From Rhodovulum strictum (GTDB lineage: Bacteria > Pseudomonadota > Alphaproteobacteria > Rhodobacterales > Rhodobacteraceae), in contig NZ_WJPO01000006.1 of assembly GCF_009649175.1 (NCBI RefSeq), positions 62,001 through 126,000 on the forward strand: a stretch of DNA of 64,000 nt, given 5' to 3'. The notes under the pieces were generated by a model that made no database searches, was not told the origin of the DNA, and was given only the letters and a program-made list of their open reading frames with translations. A program made the translations under genes and the position numbers. Below are positions 1 through 64,000 of the stretch, piece after piece (position 1 is the stretch's first letter; every line of letters begins with the position of its first letter).

Positions 1-2
1 TC

Positions 3-1514
3 CTTCAGGGACATGACGACACGAGCCCCGCCATCGGGGCGCCCGGCCGCGACTGGCTGAGCTATGGCGGGCTGCGCGCGCTGGGCGAGCGGGTCGCAGA
101 CCATCTGCACGCCGCGGGCGTGGGCCGCGGCGACCGGGTGGCCATCGTCCTGCCGAACGGGCCGGAAATGGCCACGGCCTTCGTGACGATCGCCCAGACC
201 GCCACCACCGCGCCCCTGAACCCCGCCTATCGCGAGGATGAATATGCCTTTTACCTCGAGGATCTGAAGGCCAAGGCCATCGTTCTGGCCGAAGGCTATG
301 ACGGCCCCGCGCTGGCGGCCGCCAACCGCTTCGGGCTGACGGTGCTGCGCCTGCGCGTCGATCCGGCCGCGCCTGCGGGGGAATTCGACCTTGTGGCCGA
401 AGGCGACGGCGGGGCCTGCGACAAGGGGGAACCGCAGTCCGGCGATGTCGCGCTGATCCTGCACACTTCGGGCACCACCTCGCGGCCCAAGATCGTGCCG
501 CTGCTGCAATCGAATGTCGCCGCCTCGGCCGCGAATATCCGCGCCTCGCTGGACCTGACGCCTGCGGATCGCTGCCTGAACGTGATGCCGCTCTTTCATA
601 TCCACGGGCTTCTGGCCGCGGTCAGCGCGTCGCTTTCGGCGGGCGCCTCGATCTGGTGCGCGCCGGGCTTCGACGCGCTGAAATTCTTCGGCTGGCTCAA
701 GGACGCGGATCCGACCTGGTATACCGCGGTACCGACCATGCATCAGGCGATCCTGTCGCGCGCCAGCCGCAACCGCGACGTGATCGACGCCGCGCGGCTG
801 CGCTTCCTGCGCTCCTCCTCGGCCTCGCTGCCTGCGCAGGTGATGATGGAACTGGCAGAGACCTTCGGCGCGCCGGTGATCGAGGGCTATGGCATGACCG
901 AAGCCACCCACCAGATGTGTTCCAACCCGCTGCCGCCGCGCGCGCAGAAACCGGGCTCGGTCGGGGTCGAGGCGGGGCCGATGGTGCGCATCGCCCACGA
1001 GATCGAGGACCGGCTGGTTGACGGCACGGGCGAGGTGGTGATCTCGGGGCCCAACGTGACCCCGGGCTATGAGGGCAACCCCGAGGCAAACGCGAAAAGC
1101 TTCTTCGAGGCGGAAGGCCAGCGCTGGTTCCGCACCGGCGATCAGGGCGCGTTCGACGAGGACGGCTATCTGCACCTCACCGGGCGGCTGAAGGAGATCA
1201 TCAATCGCGGCGGCGAAAAGGTCAGCCCGCTGGAGGTGGATGGCGTGCTGATGGAGCATCCCGCGATCGCGCAATGCGTGACCTTCGCCCTGCCCCATCC
1301 CAAGCTTGGCGAGGAAGTCGCGGCCGCCGTGGTGCTGCGCGAGGGCGCGAGTGCCACCGAGCGCGAGATCCGCGAATTCGCCGCCGCGCGCATGGCCGAT
1401 TTCAAGGTGCCGCGCAAGGTGGTCATCCTTGACGAGATCCCGAAAGGCGCGACCGGCAAGCTGCAACGCATCGGCCTGGCCGAGAAGCTGGGACTGGCGG
1501 AAAGCGCGGCCTGA
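3..1514 (+). CDS. AMP-dependent acyl-CoA synthetase/ligase (5'-truncated by window edge)
   Basis: ANL-superfamily adenylate-forming enzyme, which makes an acyl-adenylate from a carboxylic acid and ATP and then the CoA thioester. The frame is open back to base 3, so the true start lies outside the window; the internal GTG at 120 is not the start. Visible motifs are the phosphate loop HTSGTTSRPK (462-491), GYGMTEATH (about 888-914), the FRTGD hinge (about 1128-1142) and the C-terminal PKGATGK with the catalytic lysine (about 1440-1460). The PLFHIHG region resembles the oxalate-CoA ligase (PCS60/AAE3) branch, but the substrate cannot be fixed from sequence. A hairpin and repeat element follow the stop, then a PanE-like reductase. 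Confidence 0.9.
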   Translation, partial: LQGHDDTSPAIGAPGRDWLSYGGLRALGERVADHLHAAGVGRGDRVAIVLPNGPEMATAFVTIAQTATTAPLNPAYREDEYAFYLEDLKAKAIVLAEGYDGPALAAANRFGLTVLRLRVDPAAPAGEFDLVAEGDGGACDKGEPQSGDVALILHTSGTTSRPKIVPLLQSNVAASAANIRASLDLTPADRCLNVMPLFHIHGLLAAVSASLSAGASIWCAPGFDALKFFGWLKDADPTWYTAVPTMHQAILSRASRNRDVIDAARLRFLRSSSASLPAQVMMELAETFGAPVIEGYGMTEATHQMCSNPLPPRAQKPGSVGVEAGPMVRIAHEIEDRLVDGTGEVVISGPNVTPGYEGNPEANAKSFFEAEGQRWFRTGDQGAFDEDGYLHLTGRLKEIINRGGEKVSPLEVDGVLMEHPAIAQCVTFALPHPKLGEEVAAAVVLREGASATEREIREFAAARMADFKVPRKVVILDEIPKGATGKLQRIGLAEKLGLAESAA

Positions 1515-1520
1515 AAGGGA

Positions 1521-1579
1521 GCCCGGCCCCTGGCCGGGCTGCCTCCGGCGGGGATATTTGGGGCCAGAAGAAGACAGGG
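1521..1579 (+). repeat. 3'-end intergenic repeat element, copy A
   Basis: An 8-bp perfect stem (1521-1528 with 1532-1539, loop CCT) starts 6 bases after the ligase stop. It is followed by the family core GATATTT (1553-1559), three variable bases and GCCAGAAGAAG (1563-1573). Five relatives occur in this window, at about 11.4, 35.2, 37.7, 52.5 and 62.1 kb. All are oriented hairpin-first relative to the gene that ends just upstream, which suggests a transcript 3'-end or terminator role. Confidence 0.75.
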
Positions 1580-1617
1580 CGGCGGGCGCGGGTCCGCGGC
1601 AAGACGAGGGATTGTGC

Positions 1618-2598
1618 ATGAAGATCTGTGTGTTCGGTGCGGGGGCCATCGGCGGCTATATGGGGGCAAAGCTTGCGCAGGCGGGCGCCGAGGTCAGCCT
1701 GGTGGCGCGCGGCCCGCATCTGGCGGCGATGAAGGACCGGGGCCTGCGGCTGATCGAGGAAGAAACCGGGACGGATGTGACCGTGCCGGTCACTGCCTCG
1801 GACAATGCGGCCGATCTGGGGGTGCAGGACTATGTCGTGGTCACGCTCAAGGCCCATTCGGTGCCGCCGGTGGTGGACCGGATGACGCCCCTGATCGGTG
1901 AACACACGACCATCGTTTCCGGCGTCAACGGGGTGCCGTGGTGGTATTTCCACAAGATCGGCGGCCCGCTGGAAGGCACGCGGCTGGCCTCGGTCGATCC
2001 GGGCAACGCACAATGGAACGGGTTCGGGCCCGACCGGGTGCTGGGCTGCGTCGTCTATCCGGCGGCCGAGGTGATCGAGCCAGGCGTGGTCAAGCATATC
2101 GAGGGCAACCGCTTTTCGCTGGGCGAACCCGACGGGTCGAAATCCGAGCGCGCGGTGCGGCTGTCCGAGGCGCTGGCGGCGGCGGGGCTGAAGGCGCCGG
2201 TGCGGCCCAAGCTGCGCGACGAGATCTGGGTCAAGCTGTGGGGGAACCTGTCGTTCAACCCGATCTCGGCGCTGACCCATGCGACGCTGGATGTGCTGTG
2301 TACCGATCCGGGGACGCGGGCGGTGGCGCGCAACATGATGCTGGAAGCGCAGGAGATCGCCGAAAAGCTGGGGGTGAAATTCCCCATCGATGTCGACCGC
2401 CGGATCGAGGGCGGCGCGGCGGTGGGGGCGCATCGCACCTCGATGTTGCAGGATCTGGACATGGGCCGGCCGATGGAGATCGACGCGCTGGTGGGTTCGG
2501 TGCAGGAACTGGGCCGGGTGACCGGCACGCCCACCCCCACCATCGACGCGGTTCTAGCACTGGTGACGCTGCGCGCGCGGGTGGCCAGGCTTTACTGA
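1618..2598 (+). CDS. panE: 2-dehydropantoate 2-reductase family protein (PanE/ApbA)
   Basis: NADPH-dependent ketopantoate reductase family, 326 residues, cytoplasmic; the classic reaction makes pantoate for CoA synthesis. The N-terminal Rossmann motif GAGAIGGYMG lies at residues 7-16, and the helical C-terminal domain carries the family lysine in WVKLWGN (about residue 206) followed by SFNPISALT. The ATG at 1618 is preceded by a GAGG-type ribosome site. The length is slightly above E. coli PanE. Many Rhodobacterales have several paralogues, so a related 2-oxo-acid could be the substrate. A strong terminator follows directly. Confidence 0.85.
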   Translation: MKICVFGAGAIGGYMGAKLAQAGAEVSLVARGPHLAAMKDRGLRLIEEETGTDVTVPVTASDNAADLGVQDYVVVTLKAHSVPPVVDRMTPLIGEHTTIVSGVNGVPWWYFHKIGGPLEGTRLASVDPGNAQWNGFGPDRVLGCVVYPAAEVIEPGVVKHIEGNRFSLGEPDGSKSERAVRLSEALAAAGLKAPVRPKLRDEIWVKLWGNLSFNPISALTHATLDVLCTDPGTRAVARNMMLEAQEIAEKLGVKFPIDVDRRIEGGAAVGAHRTSMLQDLDMGRPMEIDALVGSVQELGRVTGTPTPTIDAVLALVTLRARVARLY

Positions 2599-2622
2599 CC
2601 GGGCATCGTCCGGACGAAAACG

Positions 2623-2649
2623 GGGCGCCCGAAAACGGGCGCCCTTTTT
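2623..2649 (+). terminator. Rho-independent terminator after panE
   Basis: A perfect 9-bp stem (2623-2631 with 2636-2644) with an AAAA loop is followed by five T (2645-2649). It lies 24 bases after the panE stop and just before the convergent end of the serine protease gene. Confidence 0.9.
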
Positions 2650-2661
2650 GCTTTCGGCGGC

Positions 2662-4140
2662 TCAGTCGGCAGCGACCGACAGCGCCACGAAACGCGGTTC
2701 GCCCTGGCGGCGCACCAGCAGCAGAAGCGACTTGCGCCCGGCATCGCGCGCTTCGGCGATGCGGGCCTCGAGATCGGCGATGCTCAGCACCTTGCGCTGG
2801 CCCGCCTCGGTGATCAGATCACCCGCGCGCAGGCCCTTTTCAAAGGCTTCGCCCGTCTCGTCGATGTCCTGAACCACCAGCCCCTCGGCGCCCGCGGCCA
2901 GATCGAGCTGTTCGCGCAGCGCGTCGGTCATCGGGGCCAGGGTCATGCCCAGCATCTCGCGCGTTTCGGGTTCGGCGGGGGTATCGGGCGAGGCGACGGC
3001 GGGCACGGCGCCCTCGGCGGTTTCGCGGCGACCCAGCACCACGTCCAGCGTTTCCATCTCGCCGCCGCGGAACACGGTCAGTTCCACCGTCTTGCCGACA
3101 GCGGTGTTGCCCACCTGGCGCACAAGCCCGCGGGTGTCGTCCACCTTGATCCCGTCGAAGCTGAGGATCACGTCGCCCTGTTCCATGCCCGCCTCGGCGG
3201 CCGGCCCCTCGGGCACATCGGTCACCAGCGCGCCGCGCGCCTCTTTCAGGCCCAGCGCCTCGGCCATGTCGGGGGTCACGTCCTGGATGCGCACGCCCAG
3301 CCAGCCGCGCCTTGTCTCTCCGAATTCCTGCAACTGCTCGATGACATTCGTCACCACCGCAGAGGACATCGCGAAGCCTATCCCGATCGAACCGCCATTG
3401 GGCGAGAGGATGGCGGTATTCACGCCCACCACCTCGCCCGCCATGTTGAACAGCGGGCCGCCCGAATTGCCGCGGTTGATCGCGGCATCGGTTTGCAGGT
3501 AATCGTCATAGCTGCCCGACAGCGCCCGGCCGCGCGCCGAGACGATCCCGGCCGAGACCGAGAAGCCCTGGCCCAGCGGGTTGCCCATGGCCATCACCCA
3601 GTCGCCCACCCGCACCGTGTCGGAGTCGCCGAAGGGCACGAAGGCCAGCGGCTTGTCGCTGTCGACCTTGAGAAGCGCGATGTCGGTATTGGGGTCGGTG
3701 CCGATCACGCTGGCCTTGAGGGTGGTGCCCGAGAAGAACTCGATCGTGATCTCGTCGGCCTGTTCGATGACGTGGTTGTTGGTGACGATGTAGCCGTCGG
3801 CCGAAATCACGAATCCCGAACCCAGCGCCTGGCTGCGACGCGGCGGGCGGGCGCCGTCGCGGTCGGGATTCATGAAGTCGCGGAAGAATTCCTCGAAGGG
3901 GGAGCCGGGGGGCACCATCGGCGTCGAGCCGGTATGGCCCGCGATGCTTGTCGAGGTGGTGATGTTGACCACCGCCGGGCTGACCTGCTCGGCCAGATCG
4001 GCAAAGCTTTCGGGCGCGGCACGGGCCAGCGCGCCCGATGCCTGCCCCAGCGCAAGGGCGGCGGCAAGCGCCAGCGCGCGGGCCGGGCCTGTCCAGCTCG
4101 GCGCGCGGCGGGCGGGGGTGGAAATGACCTGCGATGTCAC
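2662..4140 (-). CDS. degP: Periplasmic serine endoprotease DegP/HtrA (Do-like)
   Basis: HtrA-family protease and chaperone that degrades misfolded periplasmic proteins; 492 residues. An N-terminal signal sequence runs to about residue 41 (hydrophobic ALALAAALALG, then an AxA-type site). The trypsin-like domain has the triad His123 (TNNHVIE), Asp153 (NTDIALL) and Ser226 (GNSGGP), followed by two PDZ domains. The GTG at 4140 is chosen because AGGAGG sits 8 bases upstream and the signal peptide follows at once; extending upstream to 4293 would add a non-conserved stretch. It lies downstream of hflK-hflC-DUF2065 on the same strand, a linkage common in alphaproteobacteria. Confidence 0.95.
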   Translation of the reverse strand: MTSQVISTPARRAPSWTGPARALALAAALALGQASGALARAAPESFADLAEQVSPAVVNITTSTSIAGHTGSTPMVPPGSPFEEFFRDFMNPDRDGARPPRRSQALGSGFVISADGYIVTNNHVIEQADEITIEFFSGTTLKASVIGTDPNTDIALLKVDSDKPLAFVPFGDSDTVRVGDWVMAMGNPLGQGFSVSAGIVSARGRALSGSYDDYLQTDAAINRGNSGGPLFNMAGEVVGVNTAILSPNGGSIGIGFAMSSAVVTNVIEQLQEFGETRRGWLGVRIQDVTPDMAEALGLKEARGALVTDVPEGPAAEAGMEQGDVILSFDGIKVDDTRGLVRQVGNTAVGKTVELTVFRGGEMETLDVVLGRRETAEGAVPAVASPDTPAEPETREMLGMTLAPMTDALREQLDLAAGAEGLVVQDIDETGEAFEKGLRAGDLITEAGQRKVLSIADLEARIAEARDAGRKSLLLLVRRQGEPRFVALSVAAD

Positions 4141-4177
4141 GCGTGGATCCTCCTGCGTTCGGTCCCGAAGGGCCCCG

Positions 4178-4195
4178 GCATGCCCTGAGGCATGC
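4178..4195. promoter_or_regulatory. Inverted repeat upstream of degP
   Basis: Perfect 7-bp arms GCATGCC / GGCATGC with a CTGA loop lie 38-55 bases upstream of the degP GTG, between the DUF2065 stop and degP. It could be a 5' UTR hairpin or an operator. No T-run follows, so a terminator for the hfl genes is unlikely. Confidence 0.5.
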
Positions 4196-4289
4196 GGACC
4201 CCGCTTTTCCTGCGATATGTCCCTGGTGCCGGACTGTGCAACACAATGCCCGTCGCGGCGCGTCAACAGGCCGTGATGGGCGCAGTCTT

Positions 4290-4484
4290 TCACCCTGCAA
4301 GCCGTTGGGCAAGCCAGATGAGCGCGGTGCCCAGCGCGACGGCGGCCAGTCCGATGATCCGCCGCGTCTCGGGCGGGATGCGGCGGATCAGCTCTACCAC
4401 CTCGTCAAGACGCGAAGGGGCCAGTGCGAACACCAGCCCCTCCACAACCAGAACCAGCCCGATGGCCAGAACCAGAAAGCTCAT
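4290..4484 (-). CDS. DUF2065 family small membrane protein
   Basis: A 64-residue protein with two hydrophobic segments (about residues 3-21 and 44-60) separated by an acidic/basic amphipathic stretch. This matches the DUF2065 (YjeT-like) family often found beside hflK-hflC. Its ATG overlaps the hflC stop by four bases (ATGA), so translation is probably coupled. The molecular function is unknown; the context points to an accessory of the HflKC membrane complex. Confidence 0.8.
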   Translation of the reverse strand: MSFLVLAIGLVLVVEGLVFALAPSRLDEVVELIRRIPPETRRIIGLAAVALGTALIWLAQRLAG

Positions 4485-5389
4485 TGCGCCGCCGCACGCC
4501 CCGGCGCTGCCGGTTGCGGCCGCTCGGCCTGCTTGAGGTATTCGAAGAACTCGCTGTCGGGCGTCATGACCATGAACGAATTACCCTGCATCAGCGCGTT
4601 CTCGTAGGCCCTGAGCGAACGCAGGAAGGCGAAGAACTCGGGATCGGCACCGAACGCCTCGGCAAAGATCGCGTTGCGCTCGGCATCGGCCTCGCCTCGG
4701 GTGATCTGCGCCTCGCGCTCGGCATCCGAGACAAGCTCGACCACGGTCCGGTCGGCCAGCGCGCGCACCCGCTGCGCGGCCTCGTTCCCGCGGGCGATCT
4801 CGTCGGCGGCCTCGCGCTCGCGCTCGGCGCGCATCCGGGCAAAGGTCGCTTCCAGGTTCTGGGCGGGCAGGTTGGTCTGTTTCAGCCGCACGTCCACCAC
4901 CTCGATGCCAAGGCTGCGGGCCAGATCGCGCGACTGGTTGCGGATACGGGTCATCAGCACGCGCCGGTCCTCGGACAGGATCGTGTCGGATGTCACCTGA
5001 TCGGCACCCAGCACGGCCCGGATCTGGGCGTTCAGGATCGAGGACAGACGATCCTCGGCCGCGCGCAGGCCGCCAACGCCGACCGCCTGACGGAACTGCA
5101 CCGCATCCGAGATGCGATAGCGGGCGAAGGCGTCGACCACCAGACGGCGGTCATCCGAAGGCGTGACCTCGATCGTGTCGGTGTCCAGAGAAAGGATCCG
5201 GTCGTCGTATTTGACGACTTCCTGGATGAACGGGATCTTGAAGGCGAGCCCGGGCTCTTCCTTGACCGCCTTGATCTGGCCGAATTGCAGCACCAGCGCC
5301 TTTTCGCGCTCGTCCACCACGAAGATCGAGGAAAGACCCAGGATCAGCACCAGAAACAGGATCGGAACGATCATGATCGTCTTGCGCAT
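4481..5389 (-). CDS. hflC: HflC, SPFH-domain modulator of FtsH protease
   Basis: The 302-residue partner of HflK. The pair forms a large membrane assembly that restrains the FtsH protease. One N-terminal transmembrane segment (about residues 4-24: IMIVPILFLVLILGLSSIFVV) is followed by the SPFH/band-7 domain and an alanine/glutamate-rich coiled coil (about 190-240). It starts two bases after the hflK stop and overlaps the following DUF2065 gene by four bases, giving a tight hflK-hflC-DUF2065 operon. Confidence 0.95.
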   Translation of the reverse strand: MRKTIMIVPILFLVLILGLSSIFVVDEREKALVLQFGQIKAVKEEPGLAFKIPFIQEVVKYDDRILSLDTDTIEVTPSDDRRLVVDAFARYRISDAVQFRQAVGVGGLRAAEDRLSSILNAQIRAVLGADQVTSDTILSEDRRVLMTRIRNQSRDLARSLGIEVVDVRLKQTNLPAQNLEATFARMRAEREREAADEIARGNEAAQRVRALADRTVVELVSDAEREAQITRGEADAERNAIFAEAFGADPEFFAFLRSLRAYENALMQGNSFMVMTPDSEFFEYLKQAERPQPAAPGRAAAQ

Positions 5390-5391
5390 CG

Positions 5392-6516
5392 TCAGTTCCC
5401 TCCCGTGCCGGTCGTGCGGCGCAGCTCGTTGAGCGGCAGATAGGGCACCACGCCCTGACCGGCCTCGCCGCCGATGATCGCGGGATCAAGAATGGTCTTG
5501 TCCACCTCGCCCAACACCTTTTCCATGGTTTCCAGATACAGCCGCTTGCGCGTGACATCGGGCGCCTTCAGATACTCGGCCAGCACCGCCGAGAAGCGGC
5601 TGGCCTCACCCAGCGCCTCGTTGGTGACGCGGGCGCGATAGCCTTCGGCCTGCTCGATGATCTGCGCCGCCTCGCCTCGGGCCTGGGCCACCACGCGGTT
5701 GGCATAGGCATCGGCCTGGCGTTGCAGACGGTCGCGTTCCTGTTCGGCGGCCTGAACCTCGCGGAAGCTGTTGATCACCTCGGCGGGCGGGTCGGCCTTG
5801 TCGAGGTTGATCCGGACGATGGTGATGCCGCTTTCGTACTCGTCCAGCGTCTCCTGGATGTTCTGGCGCGCCCGGTCGGCGATGATGCCACGGTCGCGGT
5901 TCAGGATCGGCGACAGCGGCGAGGCGGCGATGATCTCGCGCATCACGGATTCCGACACCGCCTGCACGGTCAGTTGCGGATCGCGGATGTTGAACAGCAC
6001 CTTGGCGGGATCGTTGATGTTCCACACCACCTGGAAGTCGATATCGACGATATTGGCATCCGTGGTCAGCATCAGCCCGCCTTCGACATTGCCGCGGCGG
6101 ATGCCGATATCCTCGGTGCGTTCGCTGGTGACATTGACCACCTCGGCGGTGATCACCGGCCAGGGGGCAAAGTTCAGACCGGGCTGGCCGGTCGCGTAAT
6201 ACTTGCCCAGGAACAGCTCGACCGATTGTTCCTCGGGCTTGACGGTATAGAGCGAGGCGAACAGCCAGACGACAAAGGCGCCGATCACGCCCAGCGCGAT
6301 GCCGCCCCTGGTCAGTTTCGGCCCGGGGCCACGCCCGCCGCGCCCGCCCATCAGGACGCGCAGCTGTTCCTGCCCGCGGCGCATCAGTTCGTCGATCTCG
6401 GGGATCTGGGGCGGCTCGCCGCCCGGACCGCGGCCGCCGCCGCCTCCCCCGCCACCGCGGTTGCCGCCGCCGCCCTGGCCTCCGCCCCCCCAGGGACCGC
6501 CACTATGTCCAGCCAT
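5392..6516 (-). CDS. hflK: HflK, SPFH-domain modulator of FtsH protease
   Basis: HflK subunit of the HflKC complex, 374 residues. The N-terminus is an extended glycine-rich tract (about residues 5-35), as in other HflK proteins. One transmembrane segment near residues 75-95 (GVIGAFVVWLFASLY) and an SPFH domain with a C-terminal coiled coil follow. The ATG at 6516 (MAGHSGG) is preferred over the longer frame at 6561 because an AGAGGT ribosome site lies about 10 bases upstream and the extra 15 residues look non-coding. It is the first gene of the hfl operon. Confidence 0.93.
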   Translation of the reverse strand: MAGHSGGPWGGGGQGGGGNRGGGGGGGGRGPGGEPPQIPEIDELMRRGQEQLRVLMGGRGGRGPGPKLTRGGIALGVIGAFVVWLFASLYTVKPEEQSVELFLGKYYATGQPGLNFAPWPVITAEVVNVTSERTEDIGIRRGNVEGGLMLTTDANIVDIDFQVVWNINDPAKVLFNIRDPQLTVQAVSESVMREIIAASPLSPILNRDRGIIADRARQNIQETLDEYESGITIVRINLDKADPPAEVINSFREVQAAEQERDRLQRQADAYANRVVAQARGEAAQIIEQAEGYRARVTNEALGEASRFSAVLAEYLKAPDVTRKRLYLETMEKVLGEVDKTILDPAIIGGEAGQGVVPYLPLNELRRTTGTGGN

Positions 6517-6608
6517 CCAGGTCTTACCTCTTTGCTGTTTCTCTTCTCGCTCGCGTCGCAAACACGTGTGACCTAACTGGTCGCTCAGGGCCGGAATTCA
6601 ACCCGGAT

Positions 6609-7967
6609 TCACCAGGTCCTGACCGGCGCCTTGAGCGTCACAAGCTCTTCGGCGATGGTCGGATGGACCGCGACGGTCCGGTCGAAATCCTCCTTGGTCG
6701 CGCCCATCCGGATCGCTATGGCGGCCAGCTGGATCATCTCGCCGGCATGGTCCGCGACGATATGACAACCCAGCACCCTGCGGGTCGTGGCGCAGACGAT
6801 CAGCTTCATCAGCACCCGTTCCTCGCGCCCGGCAAAGCCCGACTGCATCGGCCGGAACGCGGTGGCATAGATCTCGACCCCGCCACGGGCGCGGGCCTCC
6901 TCCTCGCTGAGCCCGACCGTACCGAATTCCGGCCTGGTAAAGACCGCGCCGGGCACCAGATCGTGATCGGCGCGCGTGGGCCTGCCCTTGAATACCGTCT
7001 CGACAAAGGCAGCGCCCTCGCGGATCGCCACGGGGGTCAGGTTGATCCGGTCGGTCACATCGCCCACCGCATAGATCGAGGGCACCGCGGTCTGGGAATA
7101 GCCGTCAACCTCGATCGCGCCGTTCGGCTTCAGGCCCACGCCCAGGCCATCAAGCCCCAGCCCCGCGCTGTTGGGCACCCGGCCCGTGGCATACAGCACC
7201 GCGTCATAGACGCCGTCATGCCCGTCGGTGGATTTCACCCACAGCCCGTCCGCCACCCGGTCGATCCGCTGCACGTTGCAGCCCAGCCGCAGGTCGATGC
7301 CCTGGTCGCACATTGCCCCGGCGATATGGCCGCGCGCCTCCTCGTCAAAGCCGCGCAGGATCTGGGCGCCGCGGTAATACTGCGTCACCGCCACACCCAA
7401 CCCGTTCAGGATGCAGGCAAACTCGCAGGCGATATAGCCGCCGCCGACGATCAGGACCCGGCGCGGCAGCGCGTCCAGCCGGAACACCTCGTTCGAGGTG
7501 ATGACATGTTCTGCGCCCGGAAACTCGGGCACAAAGGGCCGCCCGCCGGTCGCGACCAGGATATGGCGCGCGGTCTTTTCGGTGCCATCGGCCAGCCGGA
7601 CGGTATGCGCATCGGCCAGCACGGCGCGGGCATCGAAGATCTCGACCCCGGCCCTTTGCAGATTGCCGCGATAGATGCCCTCCAGCCGGTCAAGCTCGGC
7701 ATCCAGCTTCGCCCGGAACGCGGTCCAGTCGAAGCCGCCCGCCGCCACATCCCAGCCATAAGCCCGCGCATCCGCCATCGCGACCGGATAGCCCGAGGCA
7801 AAGACCATCAGCTTCTTGGGCACGCAGCCGCGGATCACGCAGGTTCCGCCCATGCGATATTCCTCGGCCAGACCGACCCGCACGCCCGCCTCGGCCGCCG
7901 CCAGCCGCGCCGCCCTGACCCCGCCAGAGCCGCCACCGATGACGAAAAGATCGTAGTCGAAGGCCAT
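6609..7967 (-). CDS. gor: Glutathione-disulfide reductase
   Basis: FAD-dependent, NADPH-using reductase that regenerates GSH; cytoplasmic homodimer, 452 residues. The FAD motif GGGSGGVRAAR (residues 11-21) precedes the redox-active pair Cys43/Cys48 in GGTCVIRGC. A second dinucleotide motif (GGGYIACEFA) and the C-terminal VHPT box with the catalytic histidine are present. The ATG at 7967 is preferred because conserved MAFDYD begins there and it lies 7 bases after the rpiA stop; an in-frame ATG at 7982 would overlap rpiA. It is co-transcribed with rpiA. Confidence 0.95.
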   Translation of the reverse strand: MAFDYDLFVIGGGSGGVRAARLAAAEAGVRVGLAEEYRMGGTCVIRGCVPKKLMVFASGYPVAMADARAYGWDVAAGGFDWTAFRAKLDAELDRLEGIYRGNLQRAGVEIFDARAVLADAHTVRLADGTEKTARHILVATGGRPFVPEFPGAEHVITSNEVFRLDALPRRVLIVGGGYIACEFACILNGLGVAVTQYYRGAQILRGFDEEARGHIAGAMCDQGIDLRLGCNVQRIDRVADGLWVKSTDGHDGVYDAVLYATGRVPNSAGLGLDGLGVGLKPNGAIEVDGYSQTAVPSIYAVGDVTDRINLTPVAIREGAAFVETVFKGRPTRADHDLVPGAVFTRPEFGTVGLSEEEARARGGVEIYATAFRPMQSGFAGREERVLMKLIVCATTRRVLGCHIVADHAGEMIQLAAIAIRMGATKEDFDRTVAVHPTIAEELVTLKAPVRTW

Positions 7968-7974
7968 GCCGCGC

Positions 7975-8757
7975 TCAGACATCCCGGAACAGGTTTTCGC
8001 TTTCGCCGAATTCCACGCGCCCCTCCTCGAGCGTGCCCTCGGTCACGTCGCGCAACTCCACCCGGCCATCGCCATGGCCGATCACAACCGTGTCGCAGAT
8101 GTCGATGAACAGCCCGTTCTCGACCACGCCGGGGATCTGGTTCAGCACCAGCGCCAGTTGGCGCGGATTGCCGATGCGCATCAGGTGCAGGTCCAGGATG
8201 TGGTTGCCCTCATCCGTGCGATAGGGCGCCTCGCCGCTCATCCGCAGGCCGACCTCGCGGCCCAGAACGTCCATCCCCTCCAGCATCTCCTCGACCAGGT
8301 TGCGCGTCGTCTTCCAGCCGAAGGGGATCACCTCGATCGGCAGCGGAAAGGCCCCCAGATGCGCCACTTCCTTGGCCGGATCGGCGATCACCACCATCCG
8401 GTCGGACGCGGTCGCCACGATCTTTTCCTGAAGCAGCGCGCCGCCGCCGCCCTTGATGAGGTTCAGTTCGGCATCGAATTCGTCCGCCCCGTCTATGGTC
8501 AGGTCAAGCCAACCGGCCTCGTCCAGCGCGATCACCTCTATCCCCACCTCGCGCGCAAGCTCTGCCGTGCGCGTCGAGGTCGGAACGCCCCGGATCTTCA
8601 GACCCTCCCGGCGCACACGCTCGCCCAGGCAGCGCACCATCCAGGCCGCGGTCGAGCCGGTGCCCAGCCCCACCTTCATCCCGCTTTCCACCATGTCGCT
8701 GGCGCGCTTTGCGGCGGCGAACTTGGCCTTCTCGATGGGCGAAAGCTCTGCGGGCAT
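7975..8757 (-). CDS. rpiA: Ribose-5-phosphate isomerase A
   Basis: Interconverts ribose 5-phosphate and ribulose 5-phosphate in the pentose phosphate pathway; 260 residues, cytoplasmic. Signature segments GLGTGSTA (phosphate binding), DGADEFD (active site) and KGGGGALLQEK with its catalytic lysine are all present. The ATG at 8757 has AAGGAG 7 bases upstream; the 25 extra residues of the longer frame to 8832 are proline/arginine-rich and non-conserved. It is the first gene of an rpiA-gor pair, so NADPH production and glutathione reduction are transcriptionally linked. Confidence 0.95.
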   Translation of the reverse strand: MPAELSPIEKAKFAAAKRASDMVESGMKVGLGTGSTAAWMVRCLGERVRREGLKIRGVPTSTRTAELAREVGIEVIALDEAGWLDLTIDGADEFDAELNLIKGGGGALLQEKIVATASDRMVVIADPAKEVAHLGAFPLPIEVIPFGWKTTRNLVEEMLEGMDVLGREVGLRMSGEAPYRTDEGNHILDLHLMRIGNPRQLALVLNQIPGVVENGLFIDICDTVVIGHGDGRVELRDVTEGTLEEGRVEFGESENLFRDV

Positions 8758-8849
8758 TTGCGGTCTCCTTGGTCCGGTCGCAGCCCTTATAGGCAAGATG
8801 GCCCAAGGCTGCGAGGGGCAATTCGCGGGCAATGCGGGCCGGTTCGGTC

Positions 8850-9281
8850 CTATCCGCGCCGCATCGTGGCAATCACCTTGGCGGCGATCGCGATCAGCGC
8901 GGCGCGCTCGGCTTCGGTCAGCCCCGCCAGTGCCGCCGCGTTCTGCGCCGCGGCCGCCTCGGTCGCCGGACCCTCAAGCGCTCGGCCGCGTTCCGTCAGG
9001 TGGTTGCGCCTTGCCCGGCGATCCTCGGCATCGACGCTGCGCGTGATCAGCCCGTCCCGCTCCATCCGGGCCAGTGTGTTGGCCATCGTGGCCTGCTCGA
9101 CATCCAGCCGCTCGGCCAGATCACGCTGGGTCAGCCCGTCCTCGCGCCACAGCACCAGCAGCACCATGAACTGCGCCGGGGCAAGGCCCAGCGGCACCAG
9201 ACGGCGGGCCAGCCCCTTTTCGAAAAGCCGGGCCATGTGATTGGCCAGATAACCGGCCGAGGCTTCGCGGGAAAACGGCAT
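8850..9281 (-). CDS. MarR-family transcriptional regulator
   Basis: A 143-residue winged-helix regulator with dimerisation helices at both ends and a central HTH (GLTQRDLAERLDVEQATMANTLARM, about 50-74) followed by the wing (DAEDRRARRNHLTERG), the usual MarR layout. It is transcribed away from a small membrane-protein gene. The two promoters overlap and contain two identical perfect palindromes, so it very probably represses itself and the neighbour. The inducing ligand is unknown. Confidence 0.9.
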   Translation of the reverse strand: MPFSREASAGYLANHMARLFEKGLARRLVPLGLAPAQFMVLLVLWREDGLTQRDLAERLDVEQATMANTLARMERDGLITRSVDAEDRRARRNHLTERGRALEGPATEAAAAQNAAALAGLTEAERAALIAIAAKVIATMRRG

Positions 9282-9289
9282 GAACGGCC

Positions 9290-9317
9290 CGTATCACTTG
9301 CATAGCATGCTATTCAA
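9290..9317 (-). promoter_or_regulatory. Predicted marR promoter
   Basis: Reading leftward, -35 TTGAAT (9312-9317), a 16-base spacer and -10 GATACG (9290-9295). The first MarR palindrome (9302-9313) fills most of the spacer, as expected for autorepression. Confidence 0.5.
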
Positions 9318-9326
9318 CAGGATAAT
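9298..9326 (+). promoter_or_regulatory. Predicted promoter of the MarR-divergent membrane-protein gene
   Basis: -35 TTGCAT (9298-9303), a 17-base spacer and -10 GATAAT (9321-9326). Operator 1 covers the -35/spacer and operator 2 covers the expected start of transcription near 9333. Confidence 0.6.
9302..9313. promoter_or_regulatory. MarR operator palindrome 1
   Basis: The perfect 12-bp palindrome ATAGCATGCTAT. An identical copy lies at 9329-9340, 27 bp away centre to centre. Both sit between the divergent marR and membrane-protein genes. Confidence 0.75.
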
Positions 9327-9328
9327 CC

Positions 9329-9340
9329 ATAGCATGCTAT
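9329..9340. promoter_or_regulatory. MarR operator palindrome 2
   Basis: Second exact copy of ATAGCATGCTAT, just downstream of the rightward -10 box, where a bound repressor would block the transcription start. Confidence 0.75.
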
Positions 9341-9357
9341 ATGATTCGGAGGACATC

Positions 9358-9810
9358 ATGTCATAGAAACCCCACGCCATCGCCGGAACCCTCGGGCTCG
9401 GGCTCATCGCCTGTTTCTGGAGCGCAACGCTCTGGTCCGAACTGTTCGGCACCCAGGACCAGATCATCGCCGTCAAGCAGGGCATCCTCTACGGCCTTGT
9501 CCTGCTTGTCCCCGCGCTGGCGATGGCGGGCGCGGGCGGTGCCGCGCTGGCCCGCACCCGCCGCGGCCCGGTAATCGCGCGCAAGACACAGCGGATGCGG
9601 CTTGCCGCGCTCAACGGGGTGCTGATCCTCGTGCCCTCGGCGATCTTCCTGGCGCAAAAGGCCGGGGCCGGGCAGTTCGACGCCGCCTTCTACAGCGTGC
9701 AGGTGCTGGAACTGGCCGCGGGCGCGCTGAACGTGAAACTGCTGGGCGCCAATCTGCGCGACGGCATCGCGATGGCGCAGGCACTCAGCAGAACGCAGGC
9801 CGCGCGCTGA
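9358..9810 (+). pseudogene. Small four-helix membrane protein gene with in-frame stop at codon 3
   Basis: Behind a good promoter and a GGAGG ribosome site lies ATG TCA TAG: the start at 9358 meets TAG at 9364-9366. The same frame then stays open to the stop at 9808-9810 and encodes a plausible protein of about 148 residues with four hydrophobic stretches (for example LGLGLIACFWSATLW, YGLVLLVPALAMA, GVLILVPSAIFLA). The next in-frame ATG (9523) would drop the first helix and most of the second. It looks like a recent nonsense mutation (for example CAG to TAG), a base error, or an unusual start. I do not recognise the family. The divergent MarR gene is intact. Confidence 0.6.
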
Positions 9811-9935
9811 GCAAGGACCATGCGCCACGGTCGGACGGGCGCATGGTCGCGCATCCCGCCCCCTGTCCCGTCGCTTTCGCGCAGGACAGCCGCGCCGCCG
9901 CGCCTATATCTGCGATAACAGGGGGCGGAGGGCGC

Positions 9936-11312
9936 ATGTATCTTTCGGTTTTCGACATCTTCAAGATCGGCATCGGGCCGTCCTCCTCGCACACGATGGG
10001 GCCGATGGTGGCGGCGGCGCGGTTTCTCGACCTGCTGCGCGCCTCGCCCTTCCATGCACATGGGTTGCGCGCCTCGCTGCATGGCTCGCTGGCCTTCACG
10101 GGTGTCGGCCATGCGACCGACCGGGCGGTGATCCTGGGCCTCGACGGGATCAGCCCCGAAAGCTACGACGCAAGCGCCGCCGACTCCGCCCACGCCCGCA
10201 TCCATGCCGAAGGCCGCGTCACGCCCCCGGGGCTCGGCCCGCTCGCCTTCGCGCCCGCCCGCGATCTGGTCTTCGACTATGACCGCGCGCTGCCGGGCCA
10301 TGCCAATGGCATGATCCTGTCGGCCACCGACGCGCAGGGCGACGTGATCCTGACCGAAACCTATTATTCCATCGGCGGCGGCTTCGTGCGGACCGCGGCC
10401 GAACTTGCCTCGGGCGACCCCCCGGACACCACCGGCGCCCCCGTCCCCTACCCCTTTCGCAACGCCACCGAGATGCTGGACATGGCCTGTCGCGCGGGCC
10501 TGAGCATCGCGCAGATGAAGCGCCGGAACGAACTGACCCGGCGCAGCGCAAGCGCGCTCGATGACGGGCTTGCCGCGATCTGGGCGGCGATGGCCGCATG
10601 CATCGACCGCGGGCTGGCCACCGACGGCACCCTGCCCGGCGGGCTGAACATCCGCCGACGGGCGCATGACATCCATCAGGCGCTGCTCGCCGAACGCGGG
10701 CTGAACCTGACCGCACCGCACACGATCAACGACTGGATGAGCGTCTATGCCATGGCCGTGAACGAGGAAAACGCCGCCGGCGGCCGGGTGGTCACTGCGC
10801 CGACCAACGGCGCGGCGGGCGTGGTGCCCGCCACGATCCGCTACTGGCTCGACCATGTGCCCGGCGCGCAACCCTCGAAGGTGGGGGATTTCCTTCTGAC
10901 GGCGGCCGCCATCGGCGGGATCATCAAGCGCAACGCCTCGATCTCGGGCGCCGAATGCGGCTGCCAGGCCGAGGTCGGCTCAGCCGCCGCCATGGCCGCC
11001 GCGGGGCTGGCCGCGGTGCTGGGCGGCAGCCCGGAACAGGTCGAAAACGCCGCCGAAATCGCGCTGGAACATCATCTTGGCATGACCTGCGACCCGGTAA
11101 AGGGGCTGGTGCAGGTGCCCTGCATCGAACGCAACGGGCTTGGCGCGATCAAGGCCGTCTCGGCCGCCTCGCTTGCGCTGCGTGGCGACGGGCAGCATTT
11201 CGTCCCGCTCGATGCCTGCATCGAGACCATGCGCCAGACCGGCCATGACATGAGCGAGAAATACAAGGAAACCGCGCTGGGCGGGCTGGCCGTCAACGTG
11301 CCCAACTGCTGA
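9936..11312 (+). CDS. sdaA: L-serine ammonia-lyase (iron-sulfur L-serine dehydratase)
   Basis: Single-chain [4Fe-4S] enzyme that deaminates L-serine to pyruvate; 458 residues, cytoplasmic. The N-terminal [20 protein letters not shown] segment is the family hallmark. Cluster cysteines appear in [10 protein letters not shown], in GMTCDPVKG and in VQVPCIERN near the C-terminus. The ATG at 9936 has GGAGG five bases upstream; the longer frame adds a non-conserved leader. A TATATC sequence (9906-9911) may be its -10. A shared terminator-like repeat separates it from the convergent GS-like gene. Confidence 0.95.
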
Positions 11313-11370
11313 GAGCCTGCACGCGGCCCCGGCTGGTCGAGCGGATGTTTGCGGCCGACAGAAACCCCAT

Positions 11371-11430
11371 TTTCTTCTGGCCTGAAATATCCCGGGGGAG
11401 GCCGAAGGACGGGGGGCAGCGCCCCCCTTT
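11371..11430 (-). repeat. 3'-end intergenic repeat element, copy B
   Basis: In minus orientation it follows the GS-like gene stop (11447): a 7-bp G6C/GC6 hairpin (11411-11417 with 11421-11427, loop AGC), then the GATATTT core (11391-11385) and the GCCAGAAGAA part (11381-11372). It lies between convergent genes, so it may serve sdaA as well. Confidence 0.75.
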
Positions 11431-11446
11431 CCCCGGCCCGCCGCCC

Positions 11447-12778
11447 TCAGACCGTGTCGAGGTAAAGCGCAAGCCGGGCGTCGGCGTCCAGCTCGGCGAT
11501 CCGGCGCGCTTCCTGGCGCTTGGTCATGGCAAGGTTGCGGATCAGGCCGGGCAGAAAGATGCGGGCGATCAGCGGGCTGGCCTCGAACGCGTCGATCGCG
11601 CCGGACCAGCAGGCCGGGATCTGGGGCAGATCCTGCAAATAGGCGTTGCCGCTGACCGGCGGGGGCGGGGTCAGGCCGTCCTCGATGCCGATCAGCGCCG
11701 CGCCCAGCACCGCAGCGATCATCAGATAGGGGTTGATGTCGCCACCTGCCACGCGATGCTCGATCCGCCGTGCGCGCGGGCTGCCGCCGGGGATGCGCAG
11801 CGCCGCGGTGCGGTTTTCCTGCGCCCAGCAGATCCGCGTCGGCGCATGCGCCCCGGGCACGAGCCGGTCATAGCTGTTGGCATGCGGCGCCAGCACCAGC
11901 GTCATGTCGGGCAGCGCCGCAAGGCAGCCCGCCACAGCCGCACCCAGAAGCCGCGGCCCGTCGGGGCGGGCATCGTCGAACAGGTTCGCGCCCGCATCGT
12001 CGAGCACCGAGAAATGCATGTGCAGCCCGTTGCCCGCATGATCGGGATAGGGCTTGGCCATGAAGCTGCCCGCCATGCCGTGCCGCCGCGCCAGCCCCTT
12101 GACCAGCAGCTTGAACAGCCACGCATCGTCCGCGGCCTTCATCGCGGAACCATGCATCAGGTTGACCTCGAACTGGCCCATTCCGGCTTCGGAGATTGCC
12201 GCATCCGCGGGAATGTCCATCGCCTCGCAGGCATCGTAAAGATCGGTGAAGAACCCGTCGAATGCGTCGAGCGTGCGCAAACTCAGGATCTCGGCCGCGG
12301 CCCGCCGCTTGCCCGAGCGCGGCGAGCGGGGCGGTTGCAGCACGCTCTCGCTGTCGTCGACCAGGTAGAATTCCAGCTCTGTCGCCACCTGCGGGCGCCA
12401 GCCCCGCGCGGCATAGGCGTCCAGCACACGCGCCAGCGCCTGACGCGGGCAGCCGTCGAACGGCGCGCCGTCCTCGGTGAACATCCACATCGGCAACAGC
12501 GCGGTCGGCGCCTCGAGCCAGGGCATCGGCACGAAGCCGCGCCCGGTCGGGTGCAGCACGCCATCGGCATCGCCGGAGTCGAAGACCAGCGGGCTGTCCT
12601 CGATATCCTCGCCCCAGATGTCGAGGTTGAGCACCGAAAGCGGAAAGCGCGCGCCCTCCTCGGCGGCCTTGGCGGCAAAGCGGGCAGGCAGCCGCTTGCC
12701 GCGGGCCTGCCCGTTCAGATCGCAGGCGCCGATGCGGATCGTGCGCACCTCGGGATGGGTGTCGAGCCAGGCGATCAT
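11447..12778 (-). CDS. Glutamine synthetase-like gamma-glutamyl ligase (PuuA/GlnA-III type)
   Basis: A 443-residue GS-fold protein. Metal and ATP motifs include TELEFYL, MGQFEVNL, NGLHMHFS and the NRTAALRIP arginine segment. It is shorter than housekeeping GlnA and no adenylylation tyrosine loop is visible, so it probably glutamylates an amine (a PuuA-like role) rather than making glutamine. Its ATG overlaps the upstream permease stop by four bases. It is the last gene of an operon with a complete polar amino-acid ABC importer, so the imported compound is its likely substrate. A second GS-like gene is at 26825. Confidence 0.85.
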   Translation of the reverse strand: MIAWLDTHPEVRTIRIGACDLNGQARGKRLPARFAAKAAEEGARFPLSVLNLDIWGEDIEDSPLVFDSGDADGVLHPTGRGFVPMPWLEAPTALLPMWMFTEDGAPFDGCPRQALARVLDAYAARGWRPQVATELEFYLVDDSESVLQPPRSPRSGKRRAAAEILSLRTLDAFDGFFTDLYDACEAMDIPADAAISEAGMGQFEVNLMHGSAMKAADDAWLFKLLVKGLARRHGMAGSFMAKPYPDHAGNGLHMHFSVLDDAGANLFDDARPDGPRLLGAAVAGCLAALPDMTLVLAPHANSYDRLVPGAHAPTRICWAQENRTAALRIPGGSPRARRIEHRVAGGDINPYLMIAAVLGAALIGIEDGLTPPPPVSGNAYLQDLPQIPACWSGAIDAFEASPLIARIFLPGLIRNLAMTKRQEARRIAELDADARLALYLDTV

Positions 12779-13614
12779 CGGATCACCTGCGGACGGATGC
12801 GCAGCCGCGGTCGCGCCTCGCGCGGCAGATGGCGGTTCAGGCGGCGGTTGATCAGCCCGAAGACCGCGATCACGATCAGGGTCAGAAGGACGAAATACGC
12901 GGCCACGATCGGATAGGCGACGAAGGGGTTGAAGGTCTTGTCGGCGAAATATTTCGCGTAGTAGAGCGCGTCGCCCTTCTGTTGCCAGGCCGGAAAGCCC
13001 GAGAAGAAGACCAGCGTCGTGGCGTGGAACAGAAAGATCGCCTCATTCGTATAGGCGGGCCAGGCAAGCCGCAGCATCGTGGGCCAGACCACGCGGCGGA
13101 ACTTGGCCCAGCCCGACAGGCCATAGGCATCGGCGGCCTCCAGATCGCCCCGGGGGATCGCGCGCAGCGCGCCATAGAATATCTCGGCCGAGTAGGCGGC
13201 GGTGTTCAGGAACAGCACGATCAGCGCCCCCGCCCAGGCCCGCGTCAGCCAGCGCGTTTCGGCGGTGATCTCGACGAAGATCAGGTTCAGCGTGATGCCC
13301 GCCTTGGGCAGCAGCACGAACGCCTCGTAGGCAAGGAAGAACTGGATGAAAAGCGGCGAGCCGCGGAACAGGAAGATGAACCATTCGGCGGGCTTGCGGA
13401 CCGGGGCCAGCGGGCTGAGCCGCGCCAGGGCCACCGCCGTTGCAAGGAAGAAGCCGCCGAGCAGCGCGAGAAGGCCGAAATAGACGTTCCAGATCATCCC
13501 CGATCCGATCAGGGTGATCTGTTCGCACAGCGTGAAGCCCGAGCGCGGCAACAGCCGCTCGCCGATGCCGACCGAGCGCAGCGCGTAATCCTGGATGGTC
13601 TGAAGACAGCTCAT
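12775..13614 (-). CDS. Polar amino-acid ABC transporter permease 2 (HisM/ArtM-like)
   Basis: A 279-residue inner-membrane permease with about five to six hydrophobic segments and the cytoplasmic EAA loop (DLEAADAYGLSGWAKF) that docks the ATPase. The start at 13614 overlaps the stop of permease 1 by four bases (ATGA), and the 3' end overlaps the GS-like gene the same way, so the three are translationally coupled. It pairs with permease 1 as a heterodimer. Confidence 0.9.
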   Translation of the reverse strand: MSCLQTIQDYALRSVGIGERLLPRSGFTLCEQITLIGSGMIWNVYFGLLALLGGFFLATAVALARLSPLAPVRKPAEWFIFLFRGSPLFIQFFLAYEAFVLLPKAGITLNLIFVEITAETRWLTRAWAGALIVLFLNTAAYSAEIFYGALRAIPRGDLEAADAYGLSGWAKFRRVVWPTMLRLAWPAYTNEAIFLFHATTLVFFSGFPAWQQKGDALYYAKYFADKTFNPFVAYPIVAAYFVLLTLIVIAVFGLINRRLNRHLPREARPRLRIRPQVIR

Positions 13615-14492
13615 GCGGCAGCCTTGCGCTGGGCCTCGCCCGCAAGCGTTGCCTGGCCATGCGACAGCCGCGCCGTCAGGCGGCCCAGCACCATCTCGGA
13701 GATCCTGGTCAGCCCCAGATAGAACACCAGAAGCCCGAGGAAGTAATAGATCCGCCAATCGGGATGCGGATAGGCATAGATCGAGGTCTTGACCCCGCCC
13801 AGTTCCCGCGCCCAGTAGACGATGTCCTGCACCCCCAGCAGGAACAGCAGCGGCGTGGCCTTGATCAGGATCATCCACAGATTGGACAGGCCGGGCAGCG
13901 CATAGACCCACATCTGCGGCACGAGGATGCGCCAGAACGCCTGGGACTGGGTCATGCCATAGGCCTCGGCGGTCTCGATCTGGGCACGGGGAACGGCCCG
14001 CATCGCGCCATGCAGCACATTGGCGGCAAAGGCGCCAAAGACCACGGCAAAGGCGATGACCGCCAGCGTGAAGGCATAGGTGTCATGCACCCATGGCGGG
14101 CTGGTCGAGAGCGGCAGCTTGGCCTCGGCACAGACCACGAAATCGCTGCCGCGGCGCACGGGTTCGGTCCAGTCGGGGCATTTCGTCTTGTGCCGGACCC
14201 ATTCCAACGCCTGGTCCATCGCGATCGGCACGAACAGGAAAAAGATGATGTCGGGCACGCCGCGCACCATCGCGGTATAGCCCCGGCCCAGCCATTGCAC
14301 CGGCCAGAGCCGCGAGCGCGTTGCCACCGCCCCGGCAAAGCCGAAGGCCAGCGCAATGGGTGCGGTGATCGCCAGCAGCGCCATCACCGTGCCGAACGAG
14401 GCATAGAAGGCCATGTGCTTGCCGCTGGTCAGGTAGCAGGCAAGCCAGTGTAGCCCTTCGAGGCTGGACGGATCGGCGCAGGACGCGAACAT
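13611..14492 (-). CDS. Polar amino-acid ABC transporter permease 1 (HisQ/ArtQ-like)
   Basis: A 293-residue permease of the His/Arg/Lys importer family. Hydrophobic segments flank a polar insert with two cysteines (about residues 105-125: KCPDW, VVCAEA), longer than in HisQ. The EAA motif reads QIETAEAYGMTQSQAF. It lies 41 bases after the binding-protein gene and is coupled to permease 2. Confidence 0.9.
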   Translation of the reverse strand: MFASCADPSSLEGLHWLACYLTSGKHMAFYASFGTVMALLAITAPIALAFGFAGAVATRSRLWPVQWLGRGYTAMVRGVPDIIFFLFVPIAMDQALEWVRHKTKCPDWTEPVRRGSDFVVCAEAKLPLSTSPPWVHDTYAFTLAVIAFAVVFGAFAANVLHGAMRAVPRAQIETAEAYGMTQSQAFWRILVPQMWVYALPGLSNLWMILIKATPLLFLLGVQDIVYWARELGGVKTSIYAYPHPDWRIYYFLGLLVFYLGLTRISEMVLGRLTARLSHGQATLAGEAQRKAAA

Positions 14493-14533
14493 CGGCGGTC
14501 AGGGGCGGCGCGGCGGCCGCCCCGCTCATCGCA

Positions 14534-15253
14534 TCAGAACAGCGGCGACTCGGCGCCGAGCCATTTGGCGATCAGTTCGTTCAGCGTGCCGTCATCCTTC
14601 ATCGACTGGATCGCCGCATCGAACTTGTCGCGCAGTTCGGGGTCGGACTTGCGGAACGCTGCCCCGATGCCGCCGCCAAGCTGCACATCCTCGCCGACAA
14701 AGACCAGATCGCTTTCGGCCACATAGGGCGCCAGGAAATCCTTGTCCGCCAGCGCCGCATCGGCCTCGCCCTTCCGCACGGCGGCGATCGTGTCTTCGGG
14801 ATTGGCGAATTCCATCAGCGTCGCGCCGGTATCGACGACGTGATTGGCCTGGATCGTGCCGGTCTGGGCCGCGACCACGCCGCCCTCGATATCGGCATCC
14901 TCGGACAGCCCGGCATAGGCCGAGACCGAGGGGGGCGTGTATTCCTGTGCGAAATCGACGACTTCCTTGCGCTCGTCCGTGATGCTCATGCCGGCGATGA
15001 TGACATCGTAATTGCCCGAGACGAGGTTGGGGATGATCGAATCCCAGTCATTCGTCACCCAGACGCAGTTCAGTCCGGCGCGCGCGCAAAGCTCGTCGCC
15101 AAGCTCGCGCTCGAACCCGTCGACCTGGCCGTTGTCGTTGATGAAATTGTAGGGAGGATATGCGCCTTCGGTGCCAAGGCGGACGACATCCTGCGCAAAG
15201 GCAAGCCCCGCCGAAAGCGCAAGCGCGGCGGTGCCGAGGATCAGGGTCTTCAT
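14534..15253 (-). CDS. Periplasmic amino-acid-binding protein (HisJ/ArgT family)
   Basis: A 239-residue solute-binding protein, component of the ABC importer. The signal peptide MKTLILGTAALALSAGLAFA is followed by the mature start QDVVRLGTEGAYPP, and the ligand-site segments GMSITDERKEVVDF and ADAALADKDF are present. The ATG at 15253 has GGGAGA six bases upstream. Family members bind lysine, arginine, ornithine, histidine or opines. The GS-like ligase in the operon favours an amine-bearing substrate. Confidence 0.9.
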   Translation of the reverse strand: MKTLILGTAALALSAGLAFAQDVVRLGTEGAYPPYNFINDNGQVDGFERELGDELCARAGLNCVWVTNDWDSIIPNLVSGNYDVIIAGMSITDERKEVVDFAQEYTPPSVSAYAGLSEDADIEGGVVAAQTGTIQANHVVDTGATLMEFANPEDTIAAVRKGEADAALADKDFLAPYVAESDLVFVGEDVQLGGGIGAAFRKSDPELRDKFDAAIQSMKDDGTLNELIAKWLGAESPLF

Positions 15254-15284
15254 GGGTACTCTCCCGTTGGTCTGGTTGGGCGGT

Positions 15285-16064
15285 TCAGGCCGCCACGGTT
15301 GCACTTAGAAACTGTTGCAGGCGCTCGGACCTTGGCGCGCCGAACAGGGCGTCGGGCGGGCCTTCTTCCTCGATCAGGCCCTGATGCAGGAAGATGACAT
15401 GGTCCGACACATCCGCCGCAAGCCGCATGTCATGGGTGACGATGATCATCGTGCGCCCCTCCTCGGCCAGCGCCTTGATGACGCGCACCACCTCCTGTTC
15501 CAGTTCCGGATCAAGCGCCGAGGTCGGCTCGTCGAACAGAAGCGCGCGGGGCTGCATCGCCAGCGCGCGGGCAATCGCGGCGCGCTGCTGCTGGCCGCCC
15601 GAAAGCTGCGCGGGCCAGGCATCGGCCTTGTCGCCGATCCCCACCTTGTCGAGCAGCGCGCGGGCGCGGGTCTCGACCTCGGCGCGATCCTCGCCCAGCA
15701 CGGAGACGGGGGCCTCCATCACGTTCTGGAGAATGGTCATGTGCGCCCAGAGATTGAACTGCTGGAACACCATCGACAGGTTGGTGCGGATGCGGGTCAC
15801 CTGTTTGCGGTCGGCGGGCTGGCGGTTGGGGCCAATGCCGCGCCAGGACACGGGCTCGCCCTCGAACAGGATGTCGCCCTGCTGGCTGTCCTCCAGCAGG
15901 TTGGCACAGCGCAGGAGCGTCGACTTGCCCGACCCGGACGAGCCGATCAGCGAGACGACATCGCCCTTTTGCGCGGCAAGGCTCACGCCCTTCAGAACCT
16001 CCAGCGCGCCGTAGCTCTTGTGGAGATCGCGGATTTCAAGAACGGGCGGCGTTGGATCTGTCAC
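15285..16064 (-). CDS. Polar amino-acid ABC transporter ATP-binding protein
   Basis: A 259-residue ATPase with Walker A GSSGSGKST, Q-loop (QQFNLW), signature LSGGQQQR, Walker B ALLFDEP and the H-loop VTHD. The GTG at 16064 is used because the conserved VLEIRDLHKSYG region begins seven residues later and no nearer ATG exists; its ribosome site is weak. First gene of the five-gene importer plus GS-like operon, ordered ATPase, binding protein, permease, permease, ligase. Confidence 0.93.
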   Translation of the reverse strand: MTDPTPPVLEIRDLHKSYGALEVLKGVSLAAQKGDVVSLIGSSGSGKSTLLRCANLLEDSQQGDILFEGEPVSWRGIGPNRQPADRKQVTRIRTNLSMVFQQFNLWAHMTILQNVMEAPVSVLGEDRAEVETRARALLDKVGIGDKADAWPAQLSGGQQQRAAIARALAMQPRALLFDEPTSALDPELEQEVVRVIKALAEEGRTMIIVTHDMRLAADVSDHVIFLHQGLIEEEGPPDALFGAPRSERLQQFLSATVAA

Positions 16065-16209
16065 GAAGCTGGCTGTTGTTGCTTGACGGCCCAGAAGTAG
16101 GGCGCGATTCCGCTGCGATTGCAACGGGGAACTGGCAGAGGGCGCCGCAGACGCCTGGGATTCGGGCAGTTGCGCCCGATCCGCTCGCCCCTGGGTTTTG
16201 CGGGATCGC

Positions 16210-16656
16210 TCAGGCGTTGCGCCGGGTCTCGGCGCGGTGGCGGGCCAGCGCGCTGTCGCGGTCCGAGACGCCCAGCAGGTTCGCCACCAGCCGCAACAGC
16301 CCGTCCTCGGCCTCGTCCCGCACGCCATCGGCCAGAACGACCTCCCATAGCGCCTCGATCACGCCCTCGCGGTCCTCGTAGGGCACGGCGTCCTTGATCG
16401 CGCGGGTAAAGCGCACGGTATCGGGCGCCTCGGCCTCCAGCGCCTCGGCCCGCAGGCGCAGGGCGTGTGCGTCGGCGGGGGACAGGCCATAGCGGGCGGC
16501 AAGGATGCGGTCGATCCGCTCGGCCTCTTCATGGGCGTACTCGCCATCGGCGCGCGCGAGGCGCACCAGAAGCGCGCCGAGCGCGAGGCGCGCATCGTCA
16601 TCGGGCAGGCGGCCGGGGTCGGGCCGGAACAGCCGGCTCAGGAAATCTGCGAACAT
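16210..16656 (-). CDS. TerB-family protein (tellurite resistance TerB domain)
   Basis: A 148-residue all-helical protein matching the TerB fold, with acidic metal-binding-like segments (RADGEYAHEEAERI and LADGVRDEAEDGLL) arranged as two pseudo-repeats. No other ter genes are nearby, so tellurite resistance should not be assumed. Stand-alone TerB proteins are common in alphaproteobacteria and of unknown function. It lies 145 bases upstream of the ABC ATPase on the same strand. Confidence 0.8.
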   Translation of the reverse strand: MFADFLSRLFRPDPGRLPDDDARLALGALLVRLARADGEYAHEEAERIDRILAARYGLSPADAHALRLRAEALEAEAPDTVRFTRAIKDAVPYEDREGVIEALWEVVLADGVRDEAEDGLLRLVANLLGVSDRDSALARHRAETRRNA

Positions 16657-16697
16657 GGGGATGATATACGATGCCTGCGCGCGCCGGAAAAGCCGGT

Positions 16698-16991
16698 TCA
16701 GCCCTCGTAGCCCGCCACGATCACCAGATCGCCCTCGGACACGGGGTCGCGGAGCGCCCGGGCGGCCTGATAGGCGGGGCTGTCATAGCAGGCAAGCGCA
16801 GCCTCGATGCTGGGAAACTCGATCACCACGGTCCGCCGCCGCGCCTGCCCCTCGCGCACCTGCTGGTCGCCGCCACGGACCAGGAAGCGCGCGCCATATT
16901 CGGCGAAGGGGGCGGCATTGGCGGCCTTGTAGCGTTCATAGGCCTCCGCGTCGTGAACATCGACATGGGCGACCCAGTATCCCTTGGGCAT
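16698..16991 (-). CDS. DUF1330 family protein
   Basis: A 97-residue ferredoxin-like-fold protein (dimeric alpha-beta barrel superfamily). The pattern GYWVAHVDVHDAEAYERYKA at the start and IEFPSIEAALACYDSPAYQ later is typical of DUF1330. Function unknown. Five bases separate the upstream rlmJ stop from its ATG, so it is co-transcribed with rlmJ. Confidence 0.85.
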   Translation of the reverse strand: MPKGYWVAHVDVHDAEAYERYKAANAAPFAEYGARFLVRGGDQQVREGQARRRTVVIEFPSIEAALACYDSPAYQAARALRDPVSEGDLVIVAGYEG

Positions 16992-16996
16992 GGCAT

Positions 16997-17779
16997 CTAT
17001 CCTTTCAGGCTGGCGAAAAGGGCGGTCAGGCGCGCGGCCTCGTCGGCCATGCCCCAGGGTGGGTTCACGATGAACATGCCCGAACCGATCAGCCCATGCC
17101 CCGCGCGCGCCGGGGGGAAGCGGACCTGATGATCCAGCGCGTCCGGGAAGGTTTCATGCAACGCGGCGATCATCGGGGCATGCGGCGCGGCGGGCAGGAT
17201 CGGATACCACAAGGCCAGCGTGCCCACCGCCCATTTGCGATGGATCGCGGCCATGTGGCCGGGGATGGCGGCGTAATCGGCCTTCACCTCGAAGCTGGGG
17301 TCGATCAGCATCAGCCCGCGCCGGGGCGTGGGGGGCACCAGCGCGCGAGCGGCGCGAAATCCGTCCTCGGGGCGCAGATGCGCGCCGAACGGGGCCATGA
17401 CCCGGGCCAGCGCCTGATATTCCTGCGGATGCAGCTCGGCCAGGTGCATCACGTCGCCCTTGCGCAGCGACAGCGCGGCCAGCAGCGGCGAGCCGGGATA
17501 GGCGGTGGCGCCGAAACGCGCACGCACCTCGGCCAACCGGCGCCGATAGGGGTGATCCGCGGGCAAGCGCCCCTCCAGCACGCCGATGCCCGCCGCCGCC
17601 TCGCCGGTCCGGACCGCCTCGGGCGCGGCAAGGTCGTACAGGCCGCGGCCGGCATGCGTCTCGATATAGGTGAGCGGCTTGTCCTTGCGGGTCAGGTAGT
17701 CGAGCATCGCGCATGAAAGCGCATGCTTGTGCACATCGGCCAGGTTTCCCGCGTGATAGATATGCTGGTAGGAGAGCAT
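16997..17779 (-). CDS. rlmJ: 23S rRNA (adenine2030-N6)-methyltransferase RlmJ
   Basis: A 260-residue SAM-dependent methyltransferase of the RlmJ family. Conserved N-terminus MLSYQHIYHAGNLADVHKH, SAM-site segment YIETHAGRGLYDL, and catalytic motif DPSFE (in place of the commoner DPPYE). The ATG at 17779 lies four bases after the pyrG stop. Order pyrG, rlmJ, DUF1330 on the same strand. Confidence 0.9.
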   Translation of the reverse strand: MLSYQHIYHAGNLADVHKHALSCAMLDYLTRKDKPLTYIETHAGRGLYDLAAPEAVRTGEAAAGIGVLEGRLPADHPYRRRLAEVRARFGATAYPGSPLLAALSLRKGDVMHLAELHPQEYQALARVMAPFGAHLRPEDGFRAARALVPPTPRRGLMLIDPSFEVKADYAAIPGHMAAIHRKWAVGTLALWYPILPAAPHAPMIAALHETFPDALDHQVRFPPARAGHGLIGSGMFIVNPPWGMADEAARLTALFASLKG

Positions 17780-17783
17780 CGCC

Positions 17784-19427
17784 CTAGACCAGCCGCGACA
17801 CCTCGACCGCGGCGCGCACGAAATCGGCGAACAGGGGATGCGGGGCGAAGGGTTTGGATTTCAGTTCGGGGTGGAACTGCACGCCGATGAACCAGGGGTG
17901 ATCCTTCCACTCGACGATCTCGGGCAGGCGGCCATCGGGGGACATTCCCGAAAAGACCAGCCCGCAGGCCTCAAGCTGGTCGCGATACTTGATGTCCACC
18001 TCGTAGCGGTGGCGGTGGCGTTCCTCGATCACGGTGGCGCCGTAGATCCCGGCCACTTTCGAGCCTGCGGCCAGATGGGCGGTATAGCTGCCCAGCCGCA
18101 TCGTGCCGCCCTTGGCGTCATCGGCCTTGCGGGTGACGGTGGCATTGCCCTGCACCCATTCCTTGAGGTGATAGACGACGGGCGTGAACCGCTTGCGGCC
18201 CGCCTCGTGGTCGAACTCCTCGGAGCCCGCATCGGCCAGTTGCGCGACATTGCGCGCCGCCTCGATCACCGCCATCTGCATGCCCAGACAGATCCCCAGA
18301 TAGGGGATCCGGCGGGTGCGGGCGAATTGCGCGGCCTTGATCTTGCCCTCGGTCCCGCGTTCGCCGAACCCCCCGGGCACGAGGATCGCGTGGAAGCCTT
18401 CGAGCCAGGGCGAGGGGTCCTCGCGCTCGAAGATCTCGGCGTCGATCCATTCGGCCTTGACGCGCACCCGGTTGGCCATGCCGCCATGGGTCAGCGCCTC
18501 GGCGATGGATTTGTAGGCATCCTCAAGCTGGGTGTATTTCCCGACAATGGCCACCCGCACCTCGCCCTCGGCGTTGAAGATGCGGTCCGACACATCCTCC
18601 CATTTGGTCAGGTCGGGCTTCGGCGCCGGGCTGATCTGAAAGGCATCCAGAACCGCCTGGTCCAGCCCTTCGCGGTGATAGGCCAGCGGCGCCTCGTAGA
18701 TCGACTTCAGATCCTGCGCGGCGATCACGGCGTCGGGGCGGACATTGCAGAACAGCGCCAGCTTGGCGCGTTCCTTTTCCGGGATCGGCCCTTCGGAGCG
18801 GCAGACCAGAACATCGGGCGCAATGCCGATCGAGCGCAGTTCCTTGACCGAATGCTGGGTCGGCTTGGTCTTCAGCTCGCCCGAGGCGCGGATATAGGGC
18901 AGCAGCGTCAGATGCATGAAGATGCATTGCCCGCGCGGCTTGTCCTGACTGAACTGGCGGATCGCCTCGAAGAAGGGCAGCCCCTCGATATCGCCCACCG
19001 TGCCGCCGATCTCGCACAGCATGAAATCGACCTCGTCCTCGCAGATGGAGATGAAGTCCTTGATCTCGTTGGTGACATGCGGGATCACCTGGATCGTCTT
19101 GCCCAGATAGTCGCCCCGGCGTTCCTTTTCCAGCACGTTGGAATAGATGCGGCCCGACGAGATCGAGTCGGTCGCGCGCGCCGAAACGCCGGTGAAGCGT
19201 TCGTAATGGCCCAGATCCAGATCGGTCTCGGCACCATCATCGGTGACGAAGACCTCGCCATGCTCGAACGGGCTCATCGTGCCGGGATCGACATTCAGGT
19301 AGGGGTCCAGCTTCCTGAGCCGGACGGTGAAGCCGCGCGCCTGCAACAGCGCCCCCAGGGCCGCCGAGGCCAACCCCTTGCCCAGAGACGAGACCACGCC
19401 GCCCGTGATGAAGATGAATCGTGCCAT
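17784..19427 (-). CDS. pyrG: CTP synthase
   Basis: Glutamine-dependent amination of UTP to CTP; 547 residues, cytoplasmic tetramer. The N-terminal synthase domain begins [21 protein letters not shown] with its nucleotide loop. The C-terminal class I glutaminase domain has the nucleophile in GICLGMQ and the His/Glu pair in QFHPE. Full length. The mRNA leader is unusual: a promoter (19504-19532) is followed by a leader of about 70 bases whose 5' end pairs with the Shine-Dalgarno region, suggesting control by nucleotide levels. The SD is a G-run (19441-19437) nine bases before the ATG. Confidence 0.97.
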
Positions 19428-19438
19428 AGGCTGGCGCC

Positions 19439-19497
19439 CCCGTGATGTTGCTGTCTCGACCGTCCGATTCGGCGCTCGGGCGCCGCAGTATCACGGG
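19439..19497 (-). promoter_or_regulatory. pyrG leader hairpin occluding the Shine-Dalgarno region
   Basis: In the mRNA sense, CCCGTGAT (19497-19490) pairs perfectly with ATCACGGG (19446-19439). After a 2x2 internal loop, TGC (19487-19485) pairs with GCA (19451-19449), and a small hairpin (19484-19471, GGCGC / GCGCC) sits in the loop. The 3' arm covers three of the five G of the SD. The predicted transcript begins in T-C-C-C-G exactly at the 5' arm, so a start at C keeps the full stem while a start at G would lose its outer pairs. This is the layout known from enterobacterial pyrC and pyrD. Alternatively, if transcription began upstream, TCTCGAC (19460-19454 in sense GTCGAGA) could pair with 19505-19499 to form a pseudoknot. 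Confidence 0.55.
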
Positions 19498-19503
19498 AGT
19501 CGA

Positions 19504-19532
19504 GATATAGCGGATTCGGTGCGTGGCCGCAA
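19504..19532 (-). promoter_or_regulatory. Predicted pyrG promoter
   Basis: Reading leftward, -35 TTGCGG (19532-19527), exactly 17 bases, -10 TATATC (19509-19504). The expected start, 6-10 bases beyond, falls on T19498, C19497, C19496, C19495 and G19494. Confidence 0.6.
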
Positions 19533-19635
19533 CCGGACCGCTAGATACTGTTAAGGATTATGATTACGCCTCAATCCCTTGTGGGACAGATGCTGCGGCT
19601 GCGGCACGGCGCTGAACCGGCCGCGCCTGAAGGGC

Positions 19636-20019
19636 CTAATCCGCGCGGGGCGGCAGCAAGGGCGTGGCACCGCCGGGCGTGACGGGCGGCGGCGGCAGCA
19701 GATCGTCGCCCCCGGGCAGGCCCGGCGCGACGGTTTCAGGCGTGGCTTCCTGGACCGGAGCCGAAGAACCGCGGATGCGGTCAACCACCGAGGTTCCGGC
19801 GGCATTCTGCGCGGCAAGGATTGTCAGGGTGATCGAGGTGCCGATGAAGCAGATGGCAAAGAACCATGTCAGCTTGCCGAGCGGCGTGGAGGGCGTGCGG
19901 CCGGTGATCGCGCCGCCGCCTCCCATTCCGAGGCCACCCCCTTCGTTCCTTTGCAGTAGCACGATGCCGATCAGGCAAAGCGCCAGGATCAGGTGGACGA
20001 TGAGGATGACATTTTCCAT
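19636..20019 (-). CDS. secG: Preprotein translocase subunit SecG
   Basis: A 127-residue inner-membrane component of SecYEG. Two transmembrane helices (about residues 3-22 and 50-70) flank the conserved [16 protein letters not shown] turn. The C-terminal tail is proline/glycine-rich and variable, as in other alphaproteobacteria. It lies upstream of pyrG on the same strand with about 208 bases between them, which hold the pyrG promoter and leader. Confidence 0.95.
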
Positions 20020-20083
20020 GCGAGGCGGCCCCGGACTCGGTCTGGCGGTCTACCTAAGCCCAACGGGCCGCCCCCGCAACCCC

Positions 20084-20503
20084 TCAGGCCTGCGCCGTTT
20101 TGGGCTCTGCCTTCTTGGCGGGCGTGCTCTTCTTGGCCGGAGCCTTGGTGCCGCTACGCCAGCTCATCGCCGCGGCGAGGATCAGCGACAGCACCGCGAT
20201 GCCGCCCCAGATGTTCGTCGCGCTCACGTCAAGCTCGATGATGCCCTTGTCGACCATGATGTAGCCCAGCAGGCCGAAGATGATGATGACAAGGAACAGG
20301 CCCACCACACCCAGCGCGCGCAGCGTGCCGATGATGTAGACCAGGAACGCGATCGCCAGCATCGCGCCGAGCCCGATTACCAGAGGTCTCTGGTCGGTCT
20401 CGAAATTGGCCTGGGCCCAAGTGTAGTAGTTGTATTGGGTCGGATTGTAGGCGGCCGCCAGAAGGATGGCGGCAATCGCCCAACGAAGCAGAAATCCGGA
20501 CAT
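20084..20503 (-). CDS. DUF6524-like small membrane protein
   Basis: A 139-residue protein with four hydrophobic segments (about residues 4-20, 42-62, 66-88 and 100-118) and a lysine/alanine-rich cytoplasmic tail ([14 protein letters not shown]). It resembles the DUF6524 family; function unknown. The ATG at 20503 has GGAGG ten bases upstream. It is divergent from purA and precedes secG by 64 bases on the same strand. Confidence 0.75.
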
Positions 20504-20697
20504 TTCTCGTCCTCCGTGGTTGTACCTCGACAGATGCCGACTCGCGGCAGAGTCTACCTCTGGATAGCCTTGTTGCGGCGAAAAATGGCCTGCCTCATCG
20601 TCGCAGGGATCGCCGACCGGCGATGTGCCGCGCGGCCGCGGGCCTTTCCGAAGCCGGGATGCCCCGCCCCGCGGCGTCGGTCGGCGGCGAAAAGCGC

Positions 20698-20725
20698 TTG
20701 CCTCGGCGACCGGGGCCGATATACC
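20698..20725 (+). promoter_or_regulatory. Predicted purA promoter
   Basis: -35 TTGCCT (20698-20703), a 16-base spacer and -10 TATACC (20720-20725), leaving a leader of about 33 bases before the purA ATG. The rest of the 20504-20697 intergenic region shows no clear site. Confidence 0.45.
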
Positions 20726-20764
20726 TCCGCGGGTTTGCAGCCAGCTACGCAAGGAAGGACAGCC

Positions 20765-22056
<1,292 letters not shown>

Positions 22057-22057
<1 letters not shown>

Positions 22058-22329
22058 TGGCCCTGTCCTGGAAAGCCCGCCGCCGCTGGTCGCTCGTCAT
22101 CCTGCTGATCGGGCTTCCGGCCTATGTGGTTGCGGCCGTGACGGTGGTGGGCCTGTTCGACCGCCCGCCCTTCTGGGCAGAACTGGCGATCTATGTCGCG
22201 CTGGGCATCGTCTGGGCCCTGCCCTTCCGCTTCGTGTTTCGCGGCATCGGCAAGCCCGACCCTGACGCGCCCCAACCCGGCCCCGCGGATGGACCGCGGC
22301 ACGGCGGGGACCAATCGGCCAGAAAGTGA
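22057..22329 (+). CDS. DUF2842 family membrane protein
   Basis: A 90-residue protein beginning MALSWKARRRWSLVILLIG with two transmembrane helices (about residues 12-34 and 42-60) and a proline-rich tail. It matches DUF2842, an alphaproteobacterial family of unknown function. Its ATG overlaps the purA stop by one base. Confidence 0.8.
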
Positions 22330-22370
22330 CCCAACGATCGCGCCGGATTCTGCCGCGGCGGCGCCCGGGC

Positions 22371-24317
22371 TCAGGCGTGGCGCAGTTCTGCCTCGGGCGT
22401 GTCAGCCTCCGGCGCTGGCACAGACAGCACGTACTCGCCCCGCCGGACCTTGCGGAAGGTGCCGCAGCGCAAGAGGTTGGCAAAGGCGTTCAGCAGTTCT
22501 TCGCGAGAGGTTTCCGGAGCGAGATGCCCGACCGCGAGGCGCAGCACCTCGGGGCGAGCGAACTGTTCCTGGCCGCGTTCGGTCCGAAGATAGGCAGCGG
22601 CCGTCACAAGCATGCCTTCGACGCCGTCGGTCTCGCGCTCGGCCAGATAGAGGGCAAAGCCCAGATCGGTGACAGAATCGCGCCCCGGATCCATGCCCTG
22701 CGGACCACCCAGGTCATCCTCAGCGCTGACCCGGCGCGGGCGGATAGCGGTGGTGTCCTTGCCCGGATCCGGCAGGATCATGTCTACGCGCTGTTCCGAG
22801 ACCAGTATCAGCGGCGCCAGACGCGGCGTTTCGTCGGCAGCGGTATCGGCCGTGTTGTCGCGATTGCCCCGCACGACCTTGGCCAGAACCTGACGATAGG
22901 GCCGACGGGCATGCTCGTCCTCGGCTCCGGCGGAACGCCCGCCGCCGGATTTCAGGTCGGCAAAGGTAGCCGCCACCGCGGCCTTGAAATGCGCGATCGA
23001 GGCACGGCGGCGGGTCAACTCGACGCCGTCGAGTTTGGTATTGGTCTCGTCCCAGAGCCGTTGAAGCGCGATTTCCACCTGCGTCGGGGCGGCCGGGGGC
23101 AGCAGATCCTGCTGCGCTGCGTCCGTTTCGCCGGGCGCGGGCTCGTCCGGGTGCACCTCTGCAGGGCTGGCGGGCGACAGGGCCTCGGCTGTCTCTGGCT
23201 CCAGTGGCCTGTCCAGCACCAAGGGTCCATCGGTGGCCAGCGGCATGTCCGGCACATCGTCAACGGTGTTTTCGGGAGCCGCGGCGATGGCGGGCGGGGG
23301 CAGGGTTTCCTGCGCCTCGGGCAAATCAGTTTCCACGGGCGACTCTGCGGGCGGCGCGTCGGGGGCGGACCCGAACTCGGCCCAGACCGCGGCAAGTTCG
23401 GCCTGCAATTCGGCTTCGAGCGCATCGGGCAGGCGCGCCTCGTCCTTGGCCGGTACCGGCGGTTTGTCCGGCATGCTGGCGGTTTGGGCAGACATCGCGG
23501 GCCAATGCACGGCCAGGTCTTCGCGCTTGAGCTTGAGGACCCGAGCACGGGCACGCAAAGGCGCGGCATCGGTTCCGGGCACCGCCGCGACCGGGCGGCC
23601 AAGCGCAGCCAGAAGCCGCGCCCGCGCCGCGTCGCCGCCGCCGGGCTCAGCCGTCGCTGCGGCTTCGGGCTCGGGACCGCCATCGGCCACGATCACGGGG
23701 GCCAGGGAGTCGGCATCAACGGCGGTGTCGTCCACCGTGTCGGCGCACAATTCCGCGGCCGACTCGGCAAGGGAAGGGTCCGGCGCTTCTGCGGCCGGAT
23801 CAGGCGACTTTGGGCCGGGGTGGCCCTCCGTCCAGGGGGTGGGCGGCGCATCGGGCTCGAACTCGATCCCGGCAAATGGCGCGCCATATTCGGCCGGGGC
23901 GGTGGCGCGGGCGTTTTCGACAACGGCGCGGATGCGCGCAAGCTTGGCCGCAACGGTTTCCGGTTCCTCGGCCGCGCGCGTGCCATGGTTGGGCGGGGCG
24001 GGATGGGCGTCCGCTCGGGCCGATGTCTCGGCAAAGACAGGCGGATGGTCGGCGCCGGACAGCACGGCGGGGCGCAGCACGATGCCATCCTCGCCCACCC
24101 GCGCCTCGACCCGGCTGCGGATCTCCCGCTCGGCTATGCGTTTCAGCATCCCGGCATCCGGGTTGGGCGGTTCTGCACCGAAATAACGATCCTCGGCGGC
24201 AAGATCACGGAAGTATTCGGCAATCGCCTTCATCATGCCAAAGGAATCCTCGAACCCCTCGAGGGTGCACGAGAAGGTGCCGTAGGACACCGTCAGAATC
24301 TTGCTTGCACCGACCAT
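22371..24317 (-). CDS. Large uncharacterised alphaproteobacterial protein
   Basis: A 648-residue soluble protein I cannot assign to a function. The N-terminal 75 residues (ASKILTVSYGTFSCTLEGFE, then an EYFRDLAAEDRYFGAEPP segment) look conserved and folded. The long middle (about 100-400) is Ala/Pro/Glu-rich and probably disordered. A C-terminal part (about 400-640) contains helical RRASIAHFKAAVAATFADLK and ends in a winged-helix-like segment (TSREELLNAFANLLRCGTFRKV). Homologues are often labelled CheA or kinesin by automatic annotation; no histidine kinase or motor motif is visible here. It is divergent from thiamine diphosphokinase. Confidence 0.75.
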   Translation of the reverse strand: MVGASKILTVSYGTFSCTLEGFEDSFGMMKAIAEYFRDLAAEDRYFGAEPPNPDAGMLKRIAEREIRSRVEARVGEDGIVLRPAVLSGADHPPVFAETSARADAHPAPPNHGTRAAEEPETVAAKLARIRAVVENARATAPAEYGAPFAGIEFEPDAPPTPWTEGHPGPKSPDPAAEAPDPSLAESAAELCADTVDDTAVDADSLAPVIVADGGPEPEAAATAEPGGGDAARARLLAALGRPVAAVPGTDAAPLRARARVLKLKREDLAVHWPAMSAQTASMPDKPPVPAKDEARLPDALEAELQAELAAVWAEFGSAPDAPPAESPVETDLPEAQETLPPPAIAAAPENTVDDVPDMPLATDGPLVLDRPLEPETAEALSPASPAEVHPDEPAPGETDAAQQDLLPPAAPTQVEIALQRLWDETNTKLDGVELTRRRASIAHFKAAVAATFADLKSGGGRSAGAEDEHARRPYRQVLAKVVRGNRDNTADTAADETPRLAPLILVSEQRVDMILPDPGKDTTAIRPRRVSAEDDLGGPQGMDPGRDSVTDLGFALYLAERETDGVEGMLVTAAAYLRTERGQEQFARPEVLRLAVGHLAPETSREELLNAFANLLRCGTFRKVRRGEYVLSVPAPEADTPEAELRHA

Positions 24318-24457
24318 GGTCGCTCGCTCTCTCCCCCCGCCACACAGGACGAGTATTTACCATAGGCTCCTTCTCAAAGATGAACAGAAAGTGTTTTTTC
24401 ATGGATTTTTCGGTGTTTCGATTGCGTTGACCCCGATCCTGACCCATTGCTGCAAGG

Positions 24458-25135
24458 ATGCCGCCTCATTTGCTCCAGAGTCCCGCCCCAATCGCAATCC
24501 TCGGGGGAGGTTTCGTTAACCCGAATCACCTGACGCGTGTGCTGCGGCTCGTCGCCGAGGTGGTGGCCGCCGATGGCGGGGCCGATCACGCGCTGGCCGC
24601 CGGGCTGCTGCCGCGGCTGGTGATCGGCGATTTCGACTCGATTTCCGACCACGCGCGCGCCGCCTTGCCACCCGACCGGCTGCATCATGTGGCCGAACAG
24701 GACAGCACCGATTTCGAGAAATGCCTGCGCGCCGTCTCGGCGCCGCTGATCCTGGGGCTGGGGTTCATGGGGGCGCGGATCGACCATGCGCTGGCGGCGA
24801 TGAACGCGCTGGCGCGCTATCCCGACCGGCGCTGCCTGCTGGTGGGCGAGGCGGATATCTGCTTCCTCTGCCCGTCCGAGTTGCACCTTGCCCCGCCCCC
24901 CGGATCGCGGCTGTCGCTGTTCCCGCTGGGTCCGGTACGGGGCGAAAGCACGGGGCTGCGCTGGCCGATCGCGGGGCTCGACTTCGCGCCGGGCGGACGG
25001 ATCGGCACCTCGAACGAGGTCACGGGTCCGGTGCATCTGCGCATCGAAAGCGGCGCAATGGTCGCGATCCTGCCCGAAACGGAACTGGAAATGACGGCCG
25101 AGGCGCTCAGGGCGCAGGCGGCGGTGGGCGGTTGA
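24458..25135 (+). CDS. thiN: Thiamine diphosphokinase
   Basis: Transfers pyrophosphate from ATP to thiamine, making TPP; 225 residues. Family signatures: ILGGGFV, AADGGADHAL, the GDFDSIS metal site and QDSTDFEKCL, with a beta-rich C-terminal substrate domain. The ribosome site (GCAAGG) is close and weak, but ILGGG requires this start. Its last 29 bases overlap the convergent EamA gene. No TPP riboswitch is visible upstream. Confidence 0.9.
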   Translation: MPPHLLQSPAPIAILGGGFVNPNHLTRVLRLVAEVVAADGGADHALAAGLLPRLVIGDFDSISDHARAALPPDRLHHVAEQDSTDFEKCLRAVSAPLILGLGFMGARIDHALAAMNALARYPDRRCLLVGEADICFLCPSELHLAPPPGSRLSLFPLGPVRGESTGLRWPIAGLDFAPGGRIGTSNEVTGPVHLRIESGAMVAILPETELEMTAEALRAQAAVGG

Positions 25136-26021
25136 GATCGCGCTCGCGCAAAAAGACGTATAGCCCCGAGGCCATGATGATCGCGATGCCCGCCAGCGCC
25201 TGCGCGTCGGGCAGATCGTCGAAGATCAGCAGGCCCAGAACGGCGGCGGCCACGATTTCCAGATATTGCAGGGGCGCGATAACCGCGGTCGGCGCGCGAC
25301 GCAGCGCGGCGCTGAGGAACAGATGCGCAACGGTGGCAGCCAGCCCCACCCCGGCCAGCCAGAGCCAGAAGACGCCCTGCGGCATCACCGGATCAAGCGG
25401 CGCCACCCCCGAGCCCTCGAAGATCACCAGCAGCGGCAAAACCAGCACACAGGCGCCCAGCGCCGTCCAGGCCTGCAACGCCACCGGATGGGTATGGCGC
25501 GCGACCTGCCGCGTCGTCACCATGTAGCAGGCAAAGAAGAAGGCCGTCATCAGCGGCAAGAGCGCCACTGCCCCGAAGGCGGCAAAGCTGGGCCGGATCA
25601 CCAGAAGCGCGCCGACAAAGCCGACGATGCAGGCCAGAACCCGCCGCCAGCCCACGGTTTCGCCCAGCAGAACGGCGCCCAGCAGCGTCAGGATGAAAGG
25701 CTCGACAAAGAAGACCGCGATGGCATCGGCCAGCGGCATCACCCGCAGCGCGGCGAAAAAGGCCGTGGTGGCGGCAAGGATCAGGATGGCGCGCAACAGG
25801 TGCAGCCCCGCTTCGCGCAGCGTCGGGCGGACCAGCGCGCCCAAGAGCGCGGCCAGCGGAATCAGGATCGCCGCCTGCACGGCAAAGCGCGCGGCCGCGA
25901 TCTGGGCAACGGGGATCTCGGCCGAGGCGAGCTTGGCAAAGCTGTCCATCACCGGCGCGGTGACGGTGAAGCCGATCATCAGCAGGATGCCGGGAAGGAT
26001 GCGGTCGGGCGCGGGGCTCAT
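25107..26021 (-). CDS. EamA-family (DMT superfamily) transporter
   Basis: A 304-residue inner-membrane protein with ten hydrophobic segments in two EamA repeats (about residues 10-140 and 150-290), the layout of drug/metabolite exporters. The substrate is not predictable. The ATG at 26021 (MSPAPDR) is taken because hydrophobic sequence begins soon after; an in-frame ATG at 26048 is also possible and neither has a strong ribosome site. The 3' end overlaps thiN tail to tail by 29 bases. Confidence 0.88.
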   Translation of the reverse strand: MSPAPDRILPGILLMIGFTVTAPVMDSFAKLASAEIPVAQIAAARFAVQAAILIPLAALLGALVRPTLREAGLHLLRAILILAATTAFFAALRVMPLADAIAVFFVEPFILTLLGAVLLGETVGWRRVLACIVGFVGALLVIRPSFAAFGAVALLPLMTAFFFACYMVTTRQVARHTHPVALQAWTALGACVLVLPLLVIFEGSGVAPLDPVMPQGVFWLWLAGVGLAATVAHLFLSAALRRAPTAVIAPLQYLEIVAAAVLGLLIFDDLPDAQALAGIAIIMASGLYVFLRERDLNRPPPPAP

Positions 26022-26142
26022 GGGGCAGTGATGCACCGGCCCGGGCATCCCGTCCAGCGTTCAGCGGCACGGGCGCCATCGAGGGGGCTTGCCGGTCCGC
26101 GGGCCGCTGACTAGGTTGGCCGCACACAACCCAGAGACCCCC

Positions 26143-26820
26143 ATGCGGATCGGCATATTGCAGACCGGCCATGCGCCCGACGCGCTTCGGGCGGAGCATG
26201 GCGACTACCCCGACATGTTCACGCGCCTGCTTGCGGGCCAGGGCTTCGATTTCGTCACCCATGACGTCGAGGCGATGGAGTTTCCCGCCTCGCCCCATGA
26301 CGCCGGGGGCTGGTTGATCACCGGCTCGCGCCATGGCGTCTACGAGGACCATCCCTTCATCCCGCCGCTGGAGGGGTTCATCCGCGCCGCAGTTGATGCC
26401 GCGGTGCCGGTCGTGGGCATCTGTTTCGGCCACCAGATCATCGCCCGGGCGCTGGGCGGACAGGTCGAGAAGTTCGTCGGCGGCTGGTCGGTCGGGGCTT
26501 GCGACTACCGGATCGAGGGGCGGCCCTTCCGGCTGAACGCCTGGCATCAGGACCAGGTGATCCGCCCCCCCGACGGGGCCGAAACCATCGGCAGCAACGA
26601 TTTCTGCGCCCATGCCGCGCTGATCTATGGCGACAGGGCGTTTTCGGTTCAGTCCCATCCCGAATTCGACAGCGGTTTCATCGCGGGGCTGATGCAGACC
26701 CGCGGGGCGGGGCTGGTGCCCGACGACCTGCTGGATGCAGCGCGCGCGCGGCTGGACCTGCCCACCGATTCAGATGCCATGGCCGCGCGCATCGCGCGGT
26801 TCTTCACCGAAAGGCGCTAA
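26143..26820 (+). CDS. Class I glutamine amidotransferase-like hydrolase
   Basis: A 225-residue stand-alone glutaminase-fold protein (COG0518-like). The nucleophile elbow is GICFGHQ with Cys near residue 92, and the His/Glu pair is in QSHPEFD. In this cluster, next to a GS-like ligase and a FAD amine oxidase, it is a good candidate for the gamma-glutamyl hydrolase step (PuuD role), although PuuD itself belongs to a different branch. Four bases separate it from the ligase gene. Confidence 0.85.
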   Translation: MRIGILQTGHAPDALRAEHGDYPDMFTRLLAGQGFDFVTHDVEAMEFPASPHDAGGWLITGSRHGVYEDHPFIPPLEGFIRAAVDAAVPVVGICFGHQIIARALGGQVEKFVGGWSVGACDYRIEGRPFRLNAWHQDQVIRPPDGAETIGSNDFCAHAALIYGDRAFSVQSHPEFDSGFIAGLMQTRGAGLVPDDLLDAARARLDLPTDSDAMAARIARFFTERR

Positions 26821-26824
26821 TCCG

Positions 26825-28180
26825 ATGTCAAACTGGCTCGACCAGCTTCCCGAGGCCGCGACGGCCTATCTTGGCGGGCGCAAACCCGACGAGGTGGAAT
26901 GCATCGTTGCCGATCTTGCCGGCGTTGCCCGCGGCAAGGCGATGCCCGCCTCGAAATTCGCCACGCAGGCGCGGTTCTACCTGCCGAACTCGATCTTCCT
27001 TCAGACGATCACCGGCGACTGGGCCGACATTCCGGGTCAGGCATTCACCGAACCCGACATGATCCTGACGCCGGATTTCACCACCGCGACGGCCGCACCC
27101 TGGACGGCCGACCTGACATTGCAGGTGATCCACGACATTTCCGATCAGGCGGGCAACCCGGTGTCGATTGCGCCGCGCAACGTGCTGAAACGGGTGGTCG
27201 GCCTTTACAACGCGCGCGGCTGGAAGCCCATCGTCGCGCCCGAGATGGAATTCTTCCTTGTCGCGCGCAACACCAACCCGGCCGAGCCGGTCGAGGCACC
27301 GATCGGCCGGTCGGGACGCAAGGCCGCCGCGCGGCAGGCCTATTCGATGAGCGCGGTGGACGAATACGGTCCGGTGATCGACGACATCTACGATTTCGCC
27401 GAGGCGCAGGGGCTGGAGATCGACGGCATCCTGCAAGAGGGCGGCGCGGGTCAGGTCGAACTGAACCTGCGCCATGGCGATCCGGTGCGGCTGGCCGACG
27501 AGATCTTCTTCTTCAAGCGGCTGATCCGTGAGGCGGCGCTGCGGCATGACTGCTACGCCACCTTCATGGCCAAGCCGATCGAGGACGAACCCGGTTCCGC
27601 CATGCATATCCACCATTCCGTGGTCGAGACGGTGACGGGCCGCAACATCTTCTCGGAACCCGATGGCGGCGAAAGCCCGGCCTTCATGCATTTCATCGCC
27701 GGGCTTCAGACCCACATGCCGTCCGTGGTGGCGCTGCTTGCGCCCTATGTGAACAGCTATCGCCGCTACGTTCCCGATTTCGCCGCGCCGATCAATCTGG
27801 AATGGGGGCGCGACAACCGCACCACCGGGCTGCGCGTGCCGGTCGCTGAACCCGAGGCGCGCCGGGTCGAGAACCGGCTGGCCGGGATGGATTGCAACCC
27901 CTATCTGGGTATCGCCGCCTCGCTGGCCTGCGGTTATCTGGGCCTGATCGAGGGGGCGCAACCCAAACCCGAATACAAGGGCGATGCCTATTCCGGCGAC
28001 GAGTCGATCCCGCGCAACGTGTCCGAGGCGCTGGACCTTTTCGGCGCGTCCCCGTCCATGCGCTCGGTTCTGGGCGAGGAATTCTGCGCCGTTTATGAAA
28101 GCGTCAAGACGCTGGAATACAAGGAGTTCCTGCAAGTCATCAGTCCGTGGGAGCGTGAGCATCTGCTGCTGAACGTATGA
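26825..28180 (+). CDS. Glutamine synthetase-like gamma-glutamylpolyamine ligase (PuuA-type)
   Basis: A 451-residue GS-fold ligase. Motifs EMEFFLV, GGAGQVELNLRHGDP, SAMHIHHS and the NRTTGLRVP arginine segment are visible. It resembles gamma-glutamylputrescine synthetases that couple glutamate to a polyamine or monoamine using ATP. No adenylylation loop is seen. It lies between the amidotransferase and the oxidase gene, whose ATG overlaps this stop by four bases, so the three are a coupled unit. Confidence 0.88.
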   Translation: MSNWLDQLPEAATAYLGGRKPDEVECIVADLAGVARGKAMPASKFATQARFYLPNSIFLQTITGDWADIPGQAFTEPDMILTPDFTTATAAPWTADLTLQVIHDISDQAGNPVSIAPRNVLKRVVGLYNARGWKPIVAPEMEFFLVARNTNPAEPVEAPIGRSGRKAAARQAYSMSAVDEYGPVIDDIYDFAEAQGLEIDGILQEGGAGQVELNLRHGDPVRLADEIFFFKRLIREAALRHDCYATFMAKPIEDEPGSAMHIHHSVVETVTGRNIFSEPDGGESPAFMHFIAGLQTHMPSVVALLAPYVNSYRRYVPDFAAPINLEWGRDNRTTGLRVPVAEPEARRVENRLAGMDCNPYLGIAASLACGYLGLIEGAQPKPEYKGDAYSGDESIPRNVSEALDLFGASPSMRSVLGEEFCAVYESVKTLEYKEFLQVISPWEREHLLLNV

Positions 28181-29481
28181 ACCTGCTGTTTGCCAACGAC
28201 CGCCGCGGCGCCTGGCCGGCAAGCTGGTATGCCGAGGTCACGCCGCCGCTGGACCCGTTCCCGCCGCTTCAGGGCGACATGCGGGCGGATATCTGCATCG
28301 TGGGCGGCGGCTATACCGGGCTGTCGGCGGCGCTGCATGCGGCGCAGGCCGGGGCCGATGTCGTTCTGGTCGAGGCGCATCGCGTGGGCTTCGGCGCGTC
28401 TGGGCGCAATGGCGGTCAGGTCGGATCGGGCCAGCGGCTGCATCAGGACGCGCTGGAGCGGATGCTGGGCGATGATAGTGCCACCCGGCTCTGGCATCTG
28501 GCCGAGGATGCGCGCGCGCTGGTCGCCGATCTGATCGCGCAACACGCCATCGGCTGCGACTATCGCCCCGGCGTGGCCTATGCAGAATGGACCGCGCGCG
28601 GCGTGGCGCACGCGCATGCCTATGCCGAAAAGCTGCGCCGCGACTATGGCTACGATCTGGTCGAACCGCTGAACCAGGACGAGATGCGCGCGCTGGTGGG
28701 ATCGCCCGCCTATCGCGGCGGGGTGGTGGATTGGGGTGCCGGGCATCTGAACCCGCTGGCCTATGCGCTGGGGCTGGCGCGGGCCGCCGCTGCCGCCGGG
28801 GCGCATCTGCACGAGGGCACGCTGGTCACCCGCATCGAACCGGGCACGCGCCCCGTCGTTGTGACCGAAACCGGCCGCGTGACCGCCGACAGGGTGATCC
28901 TGGCGGCGAACGGCTATCTGGGCGGGCTGGACCGCCATGTGGCGGCCCGGGTCATGCCAATCAACAATTTCATCGTCGCGACCGAGCCGCTGGGCGCGCG
29001 CGCGACAACGGTTCTGGCGCGCGACATCGCGGTGGCCGACAGCCGCTTTGTGGTCAACTATTTCCGCCTGACGCCCGACCGGCGGCTGCTGTTCGGCGGC
29101 GGTGAAAGCTATGGCTACCGCTTCCCCGCCGACATCCGCGCCAAGGTGCGCAAGCCGATGCTTCAGGTCTTTCCGCATCTGGCGGATGTGGCCCTGACCC
29201 ATGCCTGGGGCGGCACGCTTGCCATCACGCGCACCCGCCTGCCCCATCTTGCCGCACCTGCGCCGGGCGTGCTGTCGGCCGGGGGCTATTCCGGTCATGG
29301 CGTGGCACTGGCCACCCTTGCGGGCCGATTGCTGGCCGAGGCCGCGCAAGGCCCGAGCGCGGGCTTCGACACGCTGGCCCGCCTGCCCTGCCCCGCCTTT
29401 CCCGGCGGCCCCGCGCTGCGCAGCCCGCTGCTGGCGCTGGCCATGGCGTGGTACGGCCTGCGCGACCGGCTGGGCATCTGA
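28177..29481 (+). CDS. FAD-dependent oxidoreductase, gamma-glutamylputrescine oxidase-like (PuuB)
   Basis: DAO-family flavoenzyme of 434 residues. After an N-terminal tail with SWYAEV, the dinucleotide motif VGGGYTGLSAALHAA binds FAD. GFGASGRNGGQV and the C-terminal SAGGYSGHGVALATLAG are typical of PuuB-like amine oxidases. It probably oxidises the gamma-glutamyl amine to the aldehyde. No aldehyde dehydrogenase is in the cluster, so the next step must be encoded elsewhere or handled by the neighbour aminotransferase. Confidence 0.88.
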   Translation: MNLLFANDRRGAWPASWYAEVTPPLDPFPPLQGDMRADICIVGGGYTGLSAALHAAQAGADVVLVEAHRVGFGASGRNGGQVGSGQRLHQDALERMLGDDSATRLWHLAEDARALVADLIAQHAIGCDYRPGVAYAEWTARGVAHAHAYAEKLRRDYGYDLVEPLNQDEMRALVGSPAYRGGVVDWGAGHLNPLAYALGLARAAAAAGAHLHEGTLVTRIEPGTRPVVVTETGRVTADRVILAANGYLGGLDRHVAARVMPINNFIVATEPLGARATTVLARDIAVADSRFVVNYFRLTPDRRLLFGGGESYGYRFPADIRAKVRKPMLQVFPHLADVALTHAWGGTLAITRTRLPHLAAPAPGVLSAGGYSGHGVALATLAGRLLAEAAQGPSAGFDTLARLPCPAFPGGPALRSPLLALAMAWYGLRDRLGI

Positions 29482-29558
29482 GTACCGTCGCGGCATTGTC
29501 CGCGGCCGGGCTTTCCTTTACAGGAAATCCGAAAGTGCTGTTCAGGAAAGGCGAAACC

Positions 29559-30761
29559 ATGTCCCTCGCCCCCAATGTCCACGACGCCGAGCCGATCCCC
29601 GAGGCCGCCCGTGCCGAGATCGACAGGCTGCTCGCCTCGGGCGATCTGTTCCGCTACACCGCCGCCGCCGATGCCCCCGTGACGCTGCTGGAACGCGAAT
29701 TCGCGGCATTCATGGGGACGCGCTTTGCGGTCGCCGTCTCGTCCTGTTCGGCGGCGCTGTTCCTCTCGCTCAAGGCGCTGGATCTGCCGCGCGGCGCGCG
29801 CGTGCTGATTCCCGCCTTCACCTTTGCCGCCGTGCCGTCGGCCGTGATCCATGCCGATTGCCAGCCGGTGCTGGCCGAGGTGGGTTCGAACTACCGGATC
29901 GACATCGACGATTTCGCCGCAAAGCTCGACACGGGCATCGACGCCGTCCTTATCAGCCACATGCGCGGCCATACCTCGGACATGGACGCGATCCTTGCAC
30001 TGTGCGACGCGCGCGGCATCCCCGTGATCGAGGACGCGGCGCATTCGCTAGGCACGCTCTGGCATGACCGCAGGATCGGCACGCTGGGCGCCATCGGCTG
30101 TTTCAGCTTCCAGTCCTACAAGCTGGTCAATGCGGGCGAAGGCGGCATGCTGATTACCGACAATCCCGACCTTGCCGCGCGCGCGATCATCATGTCGGGC
30201 GCCTATGAACATAACTGGAAGAAGCATGACGGGCTGTTGAACAGCTTTGCCCGCTGGCAGAATCGGCTGCCGCTTTACAACATGCGGATGCAGAACCTGT
30301 CGGCCGCGGTGATCCGCCCGCAATTGCCCGAGATCGACCGCCGGGTGCGTGACGGGCGGGCGAACCACGATCACGTCGCGGCGCGGCTGAATGCCTGTCC
30401 CTGGTTCGACGTGCCGCCCCCCCTGCCCGCCGAAACCCGCGCGCCCGACTCGATCCAGTTCAACCTGGCGGGCTTCGACAGCGATGCCGACGCGATCGCC
30501 TTTCAGGACGAGGCCGCGGCACGCGGCGTGGCGGTGCAGGTCTTCGGGCTGAGCCGGGACAATGCGCGCGCCTTCTGGAACTGGCAATTCATCGAGGGAC
30601 CGGTGCCCGACCTGTCCAGGACCCGCGCCATGCTGATGCGCGCCTGCGACACGCGGCTGCCCGCGCGGCTGACGCGCGAAGACCTGGATTTCGTCGCGGA
30701 TGCACTGGTTGCCGCCGCCGAGGCGGTCAAGCGGCCCGAAACGCGCGCCTACGGCACCTGA
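29559..30761 (+). CDS. DegT/DnrJ/EryC1/StrS-family PLP aminotransferase
   Basis: A 400-residue fold-type I aminotransferase. The Schiff-base lysine is Lys188 in SFQSYKLVNAGEGG and the cofactor Asp159 lies in IEDAAHSLG. These enzymes normally transaminate keto-sugars for surface polysaccharides or antibiotics, but no sugar genes are nearby. It follows the polyamine-type genes 77 bases downstream on the same strand, with its own AGGAAAGG ribosome site. The substrate is open; the HNWKKHDGLL segment may help place it among homologues. Confidence 0.85.
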   Translation: MSLAPNVHDAEPIPEAARAEIDRLLASGDLFRYTAAADAPVTLLEREFAAFMGTRFAVAVSSCSAALFLSLKALDLPRGARVLIPAFTFAAVPSAVIHADCQPVLAEVGSNYRIDIDDFAAKLDTGIDAVLISHMRGHTSDMDAILALCDARGIPVIEDAAHSLGTLWHDRRIGTLGAIGCFSFQSYKLVNAGEGGMLITDNPDLAARAIIMSGAYEHNWKKHDGLLNSFARWQNRLPLYNMRMQNLSAAVIRPQLPEIDRRVRDGRANHDHVAARLNACPWFDVPPPLPAETRAPDSIQFNLAGFDSDADAIAFQDEAAARGVAVQVFGLSRDNARAFWNWQFIEGPVPDLSRTRAMLMRACDTRLPARLTREDLDFVADALVAAAEAVKRPETRAYGT

Positions 30762-30767
30762 GCCGGA

Positions 30768-31322
30768 TCATCCGTTCAGCTTGGACAGCTTGCGCTGCAA
30801 CTCGGCCAGTTCGCGGCGGATATCCTCCAGCTCGCTGCGGTCGGCGCCCGCTTCGTCCTCGTCGCGGCCCGGCGTCGAACCGACTGCCCAGCCCGCGGTC
30901 ATCGCCTTGAGGAACGCTTCCTGCTGGGCCTTCAACGCCTCGAAGCCGGGCATGGCGGCCATCGGGTTCATCCGGCCCATGTTCTGCATCATCTTCGCCT
31001 GGCTCTCGCGCAGCATGTCGAAGCTTTGCGCCAGGAATTGCGGCACGATGCTGTGGGCCGAGGTCGTGTAGCTGCGCACCAGATCGGTCAGCACGTTGAT
31101 CGGCAAGACGCTCTCGCCCTTGCTTTCATGCTCGGCGATGATCTGAAGCAGGTATTGCCGGGTCAGGTCGTCGCCGCTTTTCAGATCGACGATCTTCACC
31201 TCGCGGCCCTCGCGGATCACCTTGGCGATATCTTCCAGCGTGACGTAATCGCTCGTCTCGGTGTTGTAGAGACGGCGGCTGGCATAGCGCTTGATCAGCA
31301 ACGGCTCTTTCGCGTCGGTCAC
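30768..31322 (-). CDS. phaR: Polyhydroxyalkanoate synthesis repressor PhaR
   Basis: A 184-residue DNA- and PHB-binding repressor that senses free PHB. The N-terminal PHB/PHA accumulation-regulator domain (LIKRYASRRLYNTETSDYVTLEDIA) is followed by a second helical domain and a coiled-coil tail (ELAELQRKLSKL). The GTG at 31322 follows GAGGGAGGG with good spacing; an upstream ATG at 31388 lies inside the phaP terminator tract. Predicted CTGC-N3-GCAG operators sit at the phaP promoter. Confidence 0.93.
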   Translation of the reverse strand: MTDAKEPLLIKRYASRRLYNTETSDYVTLEDIAKVIREGREVKIVDLKSGDDLTRQYLLQIIAEHESKGESVLPINVLTDLVRSYTTSAHSIVPQFLAQSFDMLRESQAKMMQNMGRMNPMAAMPGFEALKAQQEAFLKAMTAGWAVGSTPGRDEDEAGADRSELEDIRRELAELQRKLSKLNG

Positions 31323-31380
31323 GGGCGGCCCTCCCTCGATGGCAATGCCGCAAAGCGGCGCAGGCAAGCTTATGCGCTGC

Positions 31381-31416
31381 AATCGCAAAAAGAAAGGGCG
31401 GGCACGAGGCCCGCCC
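31381..31416 (-). terminator. phaP terminator
   Basis: In minus sense, a perfect 8-bp stem GGGCGGGC / GCCCGCCC (31416-31409 with 31403-31396, loop of five) is followed by TTTCTTTTT. It ends the phasin transcript 51 bases after its stop. Confidence 0.9.
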
Positions 31417-31467
31417 AGTATTGACCTATCGACAGGGAGGAGGAGTCGAGGCCAACTCGTAATTCGC

Positions 31468-31917
31468 TCAGGCGGCCGGGGTCGTGACCTTCTTGACGGT
31501 CTTGGTCGCGGTGGTGGTCGCCTTTTTCATTGCGGTGGTGGCGTCCTGGCTGAAATCCTTGCCAGCGGCCAGCATCAGCTCGACGGTTTCCATCTGGACC
31601 TTCTTGGCCACTTCGGCAAAGGCGGCCATGTTCTCGGCAGCCATCTCGGCCGTGGACGACGCGAAATCGGTCAGCGACTTGGTGTAGTCGGTGGGCTCGT
31701 CCTTGACGGTGGTCACCTCGCCCAGCTTGGCCAGCGTGTCCTTGGTCCATTTGGCGGAAATCTCGGTCGATTTCTCGGCCGCTTCCAGCGCGACGCGCGA
31801 CATTTTCTCGGCCAGCGCGGCCTGGGTCTTGAACGCGTCCTGCATGGCGGTCGGGTCCATCGAGAACGCCGACATCATGTCCTGCATGATCTTGGTGAAG
31901 TCTTGCGTGTCAGCCAT
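31468..31917 (-). CDS. phaP: Phasin (PHA granule-associated protein)
   Basis: A 149-residue amphipathic, mostly helical protein that coats PHB granules. Alanine/lysine-rich heptads run through the chain, with phasin-like FASSTAEMAAENMAAFAEVAKK and a Lys/Thr-rich C-terminus (KKATTTATKTVKKV). The ATG at 31917 has AGGAGA six bases upstream. Its own promoter is overlapped by a PhaR operator, and a perfect hairpin lies in the 5' UTR. Confidence 0.92.
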   Translation of the reverse strand: MADTQDFTKIMQDMMSAFSMDPTAMQDAFKTQAALAEKMSRVALEAAEKSTEISAKWTKDTLAKLGEVTTVKDEPTDYTKSLTDFASSTAEMAAENMAAFAEVAKKVQMETVELMLAAGKDFSQDATTAMKKATTTATKTVKKVTTPAA

Positions 31918-31933
31918 TGGGGGTCTCCTGTCG

Positions 31934-31948
31934 CGGGCGGGCCGCCCG
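31934..31948 (-). promoter_or_regulatory. phaP 5' UTR hairpin
   Basis: The perfect GC palindrome CGGGCGG-G-CCGCCCG lies just upstream of the phaP Shine-Dalgarno sequence, inside the predicted leader. It may stabilise this abundant mRNA's 5' end. Confidence 0.5.
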
Positions 31949-31971
31949 TCTCTGCTGTGTTCCTGACAAAC

Positions 31972-32000
31972 AAGATACGTGCTGCGGCGCAGCATTTCAA
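31972..32000 (-). promoter_or_regulatory. Predicted phaP promoter
   Basis: -35 TTGAAA (32000-31995), exactly 17 bases, -10 TATCTT (31977-31972). The first PhaR operator occupies the spacer. Confidence 0.7.
31982..31992. promoter_or_regulatory. PhaR operator 1
   Basis: CTGC-GGC-GCAG, extended to the 15-bp near-perfect palindrome TGCTGCGGCGCAGCA (31980-31994). It fits the CTGC-N3/4-GCAG type of site known for PhaR of this order and sits between the phaP -35 and -10 boxes. Confidence 0.8.
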
Positions 32001-32009
32001 GTTTTTTCG

Positions 32010-32020
32010 CTGCACCGCAG
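32010..32020. promoter_or_regulatory. PhaR operator 2
   Basis: CTGC-ACC-GCAG, 28 bp upstream of operator 1 centre to centre and just upstream of the phaP -35. Confidence 0.75.
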
Positions 32021-32044
32021 CACAAAAGCAGCAAGGCGCTGGAA

Positions 32045-33844
32045 TCAGGTGGTTTTACCGGCCAGAACATAGGTGCCGGGGGCATCGCAAAGCGCCCCGA
32101 GCGGGCCTTCGCCGGGGATTCGGGCGGCAACCCGCCTGCCCGAACGGCGGCTCAGCCAGTCCGACCAGCGCGGCCACCAGGACCCGTCGTGGAACTCTGC
32201 CCCCTCGCGCCAGGCATCGGCGGGCGTGTCCTTGATGTCGGCATCGCTGACGTAATGGCCGTATTTCCGCTTGGCGGGCGGGTTCACGATCCCCGCGATA
32301 TGGCCCGATTCCGACAGGATGAAGGTCTTGTCCCGGCTGCCCATCCGCCGCACGCCCTGATAGGACGAGGACCAGGCCGCGATATGATCGGTCTCGCAGG
32401 CAATGGCACAGACCGGCACCTTGACATCGCCGATATGCACCGTCTCGCCGCAGATCTCGAACCCGGTGCTGGCGAACCGGTCCTGCTGGCAGAGCCCGCG
32501 CAGATATTCCACCACCATCCGCGCCGGAAGGTTGGTCGAATCGCCGTTCCAATAAAGCAGGTCAAAGGCGGGGGGGCGTTCGCCCATCATGTAGTTGCGG
32601 ATCGCGGGCCGGTAGATCAGGTCGTTCGATCGCAGGAACGAGAAGGTCCGCGACATGAAGAAGCTGTCCAGATAGCCGTTCGCTGTCACCTCGCGCACGA
32701 TCCCGTCCACGAAATCGTCGTCAAGGAACACCCCCACCTCGCCCTGATCCGAGAAATCGGTCAGCGTGGTGAAGAAGGTGGCCGAGCGCACGGACTTGTC
32801 CTTGCGCTTTTCCATCAGCGCCAGCGTCAAGGACAGCGTGGTGCCCGCGATGCAATAGCCGATGACATTGACCTTGTCCTCGCCGGTGATCGCCTTCACC
32901 TGCGCGATGGTGTCCAGATAGCCCTCCTCGACATAGGTATCCATGCCGACATCGGCATAGGACGCATCGGGGTTCACCCAGGACACAACGAACAGCGTAT
33001 AGCCCTGATCGACGATCCACTTGATCAGCGAATTCTTCGGCGTCAGATCGAGGATGTAGAACTTGTTGATCCAGGGCGGAAAGATGATCAGCGGCGTCGC
33101 ATGCACCGTTTCGGTTGACGGCGCGTACTGGATCAGTTCCAGCAGGCGATTGCGATAGATCACCTTGCCCGGCGTCGTCGCCAGGTTCTCGCCCACGGTG
33201 AATGCCTGGCGGTCGGCCAGCGTGACGAGGATCTCGCCCTCGTTGGCCTCGATGTCGCGCACCAGGTTTTCCAGCCCGTCCACCAGCGACTGCCCGTCGG
33301 TCGCGACCGCACGTTCCAGCGCCTCGGGGTTGGTGCCCAGGAAATTCGCGGGCGACATCAGGTCGACGATCTGCTGGGTGAAATATTCCAGCCGCTTGGC
33401 ATCCTTGGGCGAAAGCCCCTCGACGCCGCGCACCGCATTCGCGATCGCCTCGGCGTTCATCAGGTATTGCTGCTTGACGAAGTTGAAATAGGGATGCGTC
33501 TGCCAGAGCGGGTTGGAAAAGCGCGGATCGGACGGCGTGCGATCCTCGGGCGCCTGAAGCCGTCCGCGGGCCAGCGCCTCCTGCGCCTCGACGAAATGTT
33601 TCAGCGACTTGCCCCAATAGGCGACCTGATGCTCGATCAGTTTCGAGGGGTTGCGCATCATCTCGACCATATAGGCCGCGGCCGCCTTCATGTAGAGGTC
33701 ATGCCCCGGCCCCTGAAGGTTCGGATCTATCCTGCGCTTGCGCGACACCGCCGCCATCAGACGCTCGGTCAGCCCCTCCAGCTTGGCGAGGTTCTCGTTC
33801 AACCGTTCGAGATTCGTGCCCGGCGCATCTTCTTCAGTTGTCAC
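32045..33844 (-). CDS. phaC: Class I poly(3-hydroxyalkanoate) synthase
   Basis: Polymerises (R)-3-hydroxyacyl-CoA into PHA granules; 599 residues. The lipase-like box GYCIAGTT carries the catalytic Cys331; the Asp lies in ACETDHIAAW and the His in ESGHIAG. The N-terminal PhaC_N region (IDPNLQGPGHDLYMKAA) is intact. Class I length, with no phaE needed. The GTG at 33844 follows AAGGGGGAAA. It is divergent from phaZ and is followed by phaP and phaR on the same strand. Confidence 0.96.
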   Translation of the reverse strand: MTTEEDAPGTNLERLNENLAKLEGLTERLMAAVSRKRRIDPNLQGPGHDLYMKAAAAYMVEMMRNPSKLIEHQVAYWGKSLKHFVEAQEALARGRLQAPEDRTPSDPRFSNPLWQTHPYFNFVKQQYLMNAEAIANAVRGVEGLSPKDAKRLEYFTQQIVDLMSPANFLGTNPEALERAVATDGQSLVDGLENLVRDIEANEGEILVTLADRQAFTVGENLATTPGKVIYRNRLLELIQYAPSTETVHATPLIIFPPWINKFYILDLTPKNSLIKWIVDQGYTLFVVSWVNPDASYADVGMDTYVEEGYLDTIAQVKAITGEDKVNVIGYCIAGTTLSLTLALMEKRKDKSVRSATFFTTLTDFSDQGEVGVFLDDDFVDGIVREVTANGYLDSFFMSRTFSFLRSNDLIYRPAIRNYMMGERPPAFDLLYWNGDSTNLPARMVVEYLRGLCQQDRFASTGFEICGETVHIGDVKVPVCAIACETDHIAAWSSSYQGVRRMGSRDKTFILSESGHIAGIVNPPAKRKYGHYVSDADIKDTPADAWREGAEFHDGSWWPRWSDWLSRRSGRRVAARIPGEGPLGALCDAPGTYVLAGKTT

Positions 33845-33915
33845 GACGAAATTTCCCCCTTATTTTTCGCGTTCGCAGCATTGCCGCCTCCCCGGCTTCC
33901 GCTGCCCCTGCATCT

Positions 33916-33930
33916 CCGATATCCTATCGG
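33916..33930. promoter_or_regulatory. Inverted repeat between phaC and phaZ
   Basis: CCGATA-TCC-TATCGG, a perfect 6-bp-arm inverted repeat, lies immediately upstream of the phaZ AAGGAG ribosome site in the 100-bp divergent region. It is either an operator shared by phaC and phaZ or a hairpin at the phaZ ribosome site. It does not match the PhaR site. Confidence 0.5.
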
Positions 33931-33944
33931 AAAAGGAGTGGCGA

Positions 33945-35213
33945 ATGAAATACATGGCGACCTACGACCTGATGGAGACGGCGCGTACCACCAGCCAGTG
34001 GCTGGGGGCAACGGCGCAGGCCATCGGCTCTTATCCTGCCGTCAGCATGGTGCCCAACCCGTTCTTCAGGATGGTCGCTGCCTGGGGCGAGGTGACGGAA
34101 CGCACCTTCGCCCGCATGATCGCCAAGCCCGACTGGAACATCAACACGGTGGTCGCCGGCGACGGTCGCGACCATATCGTGTCGGTCGAGAAGGTGGTTC
34201 AGCGCCCCTTTGGCGACCTGATCCAGTTCCAGGTCCATGGCCGCCCGCCGAAACCGCGCCGCGTGCTGCTGGTCGCGCCGATGTCGGGCCATTATGCCAC
34301 GCTGCTGCGTTCGACCGTGGCCAGCCTTCTGCCCGATTGCGAGGTTTTCGTCACCGACTGGCACAATGCCCGTGACATCCCCGTTTCGGCGGGCAAGTTC
34401 GATGTCGAGGATTACACCCTCTACCTTGTCGATTTCATGCGCTTTCTCGGGCCGGATACCCATGTGATCGCGGTCTGCCAGCCCGCTCCGCTGACGCTGG
34501 CGGCAACCGCCTATCTGGCCGCCGAAGACCCCGATGCCCAGCCCCGCTCGCTGACGCTGATCGGCGGGCCGATCGACCCGGACGCGGCCAAGACCGATGT
34601 CACCGATTTCGGCCGCCGGGTGACGATGGGGCAGCTCGAACAGATCGCGATCCAGCGCGTCGGGTTCAAATATGCGGGCGTCGGGCGGCTGGTCTATCCG
34701 GGGCTGCTGCAACTTGCCTCGTTCATGTCGATGAATGGCGACCGCCATTCCCGCGCCTTTTCCGAACAGGTGCTGCGCGTGACCAAGGGCGAGGCGTCCG
34801 ACCACGACAAGCACAACCGCTTCTATGACGAGTATCTGGCGGTGATGGACATGACCGCCGAATTCTACCTGTCGACGGTCGAGCGCGTCTTCAAGCGCCG
34901 CGAGATCGCGCGCAACGTCTTCAAGGTGGCGGGCCGGCAGGTCGATATCGCCTCGATCACCGATGTCGCGGTCAAGACCGTCGAGGGCGCGAATGACGAC
35001 ATCTCGGCACCGGGCCAGTGCATCGCGGCGCTCGACCTGCTGACCGGGCTGCCCGATTCGAAAAAGGCAAGCCATCTGGAACCCGGTGCGGGCCATTACG
35101 GCATCTTCGCGGGCAAGAGCTGGCGCAACAATATCCGCCCGCTGGTGCTGGACTTCATCGACGCGAATTCCGGCGCACCGCAACCGGGCCGCGTGCATCT
35201 GCGCACCGTCTGA
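33945..35213 (+). CDS. phaZ: Intracellular polyhydroxyalkanoate depolymerase
   Basis: Mobilises stored PHA; 422 residues, granule-associated, without a signal peptide. The family N-terminus MKYMATYDLMETARTTSQWLG and the cysteine nucleophile region VIAVCQPAPLTLAA (a Cys replaces Ser, as in type I intracellular depolymerases) are visible; DWHNARD and GAGHYGIFAG supply the remaining active-site regions. The ATG at 33945 has AAAGGAG seven bases upstream. Divergent from phaC. Confidence 0.95.
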   Translation: MKYMATYDLMETARTTSQWLGATAQAIGSYPAVSMVPNPFFRMVAAWGEVTERTFARMIAKPDWNINTVVAGDGRDHIVSVEKVVQRPFGDLIQFQVHGRPPKPRRVLLVAPMSGHYATLLRSTVASLLPDCEVFVTDWHNARDIPVSAGKFDVEDYTLYLVDFMRFLGPDTHVIAVCQPAPLTLAATAYLAAEDPDAQPRSLTLIGGPIDPDAAKTDVTDFGRRVTMGQLEQIAIQRVGFKYAGVGRLVYPGLLQLASFMSMNGDRHSRAFSEQVLRVTKGEASDHDKHNRFYDEYLAVMDMTAEFYLSTVERVFKRREIARNVFKVAGRQVDIASITDVAVKTVEGANDDISAPGQCIAALDLLTGLPDSKKASHLEPGAGHYGIFAGKSWRNNIRPLVLDFIDANSGAPQPGRVHLRTV

Positions 35214-35234
35214 GGCCGCGCCCGCCGGGCGCGG

Positions 35235-35279
35235 GCGCCTTCGGCGCGTGGGTATTTGGACCAAGAAGAAGACAGAGGG
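35235..35279 (+). repeat. 3'-end intergenic repeat element, copy C (degenerate)
   Basis: A short GCGCC/GGCGC hairpin (35235-35239 with 35243-35247) lies 21 bases after the phaZ stop, followed by GGTATTTGGACCAAGAAGAAG, a diverged form of the family core. Confidence 0.55.
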
Positions 35280-35288
35280 CGCGGCGGA

Positions 35289-36038
35289 TCAGACCGCCGT
35301 CACCGCTGCAATCGCGGCTTCGATCAGGGCCAGGTTGTCCGGTTCCGAGAACCGGTGATCCGCCCCCTTGACCAGAATCAGCTGCGCATCGGCGCAGTCC
35401 ATGTGATCGAGCAGACGCAGCGCGACCGGCACCGGCACATCCTCGTCCGCCGTCCCCTGCAACAGCCGGACCGGGAAGGGCAGATGCAGCGGCGTGCGCA
35501 GCACCAGATTGTCGCGCCCGTTCTCGATCAGGCGGCGGGTGATCGTGTAGGGGCTGTCGGCATAGGCGGAGGGGATCTCGATCCGGCCCTCGGCCATGAT
35601 CCGGGCGCGCTGGGTGTCGGTGAACCCCGCCCACAGGCTGTCTTCGGTGAAATCCGGCGCGGCGGCGATGCCCACAAGCCCCGCCACCTGTTCGGGCATG
35701 GCGCGCGCCAGCAACAGCGCGATCCAGCCGCCCATGGACGAGCCGACCAGCACCTGCGGCCCCGTGCTCAGCGCGGCGATGGCAGCCGCCGCATCCGCCG
35801 CCCAGTCGCCGATGCAGCCATCGGCAAAGGCGCCCGAGCTTTGCCCATGACCGGAATAGTCGAAACGCAGGAAGGCGCGGCCCTGCGCCTGTGCCCAGGC
35901 TTCCAGATGCGTGGCCTTGGTGCCGGTCATGTCGGACATGAAACCGCCAAGGAAGACGACCCCCGGCCCCGCGCCCGGCATGCGGTGATGGGCAAGGCGG
36001 CGGCCTTGGGGCGTGATCAGGACATCGGGTGCGGGCAT
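35289..36038 (-). CDS. Alpha/beta hydrolase
   Basis: A 249-residue cytoplasmic serine hydrolase. The nucleophile elbow is GSSMGG with Ser101; the acid is likely in GTADEDV and the His in GADHRFSEP. The oxyanion region is FLGGFMSDMTG. It resembles the ABHD10-like carboxylesterase/thioesterase group; substrate unknown. It is convergent with phaZ, with no operon link to it. Confidence 0.85.
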   Translation of the reverse strand: MPAPDVLITPQGRRLAHHRMPGAGPGVVFLGGFMSDMTGTKATHLEAWAQAQGRAFLRFDYSGHGQSSGAFADGCIGDWAADAAAAIAALSTGPQVLVGSSMGGWIALLLARAMPEQVAGLVGIAAAPDFTEDSLWAGFTDTQRARIMAEGRIEIPSAYADSPYTITRRLIENGRDNLVLRTPLHLPFPVRLLQGTADEDVPVPVALRLLDHMDCADAQLILVKGADHRFSEPDNLALIEAAIAAVTAV

Positions 36039-36135
36039 CGGGCTCTCTCCTGGTGCGGGGCGAGCCTAGGCAGGCGGGCGGTTGCCCGCAACCCCGCCCC
36101 TTGCCCGGCCTTGGCTTTTCCGCTTTGCTCGCCCC

Positions 36136-37254
36136 ATGACCGGACCCCGTTTCACCGATCTCGTGGCCTGCCTGCCCGCCACCGTGCCCTTTGTCGGGCC
36201 CGAGACGCAGGAGCGTGCCCGTGGCCGCCCCTTCCGCGCGCGGCTGGGCGCGAATGAAAGCCTGTTCGGCCCCTCGCCCCGCGCCGTCGCCGCGATGCAG
36301 GAGGCGGCGCGCGAAGCGTGGAAATACGGTGATTCCACCAATCACGATCTGCGAGAGGCGCTGGCCGCCGATCTGGGCGTGGCGCCTGAAAACGTGATGA
36401 TCGGCGAGGGGATCGACGGTCTGCTGGGCTATCTGGTGCGGATGCTGGTCGAGCCCGGCGATCCGGTCGTGACCTCGGCAGGGGCCTATCCGACCTTCAA
36501 CTACCATGTCGCAGGCTTCGGCGGCGCGTTGCAGATGGTGCCCTTTGCCGACGATCACGAAGACCCGGACGCGCTGATCGACCGGGCGCGGGCGGTGGGG
36601 GCGAAGCTTGTCTATCTTTCGAACCCGAACAACCCGATGGGCAGCTGGCACCCGGCCGCGCGCGTGCAGGCGATGATCGAGGCGGTGCCCGAGGGCACGC
36701 TGATGGTGCTGGACGAGGCCTATATCGAATTCGCCCCCGAGGGCACCGCGCCCCCCATCGACCCCCACGACCCGCGCGTGATCCGGTTCCGCACATTCTC
36801 CAAGGCGCATGGGCTGGCAGGTGCCCGGGTGGGCTATGCCATAGGCGCCGCGCCCCTGATCGCCGCCTTCGACAAGGTGCGCAATCATTTCGGGATGTGC
36901 CGGATCAGCCAGGCGGGCGCGCTGGCCTCGTTGGGCGACCGGGCCTGGCTGGCCCAGGTGTGCGCGCAGGTGGCCGCCGCGCACGACCGGATCGAGGCCA
37001 TCGCGCGCGACAACGGGCTGGTGGCGCTGCCCTCTGCCACCAATTTCGTCACCGTCGATTGCGGCGGGGATGGCGCCCTGGCGCGCGCGGTGCTGGCCGG
37101 TCTGGCCGAACGGGATGTCTTCGTGCGGATGCCGGGGGTGGCGCCCATGAATCGCTGCATCCGGATTTCCGCGGGCCCCGAGGATCAACTGGATGTGCTG
37201 GCCGCGGCGCTGCCCGAGGCACTGGCCGCTGCACGGGATGCAGCCGCCCGGTGA
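36136..37254 (+). CDS. Class I/II PLP aminotransferase, histidinol-phosphate aminotransferase-like
   Basis: A 372-residue fold-type I aminotransferase. The lysine is Lys223 in TFSKAHGLAGARVGYA, with SNPNNPMGS and DEAYIEF as PLP-pocket motifs. The HisC-like pattern is clear, but the enzyme stands apart from his genes and could act on other aromatic or imidazole amino acids. The 5' end overlaps no neighbour; a small protein gene follows 70 bases downstream. Confidence 0.85.
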   Translation: MTGPRFTDLVACLPATVPFVGPETQERARGRPFRARLGANESLFGPSPRAVAAMQEAAREAWKYGDSTNHDLREALAADLGVAPENVMIGEGIDGLLGYLVRMLVEPGDPVVTSAGAYPTFNYHVAGFGGALQMVPFADDHEDPDALIDRARAVGAKLVYLSNPNNPMGSWHPAARVQAMIEAVPEGTLMVLDEAYIEFAPEGTAPPIDPHDPRVIRFRTFSKAHGLAGARVGYAIGAAPLIAAFDKVRNHFGMCRISQAGALASLGDRAWLAQVCAQVAAAHDRIEAIARDNGLVALPSATNFVTVDCGGDGALARAVLAGLAERDVFVRMPGVAPMNRCIRISAGPEDQLDVLAAALPEALAAARDAAAR

Positions 37255-37324
37255 TCTGGTCACTGACCGCGCAGGGCGGATCCGTCAGGATGGCACGAGA
37301 TCAACCCTCAGCCCCGGAGCGGCG

Positions 37325-37717
37325 ATGAAACAGACCCTTCTGATGGAGAGATACCCCGTCTTCGGCATGGACCTGCCCAAGTCCGAGACCTCTTGCGAGA
37401 GCGTCGATGACATCATGGCGGCCCTCAAGGCACGGATCGACGCCCATCCCAAGGTGGCCTTCATCGCCATCTTCGACCATTTCGCGCATACCACCGCCAT
37501 CGGCGGCACCATCGGCGAAGGGATCCGCGACGCGCGCAACATCGTCTTCTGTTTCGGTATCGCGCTGCCGAACGCCCATGTGCTGGCGGTACGGCCGCGG
37601 TCGATCGGCGTGGCCGATCTGGGCGATCGCTTCCACATCGCCTTCATGGAACCGCCTATGGAAATCGCGACGCGCGAAATGGAAGCTTGGTGCAAGGCAC
37701 TGGCCGACCGGGCCTGA
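37325..37717 (+). CDS. Small conserved protein of unknown function
   Basis: A 130-residue soluble protein (MKQTLLMERYPVFGMDLPKSET at the start, VAFIAIFDHFAHT in the middle, then a conserved-looking EGIRDARNIVFCFG). A fold of DUF6858 type is possible but I cannot confirm it. It contains several His/Asp/Cys residues but no recognised catalytic motif. The ATG at 37325 fits the start of conservation; a repeat element follows the stop. Confidence 0.75.
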   Translation: MKQTLLMERYPVFGMDLPKSETSCESVDDIMAALKARIDAHPKVAFIAIFDHFAHTTAIGGTIGEGIRDARNIVFCFGIALPNAHVLAVRPRSIGVADLGDRFHIAFMEPPMEIATREMEAWCKALADRA

Positions 37718-37738
37718 GCAAAGATCGCACGGCGCGCA

Positions 37739-37805
37739 GGGGGGCGCTGCCCCCCGTCCTTGCGGACTCCCCCCGGGATATTTGCAGCCAGAAGAAGGAC
37801 AGGGG
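37739..37805 (+). repeat. 3'-end intergenic repeat element, copy D
   Basis: The 7-bp G6C/GC6 hairpin (37739-37745 with 37749-37755), the linker with TCCTTGCGGACT, GATATTT (37777-37783), then GCCAGAAGAAG (37787-37797). It is almost identical to copy E at 62.1 kb and begins 22 bases after the preceding stop. Confidence 0.8.
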
Positions 37806-37867
37806 CGCGCGGGCGGGGTGTCGGAACGGCTTGCCCTTTGGCGTGGCGCGGCCTAGGGCTGTTGACC

Positions 37868-38701
37868 ATGAAAATTCTGTTCCTTGGGGATGTCATGGGC
37901 CGGGCCGGGCGCGATGCGGTGATCGCGCGGCTGCCCGTGTTGCGCGCCGACTGGGCGCTTGATTTCGTCGTGGTCAATGGCGAGAACGCGACCTCGGGCG
38001 CGGGGATCAGCCCGGCGCATGCGCGCGAGTTGCTGGAGGCCGGGGCCGATTGTCTGACGCTGGGCGATCATGCCTTCGACCAGAAGGACATGATGACTTT
38101 CGTCGAGCAGGAGCCGCGCATCCTGCGGCCGCTGAACTATGCCAAGGGGGCGCCCGGCAAGGGCGCGCGGCTGTTCGAGGCACGCGGCGGGCGCAAGGTT
38201 CTGGTCGCGCAGGCGCTGGGGCAGGTTTTCATGAAGCGGCCCTTCGACGATCCGTTCTCGGCCATCGAGCCGGTCCTGAAGGCGCATCCGCTGGGGGGGC
38301 TGGCGCAGGCAGTGCTGGTCGACATGCATTGCGAGGCCACCTCGGAAAAGATGGCGATGGGCCATTTTTGCGATGGCAGGGCAAGCCTGGTGGTGGGCAC
38401 CCATACCCATGTGCCCACCGCGGATGCGCAGGTTCTGCCCGGCGGCACCGGCTATCTGTCCGATGCGGGCATGTGCGGCGACTATGATTCGGTCATCGGC
38501 ATGGAAAAGGACGAGCCGATGCGCCGTTTCATCACCGGGATGGCCAAGGGGCGGTTCAACCCGGCCGCGGGCGAGGCGACGGTTTCGGGCGTCTATGTCG
38601 AGACCGACGACCGCACAGGAAAGGCCACGCGCATCGAGATGGTGCGTCAGGGCGGGCGGCTTGCTCAGGCAGGCCCCCAAGGCGGAACGCGACCAGAGTG
38701 A
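37868..38701 (+). CDS. TIGR00282-family metallophosphoesterase (YmdB-like)
   Basis: A 277-residue calcineurin-like phosphoesterase of the YmdB family, characterised elsewhere as a 2',3'-cyclic-nucleotide phosphodiesterase. Metal ligands appear in FLGDVMGRAG, VVNGENAT, LGDHAFDQ, DMHCEATSEK and GTHTHVPTAD. Full length and cytoplasmic. The ATG at 37868 lies directly before MKILFLGD. The substrate in this organism is not shown. Confidence 0.9.
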   Translation: MKILFLGDVMGRAGRDAVIARLPVLRADWALDFVVVNGENATSGAGISPAHARELLEAGADCLTLGDHAFDQKDMMTFVEQEPRILRPLNYAKGAPGKGARLFEARGGRKVLVAQALGQVFMKRPFDDPFSAIEPVLKAHPLGGLAQAVLVDMHCEATSEKMAMGHFCDGRASLVVGTHTHVPTADAQVLPGGTGYLSDAGMCGDYDSVIGMEKDEPMRRFITGMAKGRFNPAAGEATVSGVYVETDDRTGKATRIEMVRQGGRLAQAGPQGGTRPE

Positions 38702-38973
38702 CTCTCCGGGCTTCACACTGTGGCCCCGATATCCGGTTCATGCTGACAAAGTTCGGCATGGCTGGCCAGTGAAACCGCATGAGATTTGTTGCCGTGCTGG
38801 ATGACGGCATGTCGGTGATCGCACCGGTGAAAGCTGCCGCTATTCCATGCCGTTCGGGCTGATCCGCCAGGGGATGGATCCCGCATCTGCGGCGGAACCT
38901 TCGAGATCATATAAGGGCCAACAGGCTGCCAGCCATGCCCGCAATCCCGAACGGCACGACACGGGACAAGGAA
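38702..38973. other. Intergenic stretch between phosphoesterase and tRNA-Arg
   Basis: No reading frame here looks coding on either strand. The only local structure is a CCGCATCTGCGG-type hairpin near 38880. Neither a T-run terminator nor a repeat family member was seen. It may hold decayed sequence next to the tRNA. Confidence 0.5.
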
Positions 38974-39050
38974 TGGCGACCCCGGGACGACTCGAACGCC
39001 CAACATCCTGATTAGAAGTCAGGTGCTCTATCCAGTTGAGCTACGGGGCC
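38974..39050 (-). tRNA. tRNA-Arg (anticodon UCU)
   Basis: A 77-base tRNA with the CCA encoded. Acceptor stem GGCCCCG pairs with CGGGGTC, with one G-U pair. The anticodon stem CCTGA / TCAGG encloses loop CTTCTAA, giving anticodon TCT (reads AGA/AGG), and the T-arm has TTCGAGT. It is rarely needed in so GC-rich a genome. Confidence 0.95.
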
Positions 39051-39059
39051 CTGTTCATT

Positions 39060-39088
39060 GTGATACCGGTTCGGACCGCGGTTCGCAA
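39060..39088 (-). promoter_or_regulatory. Predicted tRNA-Arg promoter
   Basis: -35 TTGCGA (39088-39083), exactly 17 bases, -10 TATCAC (39065-39060), with the tRNA 5' end ten bases further on. Confidence 0.6.
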
Positions 39089-39213
39089 GCGCGTTCCGAT
39101 TCCGCATCCCATTGCTTTCACTAAACTTTATCGCCAACACGCATCCCACGCCCCCACTATCCTTGGCCGGGTCGGGGAGCGTTCGGCGCCAAGGGCACGG
39201 ATTGACACGACCC

Positions 39214-39531
39214 TCAGTGGGTCCACGCCCCACGGCGGTTGACGGCGAAGTTCTCGGCATAGCCCATCGGCCGAACGACCGGCTTGCGGCTTTTCGGGCG
39301 GATCACGACCGCGTCGATGCCGTGGCGGCGCGCGTAATCCTCGGCGGCCTCGCGGCTGTCAAAGCGCAGCCGGACCTGTGCCTGGGTGTCGGCGGAACTG
39401 GTCCAGCCCATCAGGGGGTCGATCGCGCGCGGGCTGGCGGGAGCGAAATCCAGAACCCAGTGATGGGTCTTGGCCTGGCCGGATTGCATGGCGGTTTTCG
39501 CAGGCTGGTAGATGCGGGCGCGCATGGGCAT
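39214..39531 (-). CDS. ETC complex I NDUFS4-like accessory subunit
   Basis: A 105-residue protein of the NDUFS4 (18-kDa / AQDQ) family, an accessory subunit of respiratory complex I in alphaproteobacteria and mitochondria. Signature pieces are [30 protein letters not shown] and the basic [14 protein letters not shown] near the end. The ATG at 39531 (MPMRAR) is six bases behind GGAGG and therefore preferred over the ATG at 39525. It is divergent from uvrB and not linked to the nuo operon here. Confidence 0.9.
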
Positions 39532-39681
39532 TCTGTCCTCCGCTATTGTCCTTCCCGCCTTTATGGGGGCTTGAGCCCGGGGCTTCAAGCCCCGGCATAC
39601 CGCAGGATACAGAGATGCATCCCTCTTGAACGCCGCGCCCCGCGGGTCAAGTCTGCACCACGCTTCCGAGGAATCGCCGCC

Positions 39682-41865
39682 ATGTCGCAAACGACCGAAA
39701 CGATCGCCCCCGACGCCTTTTCCGGTCTTGCCCGCCCGCGCGAAAAGCTGGAAGGCGGTCGGCGCTTCGTGATGCGCACCGAATTCCAGCCCGCAGGCGA
39801 CCAGCCCGCCGCCATCGCCGCGCTGGCCGGGGGTGTGACGGCCGGCGACCGCGATCAGGTGCTGCTGGGCGCGACCGGCACGGGCAAGACCTTCACCATG
39901 GCCAAGGTGATCGAGGAAACCCAGCGCCCGGCGATCATCCTTGCCCCCAACAAGACGCTGGCCGCGCAATTGTATGGCGAGTTCAAGGGCTTTTTCCCCG
40001 AGAACGCGGTCGAGTATTTCGTCAGCTATTACGACTATTACCAGCCCGAAGCCTACGTGCCGCGTTCGGACACCTACATAGAAAAGGAATCCCAGATCAA
40101 CGAACAGATCGACCGGATGCGCCATTCCGCGACGCGCGCGCTTCTGGAACGGGATGACGTGATCATCGTGGCCTCGGTCTCGTGCATCTACGGTATCGGC
40201 AGCGTCGAGACCTATGGCGCGATGACCCAGGATCTGAAGGTCGGGGAAAGCTATGACCAGCGCAAGGTGATCGGCGATCTGGTCGCCCAGCAATACCGAC
40301 GCAACGATCAGGGGTTTCAGCGCGGCAGTTTCCGGGTGCGCGGTGACGTTCTGGAACTGTGGCCCGCCCACCTCGAGGATCGCGCCTGGCGGATGTCGTT
40401 CTTCGGCGAGGAACTGGAAAGCATCACAGAATTCGACCCGCTGACGGGACAGAAGACCGACAGTTTCGAGCGCATCCGGATCTACGCCAATTCCCACTAC
40501 GTCACGCCCCGGCCGACGATGCAGCAGGCGATCCACGCGATCCGCAAGGAGTTGCGCCAGCGGCTGGACCAGTTCGTGCAGGAGGGCAAGTTGCTGGAAG
40601 CGCAAAGGCTGGAACAGCGAACGAATTTCGATCTGGAAATGCTGGAAGCCACCGGGGTCTGCAACGGCATCGAGAATTATTCGCGCTATCTGACGGGCCG
40701 CGCACCGGGCGAGCCGCCCCCCACGCTGTTCGAGTTCATCCCAGACAATGCCATTGTTTTCGCGGATGAATCCCATGTCACCGTGCCCCAGATCGGCGGC
40801 ATGTATCGCGGCGACTTCCGGCGCAAGTTCACGCTGGCCGAGCACGGGTTCCGGCTGCCCTCCTGCACCGACAACCGCCCGCTGAAGTTCGAGGAATGGG
40901 ACGCGATGCGGCCGCAATCGGTCTTTGTCTCGGCGACCCCGGCCGGCTGGGAACTGGAACAGACCGGCGGCGTCTTTGTCGAGCAGGTGATCCGGCCCAC
41001 CGGGCTGCTGGATCCGCAGGTGGAAATCCGGCCGGTCGAGATGCAGGTGGATGATCTGCTGGACGAGGTGCGCAAGGTCGCGGCGCGCGGCTTCCGCACG
41101 CTTTGCACCACGCTGACAAAACGCATGGCCGAGGATCTGACCGAGTACCTGCATGAACAGGGCATTCGCGTGCGCTATATGCATTCGGATATCGACACCA
41201 TCGAGCGGATCGAGATCCTGCGCGATTTGCGGCTTGGGGCATTCGATGTTCTGGTCGGGATCAACCTGCTGCGCGAGGGGCTGGATATTCCCGAATGCGG
41301 ACTCGTTGCCATTCTGGATGCCGACAAGGAGGGGTTCCTGCGCTCCGAAACCTCGCTGATCCAGACCATCGGTCGTGCGGCGCGCAATGCCGAGGGACGG
41401 GTCATCATGTATGCCGACCGGATCACCGGCAGCATGGAACGCGCGTTGCGCGAGACGGAGCGGCGGCGGGAAAAGCAGATTGCCTATAACATTGCGCACG
41501 GAATCACGCCCGAGACGGTGAAGAAGAATGTCGATGATATTCTTGCCGGGCTTTATCAGGGCGATACCGACATGGCGCGCGTCACCGCAAGGGTGGACAA
41601 GCCGATGCACGGCGCCAATCTCGAAGCGCATCTGGACGGGTTGCGGGCGGCGATGCGCAAGGCCGCCGAGAACCTGGAATTCGAGGAAGCGGCGCGCTTG
41701 CGCGACGAGATCAAGCGGCTGGAAGCGGTCGATCTGGTGCTGTCCGACGACCCGCTGGCCCGGCAATCGGCCGTAGACGAGGCGGTAGAGGCCGCCGTGG
41801 GGACCAAGGGGCGGTCGACGGCGGGGCGGGCGGGACAACGCGGCGGGAAACGGGGACGCCGTTAG
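39682..41865 (+). CDS. uvrB: UvrABC system protein B
   Basis: Damage-verifying helicase-like subunit of nucleotide excision repair; 727 residues. Walker A GATGTGKT lies at residues 63-70, and the strand-clamping beta-hairpin reads [12 protein letters not shown]. Helicase motifs [11 protein letters not shown] and QTIGRAARN follow, with a C-terminal UVR domain ([18 protein letters not shown]). The much longer upstream frame to 39112 runs through the NDUFS4 gene and is not coding. The ATG at 39682 has GAGGA about ten bases upstream. Confidence 0.97.
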
Positions 41866-42273
41866 GCACGGCAGGGTCGGCCGCGCGGCGCGAATCGTGC
41901 CTGACAGCCATGTTGCCCAAGGCCGAGGCGACCGGGGTTGCCCCTAGAATGCCTTGGTCGCCATCGGGCCCGAAAGGGGGGACAACGCGGCCCCAAGGGA
42001 CGGACGAGGGGAACAGGGTCCAGCCTCGCCACGACGCTGTGTCTTTTCTGCGACAGCCAGACCCAAGGCGCCCACCTCGGGTCGGTGGGCAGCCCTGCAA
42101 TCGGGCCTTGATTCCTAGACATTATTTCTGGAATTCATAAAGCTTAACAACCCTGAATACCGAAAAAGACAGGTTGAGTCGCCCCTGACGCGACCATATA
42201 GGCGAAAAACGGCTTATTCAGAGGGCGGACAATGCCGCCCCGCCTTAGCAAGTAACAGAACGAGGGGTTGGGC
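41866..42273. other. 408-bp intergenic region after uvrB
   Basis: No coding frame is seen. The first part can fold in two exclusive ways: CCAAGGC (41917-41923) with GCCTTGG (41951-41957), or GGCGACC (41927-41933) with GGTCGCC (41956-41962), around a GGGG-TTG-CCCC hairpin (41934-41944). The right part (about 42110-42220) is markedly AT-richer and contains a promoter for the next gene. A small RNA is possible but unproven. Confidence 0.5.
42174..42202 (+). promoter_or_regulatory. Predicted promoter of the 42274 gene
   Basis: -35 TTGAGT (42174-42179), exactly 17 bases, -10 TATAGG (42197-42202), giving a leader of about 65 bases. Confidence 0.55.
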
Positions 42274-42858
42274 ATGTCTGCGCAGAACGCGAGCCCGGTC
42301 GGCCAAGATACGTTTTCACCAAACCATCCCGTGTCCGGTGGCAGGGGACGGGGCTTGCAATCCCTGATCCTGGACTACGGGTATTTCGAGCAGCTTTGCG
42401 CCGAAGCTCTTGAAGAACAATCGGAAATGGGCCGCCGGATCTCGCGCCGGACTGCCACCGCCCGCCCGACCGAAGGGACCACCACCAGCCTTTTTCCCGG
42501 CGCGGCCGAGGCCGCCCCGGCGGGGACCGGACCGCTTTCGCCGGACCGCGTCGCCCGACGCAGCATGCTGGCCCGCAACACCTTTGGCAGCGCCCTGCCC
42601 CTGCACGGCAAAAGCGTGGTGATGAACGGATCGGATCGCGATATTCGCGAACTGGATGCCATCGAGAGCCGGATCATGCTGCTGAAATACCAGATGCAGG
42701 AACTGGAAAATGCAATCCTTGAAACGCGGCCGACGAATGCACGGGATGCGTCGACAAAACTGAAATTCATGGTCGCGCTGCTGATGAGCGCAACGCATTT
42801 CGAGAAGGACTATTTCGCCTATCTCGTCGAGGAATGCGCCGAAGTGGTGGCGGCCTGA
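42274..42858 (+). CDS. Uncharacterised protein
   Basis: A 194-residue soluble protein I do not recognise. An N-terminal segment (LQSLILDYGYFEQLCAEALEEQ, about 30-51) is predicted helical and is followed by a Ser/Thr/Ala/Pro-rich linker (about 58-110). A C-terminal helical domain (about 110-194) carries LDAIESRIMLLKYQMQELENAI, likely coiled coil. No signal peptide or membrane segment. The ATG at 42274 follows GAGGGG; an in-frame TTG two codons upstream is less likely. A well-spaced promoter supports expression as a single gene. Confidence 0.75.
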   Translation: MSAQNASPVGQDTFSPNHPVSGGRGRGLQSLILDYGYFEQLCAEALEEQSEMGRRISRRTATARPTEGTTTSLFPGAAEAAPAGTGPLSPDRVARRSMLARNTFGSALPLHGKSVVMNGSDRDIRELDAIESRIMLLKYQMQELENAILETRPTNARDASTKLKFMVALLMSATHFEKDYFAYLVEECAEVVAA

Positions 42859-43126
42859 CAAGAGGCGCAGGGTGGATGCCAACCCACCGATCCGACCGCC
42901 ATTGCCCGCACCGGAGGGTTTCACCCACCCTACGCCAGCCCGCAGACGATTGGCCACGGGCATGCATCCGTTTGCGGGATTGACGACGGTCAATGTGGCC
43001 CGGCAGGGTTGCTTCAGTATGACATCGGGGAGTGGGGCGCCTTGGGCGCGGGATGGCTGGATGGCGGTCCGCGGTCGTGTGGGCTTTCGCCCCGCCCCGC
43101 AGCGGCCATATCCGGGGAGAGAAAAG
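42859..43126. other. Intergenic stretch with an inverted-repeat element
   Basis: No coding frame is seen. A 69-bp element (42866-42934) begins CGCAGGGTGG and ends CCACCCTACG, an arrangement like small interspersed palindromic repeats known from many proteobacteria. The remaining 190 bases lead into the ribosome site of the next gene without a clear promoter. Confidence 0.5.
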
Positions 43127-43633
43127 ATGCCGTCTGTCCGCCTGTCTTCCGCGCTTGTCGCGCTCTGTCTTGTCGCCCCGCCCGCCGCGGCGCAGTTCAC
43201 CGAAGAGGTGCTGCTGCGTCAGGGGGCTTGGCACGTTTCCTATGTGCGCAATGACTTCACCGGCGCGGACTGGTGCGAGGCGGCAACCGTCAACCGAGAG
43301 GGCACCTCGTTCGACATCACGCTGTTCTCGGACGGGGCGGCGGCGATGTATATCATGGATGATGGCTGGGATTTCGGCGGACATGCCTATTTCCCCATCG
43401 TGATCGACATCGACCGCTCGCGCTGGACGATCGAGGCGACGGCGGGCGGAACCGCGATCTCGTTCTTCTTCAGCGAGGATCTTGCGACGCGGCGCTTCCT
43501 GCGGGAATTGCAGGCGGGCAATGCGGTGGCGGTCTATGAACAGGGCATGTCGCGACCCTTTGCCCGGTTCTCGCTCAGCGGTTCGCGCGTGGCCATCAAC
43601 GCGGTGTTCCAGTGCTGGGGCATGATCCAGTAG
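43127..43633 (+). CDS. Secreted protein of unknown function
   Basis: A 168-residue exported protein. The signal peptide (residues 1 to about 22, ending PPAAAQ) precedes a beta-rich domain with FTGADWCEAAT, AMYIMDDGWDF and a final NAVFQCWGMI; Cys in both halves may form a disulfide. Not a recognised family. The ATG at 43127 follows GGGGAGAG. It lies 22 bases before the ydcF gene on the same strand. Confidence 0.75.
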   Translation: MPSVRLSSALVALCLVAPPAAAQFTEEVLLRQGAWHVSYVRNDFTGADWCEAATVNREGTSFDITLFSDGAAAMYIMDDGWDFGGHAYFPIVIDIDRSRWTIEATAGGTAISFFFSEDLATRRFLRELQAGNAVAVYEQGMSRPFARFSLSGSRVAINAVFQCWGMIQ

Positions 43634-43655
43634 GGACGGCGCGGGCGCCTGGCGC

Positions 43656-44120
43656 ATGGGACATGCGATCCTGATCCTGGGCGCGGCGATGCGGCCCGAC
43701 GGCACGCCCGGCGCGGCGCTGGTACGGCGTGCCCGTCATGGGGCGGCGCTGTGGCGGGCGGCACCGGGGGCGATGGTGCTGGCCAGCGGCGCGCAGGGCG
43801 AGGCGCAGGCGATCGCCGCGATCTGCCGCGCCGAAGGGGTGCCCGAAGACCGGATCGTGCTGGAACAGTCCGCCCGCAACACCGCCGAGAACATTGCCTT
43901 TTCGGCCGAGATTCTGGCCGGGTTGGGCATCGTCCGGGTGACGCTGGTCAGCGATTACTACCATCTGCCGCGGGCGCGTCTTCTGGCGGCGCGGGCCGGG
44001 TTGCGCGTGGTCCCGGCGGCGCCGCGCCACGGCATCGGACGGCCGCATCGCCATGCCTGGCTGGTACTGCGCGAAGCGGCGGCGCTGGTCGCGGCGCTCA
44101 GCGCCAGACGTCGACGGTGA
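43656..44120 (+). CDS. ydcF: YdcF-family protein (DUF218)
   Basis: A 154-residue protein of the DUF218/SanA-YdcF superfamily: ILGAAMRPDG at the start, LASGAQGEAQAIAA and EDRIVLEQSARNTAEN in the middle, then VSDYYHLPRARLLA. These give the nucleotide-like binding fold of the family. The short form lacks the membrane anchor seen in SanA and ElyC. Role unknown, possibly envelope-related. Its 3' end overlaps the convergent next gene by 23 bases. Confidence 0.85.
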   Translation: MGHAILILGAAMRPDGTPGAALVRRARHGAALWRAAPGAMVLASGAQGEAQAIAAICRAEGVPEDRIVLEQSARNTAENIAFSAEILAGLGIVRVTLVSDYYHLPRARLLAARAGLRVVPAAPRHGIGRPHRHAWLVLREAAALVAALSARRRR

Positions 44121-44490
44121 CGTAGTCGCCGCGTCCGCCCTGCCCCCAGATCCGCACCACGACCATCGCACCGCCTGCAAGGATGGCACGCGCGGCAGCC
44201 GGGTCGATCCGGCCACCTATCAGCATCCGTTCCATTGCCGCACGATTGTTCGCGTCTGCGAAGAACGGATCGCCCTCGTCGCCCGGATCGCGCCGCCCGA
44301 AGCGGTGGAAATTGGCGCGGTCCTGGCGCAGGATCTGCCAAGGCTCGGTCAACCGCTCGCCGCGCGAATTGTACAGATCCTGCGGGCCGATGACGGCGAC
44401 ATATTCACCGACAAGCTGCTGCGCGGCGGCGGCAACGGGGGCAAGCGCCACCGCCAGGGCAAGGGCTGCGGAACGGGCAAGCGACGGCAT
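44098..44490 (-). CDS. Small exported protein of unknown function
   Basis: A 130-residue protein with a clear signal peptide (LARSAALALAVALAPVAAAA, cleavage near residue 22). The mature part is short and acidic/basic with no known motif (GPQDLYNSRGERLTEP, GDYVTVDVW). The ATG at 44490 has GGAGG eight bases upstream, which decides the start over longer in-frame options. The 3' end overlaps ydcF by 23 bases, tail to tail. Confidence 0.75.
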   Translation of the reverse strand: MPSLARSAALALAVALAPVAAAAQQLVGEYVAVIGPQDLYNSRGERLTEPWQILRQDRANFHRFGRRDPGDEGDPFFADANNRAAMERMLIGGRIDPAAARAILAGGAMVVVRIWGQGGRGDYVTVDVWR

Positions 44491-44572
44491 CGGCGGAACC
44501 TCCGGGTCTGGCATGGCCTGCGGATTGTCTGTTCGGGCGCGGGCCGGCGCATTGACGCCGGTCACGCCGCCG

Positions 44573-44893
44573 TCAGTTGAAGCTGTCGAACACCTCATAC
44601 ATCACCGGCTCGAAATTCTTGCACAGTTCGGCAAAGCGGCGATTGCGCGCGCGCATCTCGTCCGAGCGCAGCATCGCCTGGAAATCGTCGCGCCGCTGCC
44701 ATTGCGAATAATTGGCGATCCGGGTCTGCGCATCGTTCACATGCAGCCCTGCGCCGATGAAGCCCGGCTGTTTCGAGATGAAGTTCCGATAGGCGTCCTG
44801 CAACTCGTCCAGCAGATCCTGGCAGGTGCCGGGGGTCACCTCGAAGGTGGTGATGACGGTCTGCAACTCGGCATCGCGCGAAATGGTGGGCAT
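44573..44893 (-). CDS. Antibiotic biosynthesis monooxygenase (ABM) domain protein
   Basis: A 106-residue dimeric ferredoxin-like domain: QTVITTFEVTPG at the start, QPGFIGAGLHVNDAQTRIANYSQW in the core, then a C-terminal helix. ABM proteins act as cofactor-free monooxygenases or haem-degrading/quinone enzymes; no haem ligand is obvious here. It lies 27 bases after the universal stress protein gene on the same strand. Confidence 0.85.
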   Translation of the reverse strand: MPTISRDAELQTVITTFEVTPGTCQDLLDELQDAYRNFISKQPGFIGAGLHVNDAQTRIANYSQWQRRDDFQAMLRSDEMRARNRRFAELCKNFEPVMYEVFDSFN

Positions 44894-44920
44894 GGAAACC
44901 TCTCCTTGGGCCTCTTGGAA

Positions 44921-45328
44921 CTAGCGCAGCACATGCACCGAGCAGGGCGCGTGGCGCACCACCCGGGCGGCAGTCGAGCCGAGGAAGTAATCCTTCAGCC
45001 CCGGACGGTGCGACTGCATCACGATGCAGTCGATGTCATGATGCTCGGCATAATCGACGATGGTGATGCCGGCATGGCCCGTGACCACGCGGGTCTCGAC
45101 ATCGGGGGCGTCCTGAAGATCGCCGGCCAGATCGGCGCGGATCGCCTCGCGGGTCTGGGCCTCCTGATCCTCGGCAAGATATTGCGCCACATAGGGCGGG
45201 ATCGCCTCGGCCACGGTCAGGACGGTGATCCGGCCATCGGCCGCGCGCAACCTGCGCGCCAGTGCGATCACCTCGTCGAGATTCGGGCCGTGATCGACGG
45301 CTACGGGAACGAGTATGTTGTTGTACAT
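44921..45328 (-). CDS. Universal stress protein (UspA family)
   Basis: A 135-residue Rossmann-like stress protein starting NILVPVAVDHG with DCIVMQSHRPGLKDYFLGSTAARVVRHAPCSVHV at the end. The usual ATP loop begins G-x2-G; here the first Gly is replaced by Gln, so nucleotide binding may be altered. The ATG at 45328 (MYNNIL) is preferred over the one at 45352. It is followed by the ABM gene, probably co-transcribed. Confidence 0.9.
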   Translation of the reverse strand: MYNNILVPVAVDHGPNLDEVIALARRLRAADGRITVLTVAEAIPPYVAQYLAEDQEAQTREAIRADLAGDLQDAPDVETRVVTGHAGITIVDYAEHHDIDCIVMQSHRPGLKDYFLGSTAARVVRHAPCSVHVLR

Positions 45329-45392
45329 TGGGTCTGCCCTCTCTCTGCCCATCTAGAATGGCAAAGGCGGGAAGATGCAACCTTGACGCAAA

Positions 45393-46028
45393 TCATCCCC
45401 GCGCGAAGGCCAGCACCTCGTCGGCCAGCGCGGCTATCTCGGCGGCGGCCGGGCCGCGCCGCGCGGCTTCCTGCACACCCTGGCCATGGCCCAGCGTCTC
45501 GGCATAGACGACGCGGTTGGCCAACCGTGCCTCGGCCAGCGTGGCGGCAAGCCCTGCCGCAGTCTCGGCGACCTCGGCGGCCAGCCGCGTGCCCGCCTTG
45601 ATCCGGTTCAGCACCACCAGCGCCGCCTTGTCCTCGCGCCGGGCCAGATCGAGAACGCCTTCGGTCGCCCACAGGTCCACATGGCTGACCGCCACGGGGA
45701 CAAGCACCAGATCGGCGGCGCGCAGCGCGGGGCGCAGATCGCTGTCGGCCTTGGGGGGCGTGTCGATCAGCACGATGTCATGGGCACGGGCAAGCTTGGC
45801 GCATTCATATTCCACGCCCCAGGCCGAGGCGGTGGAAAACTCCATGTCGGACATCTCGCGCCCCTTGATCCGGGCCATGAACCAGCGTCCCAGACTGCCC
45901 TGCGGATCGGTGTCGATCAGCGCAACACCCAGCCCCCGGCTGGCATAGGCCACGGCAAGATTGGCCGCGAGCGTGGTCTTGCCCGAGCCGCCCTTCTGCT
46001 GCGCGATGGTGATGATCGTGCCGGTCAT
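45393..46028 (-). CDS. Orphan ParA-family ATPase
   Basis: A 211-residue deviant-Walker ATPase: QQKGGSGKTTLAANLA at the N-terminus with the ParA signature lysine, DTDPQGSLGRWF and IDTPPKA. No N-terminal DNA-binding domain is present and no parB lies adjacent, so this is a stand-alone ParA-like protein of the kind that positions cellular cargo, not a chromosome-partition pair. The ATG at 46028 follows a G-rich stretch. It is divergent from the next gene. Confidence 0.85.
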   Translation of the reverse strand: MTGTIITIAQQKGGSGKTTLAANLAVAYASRGLGVALIDTDPQGSLGRWFMARIKGREMSDMEFSTASAWGVEYECAKLARAHDIVLIDTPPKADSDLRPALRAADLVLVPVAVSHVDLWATEGVLDLARREDKAALVVLNRIKAGTRLAAEVAETAAGLAATLAEARLANRVVYAETLGHGQGVQEAARRGPAAAEIAALADEVLAFARG

Positions 46029-46212
46029 GTCCGCCCCCCGCACCTTTCCGCTGCGCCGCAGCATAGGGCGCGCGGCGCAGATTGCCCAGCCCAAAACGGC
46101 GCACGCCCCTGTGGCCGCCGCACCGCGCGCGCGGCAGAAATCGCACCCGGGGCTATCGGTCAACGGCAGGGCGATTATTCTGGCGCGGACCTCGCCCCTC
46201 AGGGAATCCCGG

Positions 46213-46932
46213 ATGCGCCGCAGCGCCCTTTTGGCCCTGACATTCTGGCCGCTCGCCGCACCGATGGCCACGGCCGGGGCGTGGCTGCGCGACGAGGGCG
46301 CGGCGATGCTGGCCTTCGCGCATGAGATCACCGAGGCAGGCGGGTCGCGGGCGGGCTATACTTCGGTCTATGGCGAATACGGGCTCACCCCGCGGCTGAC
46401 GCTGGGGCTGGACGCGGGCAAGGGCGAGGCGGCCGATGACTGGAAGGCGGTGGTCTTCCTGCGCATGGGGCGCGAATTCGACTGGCTGCCGGGCCGCGTG
46501 GCCGCCGAGTTCGGGATCGGCGCAGCGGGCACGCCCGGCGGCGAGGTCGGGGCCGTCCTGCAACCGGGGCTGAGCTGGGGGCACAGTTTCGAAACCGGGC
46601 TGGGCTGGGCCTGGGTCAATCTGGACGCCAGGGGGATCTTCGGACTTTCCGCCGCCTCCGACACCGCACCGCCCGCCTTTGCGGGCCTGCCCGTTACGCT
46701 GACCGAGGGTTACAAGCTGGACCTGACACTGGGGCTGAACCTGAGCGAGCGCACGCAGATCAGCCTCCAGATGCGCTTCGAGGATCCGGCCGAAGGCGAT
46801 CAGACGCTACGCCTTGTTCCCGCCGTCGCGCGGCGTGTGGGCGATCGGGGCTGGCTCACCCTCAGCGGCATTGTCGGGCTGGAAAGGGACGGCGCATTGG
46901 GTCTGGCGCTGGGTAGCCACATAGAGTTCTGA
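46213..46932 (+). CDS. Exported beta-rich protein, outer-membrane-barrel-like
   Basis: A 239-residue protein with a signal peptide (MRRSALLALTFWPLAAPMATAG). The mature part has alternating Gly/aromatic strands (YGLTPRLTLGLDAG, LSWGHSFETGLGWAWVNLDA) and ends IEF, as outer-membrane proteins do. No named family was recognised. The upstream frame to 45961 is antisense to parA and non-coding. An 11-bp hairpin lies 56 bases after its stop. Confidence 0.72.
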   Translation: MRRSALLALTFWPLAAPMATAGAWLRDEGAAMLAFAHEITEAGGSRAGYTSVYGEYGLTPRLTLGLDAGKGEAADDWKAVVFLRMGREFDWLPGRVAAEFGIGAAGTPGGEVGAVLQPGLSWGHSFETGLGWAWVNLDARGIFGLSAASDTAPPAFAGLPVTLTEGYKLDLTLGLNLSERTQISLQMRFEDPAEGDQTLRLVPAVARRVGDRGWLTLSGIVGLERDGALGLALGSHIEF

Positions 46933-46988
46933 GCGCGGCATCGCCGATTCGCACGCGGCCGGGCCGGTCCTGTCCCACCGCTCCCCTG

Positions 46989-47028
46989 CCCCGGACAATC
47001 ACCGCTCCGCCCCCCGCATTGTCCGGGG
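46989..47028. terminator. Long inverted repeat, possible terminator
   Basis: Perfect 11-bp arms CCCCGGACAAT / ATTGTCCGGGG (46989-46999 with 47018-47028) enclose an 18-base C-rich loop. No T-run is present on either strand, so a factor-dependent terminator or an operator are both possible. Confidence 0.5.
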
Positions 47029-47153
47029 ACACCCGCGCAATGGGCAGCCCGGCTTTGACAGACAGGGCAGGATCTGGGCAGTCTCGGCGATCGTCTGTCT
47101 GCATAACGGGTGGGGGCTCTTGCAGATGTGACCAGACCGGAAGGACTGATCGC

Positions 47154-47930
47154 ATGGGACTCCACGACCGCCACACGCCCATGGTTCGCCCGGGCGTTCC
47201 ACCCGGCTATACCGCACATCTGGACCCGCGCCAGAACGGATCGCTGATGCGCCGCTACGAGGTCAACGGGCTTTGCCCTGACGGCTATCCGCAGCATTTC
47301 ATCCGCGCCCTGCCCGCCGAGCCGCATATCGACGAGGCATTCGCCGCCTTCGCCCACGGGACGCTGATCGCGACACCCTCCGGGCCGGTCGCGGTCGAGG
47401 ATCTGGAACCGGGGATGACCCTCAGCACGGCCGATGCCGGGGCGCGGCGGCTGATGTGGGTGGGCTCGACCGTGCTTATGCCGATGGCGGGCGCCCTGAA
47501 CCGCGATCTACCGACGCTGACGCGGGTGACGGCGGACAGTCTGGGGCTTGGGCGGCCAATGGCGGATCTGATCCTGGGGCCGCGCGCGCGAATGCTGTTC
47601 CGTCACCCCGGCTGTCACGACATCCTGGGCACCGGACAGGCATTCGGCCCGGCCTCGGCCTTTGCTGACGGCATGGCCATGATCGGGCTGAAGGTGACGC
47701 GCCCGACGCGGGTCTTTCATCTGGCGCTGGAAGCGCAGCACATCCTGATGGCCAATGGCATCGAGGTCGAAAGCTATCACCCGGGCGATAATGCTGCCGA
47801 CCTGATGGATCCGGCCGCGAGGCTGCGCTTTCTGGCGCTTTTCCCGCATCTGTGCGGATTCGAGGGATTCGGGCCGATGTCCCTGCCCCGGCTGACCGCC
47901 TTCGAGATGGAGCGCATGCGCGCCGCCTGA
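47154..47930 (+). CDS. Hint-domain protein (Hint_2 type)
   Basis: A 258-residue cytosolic-looking protein. The middle carries a Hint (hedgehog/intein) domain: GTLIATPSGPVAVEDLEPGM, ILGPRARMLFRHPGC and HILMANGIEVESYHPG. The position normally held by the nucleophilic Cys just before FxxGTLIATP is Ala here (AAFAHGTLI), so protein self-splicing or cleavage is unlikely by the standard route. Rhodobacterales carry many short Hint proteins of unknown role, sometimes next to calcium-binding repeats; none are visible here. The ATG at 47154 follows GGAAGGA. Confidence 0.82.
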   Translation: MGLHDRHTPMVRPGVPPGYTAHLDPRQNGSLMRRYEVNGLCPDGYPQHFIRALPAEPHIDEAFAAFAHGTLIATPSGPVAVEDLEPGMTLSTADAGARRLMWVGSTVLMPMAGALNRDLPTLTRVTADSLGLGRPMADLILGPRARMLFRHPGCHDILGTGQAFGPASAFADGMAMIGLKVTRPTRVFHLALEAQHILMANGIEVESYHPGDNAADLMDPAARLRFLALFPHLCGFEGFGPMSLPRLTAFEMERMRAA

Positions 47931-47939
47931 ACCGCCGCC

Positions 47940-48440
47940 TCAGGCCTTGCGGGCAAGGCGTTCCTCGAGCACGTCAAAGGGAACGCCGGGCTCGTCCTTG
48001 GCGCCGCGGATCACCAGCGAGGTCTTGACCGAGGCGACATTCTCGGCCGCCGTCAGTTCCTCGGTCAGGAAGCTCTGAAAGGTCGAGAGGTCGGGGGCGA
48101 CGCATTTCAGGATGAAATCCACCTCGCCATTCAGCATGTGGCACTCGCGCACCAGGGGCCATGCCCGGCAGCGGTTCTCGAATTTCGTCAGATCGGCCTC
48201 GGCCTGGCTTTGCAGCCCGACCATCGCAAAGACCTGCACCTCGAAGCCCAGCGCGCGGCTGTCCACATTGGCATGATAGCCGCGGATGAAGCCCGCCTCC
48301 TCCAGCGTGCGCACCCGGCGCAGACAGGGCGGCGCCGAGATGCCGACGCGGCGGGCCAGTTCCACATTGGTCATGCGCCCATCGGCCTGCAACTCGGCCA
48401 GTATCATGCGGTCGATCGCGTCGAGCTTCGCTCCGGGCAT
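47940..48440 (-). CDS. Lrp/AsnC-family transcriptional regulator
   Basis: A 166-residue regulator: N-terminal HTH (LDAIDRMILAELQADGRMTNVELARRVGISAPPCLRRV) followed by the AsnC ligand domain (QVFAMVGLQ and GEVDFILKC). It is divergent from trxB. An inverted repeat overlaps its own -35, which predicts autoregulation. The effector amino acid is unknown. The ATG at 48440 follows GAGGGGAG. Confidence 0.93.
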   Translation of the reverse strand: MPGAKLDAIDRMILAELQADGRMTNVELARRVGISAPPCLRRVRTLEEAGFIRGYHANVDSRALGFEVQVFAMVGLQSQAEADLTKFENRCRAWPLVRECHMLNGEVDFILKCVAPDLSTFQSFLTEELTAAENVASVKTSLVIRGAKDEPGVPFDVLEERLARKA

Positions 48441-48464
48441 GCTGCTCCCCTCGAATTTTTGCGG

Positions 48465-48493
48465 ATCATAGGTTCGGGACGCGTCCTGCGCAA
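48465..48493 (-). promoter_or_regulatory. Predicted lrp promoter
   Basis: -35 TTGCGC (48493-48488), exactly 17 bases, -10 TATGAT (48470-48465). Confidence 0.65.
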
Positions 48494-48513
48494 TAATGTT
48501 TCACCATTGCGCA
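48487..48513. promoter_or_regulatory. Lrp-like operator between lrp and trxB
   Basis: Perfect 8-bp arms TGCGCAAT / ATTGCGCA with 11 bases between them, arm centres 19 bp apart (about two helical turns). The left arm overlaps the lrp -35 box. The adjacent regulator is the natural candidate. A possible trxB -10 (TATACC, 48593-48598) is well clear of it. Confidence 0.6.
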
Positions 48514-48636
48514 AGATTTTAACCACCCCGCATCCGGCGCAACGCTGCGGCGGATCGGCACGGCAGGGCTTCCATGGGGCGGGGGCGCTGGCTATACCGG
48601 CCCGGCGCGGAACACCGCAAGACAGGAGAATGGCCG

Positions 48637-49578
48637 ATGGGCGAGACGCGGCACAGCAAGGTTCTGATCATCGGCTCGGGTCCGGCGGGCTATACCGCCG
48701 CCGTCTATGCCAGCCGCGCGATGCTGGAACCGCTGCTGATCCAGGGCATCCAGCCCGGCGGACAGTTGACCATCACCACCGAGGTCGAGAACTGGCCCGG
48801 CGAGGTGGAAATCCAGGGCCCCGAGCTGATGCAGAAGATGGAGGCCCATGCCCGCGCCATGGGCACCGAGATCGTGGCCGACATCATCACCGCGCTGGAC
48901 CTGTCGAAACGCCCCTTCACCGCCACGGGTGACAGCGGCACCACCTATACCTGCGACGCGCTGATCCTGGCCACGGGGGCGCAGGCGAAATGGCTGGGCC
49001 TGCCGTCCGAGGAGAAGTTCAAGGGCTTCGGCGTCTCCGCCTGCGCCACCTGCGACGGGTTCTTCTATCGCGGACAGGATGTGGCGGTGATCGGCGGCGG
49101 CAATGCGGCGGTCGAGGAGGCCCTGTTCCTGACGCGCTTCGCGTCCAAGGTGACGCTGGTGCATCGCCGGGACGAGTTGCGCGCCGAAAAGGTGTTGCAG
49201 CACCGGCTGTTCAACAATCCCAAGGTGGAAATCCTGTGGGACCATTCGCTGGACGAGATTGTCGGCACCGACACCCCGCCCGGCGTCGAAGGCATCCGCG
49301 TGCGCCATGTCCATACCGGCGCCGTGACCGAGATCCCGTGCAAGGGCGTCTTCATCGCGATCGGCCATGCGCCCGCCTCGGAACTGGTCCTGGGCCAGTT
49401 GGAAACCCATATGGGCGGCTATGTCGTGACCCAGCCCGATTCCACCGCCACCTCGATCCCCGGCGTCTTTGCCGCAGGGGATCTGACCGATCACAAGTAT
49501 CGCCAGGCCGTCACCTCGGCGGGCATGGGCTGTATGGCCGCGCTGGAAGTCGAGCGCTGGCTGGCCGAACAGGGCTGA
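48637..49578 (+). CDS. trxB: Thioredoxin-disulfide reductase
   Basis: NADPH- and FAD-dependent reductase of thioredoxin; 313 residues. FAD motif [16 protein letters not shown] at the N-terminus, redox pair CATC in [14 protein letters not shown] motif [10 protein letters not shown], and C-terminal [16 protein letters not shown]. The ATG at 48637 has AGGAG in the usual position; the overlapping ATG at 48630 is out of frame. It ends just before an 11-bp terminator-like hairpin. Confidence 0.97.
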
Positions 49579-49584
49579 ACGGGC

Positions 49585-49614
49585 ACGCTGCCGGGAAAAG
49601 CGCCCCGGCAGCGT
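49585..49614. terminator. Terminator-like hairpin after trxB
   Basis: Perfect 11-bp arms ACGCTGCCGGG / CCCGGCAGCGT with an eight-base loop lie six bases after the trxB stop and just before the convergent end of the next gene. No T-run follows, so it may act in both directions or stabilise 3' ends. Confidence 0.6.
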
Positions 49615-49626
49615 CAAGCCTTGCGA

Positions 49627-50409
49627 TCAGGCCGCGCGGACGCGACGGCGAAGCGCACCGATGCCACCCAGCGCCGCCAGCAGCATCACCCCGCTTGCCG
49701 GCAACGGCACCGGCGTCGGCTCCTCGATCTCAAACGCGATGCCGTCCCAGTTTGCGACCACGGGCCGACCTGCGCTGTCCATCCGGACCTCGACGATGCC
49801 GGTATTGCGCAGGTTGTTCGCCAACGCAAACAGAAGCGGAACATTCTCGGCGAAATAGGGCATGGCCCAACCGATCGACCCGCCATGGCCGACAATGGCC
49901 ACCACGCCATCCTCATCCTTGTGCGCATCGAAGATCGACCGGTAGGCAGGAACGACACGCCCCGCCAAGTCATCGAGCGACTCGGAATCCGGCACGCCTG
50001 CGATCCGGGCGGCCGTGTTCCCGCTGATCCATTCGCCGAACATCGCAAACACCGCGGCATTGTCGAGCGGCGTCGTCCCGTCGCCAAAGCTCCATTCCCG
50101 GATCGCGGGTTCGGCAACCGGCGTCAGACCAAATCGGGCCGCCGTCGGCGCGATGGTCTGCACCGCACTCTGATAGCTGCTGACATAGATCGCGGTCAGG
50201 TCCAGATCCTTCAGCGCATCGGCCAGTTCCAGCGCCTGCTGCGCACCCGCTGCTGTCAGCGGCGGGTTCACGAGATCCTCTGGCGTAGTGGCTTGACCGA
50301 TATTCGCGATGGTTTGCGCGTCGCGGATGAAAAGGAACGTGGCTGCATCGGCAGCGGTCGAGAAGACGATACCGACAAGTGTGGCGGCAAGAGTGACACG
50401 CATGTTCAT
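49627..50409 (-). CDS. Exported histidine-phosphatase-fold protein with VPLPA-CTERM sorting tail
   Basis: A 260-residue secreted protein. The signal peptide (about residues 1-22) is followed by a histidine-phosphatase fold. The catalytic RHG is changed to Arg29-Asp30-Ala31, so the phospho-accepting His is lost. The second-core arginine position reads Ser82 (SSYQSAVQT). The second histidine, His175 in GHGG, is kept. A VPLPASG motif (234-240), a hydrophobic helix (VMLLAALGGIGAL) and a basic end form a VPLPA-CTERM signal recognised by exosortase-type systems in this order. It is probably a surface-anchored binding or inactive pseudophosphatase. The ATG at 50409 has GGGAG six bases upstream. Confidence 0.8.
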   Translation of the reverse strand: MNMRVTLAATLVGIVFSTAADAATFLFIRDAQTIANIGQATTPEDLVNPPLTAAGAQQALELADALKDLDLTAIYVSSYQSAVQTIAPTAARFGLTPVAEPAIREWSFGDGTTPLDNAAVFAMFGEWISGNTAARIAGVPDSESLDDLAGRVVPAYRSIFDAHKDEDGVVAIVGHGGSIGWAMPYFAENVPLLFALANNLRNTGIVEVRMDSAGRPVVANWDGIAFEIEEPTPVPLPASGVMLLAALGGIGALRRRVRAA

Positions 50410-50705
50410 TCAAAACTCCCTCTGTATGTTCGAAACGGTTAACAGGCCGACATGACAGCGGCATTGCCTGAGCATGGCGACAGCGGCCTGAAGCCGCCCT
50501 CGGCAATACAGGAACGCCAGACCCGACAAGCTGGAGAGAGCATGGACAATCTCCCTTGAACCGGTGCGGTCGCGGTGACGCCGGTCCTCATTTTCCAACG
50601 CAGCCGGGTTACGCTTGAACCTTGCCGCACTTGCACGGTAAGGCGCCCGCAATGCCGGAAGGCCCCGACGGTTCACAGCTTGCGCCCAGGAAATCAGGTT
50701 TCCAG
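50410..50705. other. Intergenic region upstream of sat-cysC
   Basis: No coding frame is seen. It holds a two-part hairpin (ATTGCC-T-GAG, 50463-50472 region, with CTC-GGCAAT ending 50507; inner GCGGC / GCCGC at 50483-50497) and, further right, a repeated ACCGG/CCGGT motif. No known riboswitch (such as SAM-II) is recognised. Promoters for the two divergent genes are not obvious. Confidence 0.45.
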
Positions 50706-52415
50706 ATGTCACTTTCCAATCTCACCCCGATCCCCGAGCTTTACGTATCGCCCGAAAGCGCCCAGAAACTCAAGGTCGAGGCGGGGCATCTGCCCAGTTG
50801 GGATCTGACGCCGCGCCAGATTTGCGACCTCGAGTTATTGTTGAATGGCGGGTTCAACCCCCTCAAGGGTTTCCTGTCGGAAGCCGATTACGACAGCGTG
50901 GTCGAGACCATGCGTCTCGCCGACGGCACGCTCTGGCCGATGCCGATCACGCTGGATATCTCCGAGGAGTTCGCAGCAAAGATCGAGCCTGGACAGGACA
51001 TCGCGCTGCGCGATCTCGAAGGCGTGATCCTTGCCATCCTGTCCGTCACGGACAAATGGGTGCCAAACAAGGCACGAGAAGCCGAAAAGGTCTTCGGCGC
51101 CGACGATCTGGCCCATCCGGCGGTGAACTACCTGCATCACAGCGCGGGCAAGGTCTATCTGGGCGGCCCGGTGACTGGCATCCAGCAGCCGGTACATTAC
51201 GATTTCCGCGGCCGCCGCGACACGCCCAACGAGTTGCGCGCCTATTTCCGCAAGCTTGGCTGGCGCCGCATCGTGGCGTTCCAGACCCGCAACCCGCTGC
51301 ACCGCGCACATCAGGAACTGACCTTCCGCGCGGCGCGCGAGGCGCAGGCGAACCTGCTGATCCACCCGGTCGTGGGGATGACCAAGCCGGGCGATGTCGA
51401 CCATTTCACCCGCGTGCGCTGCTATGAGGCGGTGCTGGACAAGTACCCCTCCGCCACCACCACGATGAGCCTCTTGAACCTCGCCATGCGCATGGCCGGC
51501 CCGCGCGAGGCGGTGTGGCACGGGATCATCCGCCGCAACCACGGCTGCACCCATTTCATCGTCGGCCGCGATCATGCCGGTCCCGGCAAGAACAGCCAGG
51601 GCGCCGATTTCTACGGCCCCTATGACGCGCAGGATCTGTTCAAGCAATATGCGGACGAAATCGGCATCGAGATGGTCGATTTCAAACAGATGGTATATGT
51701 GCAGGAAAAGGCACAGTATTTCCCCGTGGACGAAGTGTCCGAAGGGGCAACCGTTCTCGACATATCGGGCACCGAACTGCGCCGCCGCCTGCGCGAAGGG
51801 CTGGATATCCCCGACTGGTTCTCCTTCCCCGAGGTGGTGACCGAACTGCGCCGCACCTCGCCGCCGCGCTCGCAACAGGGCTTTACCGTGTTCTTCACCG
51901 GGCTGTCGGGCTCGGGCAAGTCAACCATCGCCAACGCGCTGATGGTCAAGCTGATGGAGATGGGCGGCCGTCCGGTGACGCTGCTCGACGGCGACGTGGT
52001 GCGCAAGCATCTGTCCTCGGAACTGGGCTTTTCCAAGGAACATCGCGACATCAACATCCGCCGCATCGGCTATGTCGCAAGCGAGATCACCAAGAATGGC
52101 GGCATAGCCATCTGCGCGCCGATCGCGCCCTATACCGCCACCCGCCGCGCCGTGCGCGAGATGATCGAAGCCTATGGCGCCTTCTGCGAGGTCCATGTCG
52201 CCACGCCCATCGAGGAATGCGAGAAACGCGACCGCAAGGGCCTCTACCGGCTCGCGCGCGAGGGCAAGATCAAGGAGTTCACCGGTATCTCGGACCCCTA
52301 CGAGGCCCCGGAAACCCCCGAACTCTGCGTCGACACCACCGGCGTCGATGTCGACAACTGCGCCCATCAGGTCATCCTGAAGCTCGAACAGATGGGGCTG
52401 ATCGCGGGGAACTGA
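50706..52415 (+). CDS. sat: Bifunctional sulfate adenylyltransferase / adenylylsulfate kinase
   Basis: Assimilatory sulfate activation: sulfate to APS, then APS to PAPS. A single 569-residue chain, with ATP sulfurylase first (QTRNPLHRAHQEL with the HxxH motif, GRDHAGPG) and a C-terminal APS kinase (Walker A GLSGSGKST near residues 398-406, LLDGDVVRKHL, RDRKGLYRLA). This Sat-CysC fusion is usual in Rhodobacterales and replaces CysDN. The ATG at 50706 starts conserved sequence, with a weak ribosome site. It stands alone; no cys genes are adjacent. Confidence 0.96.
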   Translation: MSLSNLTPIPELYVSPESAQKLKVEAGHLPSWDLTPRQICDLELLLNGGFNPLKGFLSEADYDSVVETMRLADGTLWPMPITLDISEEFAAKIEPGQDIALRDLEGVILAILSVTDKWVPNKAREAEKVFGADDLAHPAVNYLHHSAGKVYLGGPVTGIQQPVHYDFRGRRDTPNELRAYFRKLGWRRIVAFQTRNPLHRAHQELTFRAAREAQANLLIHPVVGMTKPGDVDHFTRVRCYEAVLDKYPSATTTMSLLNLAMRMAGPREAVWHGIIRRNHGCTHFIVGRDHAGPGKNSQGADFYGPYDAQDLFKQYADEIGIEMVDFKQMVYVQEKAQYFPVDEVSEGATVLDISGTELRRRLREGLDIPDWFSFPEVVTELRRTSPPRSQQGFTVFFTGLSGSGKSTIANALMVKLMEMGGRPVTLLDGDVVRKHLSSELGFSKEHRDINIRRIGYVASEITKNGGIAICAPIAPYTATRRAVREMIEAYGAFCEVHVATPIEECEKRDRKGLYRLAREGKIKEFTGISDPYEAPETPELCVDTTGVDVDNCAHQVILKLEQMGLIAGN

Positions 52416-52461
52416 CCCGCCTGCAACAGGCCGCGCCGACTCACCCGGCGCGCGCCTCCTG

Positions 52462-52515
52462 CTTCTTCCTGGCAAAAAATACCCCCGCGCGGCGCGCGCG
52501 GCCGCAAGGCCGCGC
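52462..52515 (-). repeat. 3'-end intergenic repeat element, copy F (degenerate)
   Basis: In minus orientation it follows the DUF1150 stop: a perfect 8-bp stem GCGCGGCC / GGCCGCGC with a central four-base loop (52496-52515), then a diverged core ending CCAGGAAGAAG (52472-52462). Confidence 0.55.
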
Positions 52516-52590
52516 CACGCCCAACCCCGGACAAGCGGGCGCATGCGCCCTGCGCCGGCCCGGGGCGGGAGCGCCCCCTTGCGTCCCGGT

Positions 52591-52818
52591 TCAGTGCACG
52601 TTGACCGGCGCCAGATCGTTCTGCCGCGCCAGCACGAAGGCCAGCTTGCGGTCGCGCACCAGCGCCAGCCGCTCGCCATTCGGCGCATGCAGCGCATAAA
52701 GCGCCTTCAGCCCCTCGGCCTCGCGCTGGACCTCTTCGGGCAGGTCCGCCACCCTGACAGACCGGATATAGACGATCCGCTCGCCGCCGCCGGGCAGGAA
52801 ATCGGTTTTCGTGTCCAT
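52591..52818 (-). CDS. DUF1150 family protein
   Basis: A 75-residue protein (MDTKTDFLPGGGERIVYIRSV at the start, ALYALHAPNGERLALV in the middle) of the DUF1150 family, which is typically encoded next to small heat-shock proteins in alphaproteobacteria. It is preceded by hsp20 with 14 bases between, so heat-shock co-expression is likely. Function unknown. Confidence 0.85.
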   Translation of the reverse strand: MDTKTDFLPGGGERIVYIRSVRVADLPEEVQREAEGLKALYALHAPNGERLALVRDRKLAFVLARQNDLAPVNVH

Positions 52819-52832
52819 GGCCCTGCCCCCCG

Positions 52833-53246
52833 TCACGCAGTCTTGATGCGGATCGTCTGCACCACGCTCTCGGGCACCGAGCGTTGCAGATCCACATGCA
52901 GCAGCCCGTTTTCCATGGTCGCTCCCGACACTTCGACCCCGTCGGCCAGCACGAAGCTGCGCTGGAACTGACGCGCCGCGATGCCGCGATGCAGGAACAC
53001 CCGGTCGGCGCCCTCCTCGGCCTGGCGGCCGCGGATCACCAGTTGCCGGTCCTCGACGGTGATCGCCAGATCCTCCTCGCGGAACCCGGCCACCGCCAGC
53101 GTGATGCGATAGCCCGTTTCCGAGGTCTGTTCGATGTTGAAGGGGGGATAGCCCTCGGTTCCGGACTTCGCCGTCCGTTCCACGAGCCGTTCGAGCTGCT
53201 CGAAACCCAGCAGGAAGGGGTGCGAGCCGAGAGTGAGTTTCGTCAT
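52833..53246 (-). CDS. Small heat-shock protein, Hsp20/alpha-crystallin family
   Basis: A 137-residue ATP-independent holdase. The N-terminal arm (LLGFEQLERLVERT) leads into the alpha-crystallin core (YPPFNIEQTSETGYRITLAVAGF, EDLAITVEDRQLVIRG, GIAARQFQRSFVLADGVEV, ATMENGLLHVDL). A sigma-32-like promoter is upstream and the ribosome site AAGGA is about ten bases before the ATG at 53246. Confidence 0.95.
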   Translation of the reverse strand: MTKLTLGSHPFLLGFEQLERLVERTAKSGTEGYPPFNIEQTSETGYRITLAVAGFREEDLAITVEDRQLVIRGRQAEEGADRVFLHRGIAARQFQRSFVLADGVEVSGATMENGLLHVDLQRSVPESVVQTIRIKTA

Positions 53247-53312
53247 ATGTGCAAGTCCTTGAACAAGCGACCTGGATTCCACTACGCCCCGCATCCGCGG
53301 CGGCATTCCGGG

Positions 53313-53341
53313 ATATGGGGGCGGCACGCGCGCCCCGCAAG
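53313..53341 (-). promoter_or_regulatory. Sigma-32-like heat-shock promoter for hsp20
   Basis: Reading leftward, CTTGCGG (53341-53335), 14 bases, CCCCATAT (53320-53313). It fits the sigma-32 pattern CTTGAAA / CCCCATNT. The predicted 5' leader is about 60 bases. Confidence 0.6.
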
Positions 53342-53415
53342 TCCGGCTTCCCGCCGGGCGGCAAAACGGATATCTTAATATCGTCCGGAACCGTCGCGAC
53401 TCACGCGGGAAAGCC

Positions 53416-53634
53416 ATGAACATCGCCAGCGAGATGAACTCAGAAGAAGTCCTGCGCGTGAAGCTTGAGGTTCTGCGCCGCGAGCATCGCGATCTCGACG
53501 ATGCGATCCGTGCCCTTCAGGAAAGGGGCACCGGCGACACTTTCACGCTGATGCGGCTGAAGAAGCAGAAACTCGCGCTCAAGGACCGCATCGCGCTGAT
53601 CGAGGATCAGTTGACCCCCGATATCATCGCCTAG
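53416..53634 (+). CDS. YdcH/DUF465 family protein
   Basis: A 72-residue, highly charged helical protein (NSEEVLRVKLEVLRREHRDLDDAI, then RLKKQKLALKDRIALIEDQL) typical of DUF465, a small coiled-coil family widespread in proteobacteria, function unknown. It is divergent from hsp20; the A/T-rich segment 53369-53390 between them includes an imperfect GATAT / ATATC repeat. Confidence 0.85.
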   Translation: MNIASEMNSEEVLRVKLEVLRREHRDLDDAIRALQERGTGDTFTLMRLKKQKLALKDRIALIEDQLTPDIIA

Positions 53635-53639
53635 CCCGA

Positions 53640-53667
53640 TTGCGCAGCCGCGCCGCACCGCTATAGT
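53640..53667 (+). promoter_or_regulatory. Predicted purEK promoter
   Basis: -35 TTGCGC (53640-53645), a 16-base spacer and -10 TATAGT (53662-53667), with GGAGG before the purE ATG at 53695. Confidence 0.55.
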
Positions 53668-53694
53668 GCCCGCTCGCGAAACCCGGAGGGCGGA

Positions 53695-54183
53695 ATGGCG
53701 GACGTGAAAGTGGGCATCATCATGGGCAGCCAGTCGGACTGGTCCACGATGAAAGAGGCAGCCGCGATCCTCGACGAACTCGGCGTGCCCTTTGAATCAC
53801 GCATCGTTTCCGCCCATCGCACGCCCGACCGGCTGTGGGATTATGGCAAGTCCGCCGTCAGCCGCGGGCTTCAGGTCATCATCGCGGGGGCTGGCGGGGC
53901 GGCGCATCTGCCGGGCATGATGGCCTCGAAAACCCGCGTGCCGGTGATCGGGGTGCCGGTGCAGACCCGCGCCCTCAACGGTGTGGACAGCCTTTATTCC
54001 ATCGTCCAGATGCCCCGCGGCTTTCCCGTCGCCACGATGGCGATCGGGGCGGCGGGCGCGGCCAATGCGGGGCTGATGGCGGTGCAGATCCTTGCGCTGA
54101 CCGATCCCGTTCTGGCAGCACGGCTCGACCGCTGGCGGTCCGATCTGTCGGCCTCGATCCCCGAGGAGCCCTCCGATGACTGA
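53695..54183 (+). CDS. purE: N5-carboxyaminoimidazole ribonucleotide mutase
   Basis: Converts N5-CAIR to CAIR in purine synthesis; 162 residues, class I PurE. The signature [12 protein letters not shown] with the active-site Ser/Asp, SAHRTPDRL with the catalytic His, and [11 protein letters not shown]. It is coupled to purK by an eight-base overlap, as in most bacteria. Confidence 0.97.
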
Positions 54184-55255
54184 GCCGCTTGCCCCCGGTG
54201 CCACGATCGGGATTCTCGGCGGTGGCCAGCTTGGCCGGATGCTGTCGGTCGCAGCCGCGCGTCTCGGCTTTCGCAGCCATATCTTCGATCCCGCCCCCGA
54301 ACCGCCCGCAGGCCATGTCGCCGACCGGGTGACCACCGCGCCTTATGAGGATACCGAGGCGCTGGCCGCCTTTGCCGCTGCGGTCGATGTCGTCACCTAC
54401 GAGTTCGAGAACATCCCCACCGCCGCGCTCGACGCGATCGAGGCGCGGGTGACGATCCGGCCCAACCGCCGCACGCTGGCCGTTTCGCAGGACCGGCTGA
54501 CCGAAAAGGCCTTTGTCACCGAACTGGGCCTGAAGACCGCCCCCTTTGCCGCCGTCGACGACGAGGTGGATCTGGCCGAGGCGATGGCCGAGATCGGCTT
54601 GCCCGCCATCCTCAAGACCCGCCGTCTGGGCTATGACGGCAAGGGCCAGGCGCGGATCAACCGGCCCGAGGATGCGCCCGCCGCCCTTGCCGCGATGGGC
54701 GGGGCGCCTGCAATCCTGGAGGGCTTCGTGTCCTTCACCCGCGAGATCTCGGTGATTGCCGCGCGCGGGCTGACGGGCGAGGTCGCCTGTTACGATCCCG
54801 GCCTGAATGTCCATCGCGACGGCATCCTGCACACGACCCGGGTGCCCGCGCCGCTGACCGCCGCGCAGCGCACCGATGCCGTCCTGCTGGCGGGCAGGCT
54901 GTTGAACGCGCTTGATTATGTGGGCGTGATGGGGGTGGAACTGTTCGTCACCCCCGATGGCCTTCTGGTCAACGAGATTGCGCCGCGCGTACACAATTCC
55001 GGTCACTGGACGCAGGATGGCTGCATGATCGACCAGTTCGAACAGCATATCCGCGCCATTGCAGGCTGGCCGCTGGGCGACGGGTCGCGCCATTGCGATA
55101 TCGAGATGGAGAACCTGATCGGCGACGATATCGCCAAGGTGCCCGCGCTGGCTCGCGATCCGGCCGTGGCGATCCATCTTTACGGCAAGGCCGAGGCGCG
55201 GCCGGGCCGCAAGATGGGGCATGTCAACCGCTGGCTTGGGCCCGCATCGTCCTGA
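54176..55255 (+). CDS. purK: N5-carboxyaminoimidazole ribonucleotide synthase
   Basis: ATP-grasp enzyme making N5-CAIR from AIR, bicarbonate and ATP; 359 residues. N-terminal [21 protein letters not shown], then [15 protein letters not shown] in the ATP-binding loop, [16 protein letters not shown], and [14 protein letters not shown]. It begins inside the purE 3' end. Confidence 0.97.
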
Positions 55256-55263
55256 TCGTCACG

Positions 55264-55986
55264 TCACTCAAGGAGCCGCACCAGCGCCCCGGCCACACCC
55301 AGATCGGGCTGGAACCGACCGCTGCGCAGGAAGGCCAGCGTCTGCGCGATCACCCGGGGATCGTTCATCATGAAGGTATGCGTCACCGGCAGCACCAGAT
55401 GCGCCGCCATTCCCTGCACCCGGGTCGAGGCGACCGACACCTTGCCATCATCCGCGCCGGGGATCAGCGCGGAATAAAGCGGGTTCAGGCTGCGGTCCCC
55501 GGCGATCACCCCCAGCGGGAAATCGACCGGCCCCAGCCGCTTCGGCAGGCTTTGCGGCCCGGTGCCCAGCTGCATCCCCGCCGGGCCGTTGATCCATTCG
55601 AAGGGTTCCAGCGTGCCCAGCGCATCGACCAGTTCCGAGCCCGCATTGGGCGGCCCCAGCATCACCACCCGGCCCAGATTGGCGGGCCGGTGATCGCTCA
55701 GCCAGAGCCGCAACAGGATCCCGCCCATCGAATGGGTGACGACATGCACATGCGCCATCGGCCCGCATTCGGCAAAAGCGCGTGGCAGCACGCCCGCCAG
55801 ATCCTCGATCGGCGCCTCGGTCGAGGGATAATCCGCGTTCACCACCCGGTAGCCCTGGCGTTCCAGGGCCTGTTCCATCAGCAGCATCGAATCCGAACTG
55901 CGCGCAAGCCCGTGCAGCAGAATGACGCAATCGGACCGGGCGGGGGCGGACAGGGCTAACAGCAGAATCAGGACAAGACGCAGCAT
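55264..55986 (-). CDS. Exported alpha/beta hydrolase, lipase-like
   Basis: A 240-residue secreted hydrolase with signal peptide [18 protein letters not shown]. The oxyanion segment is [14 protein letters not shown], the nucleophile elbow THSMGG (Ser near residue 87), and the acid and His lie towards the C-terminus ([16 protein letters not shown]). It resembles class 2 triacylglycerol/PGAP1-like lipases and probably acts in the periplasm on esters. It lies eight bases after purK, convergent. Confidence 0.85.
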
Positions 55987-56064
55987 CGTCCTGATCTAGG
56001 CGCGCAGGCGCCCGGTTTCGAGGGGGCGCTTGCGCAGCGGCAACGGGCCGGGCAGTCTCGCGCC

Positions 56065-56511
56065 ATGACAGCCCCCACGCCCCGCCTTGCCGTCCGCGCG
56101 CTGATCCTGCACGAAAACCGGCTGTTGCTGGTCAATGCCTGGCCCGGCGGGGTCAGCGACCTGTGGTGCGCGCCGGGCGGCGGAGTCGAGCGCGGCAGTT
56201 CCCTGCCCGACAACCTCGCCCGCGAGGTGCATGAGGAAACCGGCCTGCGCGTCGCGGTCGGCACGCCCTGCCTGGTGAACGAGTTCCACGACCCCGGCCA
56301 CCCGTTTCACCAGGTCGACATCTATTTCCGCTGCACGATCACCGGCGGCACGCTTGATGCCGACTGGCGCGACCCCGATGGCGTGGTGACCGTGCGCCGC
56401 TTTTTCGCCCGCGACGAGATGGCCGCGATCCGCTTCAAGCCCGACAGCCTGCCCCGCGCTGCCTGGGAGGACGCGGTGATCTATGACCCGCTGGAGCCGT
56501 TGATCCGCTGA
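56065..56511 (+). CDS. NUDIX hydrolase
   Basis: A 148-residue nucleoside-diphosphate-linked pyrophosphatase. The Nudix box reads GGVERGSSLPDNLAREVHEETGL: the REVHEETG core is intact, but the usual Glu five residues after the first Gly is Ser. Substrate unknown. It is divergent from the lipase gene; the start at 56065 has no strong ribosome site. Confidence 0.88.
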   Translation: MTAPTPRLAVRALILHENRLLLVNAWPGGVSDLWCAPGGGVERGSSLPDNLAREVHEETGLRVAVGTPCLVNEFHDPGHPFHQVDIYFRCTITGGTLDADWRDPDGVVTVRRFFARDEMAAIRFKPDSLPRAAWEDAVIYDPLEPLIR

Positions 56512-56524
56512 CACCGCGCCCCGG

Positions 56525-58171
56525 TCACTCGCCAAGCCGCGCCCGGGCTGCCAGCGTGTCGGTGGCCGTGGCCACGGCCGCAGGCAACCCGGCGGCACGC
56601 AACATATCCATATGCTGGGGATGCGGCCCGGCCAGCGTCACCTCCATGCCCTGATCCAGCGCCTTCCTGACGAACCCGCTCAGGCTGTGGGCGCCGGTCA
56701 TGTCCAGAACCGGCACATCGGCAAGGTCGATGATCAGGTGACGGGGCCGCGCCACGATCCGGTCCAGCACGCTTTCGATGACCGGGGCCGAGCCGAAGAA
56801 ATAGGCCCCGGTCAGCCGCAGCACCACCGTCCGGCGGCTTTCGCCCCGATCCTCGGGGCGCGGGTCGGTGTCGCTTTCGTCCATGGTGGCGTCCACGCCG
56901 CTCATCTGCGCCATGCGGTGCAGGAAGACCAGCGCGCCCAGCGCAAGGCCAAGGATGATCGCCTCGGTCAGGTCGCGCAGCACGGTGGTCACCAGCGTTG
57001 CCAGCAGCACCACCGCCTCGGCGCGCGAGGTACGGGCCAGCGTCACGATGGCCTTGACGTCGACCATGTGCAGCGAGACCGAGATCAGCACGCCCGCAAG
57101 CGCCGCGATGGGGATGGCGCTGGCAAGCGGGGCCAGCAGCAGCACCACGGCCAGCAGCGCAAGCGCATGGATCATGCCCGCGACGGGGCCATGCGCCCCC
57201 GCACGCACATTGGTCGCGGTGCGCGCAATGGTGCCGGTGACGCAGAACCCGCCGAAACAGGCCGCGCCCATATTGGCGATGCCCTGCCCTATCAGTTCCA
57301 CATTCGAGCGATGCCGTCGGCCGGTCATCGAATCCGCCACCACCGCGGACAGAAGCGACTCGATCGCGCCCAGCAGCGTGAAGGCCAGCGCGTCGGGCAG
57401 AACGGCCAGCACCTTGTCCCATGTGAATTCGGGCAGCGATGGGGCTGGCAGGCTTTGCGCGATGCCGCCAAAGGCCGTGCCGATGGTCGGCACGTCGAGT
57501 TTCAGCAGCCAGACCGTCAGCCCCGCCAGCGCGATCGCCGCCAGCATGCCCGGAAAGCGCGGGGCATGGCGGCGCTGCACGAGGATGAAGCCGAAGGTGC
57601 CGATGCCCAGCAGCAGGTTCAGGGGGCTCAGCGTCGGCATCGCCGCCCACAGCACGGGCAGCTTTTCAAGGAAGGGGCCGGGTTCCGGGCCATCGAGCGT
57701 GAGCCCCAGAAAGGGCCGCATCTGGCTGGCCAGGATGATCAGGCCGATCCCCGCGGTGAAACCCACCGTCACCGGATAGGGGATGTATTTCACGAAGCCG
57801 CCCAGCCGGAACGCGCCCAGCGCGCTCAGCATCAGCCCCGACAGGAAGGTGGCCAGCATCAGCCCGTCAAGCCCGTGGCGCTGGACGGTCGCCAGCACCA
57901 GCACGATGAAGGCCCCCGCCGGGCCGCCGATCTGGTAACGGCTGCCGCCAAGGAAAGACACGAGGAAGCCGCCGACAATGGCCGTGACCAGCCCGCGATC
58001 GGGCGGCACACCAGAGGCGATCGCGATGGCCAGCGACAGCGGCAGCGCCACCACCGCCACGGTCAGCCCCGCGATCAGGTCGGCGCGGAACTGGCGCAGA
58101 CCGTAGCCCTCGGCCAGGACCGAAACGAGTTTCGGCGTGAACTGGAGGAAGGGCGAACTGTGCGGGGCCAT
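56525..58171 (-). CDS. SulP-family anion transporter with STAS domain
   Basis: An inner-membrane SLC26/SulP transporter of 548 residues with about twelve to fourteen hydrophobic segments (for example LSLAIAIASGVPPDRGLVTAI and the GGSRYQIGGPAGAF motif). A C-terminal STAS domain (TVVLRLTGAYFFGSA, LIIDLADVPVLDMTGAHSL) contains the conserved DMTG segment. Likely cargo is sulfate or bicarbonate. The ATG at 58171 follows GAGGAG closely; an in-frame ATG at 58186 is an alternative. Confidence 0.9.
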   Translation of the reverse strand: MAPHSSPFLQFTPKLVSVLAEGYGLRQFRADLIAGLTVAVVALPLSLAIAIASGVPPDRGLVTAIVGGFLVSFLGGSRYQIGGPAGAFIVLVLATVQRHGLDGLMLATFLSGLMLSALGAFRLGGFVKYIPYPVTVGFTAGIGLIILASQMRPFLGLTLDGPEPGPFLEKLPVLWAAMPTLSPLNLLLGIGTFGFILVQRRHAPRFPGMLAAIALAGLTVWLLKLDVPTIGTAFGGIAQSLPAPSLPEFTWDKVLAVLPDALAFTLLGAIESLLSAVVADSMTGRRHRSNVELIGQGIANMGAACFGGFCVTGTIARTATNVRAGAHGPVAGMIHALALLAVVLLLAPLASAIPIAALAGVLISVSLHMVDVKAIVTLARTSRAEAVVLLATLVTTVLRDLTEAIILGLALGALVFLHRMAQMSGVDATMDESDTDPRPEDRGESRRTVVLRLTGAYFFGSAPVIESVLDRIVARPRHLIIDLADVPVLDMTGAHSLSGFVRKALDQGMEVTLAGPHPQHMDMLRAAGLPAAVATATDTLAARARLGE

Positions 58172-58310
58172 GGCACTCCTCGGCATCGGGATGTCCCGGA
58201 TCCGGAAACGCCGCCCCCTGCCTTGCGGTCGGGGCGGCGCGTTCGGGCCGAGTCGGGGTCAGTCTATCGCGAAATCCGCATCGCGGAAGGGGGTCGGCCC
58301 CGGGCCGTTT

Positions 58311-58700
58311 TCAGGGCCGATGGGGAAAGACCACACAGCCCGTCGCGGGGTCGAGATCGCTGCGGCGGGTATCCCGCAACCACTCGGCGTCCTCAAACCC
58401 AGCGCACAGCCGGAACGCGCCCTCGGGAAGCCGTTCATAGCGATAGGGCGCGCCGGTAAAGGGATCGGCCAGACGGATATCGCGCGGGCAGGCATCGCTC
58501 GGCGCAAGGGTTTCGGGCAGATCCCCGGTTCGGGCCAGACAATGGGCCAGATCGGCCAGCCCCTGCAAATCCGCCAGCCGGGTCGCGTCCCGCTTCTCCA
58601 TCCGCCCCTTGCCCGGCCCGCCCGTGGCCAGCAGGCCAAGCCCCACCAACCCAACGACAAGGATGGCCAGAAGCGCGCGGGCCAACCCCTCAGCCCGCAT
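58311..58700 (-). CDS. Uncharacterised single-span membrane protein
   Basis: A 129-residue protein with one N-terminal transmembrane helix (ALLAILVVGLVGLGLLATG, about 9-27) and a periplasmic domain with three cysteines (AHCLART, SDACPRD, RLCAGFEDAEW). Not a recognised family. It overlaps the upstream DUF5671 gene by 11 bases, suggesting co-translation and a shared role. Confidence 0.7.
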   Translation of the reverse strand: MRAEGLARALLAILVVGLVGLGLLATGGPGKGRMEKRDATRLADLQGLADLAHCLARTGDLPETLAPSDACPRDIRLADPFTGAPYRYERLPEGAFRLCAGFEDAEWLRDTRRSDLDPATGCVVFPHRP

Positions 58701-59325
58701 CGTCGGGCTCCGCCATCTCGCCGCGGAAATAGACCAGCACGATACCCGCCGTCACCGCGACCAGCCCCGCCTTGGCAAGGAAACGCAGGGTCAGATCGCC
58801 GCCCAGCGCCGCATAGATGACCGCGATCAGGTCGCCCAGCAGCGCAAGCGTGGCCAGAAACAGCGTCAGATGCCCGAACCACCGCCGCACCGCCGAGCGC
58901 CGCACCCCCTGATCGCGCCGCGCCGCCCGGGTCGTGCGCTGGTTCAGGATCAGAAACAGCGGGAAGAACACCACGAGCGAGGCAATCGACCAGCGGATCG
59001 CATCGGCCGAATAATACGTCGCAGGATCGCTCAGCGACGGGATCCAGCGGTCGATCAGCCGAAAGCCCAGCGCGGTGACATGCCAAGTGGTCATCGCCAG
59101 CGCGAGGAACATCAACCCGTAGACGAAGGCCTCGCTGGCCGAAACATAGGGGCGCGGGCGCGGCACAGGGGGCAGGAAATCGCCCTCTGCCCAAGCGCCC
59201 AGCGCCTCGGCGGTTTCGGTCTCGGTCCAGCCGGCCGCGCGCAGGGCCGCGGCAATCTCGAGGCGGCTGCGCCCGGCGGACAGCGCCTCGGCCACGAATT
59301 GCGACAATTGCTCGGCGGGACGCAT
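58690..59325 (-). CDS. DUF5671 family membrane protein
   Basis: A 211-residue protein. An N-terminal UBA-like helical part (LSQFVAEALSAGRSRLEIAAALRAAGW) precedes four hydrophobic segments (about 66-88, 110-127, 150-172 and 180-200), matching DUF5671. Function unknown. It is followed immediately by the overlapping single-span protein gene. Confidence 0.8.
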   Translation of the reverse strand: MRPAEQLSQFVAEALSAGRSRLEIAAALRAAGWTETETAEALGAWAEGDFLPPVPRPRPYVSASEAFVYGLMFLALAMTTWHVTALGFRLIDRWIPSLSDPATYYSADAIRWSIASLVVFFPLFLILNQRTTRAARRDQGVRRSAVRRWFGHLTLFLATLALLGDLIAVIYAALGGDLTLRFLAKAGLVAVTAGIVLVYFRGEMAEPDDAG

Positions 59326-59400
59326 GGGCGGGCTCCGGGGCTCTGGCGCGGCCAGTCTGGCAGAACCGCAATGCCGCGCCTTGATGCAGGTCAGCCGGGC

Positions 59401-59715
59401 TCAGTCGCGGGGGCCGACATTATCGGCAAAGGCCCTTTCGAACGCAGCCTGTTTCTCGGGGCTTGCCTCGGTCTGGTGGGCGGCCTTCCAGTCGTCATAG
59501 GGCATGCCGTAGAAATCGGCGCGCGCCTCGGCCTGGGACATCGCGATGCCACGCTCGGCCGCGGCCTCCTGCACCCAGCGTGACAGGCAGTTGCGGCAGA
59601 AGCCCGCCAGATTCATCAGGTCGATATTCTGCACATCCGGCCGATCCTCCATCAGGTGCCGGCGCAGGCGGCGAAAGGCGGCGGCCTCAAGCTCGGTTCG
59701 GGTTGCGTCGTCCAT
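59401..59715 (-). CDS. DUF1244 family protein
   Basis: A 104-residue protein (RRLRRHLMEDRPDVQNIDLMNLAGFCRNCLSRW, then FYGMPYDDWKAAHQTEAS). The FCRNCLSRW pair of cysteines is the DUF1244 signature and suggests metal binding. Function unknown. The ATG at 59715 has GGAGGA upstream. It lies 20 bases after the N-formylglutamate amidohydrolase gene on the same strand. Confidence 0.9.
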   Translation of the reverse strand: MDDATRTELEAAAFRRLRRHLMEDRPDVQNIDLMNLAGFCRNCLSRWVQEAAAERGIAMSQAEARADFYGMPYDDWKAAHQTEASPEKQAAFERAFADNVGPRD

Positions 59716-59735
59716 TGTCTTTCCTCCTCCTCGTG

Positions 59736-60473
59736 TCAAAGCCCGGTTTCGACCAGTACCCCGGTCAGGATCGGCGCCAGCCGCTCGGCCCAGCCGATCT
59801 GGTCGGCCTCGGTCGCGATCACGTCGTTGCGCAGCTCGATCAGCACATTGGGCAAACCGTTGGCGATGGCATGGCGGTCGATGGCATCGCCCGGCAGATG
59901 GCCGCCATAGGGTTCGTTCTCGCCCACGCACAGATCGGGCTCGCGCCGCAGACGGTCGATCAGGGGTCGCGCCAGCCGGTCGTCGGCAGCATGCAGGATG
60001 CCGATCTGCCAGGGCCGCGGATCGCGCCCGGCAAGACGCGGCGTAAAGCTGTGAACCGAAACGAAGACCGTGCCCGGACGCCGCGCCAGCCGGGCCAGTT
60101 CGGCATCATAGGGCCGCCAGAACGCTGCCAGACGCCGCAGCGTTTCGGCCTCGTCCACCGCCCGGTTCGCCGGGATCACGGTGCCGTCGTAAAGCCGCAT
60201 CACCAGCGTCGGATCGTCCTCGCCCCGGTTCGGGTCGATCACCAGCCGCGAGAAGCGGCTTGCGACGTAAGGTGCCCCCAGCACTTCGGCCAGCCGCCGC
60301 GCCACGCCTGCCGCCCCCGGATCCCAGGCGATGTGCCGGGCCATGTCGAGCGGTGCGATCCCCAGATCGCCCCCGTTCACCGAAGGCGGCACGATATTGG
60401 TGGCATGATCGCAGGTCACCAGCCAGCGGGACATGCGCCCCGCCTCGATCGTCTCGAACGGCTGATAGGTCAT
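59736..60473 (-). CDS. N-formylglutamate amidohydrolase family protein
   Basis: A 245-residue metal-dependent deformylase-fold protein (FGase family): VTCDHATNIVPPSVNGGDLGI near the start, RFSRLVIDPNRGEDD in the middle, then VSVHSFTPRLAGRDP and NVLIELRNDVIATEADQ. The family acts in histidine degradation or on related N-acyl amino acids; no hut genes are adjacent. The ATG at 60473 is used (an in-frame GTG at 60491 is possible). Confidence 0.88.
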   Translation of the reverse strand: MTYQPFETIEAGRMSRWLVTCDHATNIVPPSVNGGDLGIAPLDMARHIAWDPGAAGVARRLAEVLGAPYVASRFSRLVIDPNRGEDDPTLVMRLYDGTVIPANRAVDEAETLRRLAAFWRPYDAELARLARRPGTVFVSVHSFTPRLAGRDPRPWQIGILHAADDRLARPLIDRLRREPDLCVGENEPYGGHLPGDAIDRHAIANGLPNVLIELRNDVIATEADQIGWAERLAPILTGVLVETGL

Positions 60474-60612
60474 GTGCGTGTCATCTTTCACGGTGACAAG
60501 CCTATAGGACAGCCGCGGCAGAAGCACCAGTTGTCACCGGGCCGGGTTTTGCCCTAGAGAGTGTGTACCGGCGCATACACCCGCGCCGGGTTCAGCCAAA
60601 CGATGGGGCAGG

Positions 60613-62058
60613 ATGAGACGTCTACGCAACCTCAAGGTCGTGGCCACGCTGGGTCCGGCCTCCGACGATTACGACATGATCCGCAAGCTGTTCGAGGCGG
60701 GAGCCGATGTGTTCCGTCTGAACATGAGCCATGGTGCGCATGAGGAAATCGCGCGCCGCCACGCGATCATCCGCCAGATCGAACAGGATACCGGACGGCC
60801 CATCGCGATCCTTGCCGACCTGCAAGGGCCGAAACTGCGCTGCGGGGTCTTTGCCAATGGCGCGGCGGATCTTGAGGATGGCCAGGAATTCCGCCTCGAT
60901 CTCGATCCCACCCCCGGCGAGGCGCATCGGGTGCAACTGCCCCATCCCGAGATCTTCGCCGCGCTGGAACCGGGCGCGTCGCTGCTGGTCAATGACGGCA
61001 AGATCCGGCTGAAGGTCAGGGAATGCGGCCCCGATTTCGCGAATTGCGAGGTGGTCGTGGGCGGCACGATCTCGAACCGCAAGGGCGTGAACGTGCCCGA
61101 TGTGGTGCTGCCGCTCGCCGCCCTGTCCGACAAGGACCGGCGCGATCTGGCCTTCGTGCTGGAACTCGGGATCGACTGGATCGCGCTCAGCTTCGTGCAA
61201 CGCCCCGAGGACGTAACCGAGGCCCGCGCGATCGTCGGCGACCGCGCCGCGATCCTGTCCAAGATCGAGAAACCCGCCGCCGTGAAATGCTTTGACGAGA
61301 TTCTGGCCGTGTCGGACGGGATCATGGTAGCGCGCGGCGATCTGGGGGTGGAAATCCCCGTGCAGAACGTGCCGCCGATCCAGAAACGGCTGGTGCGCGC
61401 CTGCCGGTCCGCGGCCAAGCCAGTGATCGTCGCCACCCAGATGCTGGAAAGCATGATCGAAAGCCCGATGCCCACCCGCGCCGAGGTCTCGGACGTGGCA
61501 ACCGCGATCTATGAAGGGGCGGATGCGGTGATGCTGTCGGCCGAATCCGCGGCCGGGCAATACCCGATCGAGGCAGTGACCACGATGAACAACGTGGCGA
61601 TCGAGGTCGAAAGCGACCCGACCTATCGCACCATCATCGAATCAAGCCGTCAGGCCAGCCGCACCACGATCGCCGACGGCATCGTTGCCGCCGCGCGCGA
61701 GATCGCCGAGACCACAGACATCAAGGCGATCTGCTGCTTCACCGAAAGCGGCACCACCGCGCTCAAGACCGCCCGCGAACGCCCGCGCGTGCCGATCCTC
61801 GCCCTGACCCCCTATGCCGCCACGGCGCGGCGGCTCTGCCTGTCCTGGGGGATCAACTGCTATTTCAACGACAAGGTCGAACGCTTCAAGATGGCCGTGG
61901 TCAGCGCCGCCCGCGCAGCCCGTGCCGGCGGCTATGGCGATGGCGAGGACCGGATCATCGTGATCGCGGGCCTGCCCTTCAACATCCCCGGTTCGACCAA
62001 CATCCTGCGCGTGGCCCCCTGCGAGGAAAGGCTGATCTTCAACGTCGAACCGGAATAA
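60613..62058 (+). CDS. pyk: Pyruvate kinase
   Basis: Phosphoenolpyruvate plus ADP to pyruvate; 481 residues, cytoplasmic tetramer. N-terminal LKVVATLGPAS, RLNMSHG, the DLQGPKLRCG segment, ILSKIEKPAAVKCFDEIL with the catalytic Lys, MVARGDLGVEIP and VATQMLESMI. The C-terminal domain is present, so regulation is possible. The upstream region has TTGTCA at 60532-60537, a weak -35 candidate. It ends before repeat copy E. Confidence 0.96.
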   Translation: MRRLRNLKVVATLGPASDDYDMIRKLFEAGADVFRLNMSHGAHEEIARRHAIIRQIEQDTGRPIAILADLQGPKLRCGVFANGAADLEDGQEFRLDLDPTPGEAHRVQLPHPEIFAALEPGASLLVNDGKIRLKVRECGPDFANCEVVVGGTISNRKGVNVPDVVLPLAALSDKDRRDLAFVLELGIDWIALSFVQRPEDVTEARAIVGDRAAILSKIEKPAAVKCFDEILAVSDGIMVARGDLGVEIPVQNVPPIQKRLVRACRSAAKPVIVATQMLESMIESPMPTRAEVSDVATAIYEGADAVMLSAESAAGQYPIEAVTTMNNVAIEVESDPTYRTIIESSRQASRTTIADGIVAAAREIAETTDIKAICCFTESGTTALKTARERPRVPILALTPYAATARRLCLSWGINCYFNDKVERFKMAVVSAARAARAGGYGDGEDRIIVIAGLPFNIPGSTNILRVAPCEERLIFNVEPE

Positions 62059-62102
62059 GGGCGCGGGCCTACAGGGACCGGAGGAAGCAGGCGCCCCATG
62101 AT

Positions 62103-62163
62103 CTTCTTCTGGCCGCAAATATCCCGGGGGGAGTCCGCAAGGACGAGGGGGGCAGAGCCCCCC
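62103..62163 (-). repeat. 3'-end intergenic repeat element, copy E
   Basis: In minus orientation it follows the quinone oxidoreductase stop (62184): the 7-bp G6C/GC6 hairpin (62163-62157 with 62153-62147), a TCCTTGCGGACT linker, GATATTT (62123-62117) and GCCAGAAGAAG (62113-62103). It matches copy D almost base for base and lies between convergent genes. Confidence 0.8.
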
Positions 62164-62183
62164 CGCGCCCTGTGACCCCCGGA

Positions 62184-63149
62184 TCACCCCATCGTGATCA
62201 CGACCTTGCCCGTCGCCCTGCGCTCGCGCAACAGCGTCAGCGCCTCCTCCGCGCGCTCAAGCGGCAGCACATGGCTCACATGCGGGCTCAGCCCGCCTTC
62301 GGCATACCAGCGAAACAGCGTCGCCAGACTGTCGGTCAGCACCTCGGGCCGGAAGGCCAGATAGCCGCCCCAGTAAAGTCCCATCACGCTCAGGTTCTTG
62401 ACCATCAGGTGATTGGCCTTGATCTGCGGCACGTCGCCCGAGGCGAAACCGATCACCAGGATCCGCGCCTCGGGCTTGCAGGCCCGCATCGCCGCGGTGA
62501 ACAGGTCGCCGCCGACCGGGTCATAGACCACATCCGCGCCGCCCAGCGCCAGCACCGCCTCGCGCAGATCGCCCGCATCGCTGTCGATCAGGTGATCGGC
62601 CCCGGCGGCGCGCGCCACCTCCAGCCGCTCGGCTCCGCGGGCGCAGGCGATCACGCGCGCGCCCATCCGCTTGCCGATCTCGACCGCGGTCAGCCCCACG
62701 CCCCCCGCCGCGCCCAGCACCAGAAGCGTCTCGCCCGGTTGCAGCCGCGCCTTGTGGTTCAGCGCGACATGGCTGGTGCCATAGGCAACCTGAAACGCCG
62801 CCGCCGCCTCGAATGTCATGCCTTCGGGCAGCGGCACGCAGCGGTCGGCCGGGAAGCAGCCTGCCTCGGCCAGCCCCCCCGATCCGGCAAAAACCGCGAC
62901 GCGACGGCCCAGAAGCCCGGGATCGACGCCCCCGCCCAGCGCCTCGACGGTGCCAGCCAACTCCATGCCCAGCGTCACGGGCAGCGGCGGACGTTCCTGA
63001 TAGCGGCCCTCGATCATCAGAAGATCGGCGAAGTTCAGCCCGCAGGCCGCAATCCGGACCCGCACGGCACCCGGCCCGGGCTCGGGCAGGGCAACCTTGT
63101 CCAGTTGCGCAGCGGCGCCGAATTCGGCGATCCGGAAGGCCCGCATCAT
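62184..63149 (-). CDS. qor: NADPH:quinone oxidoreductase (zinc-free MDR family)
   Basis: A 321-residue medium-chain dehydrogenase/reductase of the quinone-reductase branch. No catalytic zinc cysteines are present. NADPH motif GAAGGVGLTAVEIGK, ACGLNFADLLMIEGRY and the C-terminal ATGKVVI. The likely role is reduction of quinones or enals. The ATG at 63149 has AGGAG seven bases upstream. Confidence 0.9.
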   Translation of the reverse strand: MMRAFRIAEFGAAAQLDKVALPEPGPGAVRVRIAACGLNFADLLMIEGRYQERPPLPVTLGMELAGTVEALGGGVDPGLLGRRVAVFAGSGGLAEAGCFPADRCVPLPEGMTFEAAAAFQVAYGTSHVALNHKARLQPGETLLVLGAAGGVGLTAVEIGKRMGARVIACARGAERLEVARAAGADHLIDSDAGDLREAVLALGGADVVYDPVGGDLFTAAMRACKPEARILVIGFASGDVPQIKANHLMVKNLSVMGLYWGGYLAFRPEVLTDSLATLFRWYAEGGLSPHVSHVLPLERAEEALTLLRERRATGKVVITMG

Positions 63150-63476
63150 GTGTTACTCCTGTAGCAAGGTGATTCCCGGCGAAGGGTAATCGCAGGCAGG
63201 CCCGGGGGCCAGCGGCCACAAATTCGCAATATGCAACGGGCGCTGCGCGCGTGATTTTTGCAAAACGCAAAGGCATCGGCGGAATTTCGCGCCCTGCAAC
63301 CCATGCGTGAGCAACACTTTGTCGACTTTACCCTAGATAAGCCCTTCTCAGGGCACTCAGAGAAAATAATTATCTTTCGTCTGCAACGTGTTGATGACAA
63401 GGTACACGCATTGGTTGCCATCGCAAGCAATTTGGCACGCAATTTGCTTTATGATGGGTGTTAGAGGAGTTCGCCT
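63150..63476. other. 327-bp divergent region upstream of the XRE regulator
   Basis: No coding frame is seen. It is notably less GC-rich than the genes. It holds a CCCTTCTCAGGG mini-hairpin (about 63340-63355), an ATAATTAT palindrome (about 63366-63373), two partial direct repeats of GCAATTTG near 63425-63446, and a TATGAT -10 candidate at 63450-63455 close to the XRE start. A regulatory region for the XRE gene and perhaps qor is the simplest reading. Confidence 0.5.
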
Positions 63477-63845
63477 ATGAAACACCCCGTTGATGTCCAT
63501 GTGGGCAAACGAATAAGACACCGCCGCTGGATGGTGGGCATGACCCAGCAACAACTGGCCGAGAAGGTCGGGATCAAGTTCCAGCAGATCCAGAAGTACG
63601 AAACCGGCATGAACCGCGTCAGCGCCTCCCGGCTGTGGGATATCGCCGATGCGCTCGATGTGCCGGTCAGTTTCTTCTTCGAAGGGATCGACGGCAAGGC
63701 GGCAGAACCCGCCGGGCAGGGCATGCCCGACGATATCCTGTCGGACAAGGAGGCGCTGGAACTGGTGCGCTCCTACTACGCGATCCCGGAAAACCAGCGG
63801 CGTCGGCTGTTCGAACTGGCGCGGGTGCTGAGCGACGTCGCCTGA
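63477..63845 (+). CDS. XRE-family helix-turn-helix regulator
   Basis: A 122-residue regulator: N-terminal HTH_3/XRE domain (GKRIRHRRWMVGMTQQQLAEKVGIKFQQIQKYETG, about 9-45) and a C-terminal helical tail (SDKEALELVRSYYAIPENQRRRLFELARVL). A conserved alphaproteobacterial type whose targets are unknown; it could control motility or quorum functions elsewhere. AGAGGAG lies eight bases before the ATG at 63477. Confidence 0.9.
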   Translation: MKHPVDVHVGKRIRHRRWMVGMTQQQLAEKVGIKFQQIQKYETGMNRVSASRLWDIADALDVPVSFFFEGIDGKAAEPAGQGMPDDILSDKEALELVRSYYAIPENQRRRLFELARVLSDVA

Positions 63846-63932
63846 CGCGCGCGCTTGACGGAACCCGGCCGGGCGGATACCGCCCGGGCCAAGGGCGTAG
63901 CCCGCCGTTCCGCAAGCCAGCCTGGAGGCAGA

Positions 63933-64000
63933 ATGCCCCATTTTTCCCCCGACGACCTGATCGCCACCGCCCATGCGCTGGCGGATGCCGCGCGTGTGGC
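63933..64000 (+). CDS. Inositol-monophosphatase-family protein, histidinol-phosphatase-like (3'-truncated)
   Basis: Only the first 22 residues lie in the window (MPHFSPDDLIATAHALADAARV). They match the N-terminus of histidinol-phosphatase (HisN type) and other inositol-monophosphatase-family enzymes in this order, which usually begin with a similar TAHALADAAR helix. GGAGG precedes the ATG. The true substrate cannot be judged from this fragment. Confidence 0.55.
   Translation, partial: MPHFSPDDLIATAHALADAARV

Follow-up and report, generated by a model that had tools for sequence, protein, structure and literature searches.

A conserved pyrG leader in Rhodobacteraceae as a probable CTP-sensing transcription start-site switch

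The leader of pyrG in Rhodovulum strictum probably acts as a start-site switch that senses CTP at transcription initiation and controls translation, in a manner similar to that of pyrC and pyrD in enterobacteria; we estimate the probability of this reading to be about 0.7. CTP synthase converts UTP to CTP in the last step of the pathway, and the leader of its gene combines a start region rich in C with a first transcribed segment complementary to the Shine-Dalgarno (SD) region.

Promoter and leader of pyrG in the window

The window, that is, the whole stretch of DNA that was analysed (64,000 nucleotides), covers positions 62,001-126,000 of the forward strand of contig NZ_WJPO01000006.1 in assembly GCF_009649175.1 of R. 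strictum (Rhodobacteraceae). The pyrimidine gene directly behind the leader is an open reading frame at 17784-19427 that we recognized as, and take to be, pyrG. The frame upstream of it, presumably secG, ends with its stop at 19636. The features of the locus, with their occurrence in the family leaders described below, are as follows.

19527-19532, minus strand: -35 element TTGCGG; in the profile of 132 leaders, positions -35 to -31 were T in 127, T in 120, G in 125, C in 103 and G in 72
19513-19517, minus strand: GANTC site within the spacer, reading GAATC (-20 to -16); GANTC at the same offset in 123/164 leaders
19504-19509, minus strand: -10 element TATATC; TA at -12 from the first C in 135/164 leaders, and in 126/151 with the single-CCCGT anchor
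19494-19498, minus strand: T-CCC-G start-site region; T in 113, C in 131, C in 132, C in 131 and G in 132 of the 132-leader profile
19490-19497, minus strand: 5' arm CCCGTGAT, the proposed first transcribed bases; at least six contiguous pairs from exactly +1 in 158/164 leaders
19447-19489, minus strand: region between the arms, with neither length nor structure conserved; 27-87 nt between the 8-base arms (158 leaders)
19439-19446, minus strand: 3' arm ATCACGGG, overlapping the SD; exact complement of CCCGTGAT
19437-19441, minus strand: SD run GGGGG; 11-15 nt from arm end to start codon in 104/130 leaders
17784-19427, minus strand: presumed pyrG (CTP synthase, 547 aa), with ATG at 19427; first 126 aa matched in 158/159 family genomes

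The preliminary description of this locus had given the -35 and -10 elements, the T-CCC-G start, both arms and the SD, and all of these letters and coordinates were found in the window, including the spacer of 17 bases between TTGCGG and TATATC. Counted from the end of the -10 element, the usual start at position 7 falls on C19497, preceded by T19498 at position 6, and the first purine is G19494 at position 10. The two arms are 51 bases apart from start to start, with 43 bases in between, and the 3' arm takes in three of the five G of the SD. A generic promoter scan, which requires T at the end of the -10 element, made no call at the pyrG promoter. No terminator-like site was found in 19300-19800. 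A search of the window against Rfam yielded only a tRNA, and that of 19380-19640 only snoU61 with an E-value of 0.45, below the gathering threshold.

On the basis of this arrangement, the following mechanism is proposed. RNA polymerase would meet only T, C, C and C at positions 6 to 9 after the -10 element, and the first purine, G, at position 10. When CTP is plentiful, transcription would start at the first C, and the 5' end CCCGUG would pair with CACGGG; the resultant helix would hide the SD, and little CTP synthase would be made. When CTP is low, the starts would shift to the G, producing an RNA that lacks the three C. In this RNA the helix would be too weak to hold, and pyrG would be translated. 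From the sequence we infer that CTP is sensed, where the 5' ends lie, that they move with CTP and that translation is affected. The start bases reported for Sinorhizobium meliloti were A in 47.9%, G in 23.6%, T in 14.8% and C in 13.7%, C being the rarest (PMC3616915, in excerpt).

A second GANTC overlaps the start in the window (19501-19497), and GANTC was found at that offset in 30/130 leaders. In Caulobacter, GcrA is described as working together with sigma70 at promoters whose GANTC is methylated (PMC7987155, in excerpt). Since a GANTC site lies in the promoter spacer and GcrA has this role in Caulobacter, pyrG may, by analogy, be under cell-cycle control as well, through CcrM and GcrA.

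Conservation of the start region and of the pairing in Rhodobacteraceae

We collected 166 pyrG leaders from 16 genomes of the same genus and from one genome for each of 150 other Rhodobacteraceae genera (151 genera in all), drawing on the pyrG matches listed (159 genomes searched, 158 matched). CCCGT was present at the aligned place in 164 of the 166 leaders. The exceptions were L123 and L128, the latter of which keeps TCCGTGAT after a -10-like stretch but lacks CGGG in the 45 bases that precede the start codon. With the first C taken as +1, a profile of 132 leaders showed TTGCG at -35, GAATC at -20, TA at -12 and T at -1 (113/132), followed by C, C, C, G, T and G at +1 to +6 in 131, 132, 131, 132, 131 and 128 leaders, respectively; three leaders (L048, L106 and L115) fitted the promoter profile poorly. 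Pyrimidines including C at the normal start, with a purine just downstream, as in the pyrC/pyrD type, are thus found both in the window and in the 132-leader profile. The profile had been refined on its own anchors, and the spacing test was therefore repeated with CCCGT as the only anchor in the 151 leaders that contain it once. The TA was again found at -12 in most leaders (126/151, compared with 135/164 over all leaders), and it was elsewhere in 29/164. No C occurred within +4 to +9 in 140/164 leaders, i.e. the first six bases of an RNA started at the G would be free of C.

A leader-blind collection of named loci, described in the last section, contained 20 Rhodobacteraceae loci, sorted by title and overlapping with the 166-leader set. 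Among these matches listed, CCCGT was present in the leader in 20/20 and at least six pairs from the first C in 18/20 (10/10 and 8/10; the other two had 5 and 4 pairs). Loci titled Rhodobacteraceae bacterium, Roseovarius, Marivita and Rubrimonas, among the matches listed, also carry the element.

The nearly constant GTG at +4 to +6 could be read as the start of a short leader frame that controls pyrG by coupling. Its frame relative to pyrG, however, was distributed as 57/56/51 over the 164 leaders, and the stops were scattered or absent. A leader peptide starting from this GTG was rejected on these grounds, and we give the coupling explanation hardly any credence.

The family leaders also have a weaker conserved stretch just upstream of the -35 element, at about -59 to -36. 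Its majority sequence reads C-A-A-C-A at around -56 to -52 and T-T-G-C-G-G at around -46 to -41, often forming an imperfect inverted repeat by eye. This stretch is possibly the site of a regulator.

We then analysed the pairing between the first transcribed bases and the SD region. The partner site was required to end no more than 32 bases upstream of the start codon, and 40 rounds of dinucleotide shuffling served as the control. At least six contiguous pairs starting exactly at +1 were formed in 158/164 leaders, whereas the shuffled leaders did so in 22.1 cases on average and in 32 at most. Loss of the pairing among close relatives, which would have spoken against the preliminary description, was thus not what we observed. 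Given the predicted start at +1, the 5' end of the RNA would accordingly be complementary to the SD region in these 158 leaders. When the beginning of the arm was displaced, the count was 154 at -1, 129 at +2, 73 at +3 and 13 at +4 (of 164). In the window, another copy of ATCACGGG occurs within the pyrG coding sequence (19409-19402), where it arises from the codons of a conserved ITG motif. It was kept in only 21/164 family genes and was therefore rejected as the partner of the 5' arm; the conserved partner is the copy in the leader.

The distance between the 8-base arms varied from 27 to 87 nt in the 158 leaders, while the TA mostly stayed at -12. The 5' arm is therefore tied to the start point and not to the SD alone. 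Because the pairs begin at the first C, the TA is at -12 and the arm distance is free, the start point, the 5' arm and the SD are coupled. A sensor of the start point whose read-out is at the SD requires just this: a constant spacing from the promoter and an unconstrained one from the SD. The anatomy of the leader, its conservation and the link between the -10 element and the 5' arm are direct observations.

It is worth considering a different interpretation, in which the hairpin is a fixed brake on the SD that responds to a small RNA, a protein or temperature instead of CTP, the start point being immobile. The conserved pairing and its overlap with the SD agree with such a brake. A fixed brake, however, requires neither a constant distance from the -10 element to the arm nor pyrimidines at the start position, and both are conserved. 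We consider this interpretation unlikely.

The arm distances clustered near 43 and 54 nt, which differ by roughly one turn of the helix, and tailed off up to 87 nt. This clustering could come from shared descent or from an extra turn of the stem. It also bears on the possibility that the inverted repeat is the DNA site of a dimeric regulator with one half over the start point, since CCCGTGAT and ATCACGGG also form an inverted repeat in the DNA itself. The spread of distances was less smooth than in the jittered control, in which 0/2000 reached the resonance observed outside the main cluster at periods of 10 to 11.5, and we raised our estimate for a DNA site slightly because of the clustering. 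On the other hand, the distances range from 27 to 87 nt, and the resonance at periods of 12 to 15 is as strong as or stronger than that at 10.5, so that there is no clean phasing; furthermore, the 3' half overlaps the SD. In the genome, the repeat alone was found 3 times, one of them at pyrG, compared with 10 times for the reversed control. There is therefore no visible regulon, and the bare repeat is unremarkable without its promoter context. A DNA site seems highly improbable to us.

Covariation, folding and comparison with known systems

The consensus structure of 101 leaders calculated with RNAalifold contained the six-pair outer helix only. A conserved inner hairpin, absent from this consensus, was rejected, and the stretch between the arms did not align across leaders. 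Of the stem in the preliminary description, the outer helix was conserved in the family, whereas its extension by TGC/GCA was not.

Covariation was examined in 163/164 leaders with the 3' arm anchored solely by the last CGGG before the start codon; the shuffles used for comparison ignore relatedness. Positions +1 to +4 were invariably C-G, C-G, C-G and G-C. Position +5 was T, opposite A in 135 leaders, opposite G in 22 and unpaired in 6. Position +6 was paired in 157/163, a value reached by 85/2000 shuffles, and +7 was paired in 129/163, which none of the 2000 shuffles reached (mean 120.7, maximum 127). Pairing at +8 and +9 was at the chance level. RNAalifold (101 leaders) found no pair with both sides changed, the covariation term being -0.11. 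One leader, L025, has both sides changed at +6, +7 and +8 (arms CCCGTAGA/TCTGCGGG), and another, L091, is a single case of compensatory change (arms CCCGTGTT/AACACGGG).

Since the helix core is nearly unvarying, compensatory change is significant at +7 only. With pairing nearly universal and compensatory changes few, the proof by covariation is thin, and since +1 to +4 never vary while +8 is at chance, the letters could be held by something else. The comparison among relatives proposed in the preliminary description thus came out largely in its favour: the CCC start and the pairing are kept across the family and +7 covaries, but strong compensatory change was not found. The near-invariance of CCCGTG exceeds what pairing needs, and it could mean that a protein or an RNA reads the sequence, as would suit the fixed brake. 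For the start-site switch, the double duties as C start in the 5' arm and as SD in the 3' arm could explain the invariance of the arms. The T kept at +5 even opposite G fits a helix that must stay weak so as to be lost once the C residues are missing.

The leader in the window (88 nt) had a minimum free energy of -34.6 kcal/mol in a fold that includes the helix, compared with a mean of -28.6 kcal/mol for shuffled sequences (z -1.9; 8/200 as good). After 30 coding bases were added, the helix stayed and the whole fold was no better than the shuffles (z 0.1). For the 125 leaders with at least six pairs, the mean duplex energies for starts at +1 to +5 were -13.2, -10.0, -6.7, -4.7 and -1.0 kcal/mol, and the mean probability that the GGG is unpaired was 0.03, 0.20, 0.29 and 0.34 for starts at +1 to +4. 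On going from a start at C1 to one at G4, the GGG opened by more than 0.3 in 66/125 leaders and by 0.3 or less in 59/125. For the window, the probability that the GGGGG is unpaired rose from 0.25 with the C start to 0.41 with the G start; the SD is predicted to open only partly because another hairpin involving it forms in the short RNA. The same calculation for pyrC of Escherichia coli gave 0.12 (T1), 0.27 (C2), 0.35 (C3) and 0.24 (G4). The start-site switch of E. coli pyrC is an established mechanism. Since its values also move little, the folding calculation is a poor discriminator.

Enterobacterial pyrC and pyrD are reportedly regulated by start-site switching. Their E. coli leaders read TTATCCTTTGTGTCCGGC...GCCGGAG and TAATACGCCCCCGG...CCGGG, respectively. 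As in these two leaders, the start region of the Rhodobacteraceae pyrG leader is rich in C and lies shortly past the -10 element (assigned by eye in E. coli), with a purine next; the first transcribed bases likewise form the 5' arm of a hairpin, the inverted repeat lies at or near the SD, and the gene belongs to pyrimidine synthesis. The reading of the leader as being of the pyrC/pyrD type, put forward in the preliminary description, gains support from this likeness in anatomy and from the CCC start, the pairing and the TA spacing kept in the family. The differences are the gene, pyrG, the bacterial class and the leaderless-type form proposed below for the rest of that class; moreover, the arms are 27-87 nt apart in Rhodobacteraceae pyrG compared with 15 nt in E. 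coli pyrC.

In Bacillus, pyrG is controlled by attenuation through CTP-sensitive reiterative transcription, with a start at a run of G and a terminator in the leader. The gene, CTP as the signal and sensing by the first transcribed bases would be common to both systems, whereas the Rhodobacteraceae leader has a C-run start, no terminator-like site and no Rfam match. E. coli codBA and upp use UTP and slippage, and are not known to have an SD hairpin. Their start-site switching is sensitive to UTP (PMC5730371, in excerpt), and the choice of start thus depends on a pyrimidine nucleotide, as it would in the pyrG leader.

Slippage also offers an account of the Rhodobacteraceae leader in which no choice of start is involved: the polymerase would slip on CCC, and the extra C would lengthen the helix formed with the run of G in the SD. 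The nearly invariant CCC at the start is in keeping with this account, as is an SD run longer than the arm requires (GGGGG in the window). Outside the family, however, two C also occur (a run of two in 15/41 loci among the matches listed). We regard slippage as very unlikely.

No paper on pyrG start sites in alphaproteobacteria was found in the literature searched, which was mostly open-licence and without supplementary tables; the word pyrG occurs 0 times in the main texts of PMC3616915, PMC4117421, PMC5756330, PMC7987155 and PMC8632094. The hairpin form at pyrG would be a variation on the known pyrC/pyrD principle, and the leaderless form described in the next section would, if confirmed, be a new read-out.

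Other pyrimidine genes were also inspected. In the 13/14 carA leaders of the same genus that were parsed (among L357-L370), inspection by eye showed a conserved block resembling a promoter, a GGAG-like SD and, where transcription would be expected to start, a purine; there was no C-run start. Positions 7-8, counted from a -10 element also assigned by eye, were GA in 12 of these leaders and AA in 1. As carA looks like an ordinary purine start, regulon-wide use of the switch was rejected for this gene. For pyrD in the R. strictum genome, no leader was evident; the open frame extends well upstream of the likely start.

The start region of pyrG outside Rhodobacteraceae

Named loci were obtained by scanning genome contigs for the start of pyrG alone, blind to the leader, which gave at least 119 stretches. 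The 119 listed were sorted by title into 61 from alphaproteobacteria outside the family, 20 from Rhodobacteraceae, 29 from gammaproteobacteria and 9 from other or unstated classes; the 61 alphaproteobacterial loci include close relatives such as Pelagibacteraceae. The hairpin leader of the Rhodobacteraceae type was not found outside the family in these loci. The start region there had instead the form TAnnnn-N5-[T/C]CC(C)-ATG, with a similar pyrimidine start placed right at the pyrG start codon, a feature that the preliminary description had not noted. Among the first 80 listed, [T/C]CC stood directly before ATG in 41/41 alphaproteobacteria and in 5/23 gammaproteobacteria. The other 39, read after the pattern was known, gave 17/20 (the misses being L289, L308 and L320) and 1/6, for totals among the matches listed of 58/61 and 6/29, respectively; for the other or unstated classes the figure among the matches listed was 5/9 (2/6 and 3/3). 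All nine Pelagibacteraceae among the matches listed had TCC-ATG, the region upstream of which is 15% C.

For the 41 alphaproteobacterial loci among the matches listed, TA was found at -14 in 14/15 of those with two C before ATG, and at -15 in 19/26 and at -14 in 7 of those with three or more. The distance of the TA is therefore mostly fixed to the first C and not to ATG. TA was at -12 of the first or second C in 17/17 of the later alphaproteobacterial loci among the matches listed, and none of the seven gammaproteobacteria with CC among them has TA there.

A second set was composed of one genome per family. Of 61 matching families, 52 were read (seven were not fetched and two not parsed), with start codons picked by a script and, in two cases, by hand. 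[T/C]CC-ATG was found in 31/52 families, compared with a background of 4.7% per position, and 25 of these 31 had TA at -12 of the first or second C. By eye, the 21 families without [T/C]CC-ATG include several AT-rich genomes and genes with other starts. The retention of a [T/C]CC start outside the family, where the hairpin leader is absent, is a further point against the fixed brake.

Positions 6-8 after the -10 element outside the family were mostly T/C, C and C, and the purine that followed was in most cases the A of ATG, at position 9 or, after three C, at position 10. Since the first purine is usually this A, the sequences suggest a CTP-dependent choice between a leaderless AUG mRNA and a CC(C)AUG mRNA. 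When CTP is plentiful, the C at positions 7 and 8 would be used to give CC(C)AUG mRNA; when CTP is scarce, transcription would start at the A of the start codon to give leaderless AUG mRNA. In Rhodobacteraceae, the read-out would be the hiding of the SD in the hairpin by the C start. It is conceivable, at somewhat less than an even chance in our judgement, that pyrG senses CTP through start choice with these two read-outs in most Alphaproteobacteria.

Leaderless messages are known from the class: 375 leaderless mRNAs were counted in Caulobacter (PMC4117421, in excerpt) and 171 leaderless start sites in S. meliloti (PMC3616915, in excerpt). In Caulobacter, leaderless and leadered mRNAs were translated about equally well (PMC4117421, in excerpt), which counts against easy optimism about a leaderless switch. 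According to a review, ribosome binding in leaderless initiation is inhibited by a 5' UTR (PMC9031893, in excerpt). If two or three additional bases are enough, control of pyrG by the choice between CC(C)AUG and AUG would have the correct sign. Among the open-licence papers searched, we found none describing a leaderless mRNA whose switching depends on one to three nucleotides at its 5' end.

Rhodobacteraceae and the other alphaproteobacteria have a common geometry, namely T at -35, TA at -12, T at -1 and C at +1 and +2. This common geometry suggests, speculatively, one ancestral start region with two read-outs, and CCC-GTG of Rhodobacteraceae may, as a further speculation, have descended from CCC-ATG. 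If the proposal were true across much of the class, the CTP synthase gene would be under a repressor-free feedback loop through start-site choice, and the arrangement from promoter to start codon seen from Pelagibacteraceae to Rhizobium would be explained. The leaderless form, if true, would show that leaderless mRNAs can be regulated gene by gene. The excerpted part of a review of leaderless translation describes such gene-by-gene regulation as open and riboswitches upstream of the coding sequence as thought unlikely (PMC9031893).

A conserved T-rich stretch was observed before pyrG in Halomonadaceae (L211, L213, L222, L245 and L276) and Pseudomonas (L208, L231, L252, L262 and L264). It takes forms such as GACAGGTTTTCC-ATG, TAGGGTTTTTC-ATG and similar ones, and it may be another nucleotide-sensitive start.
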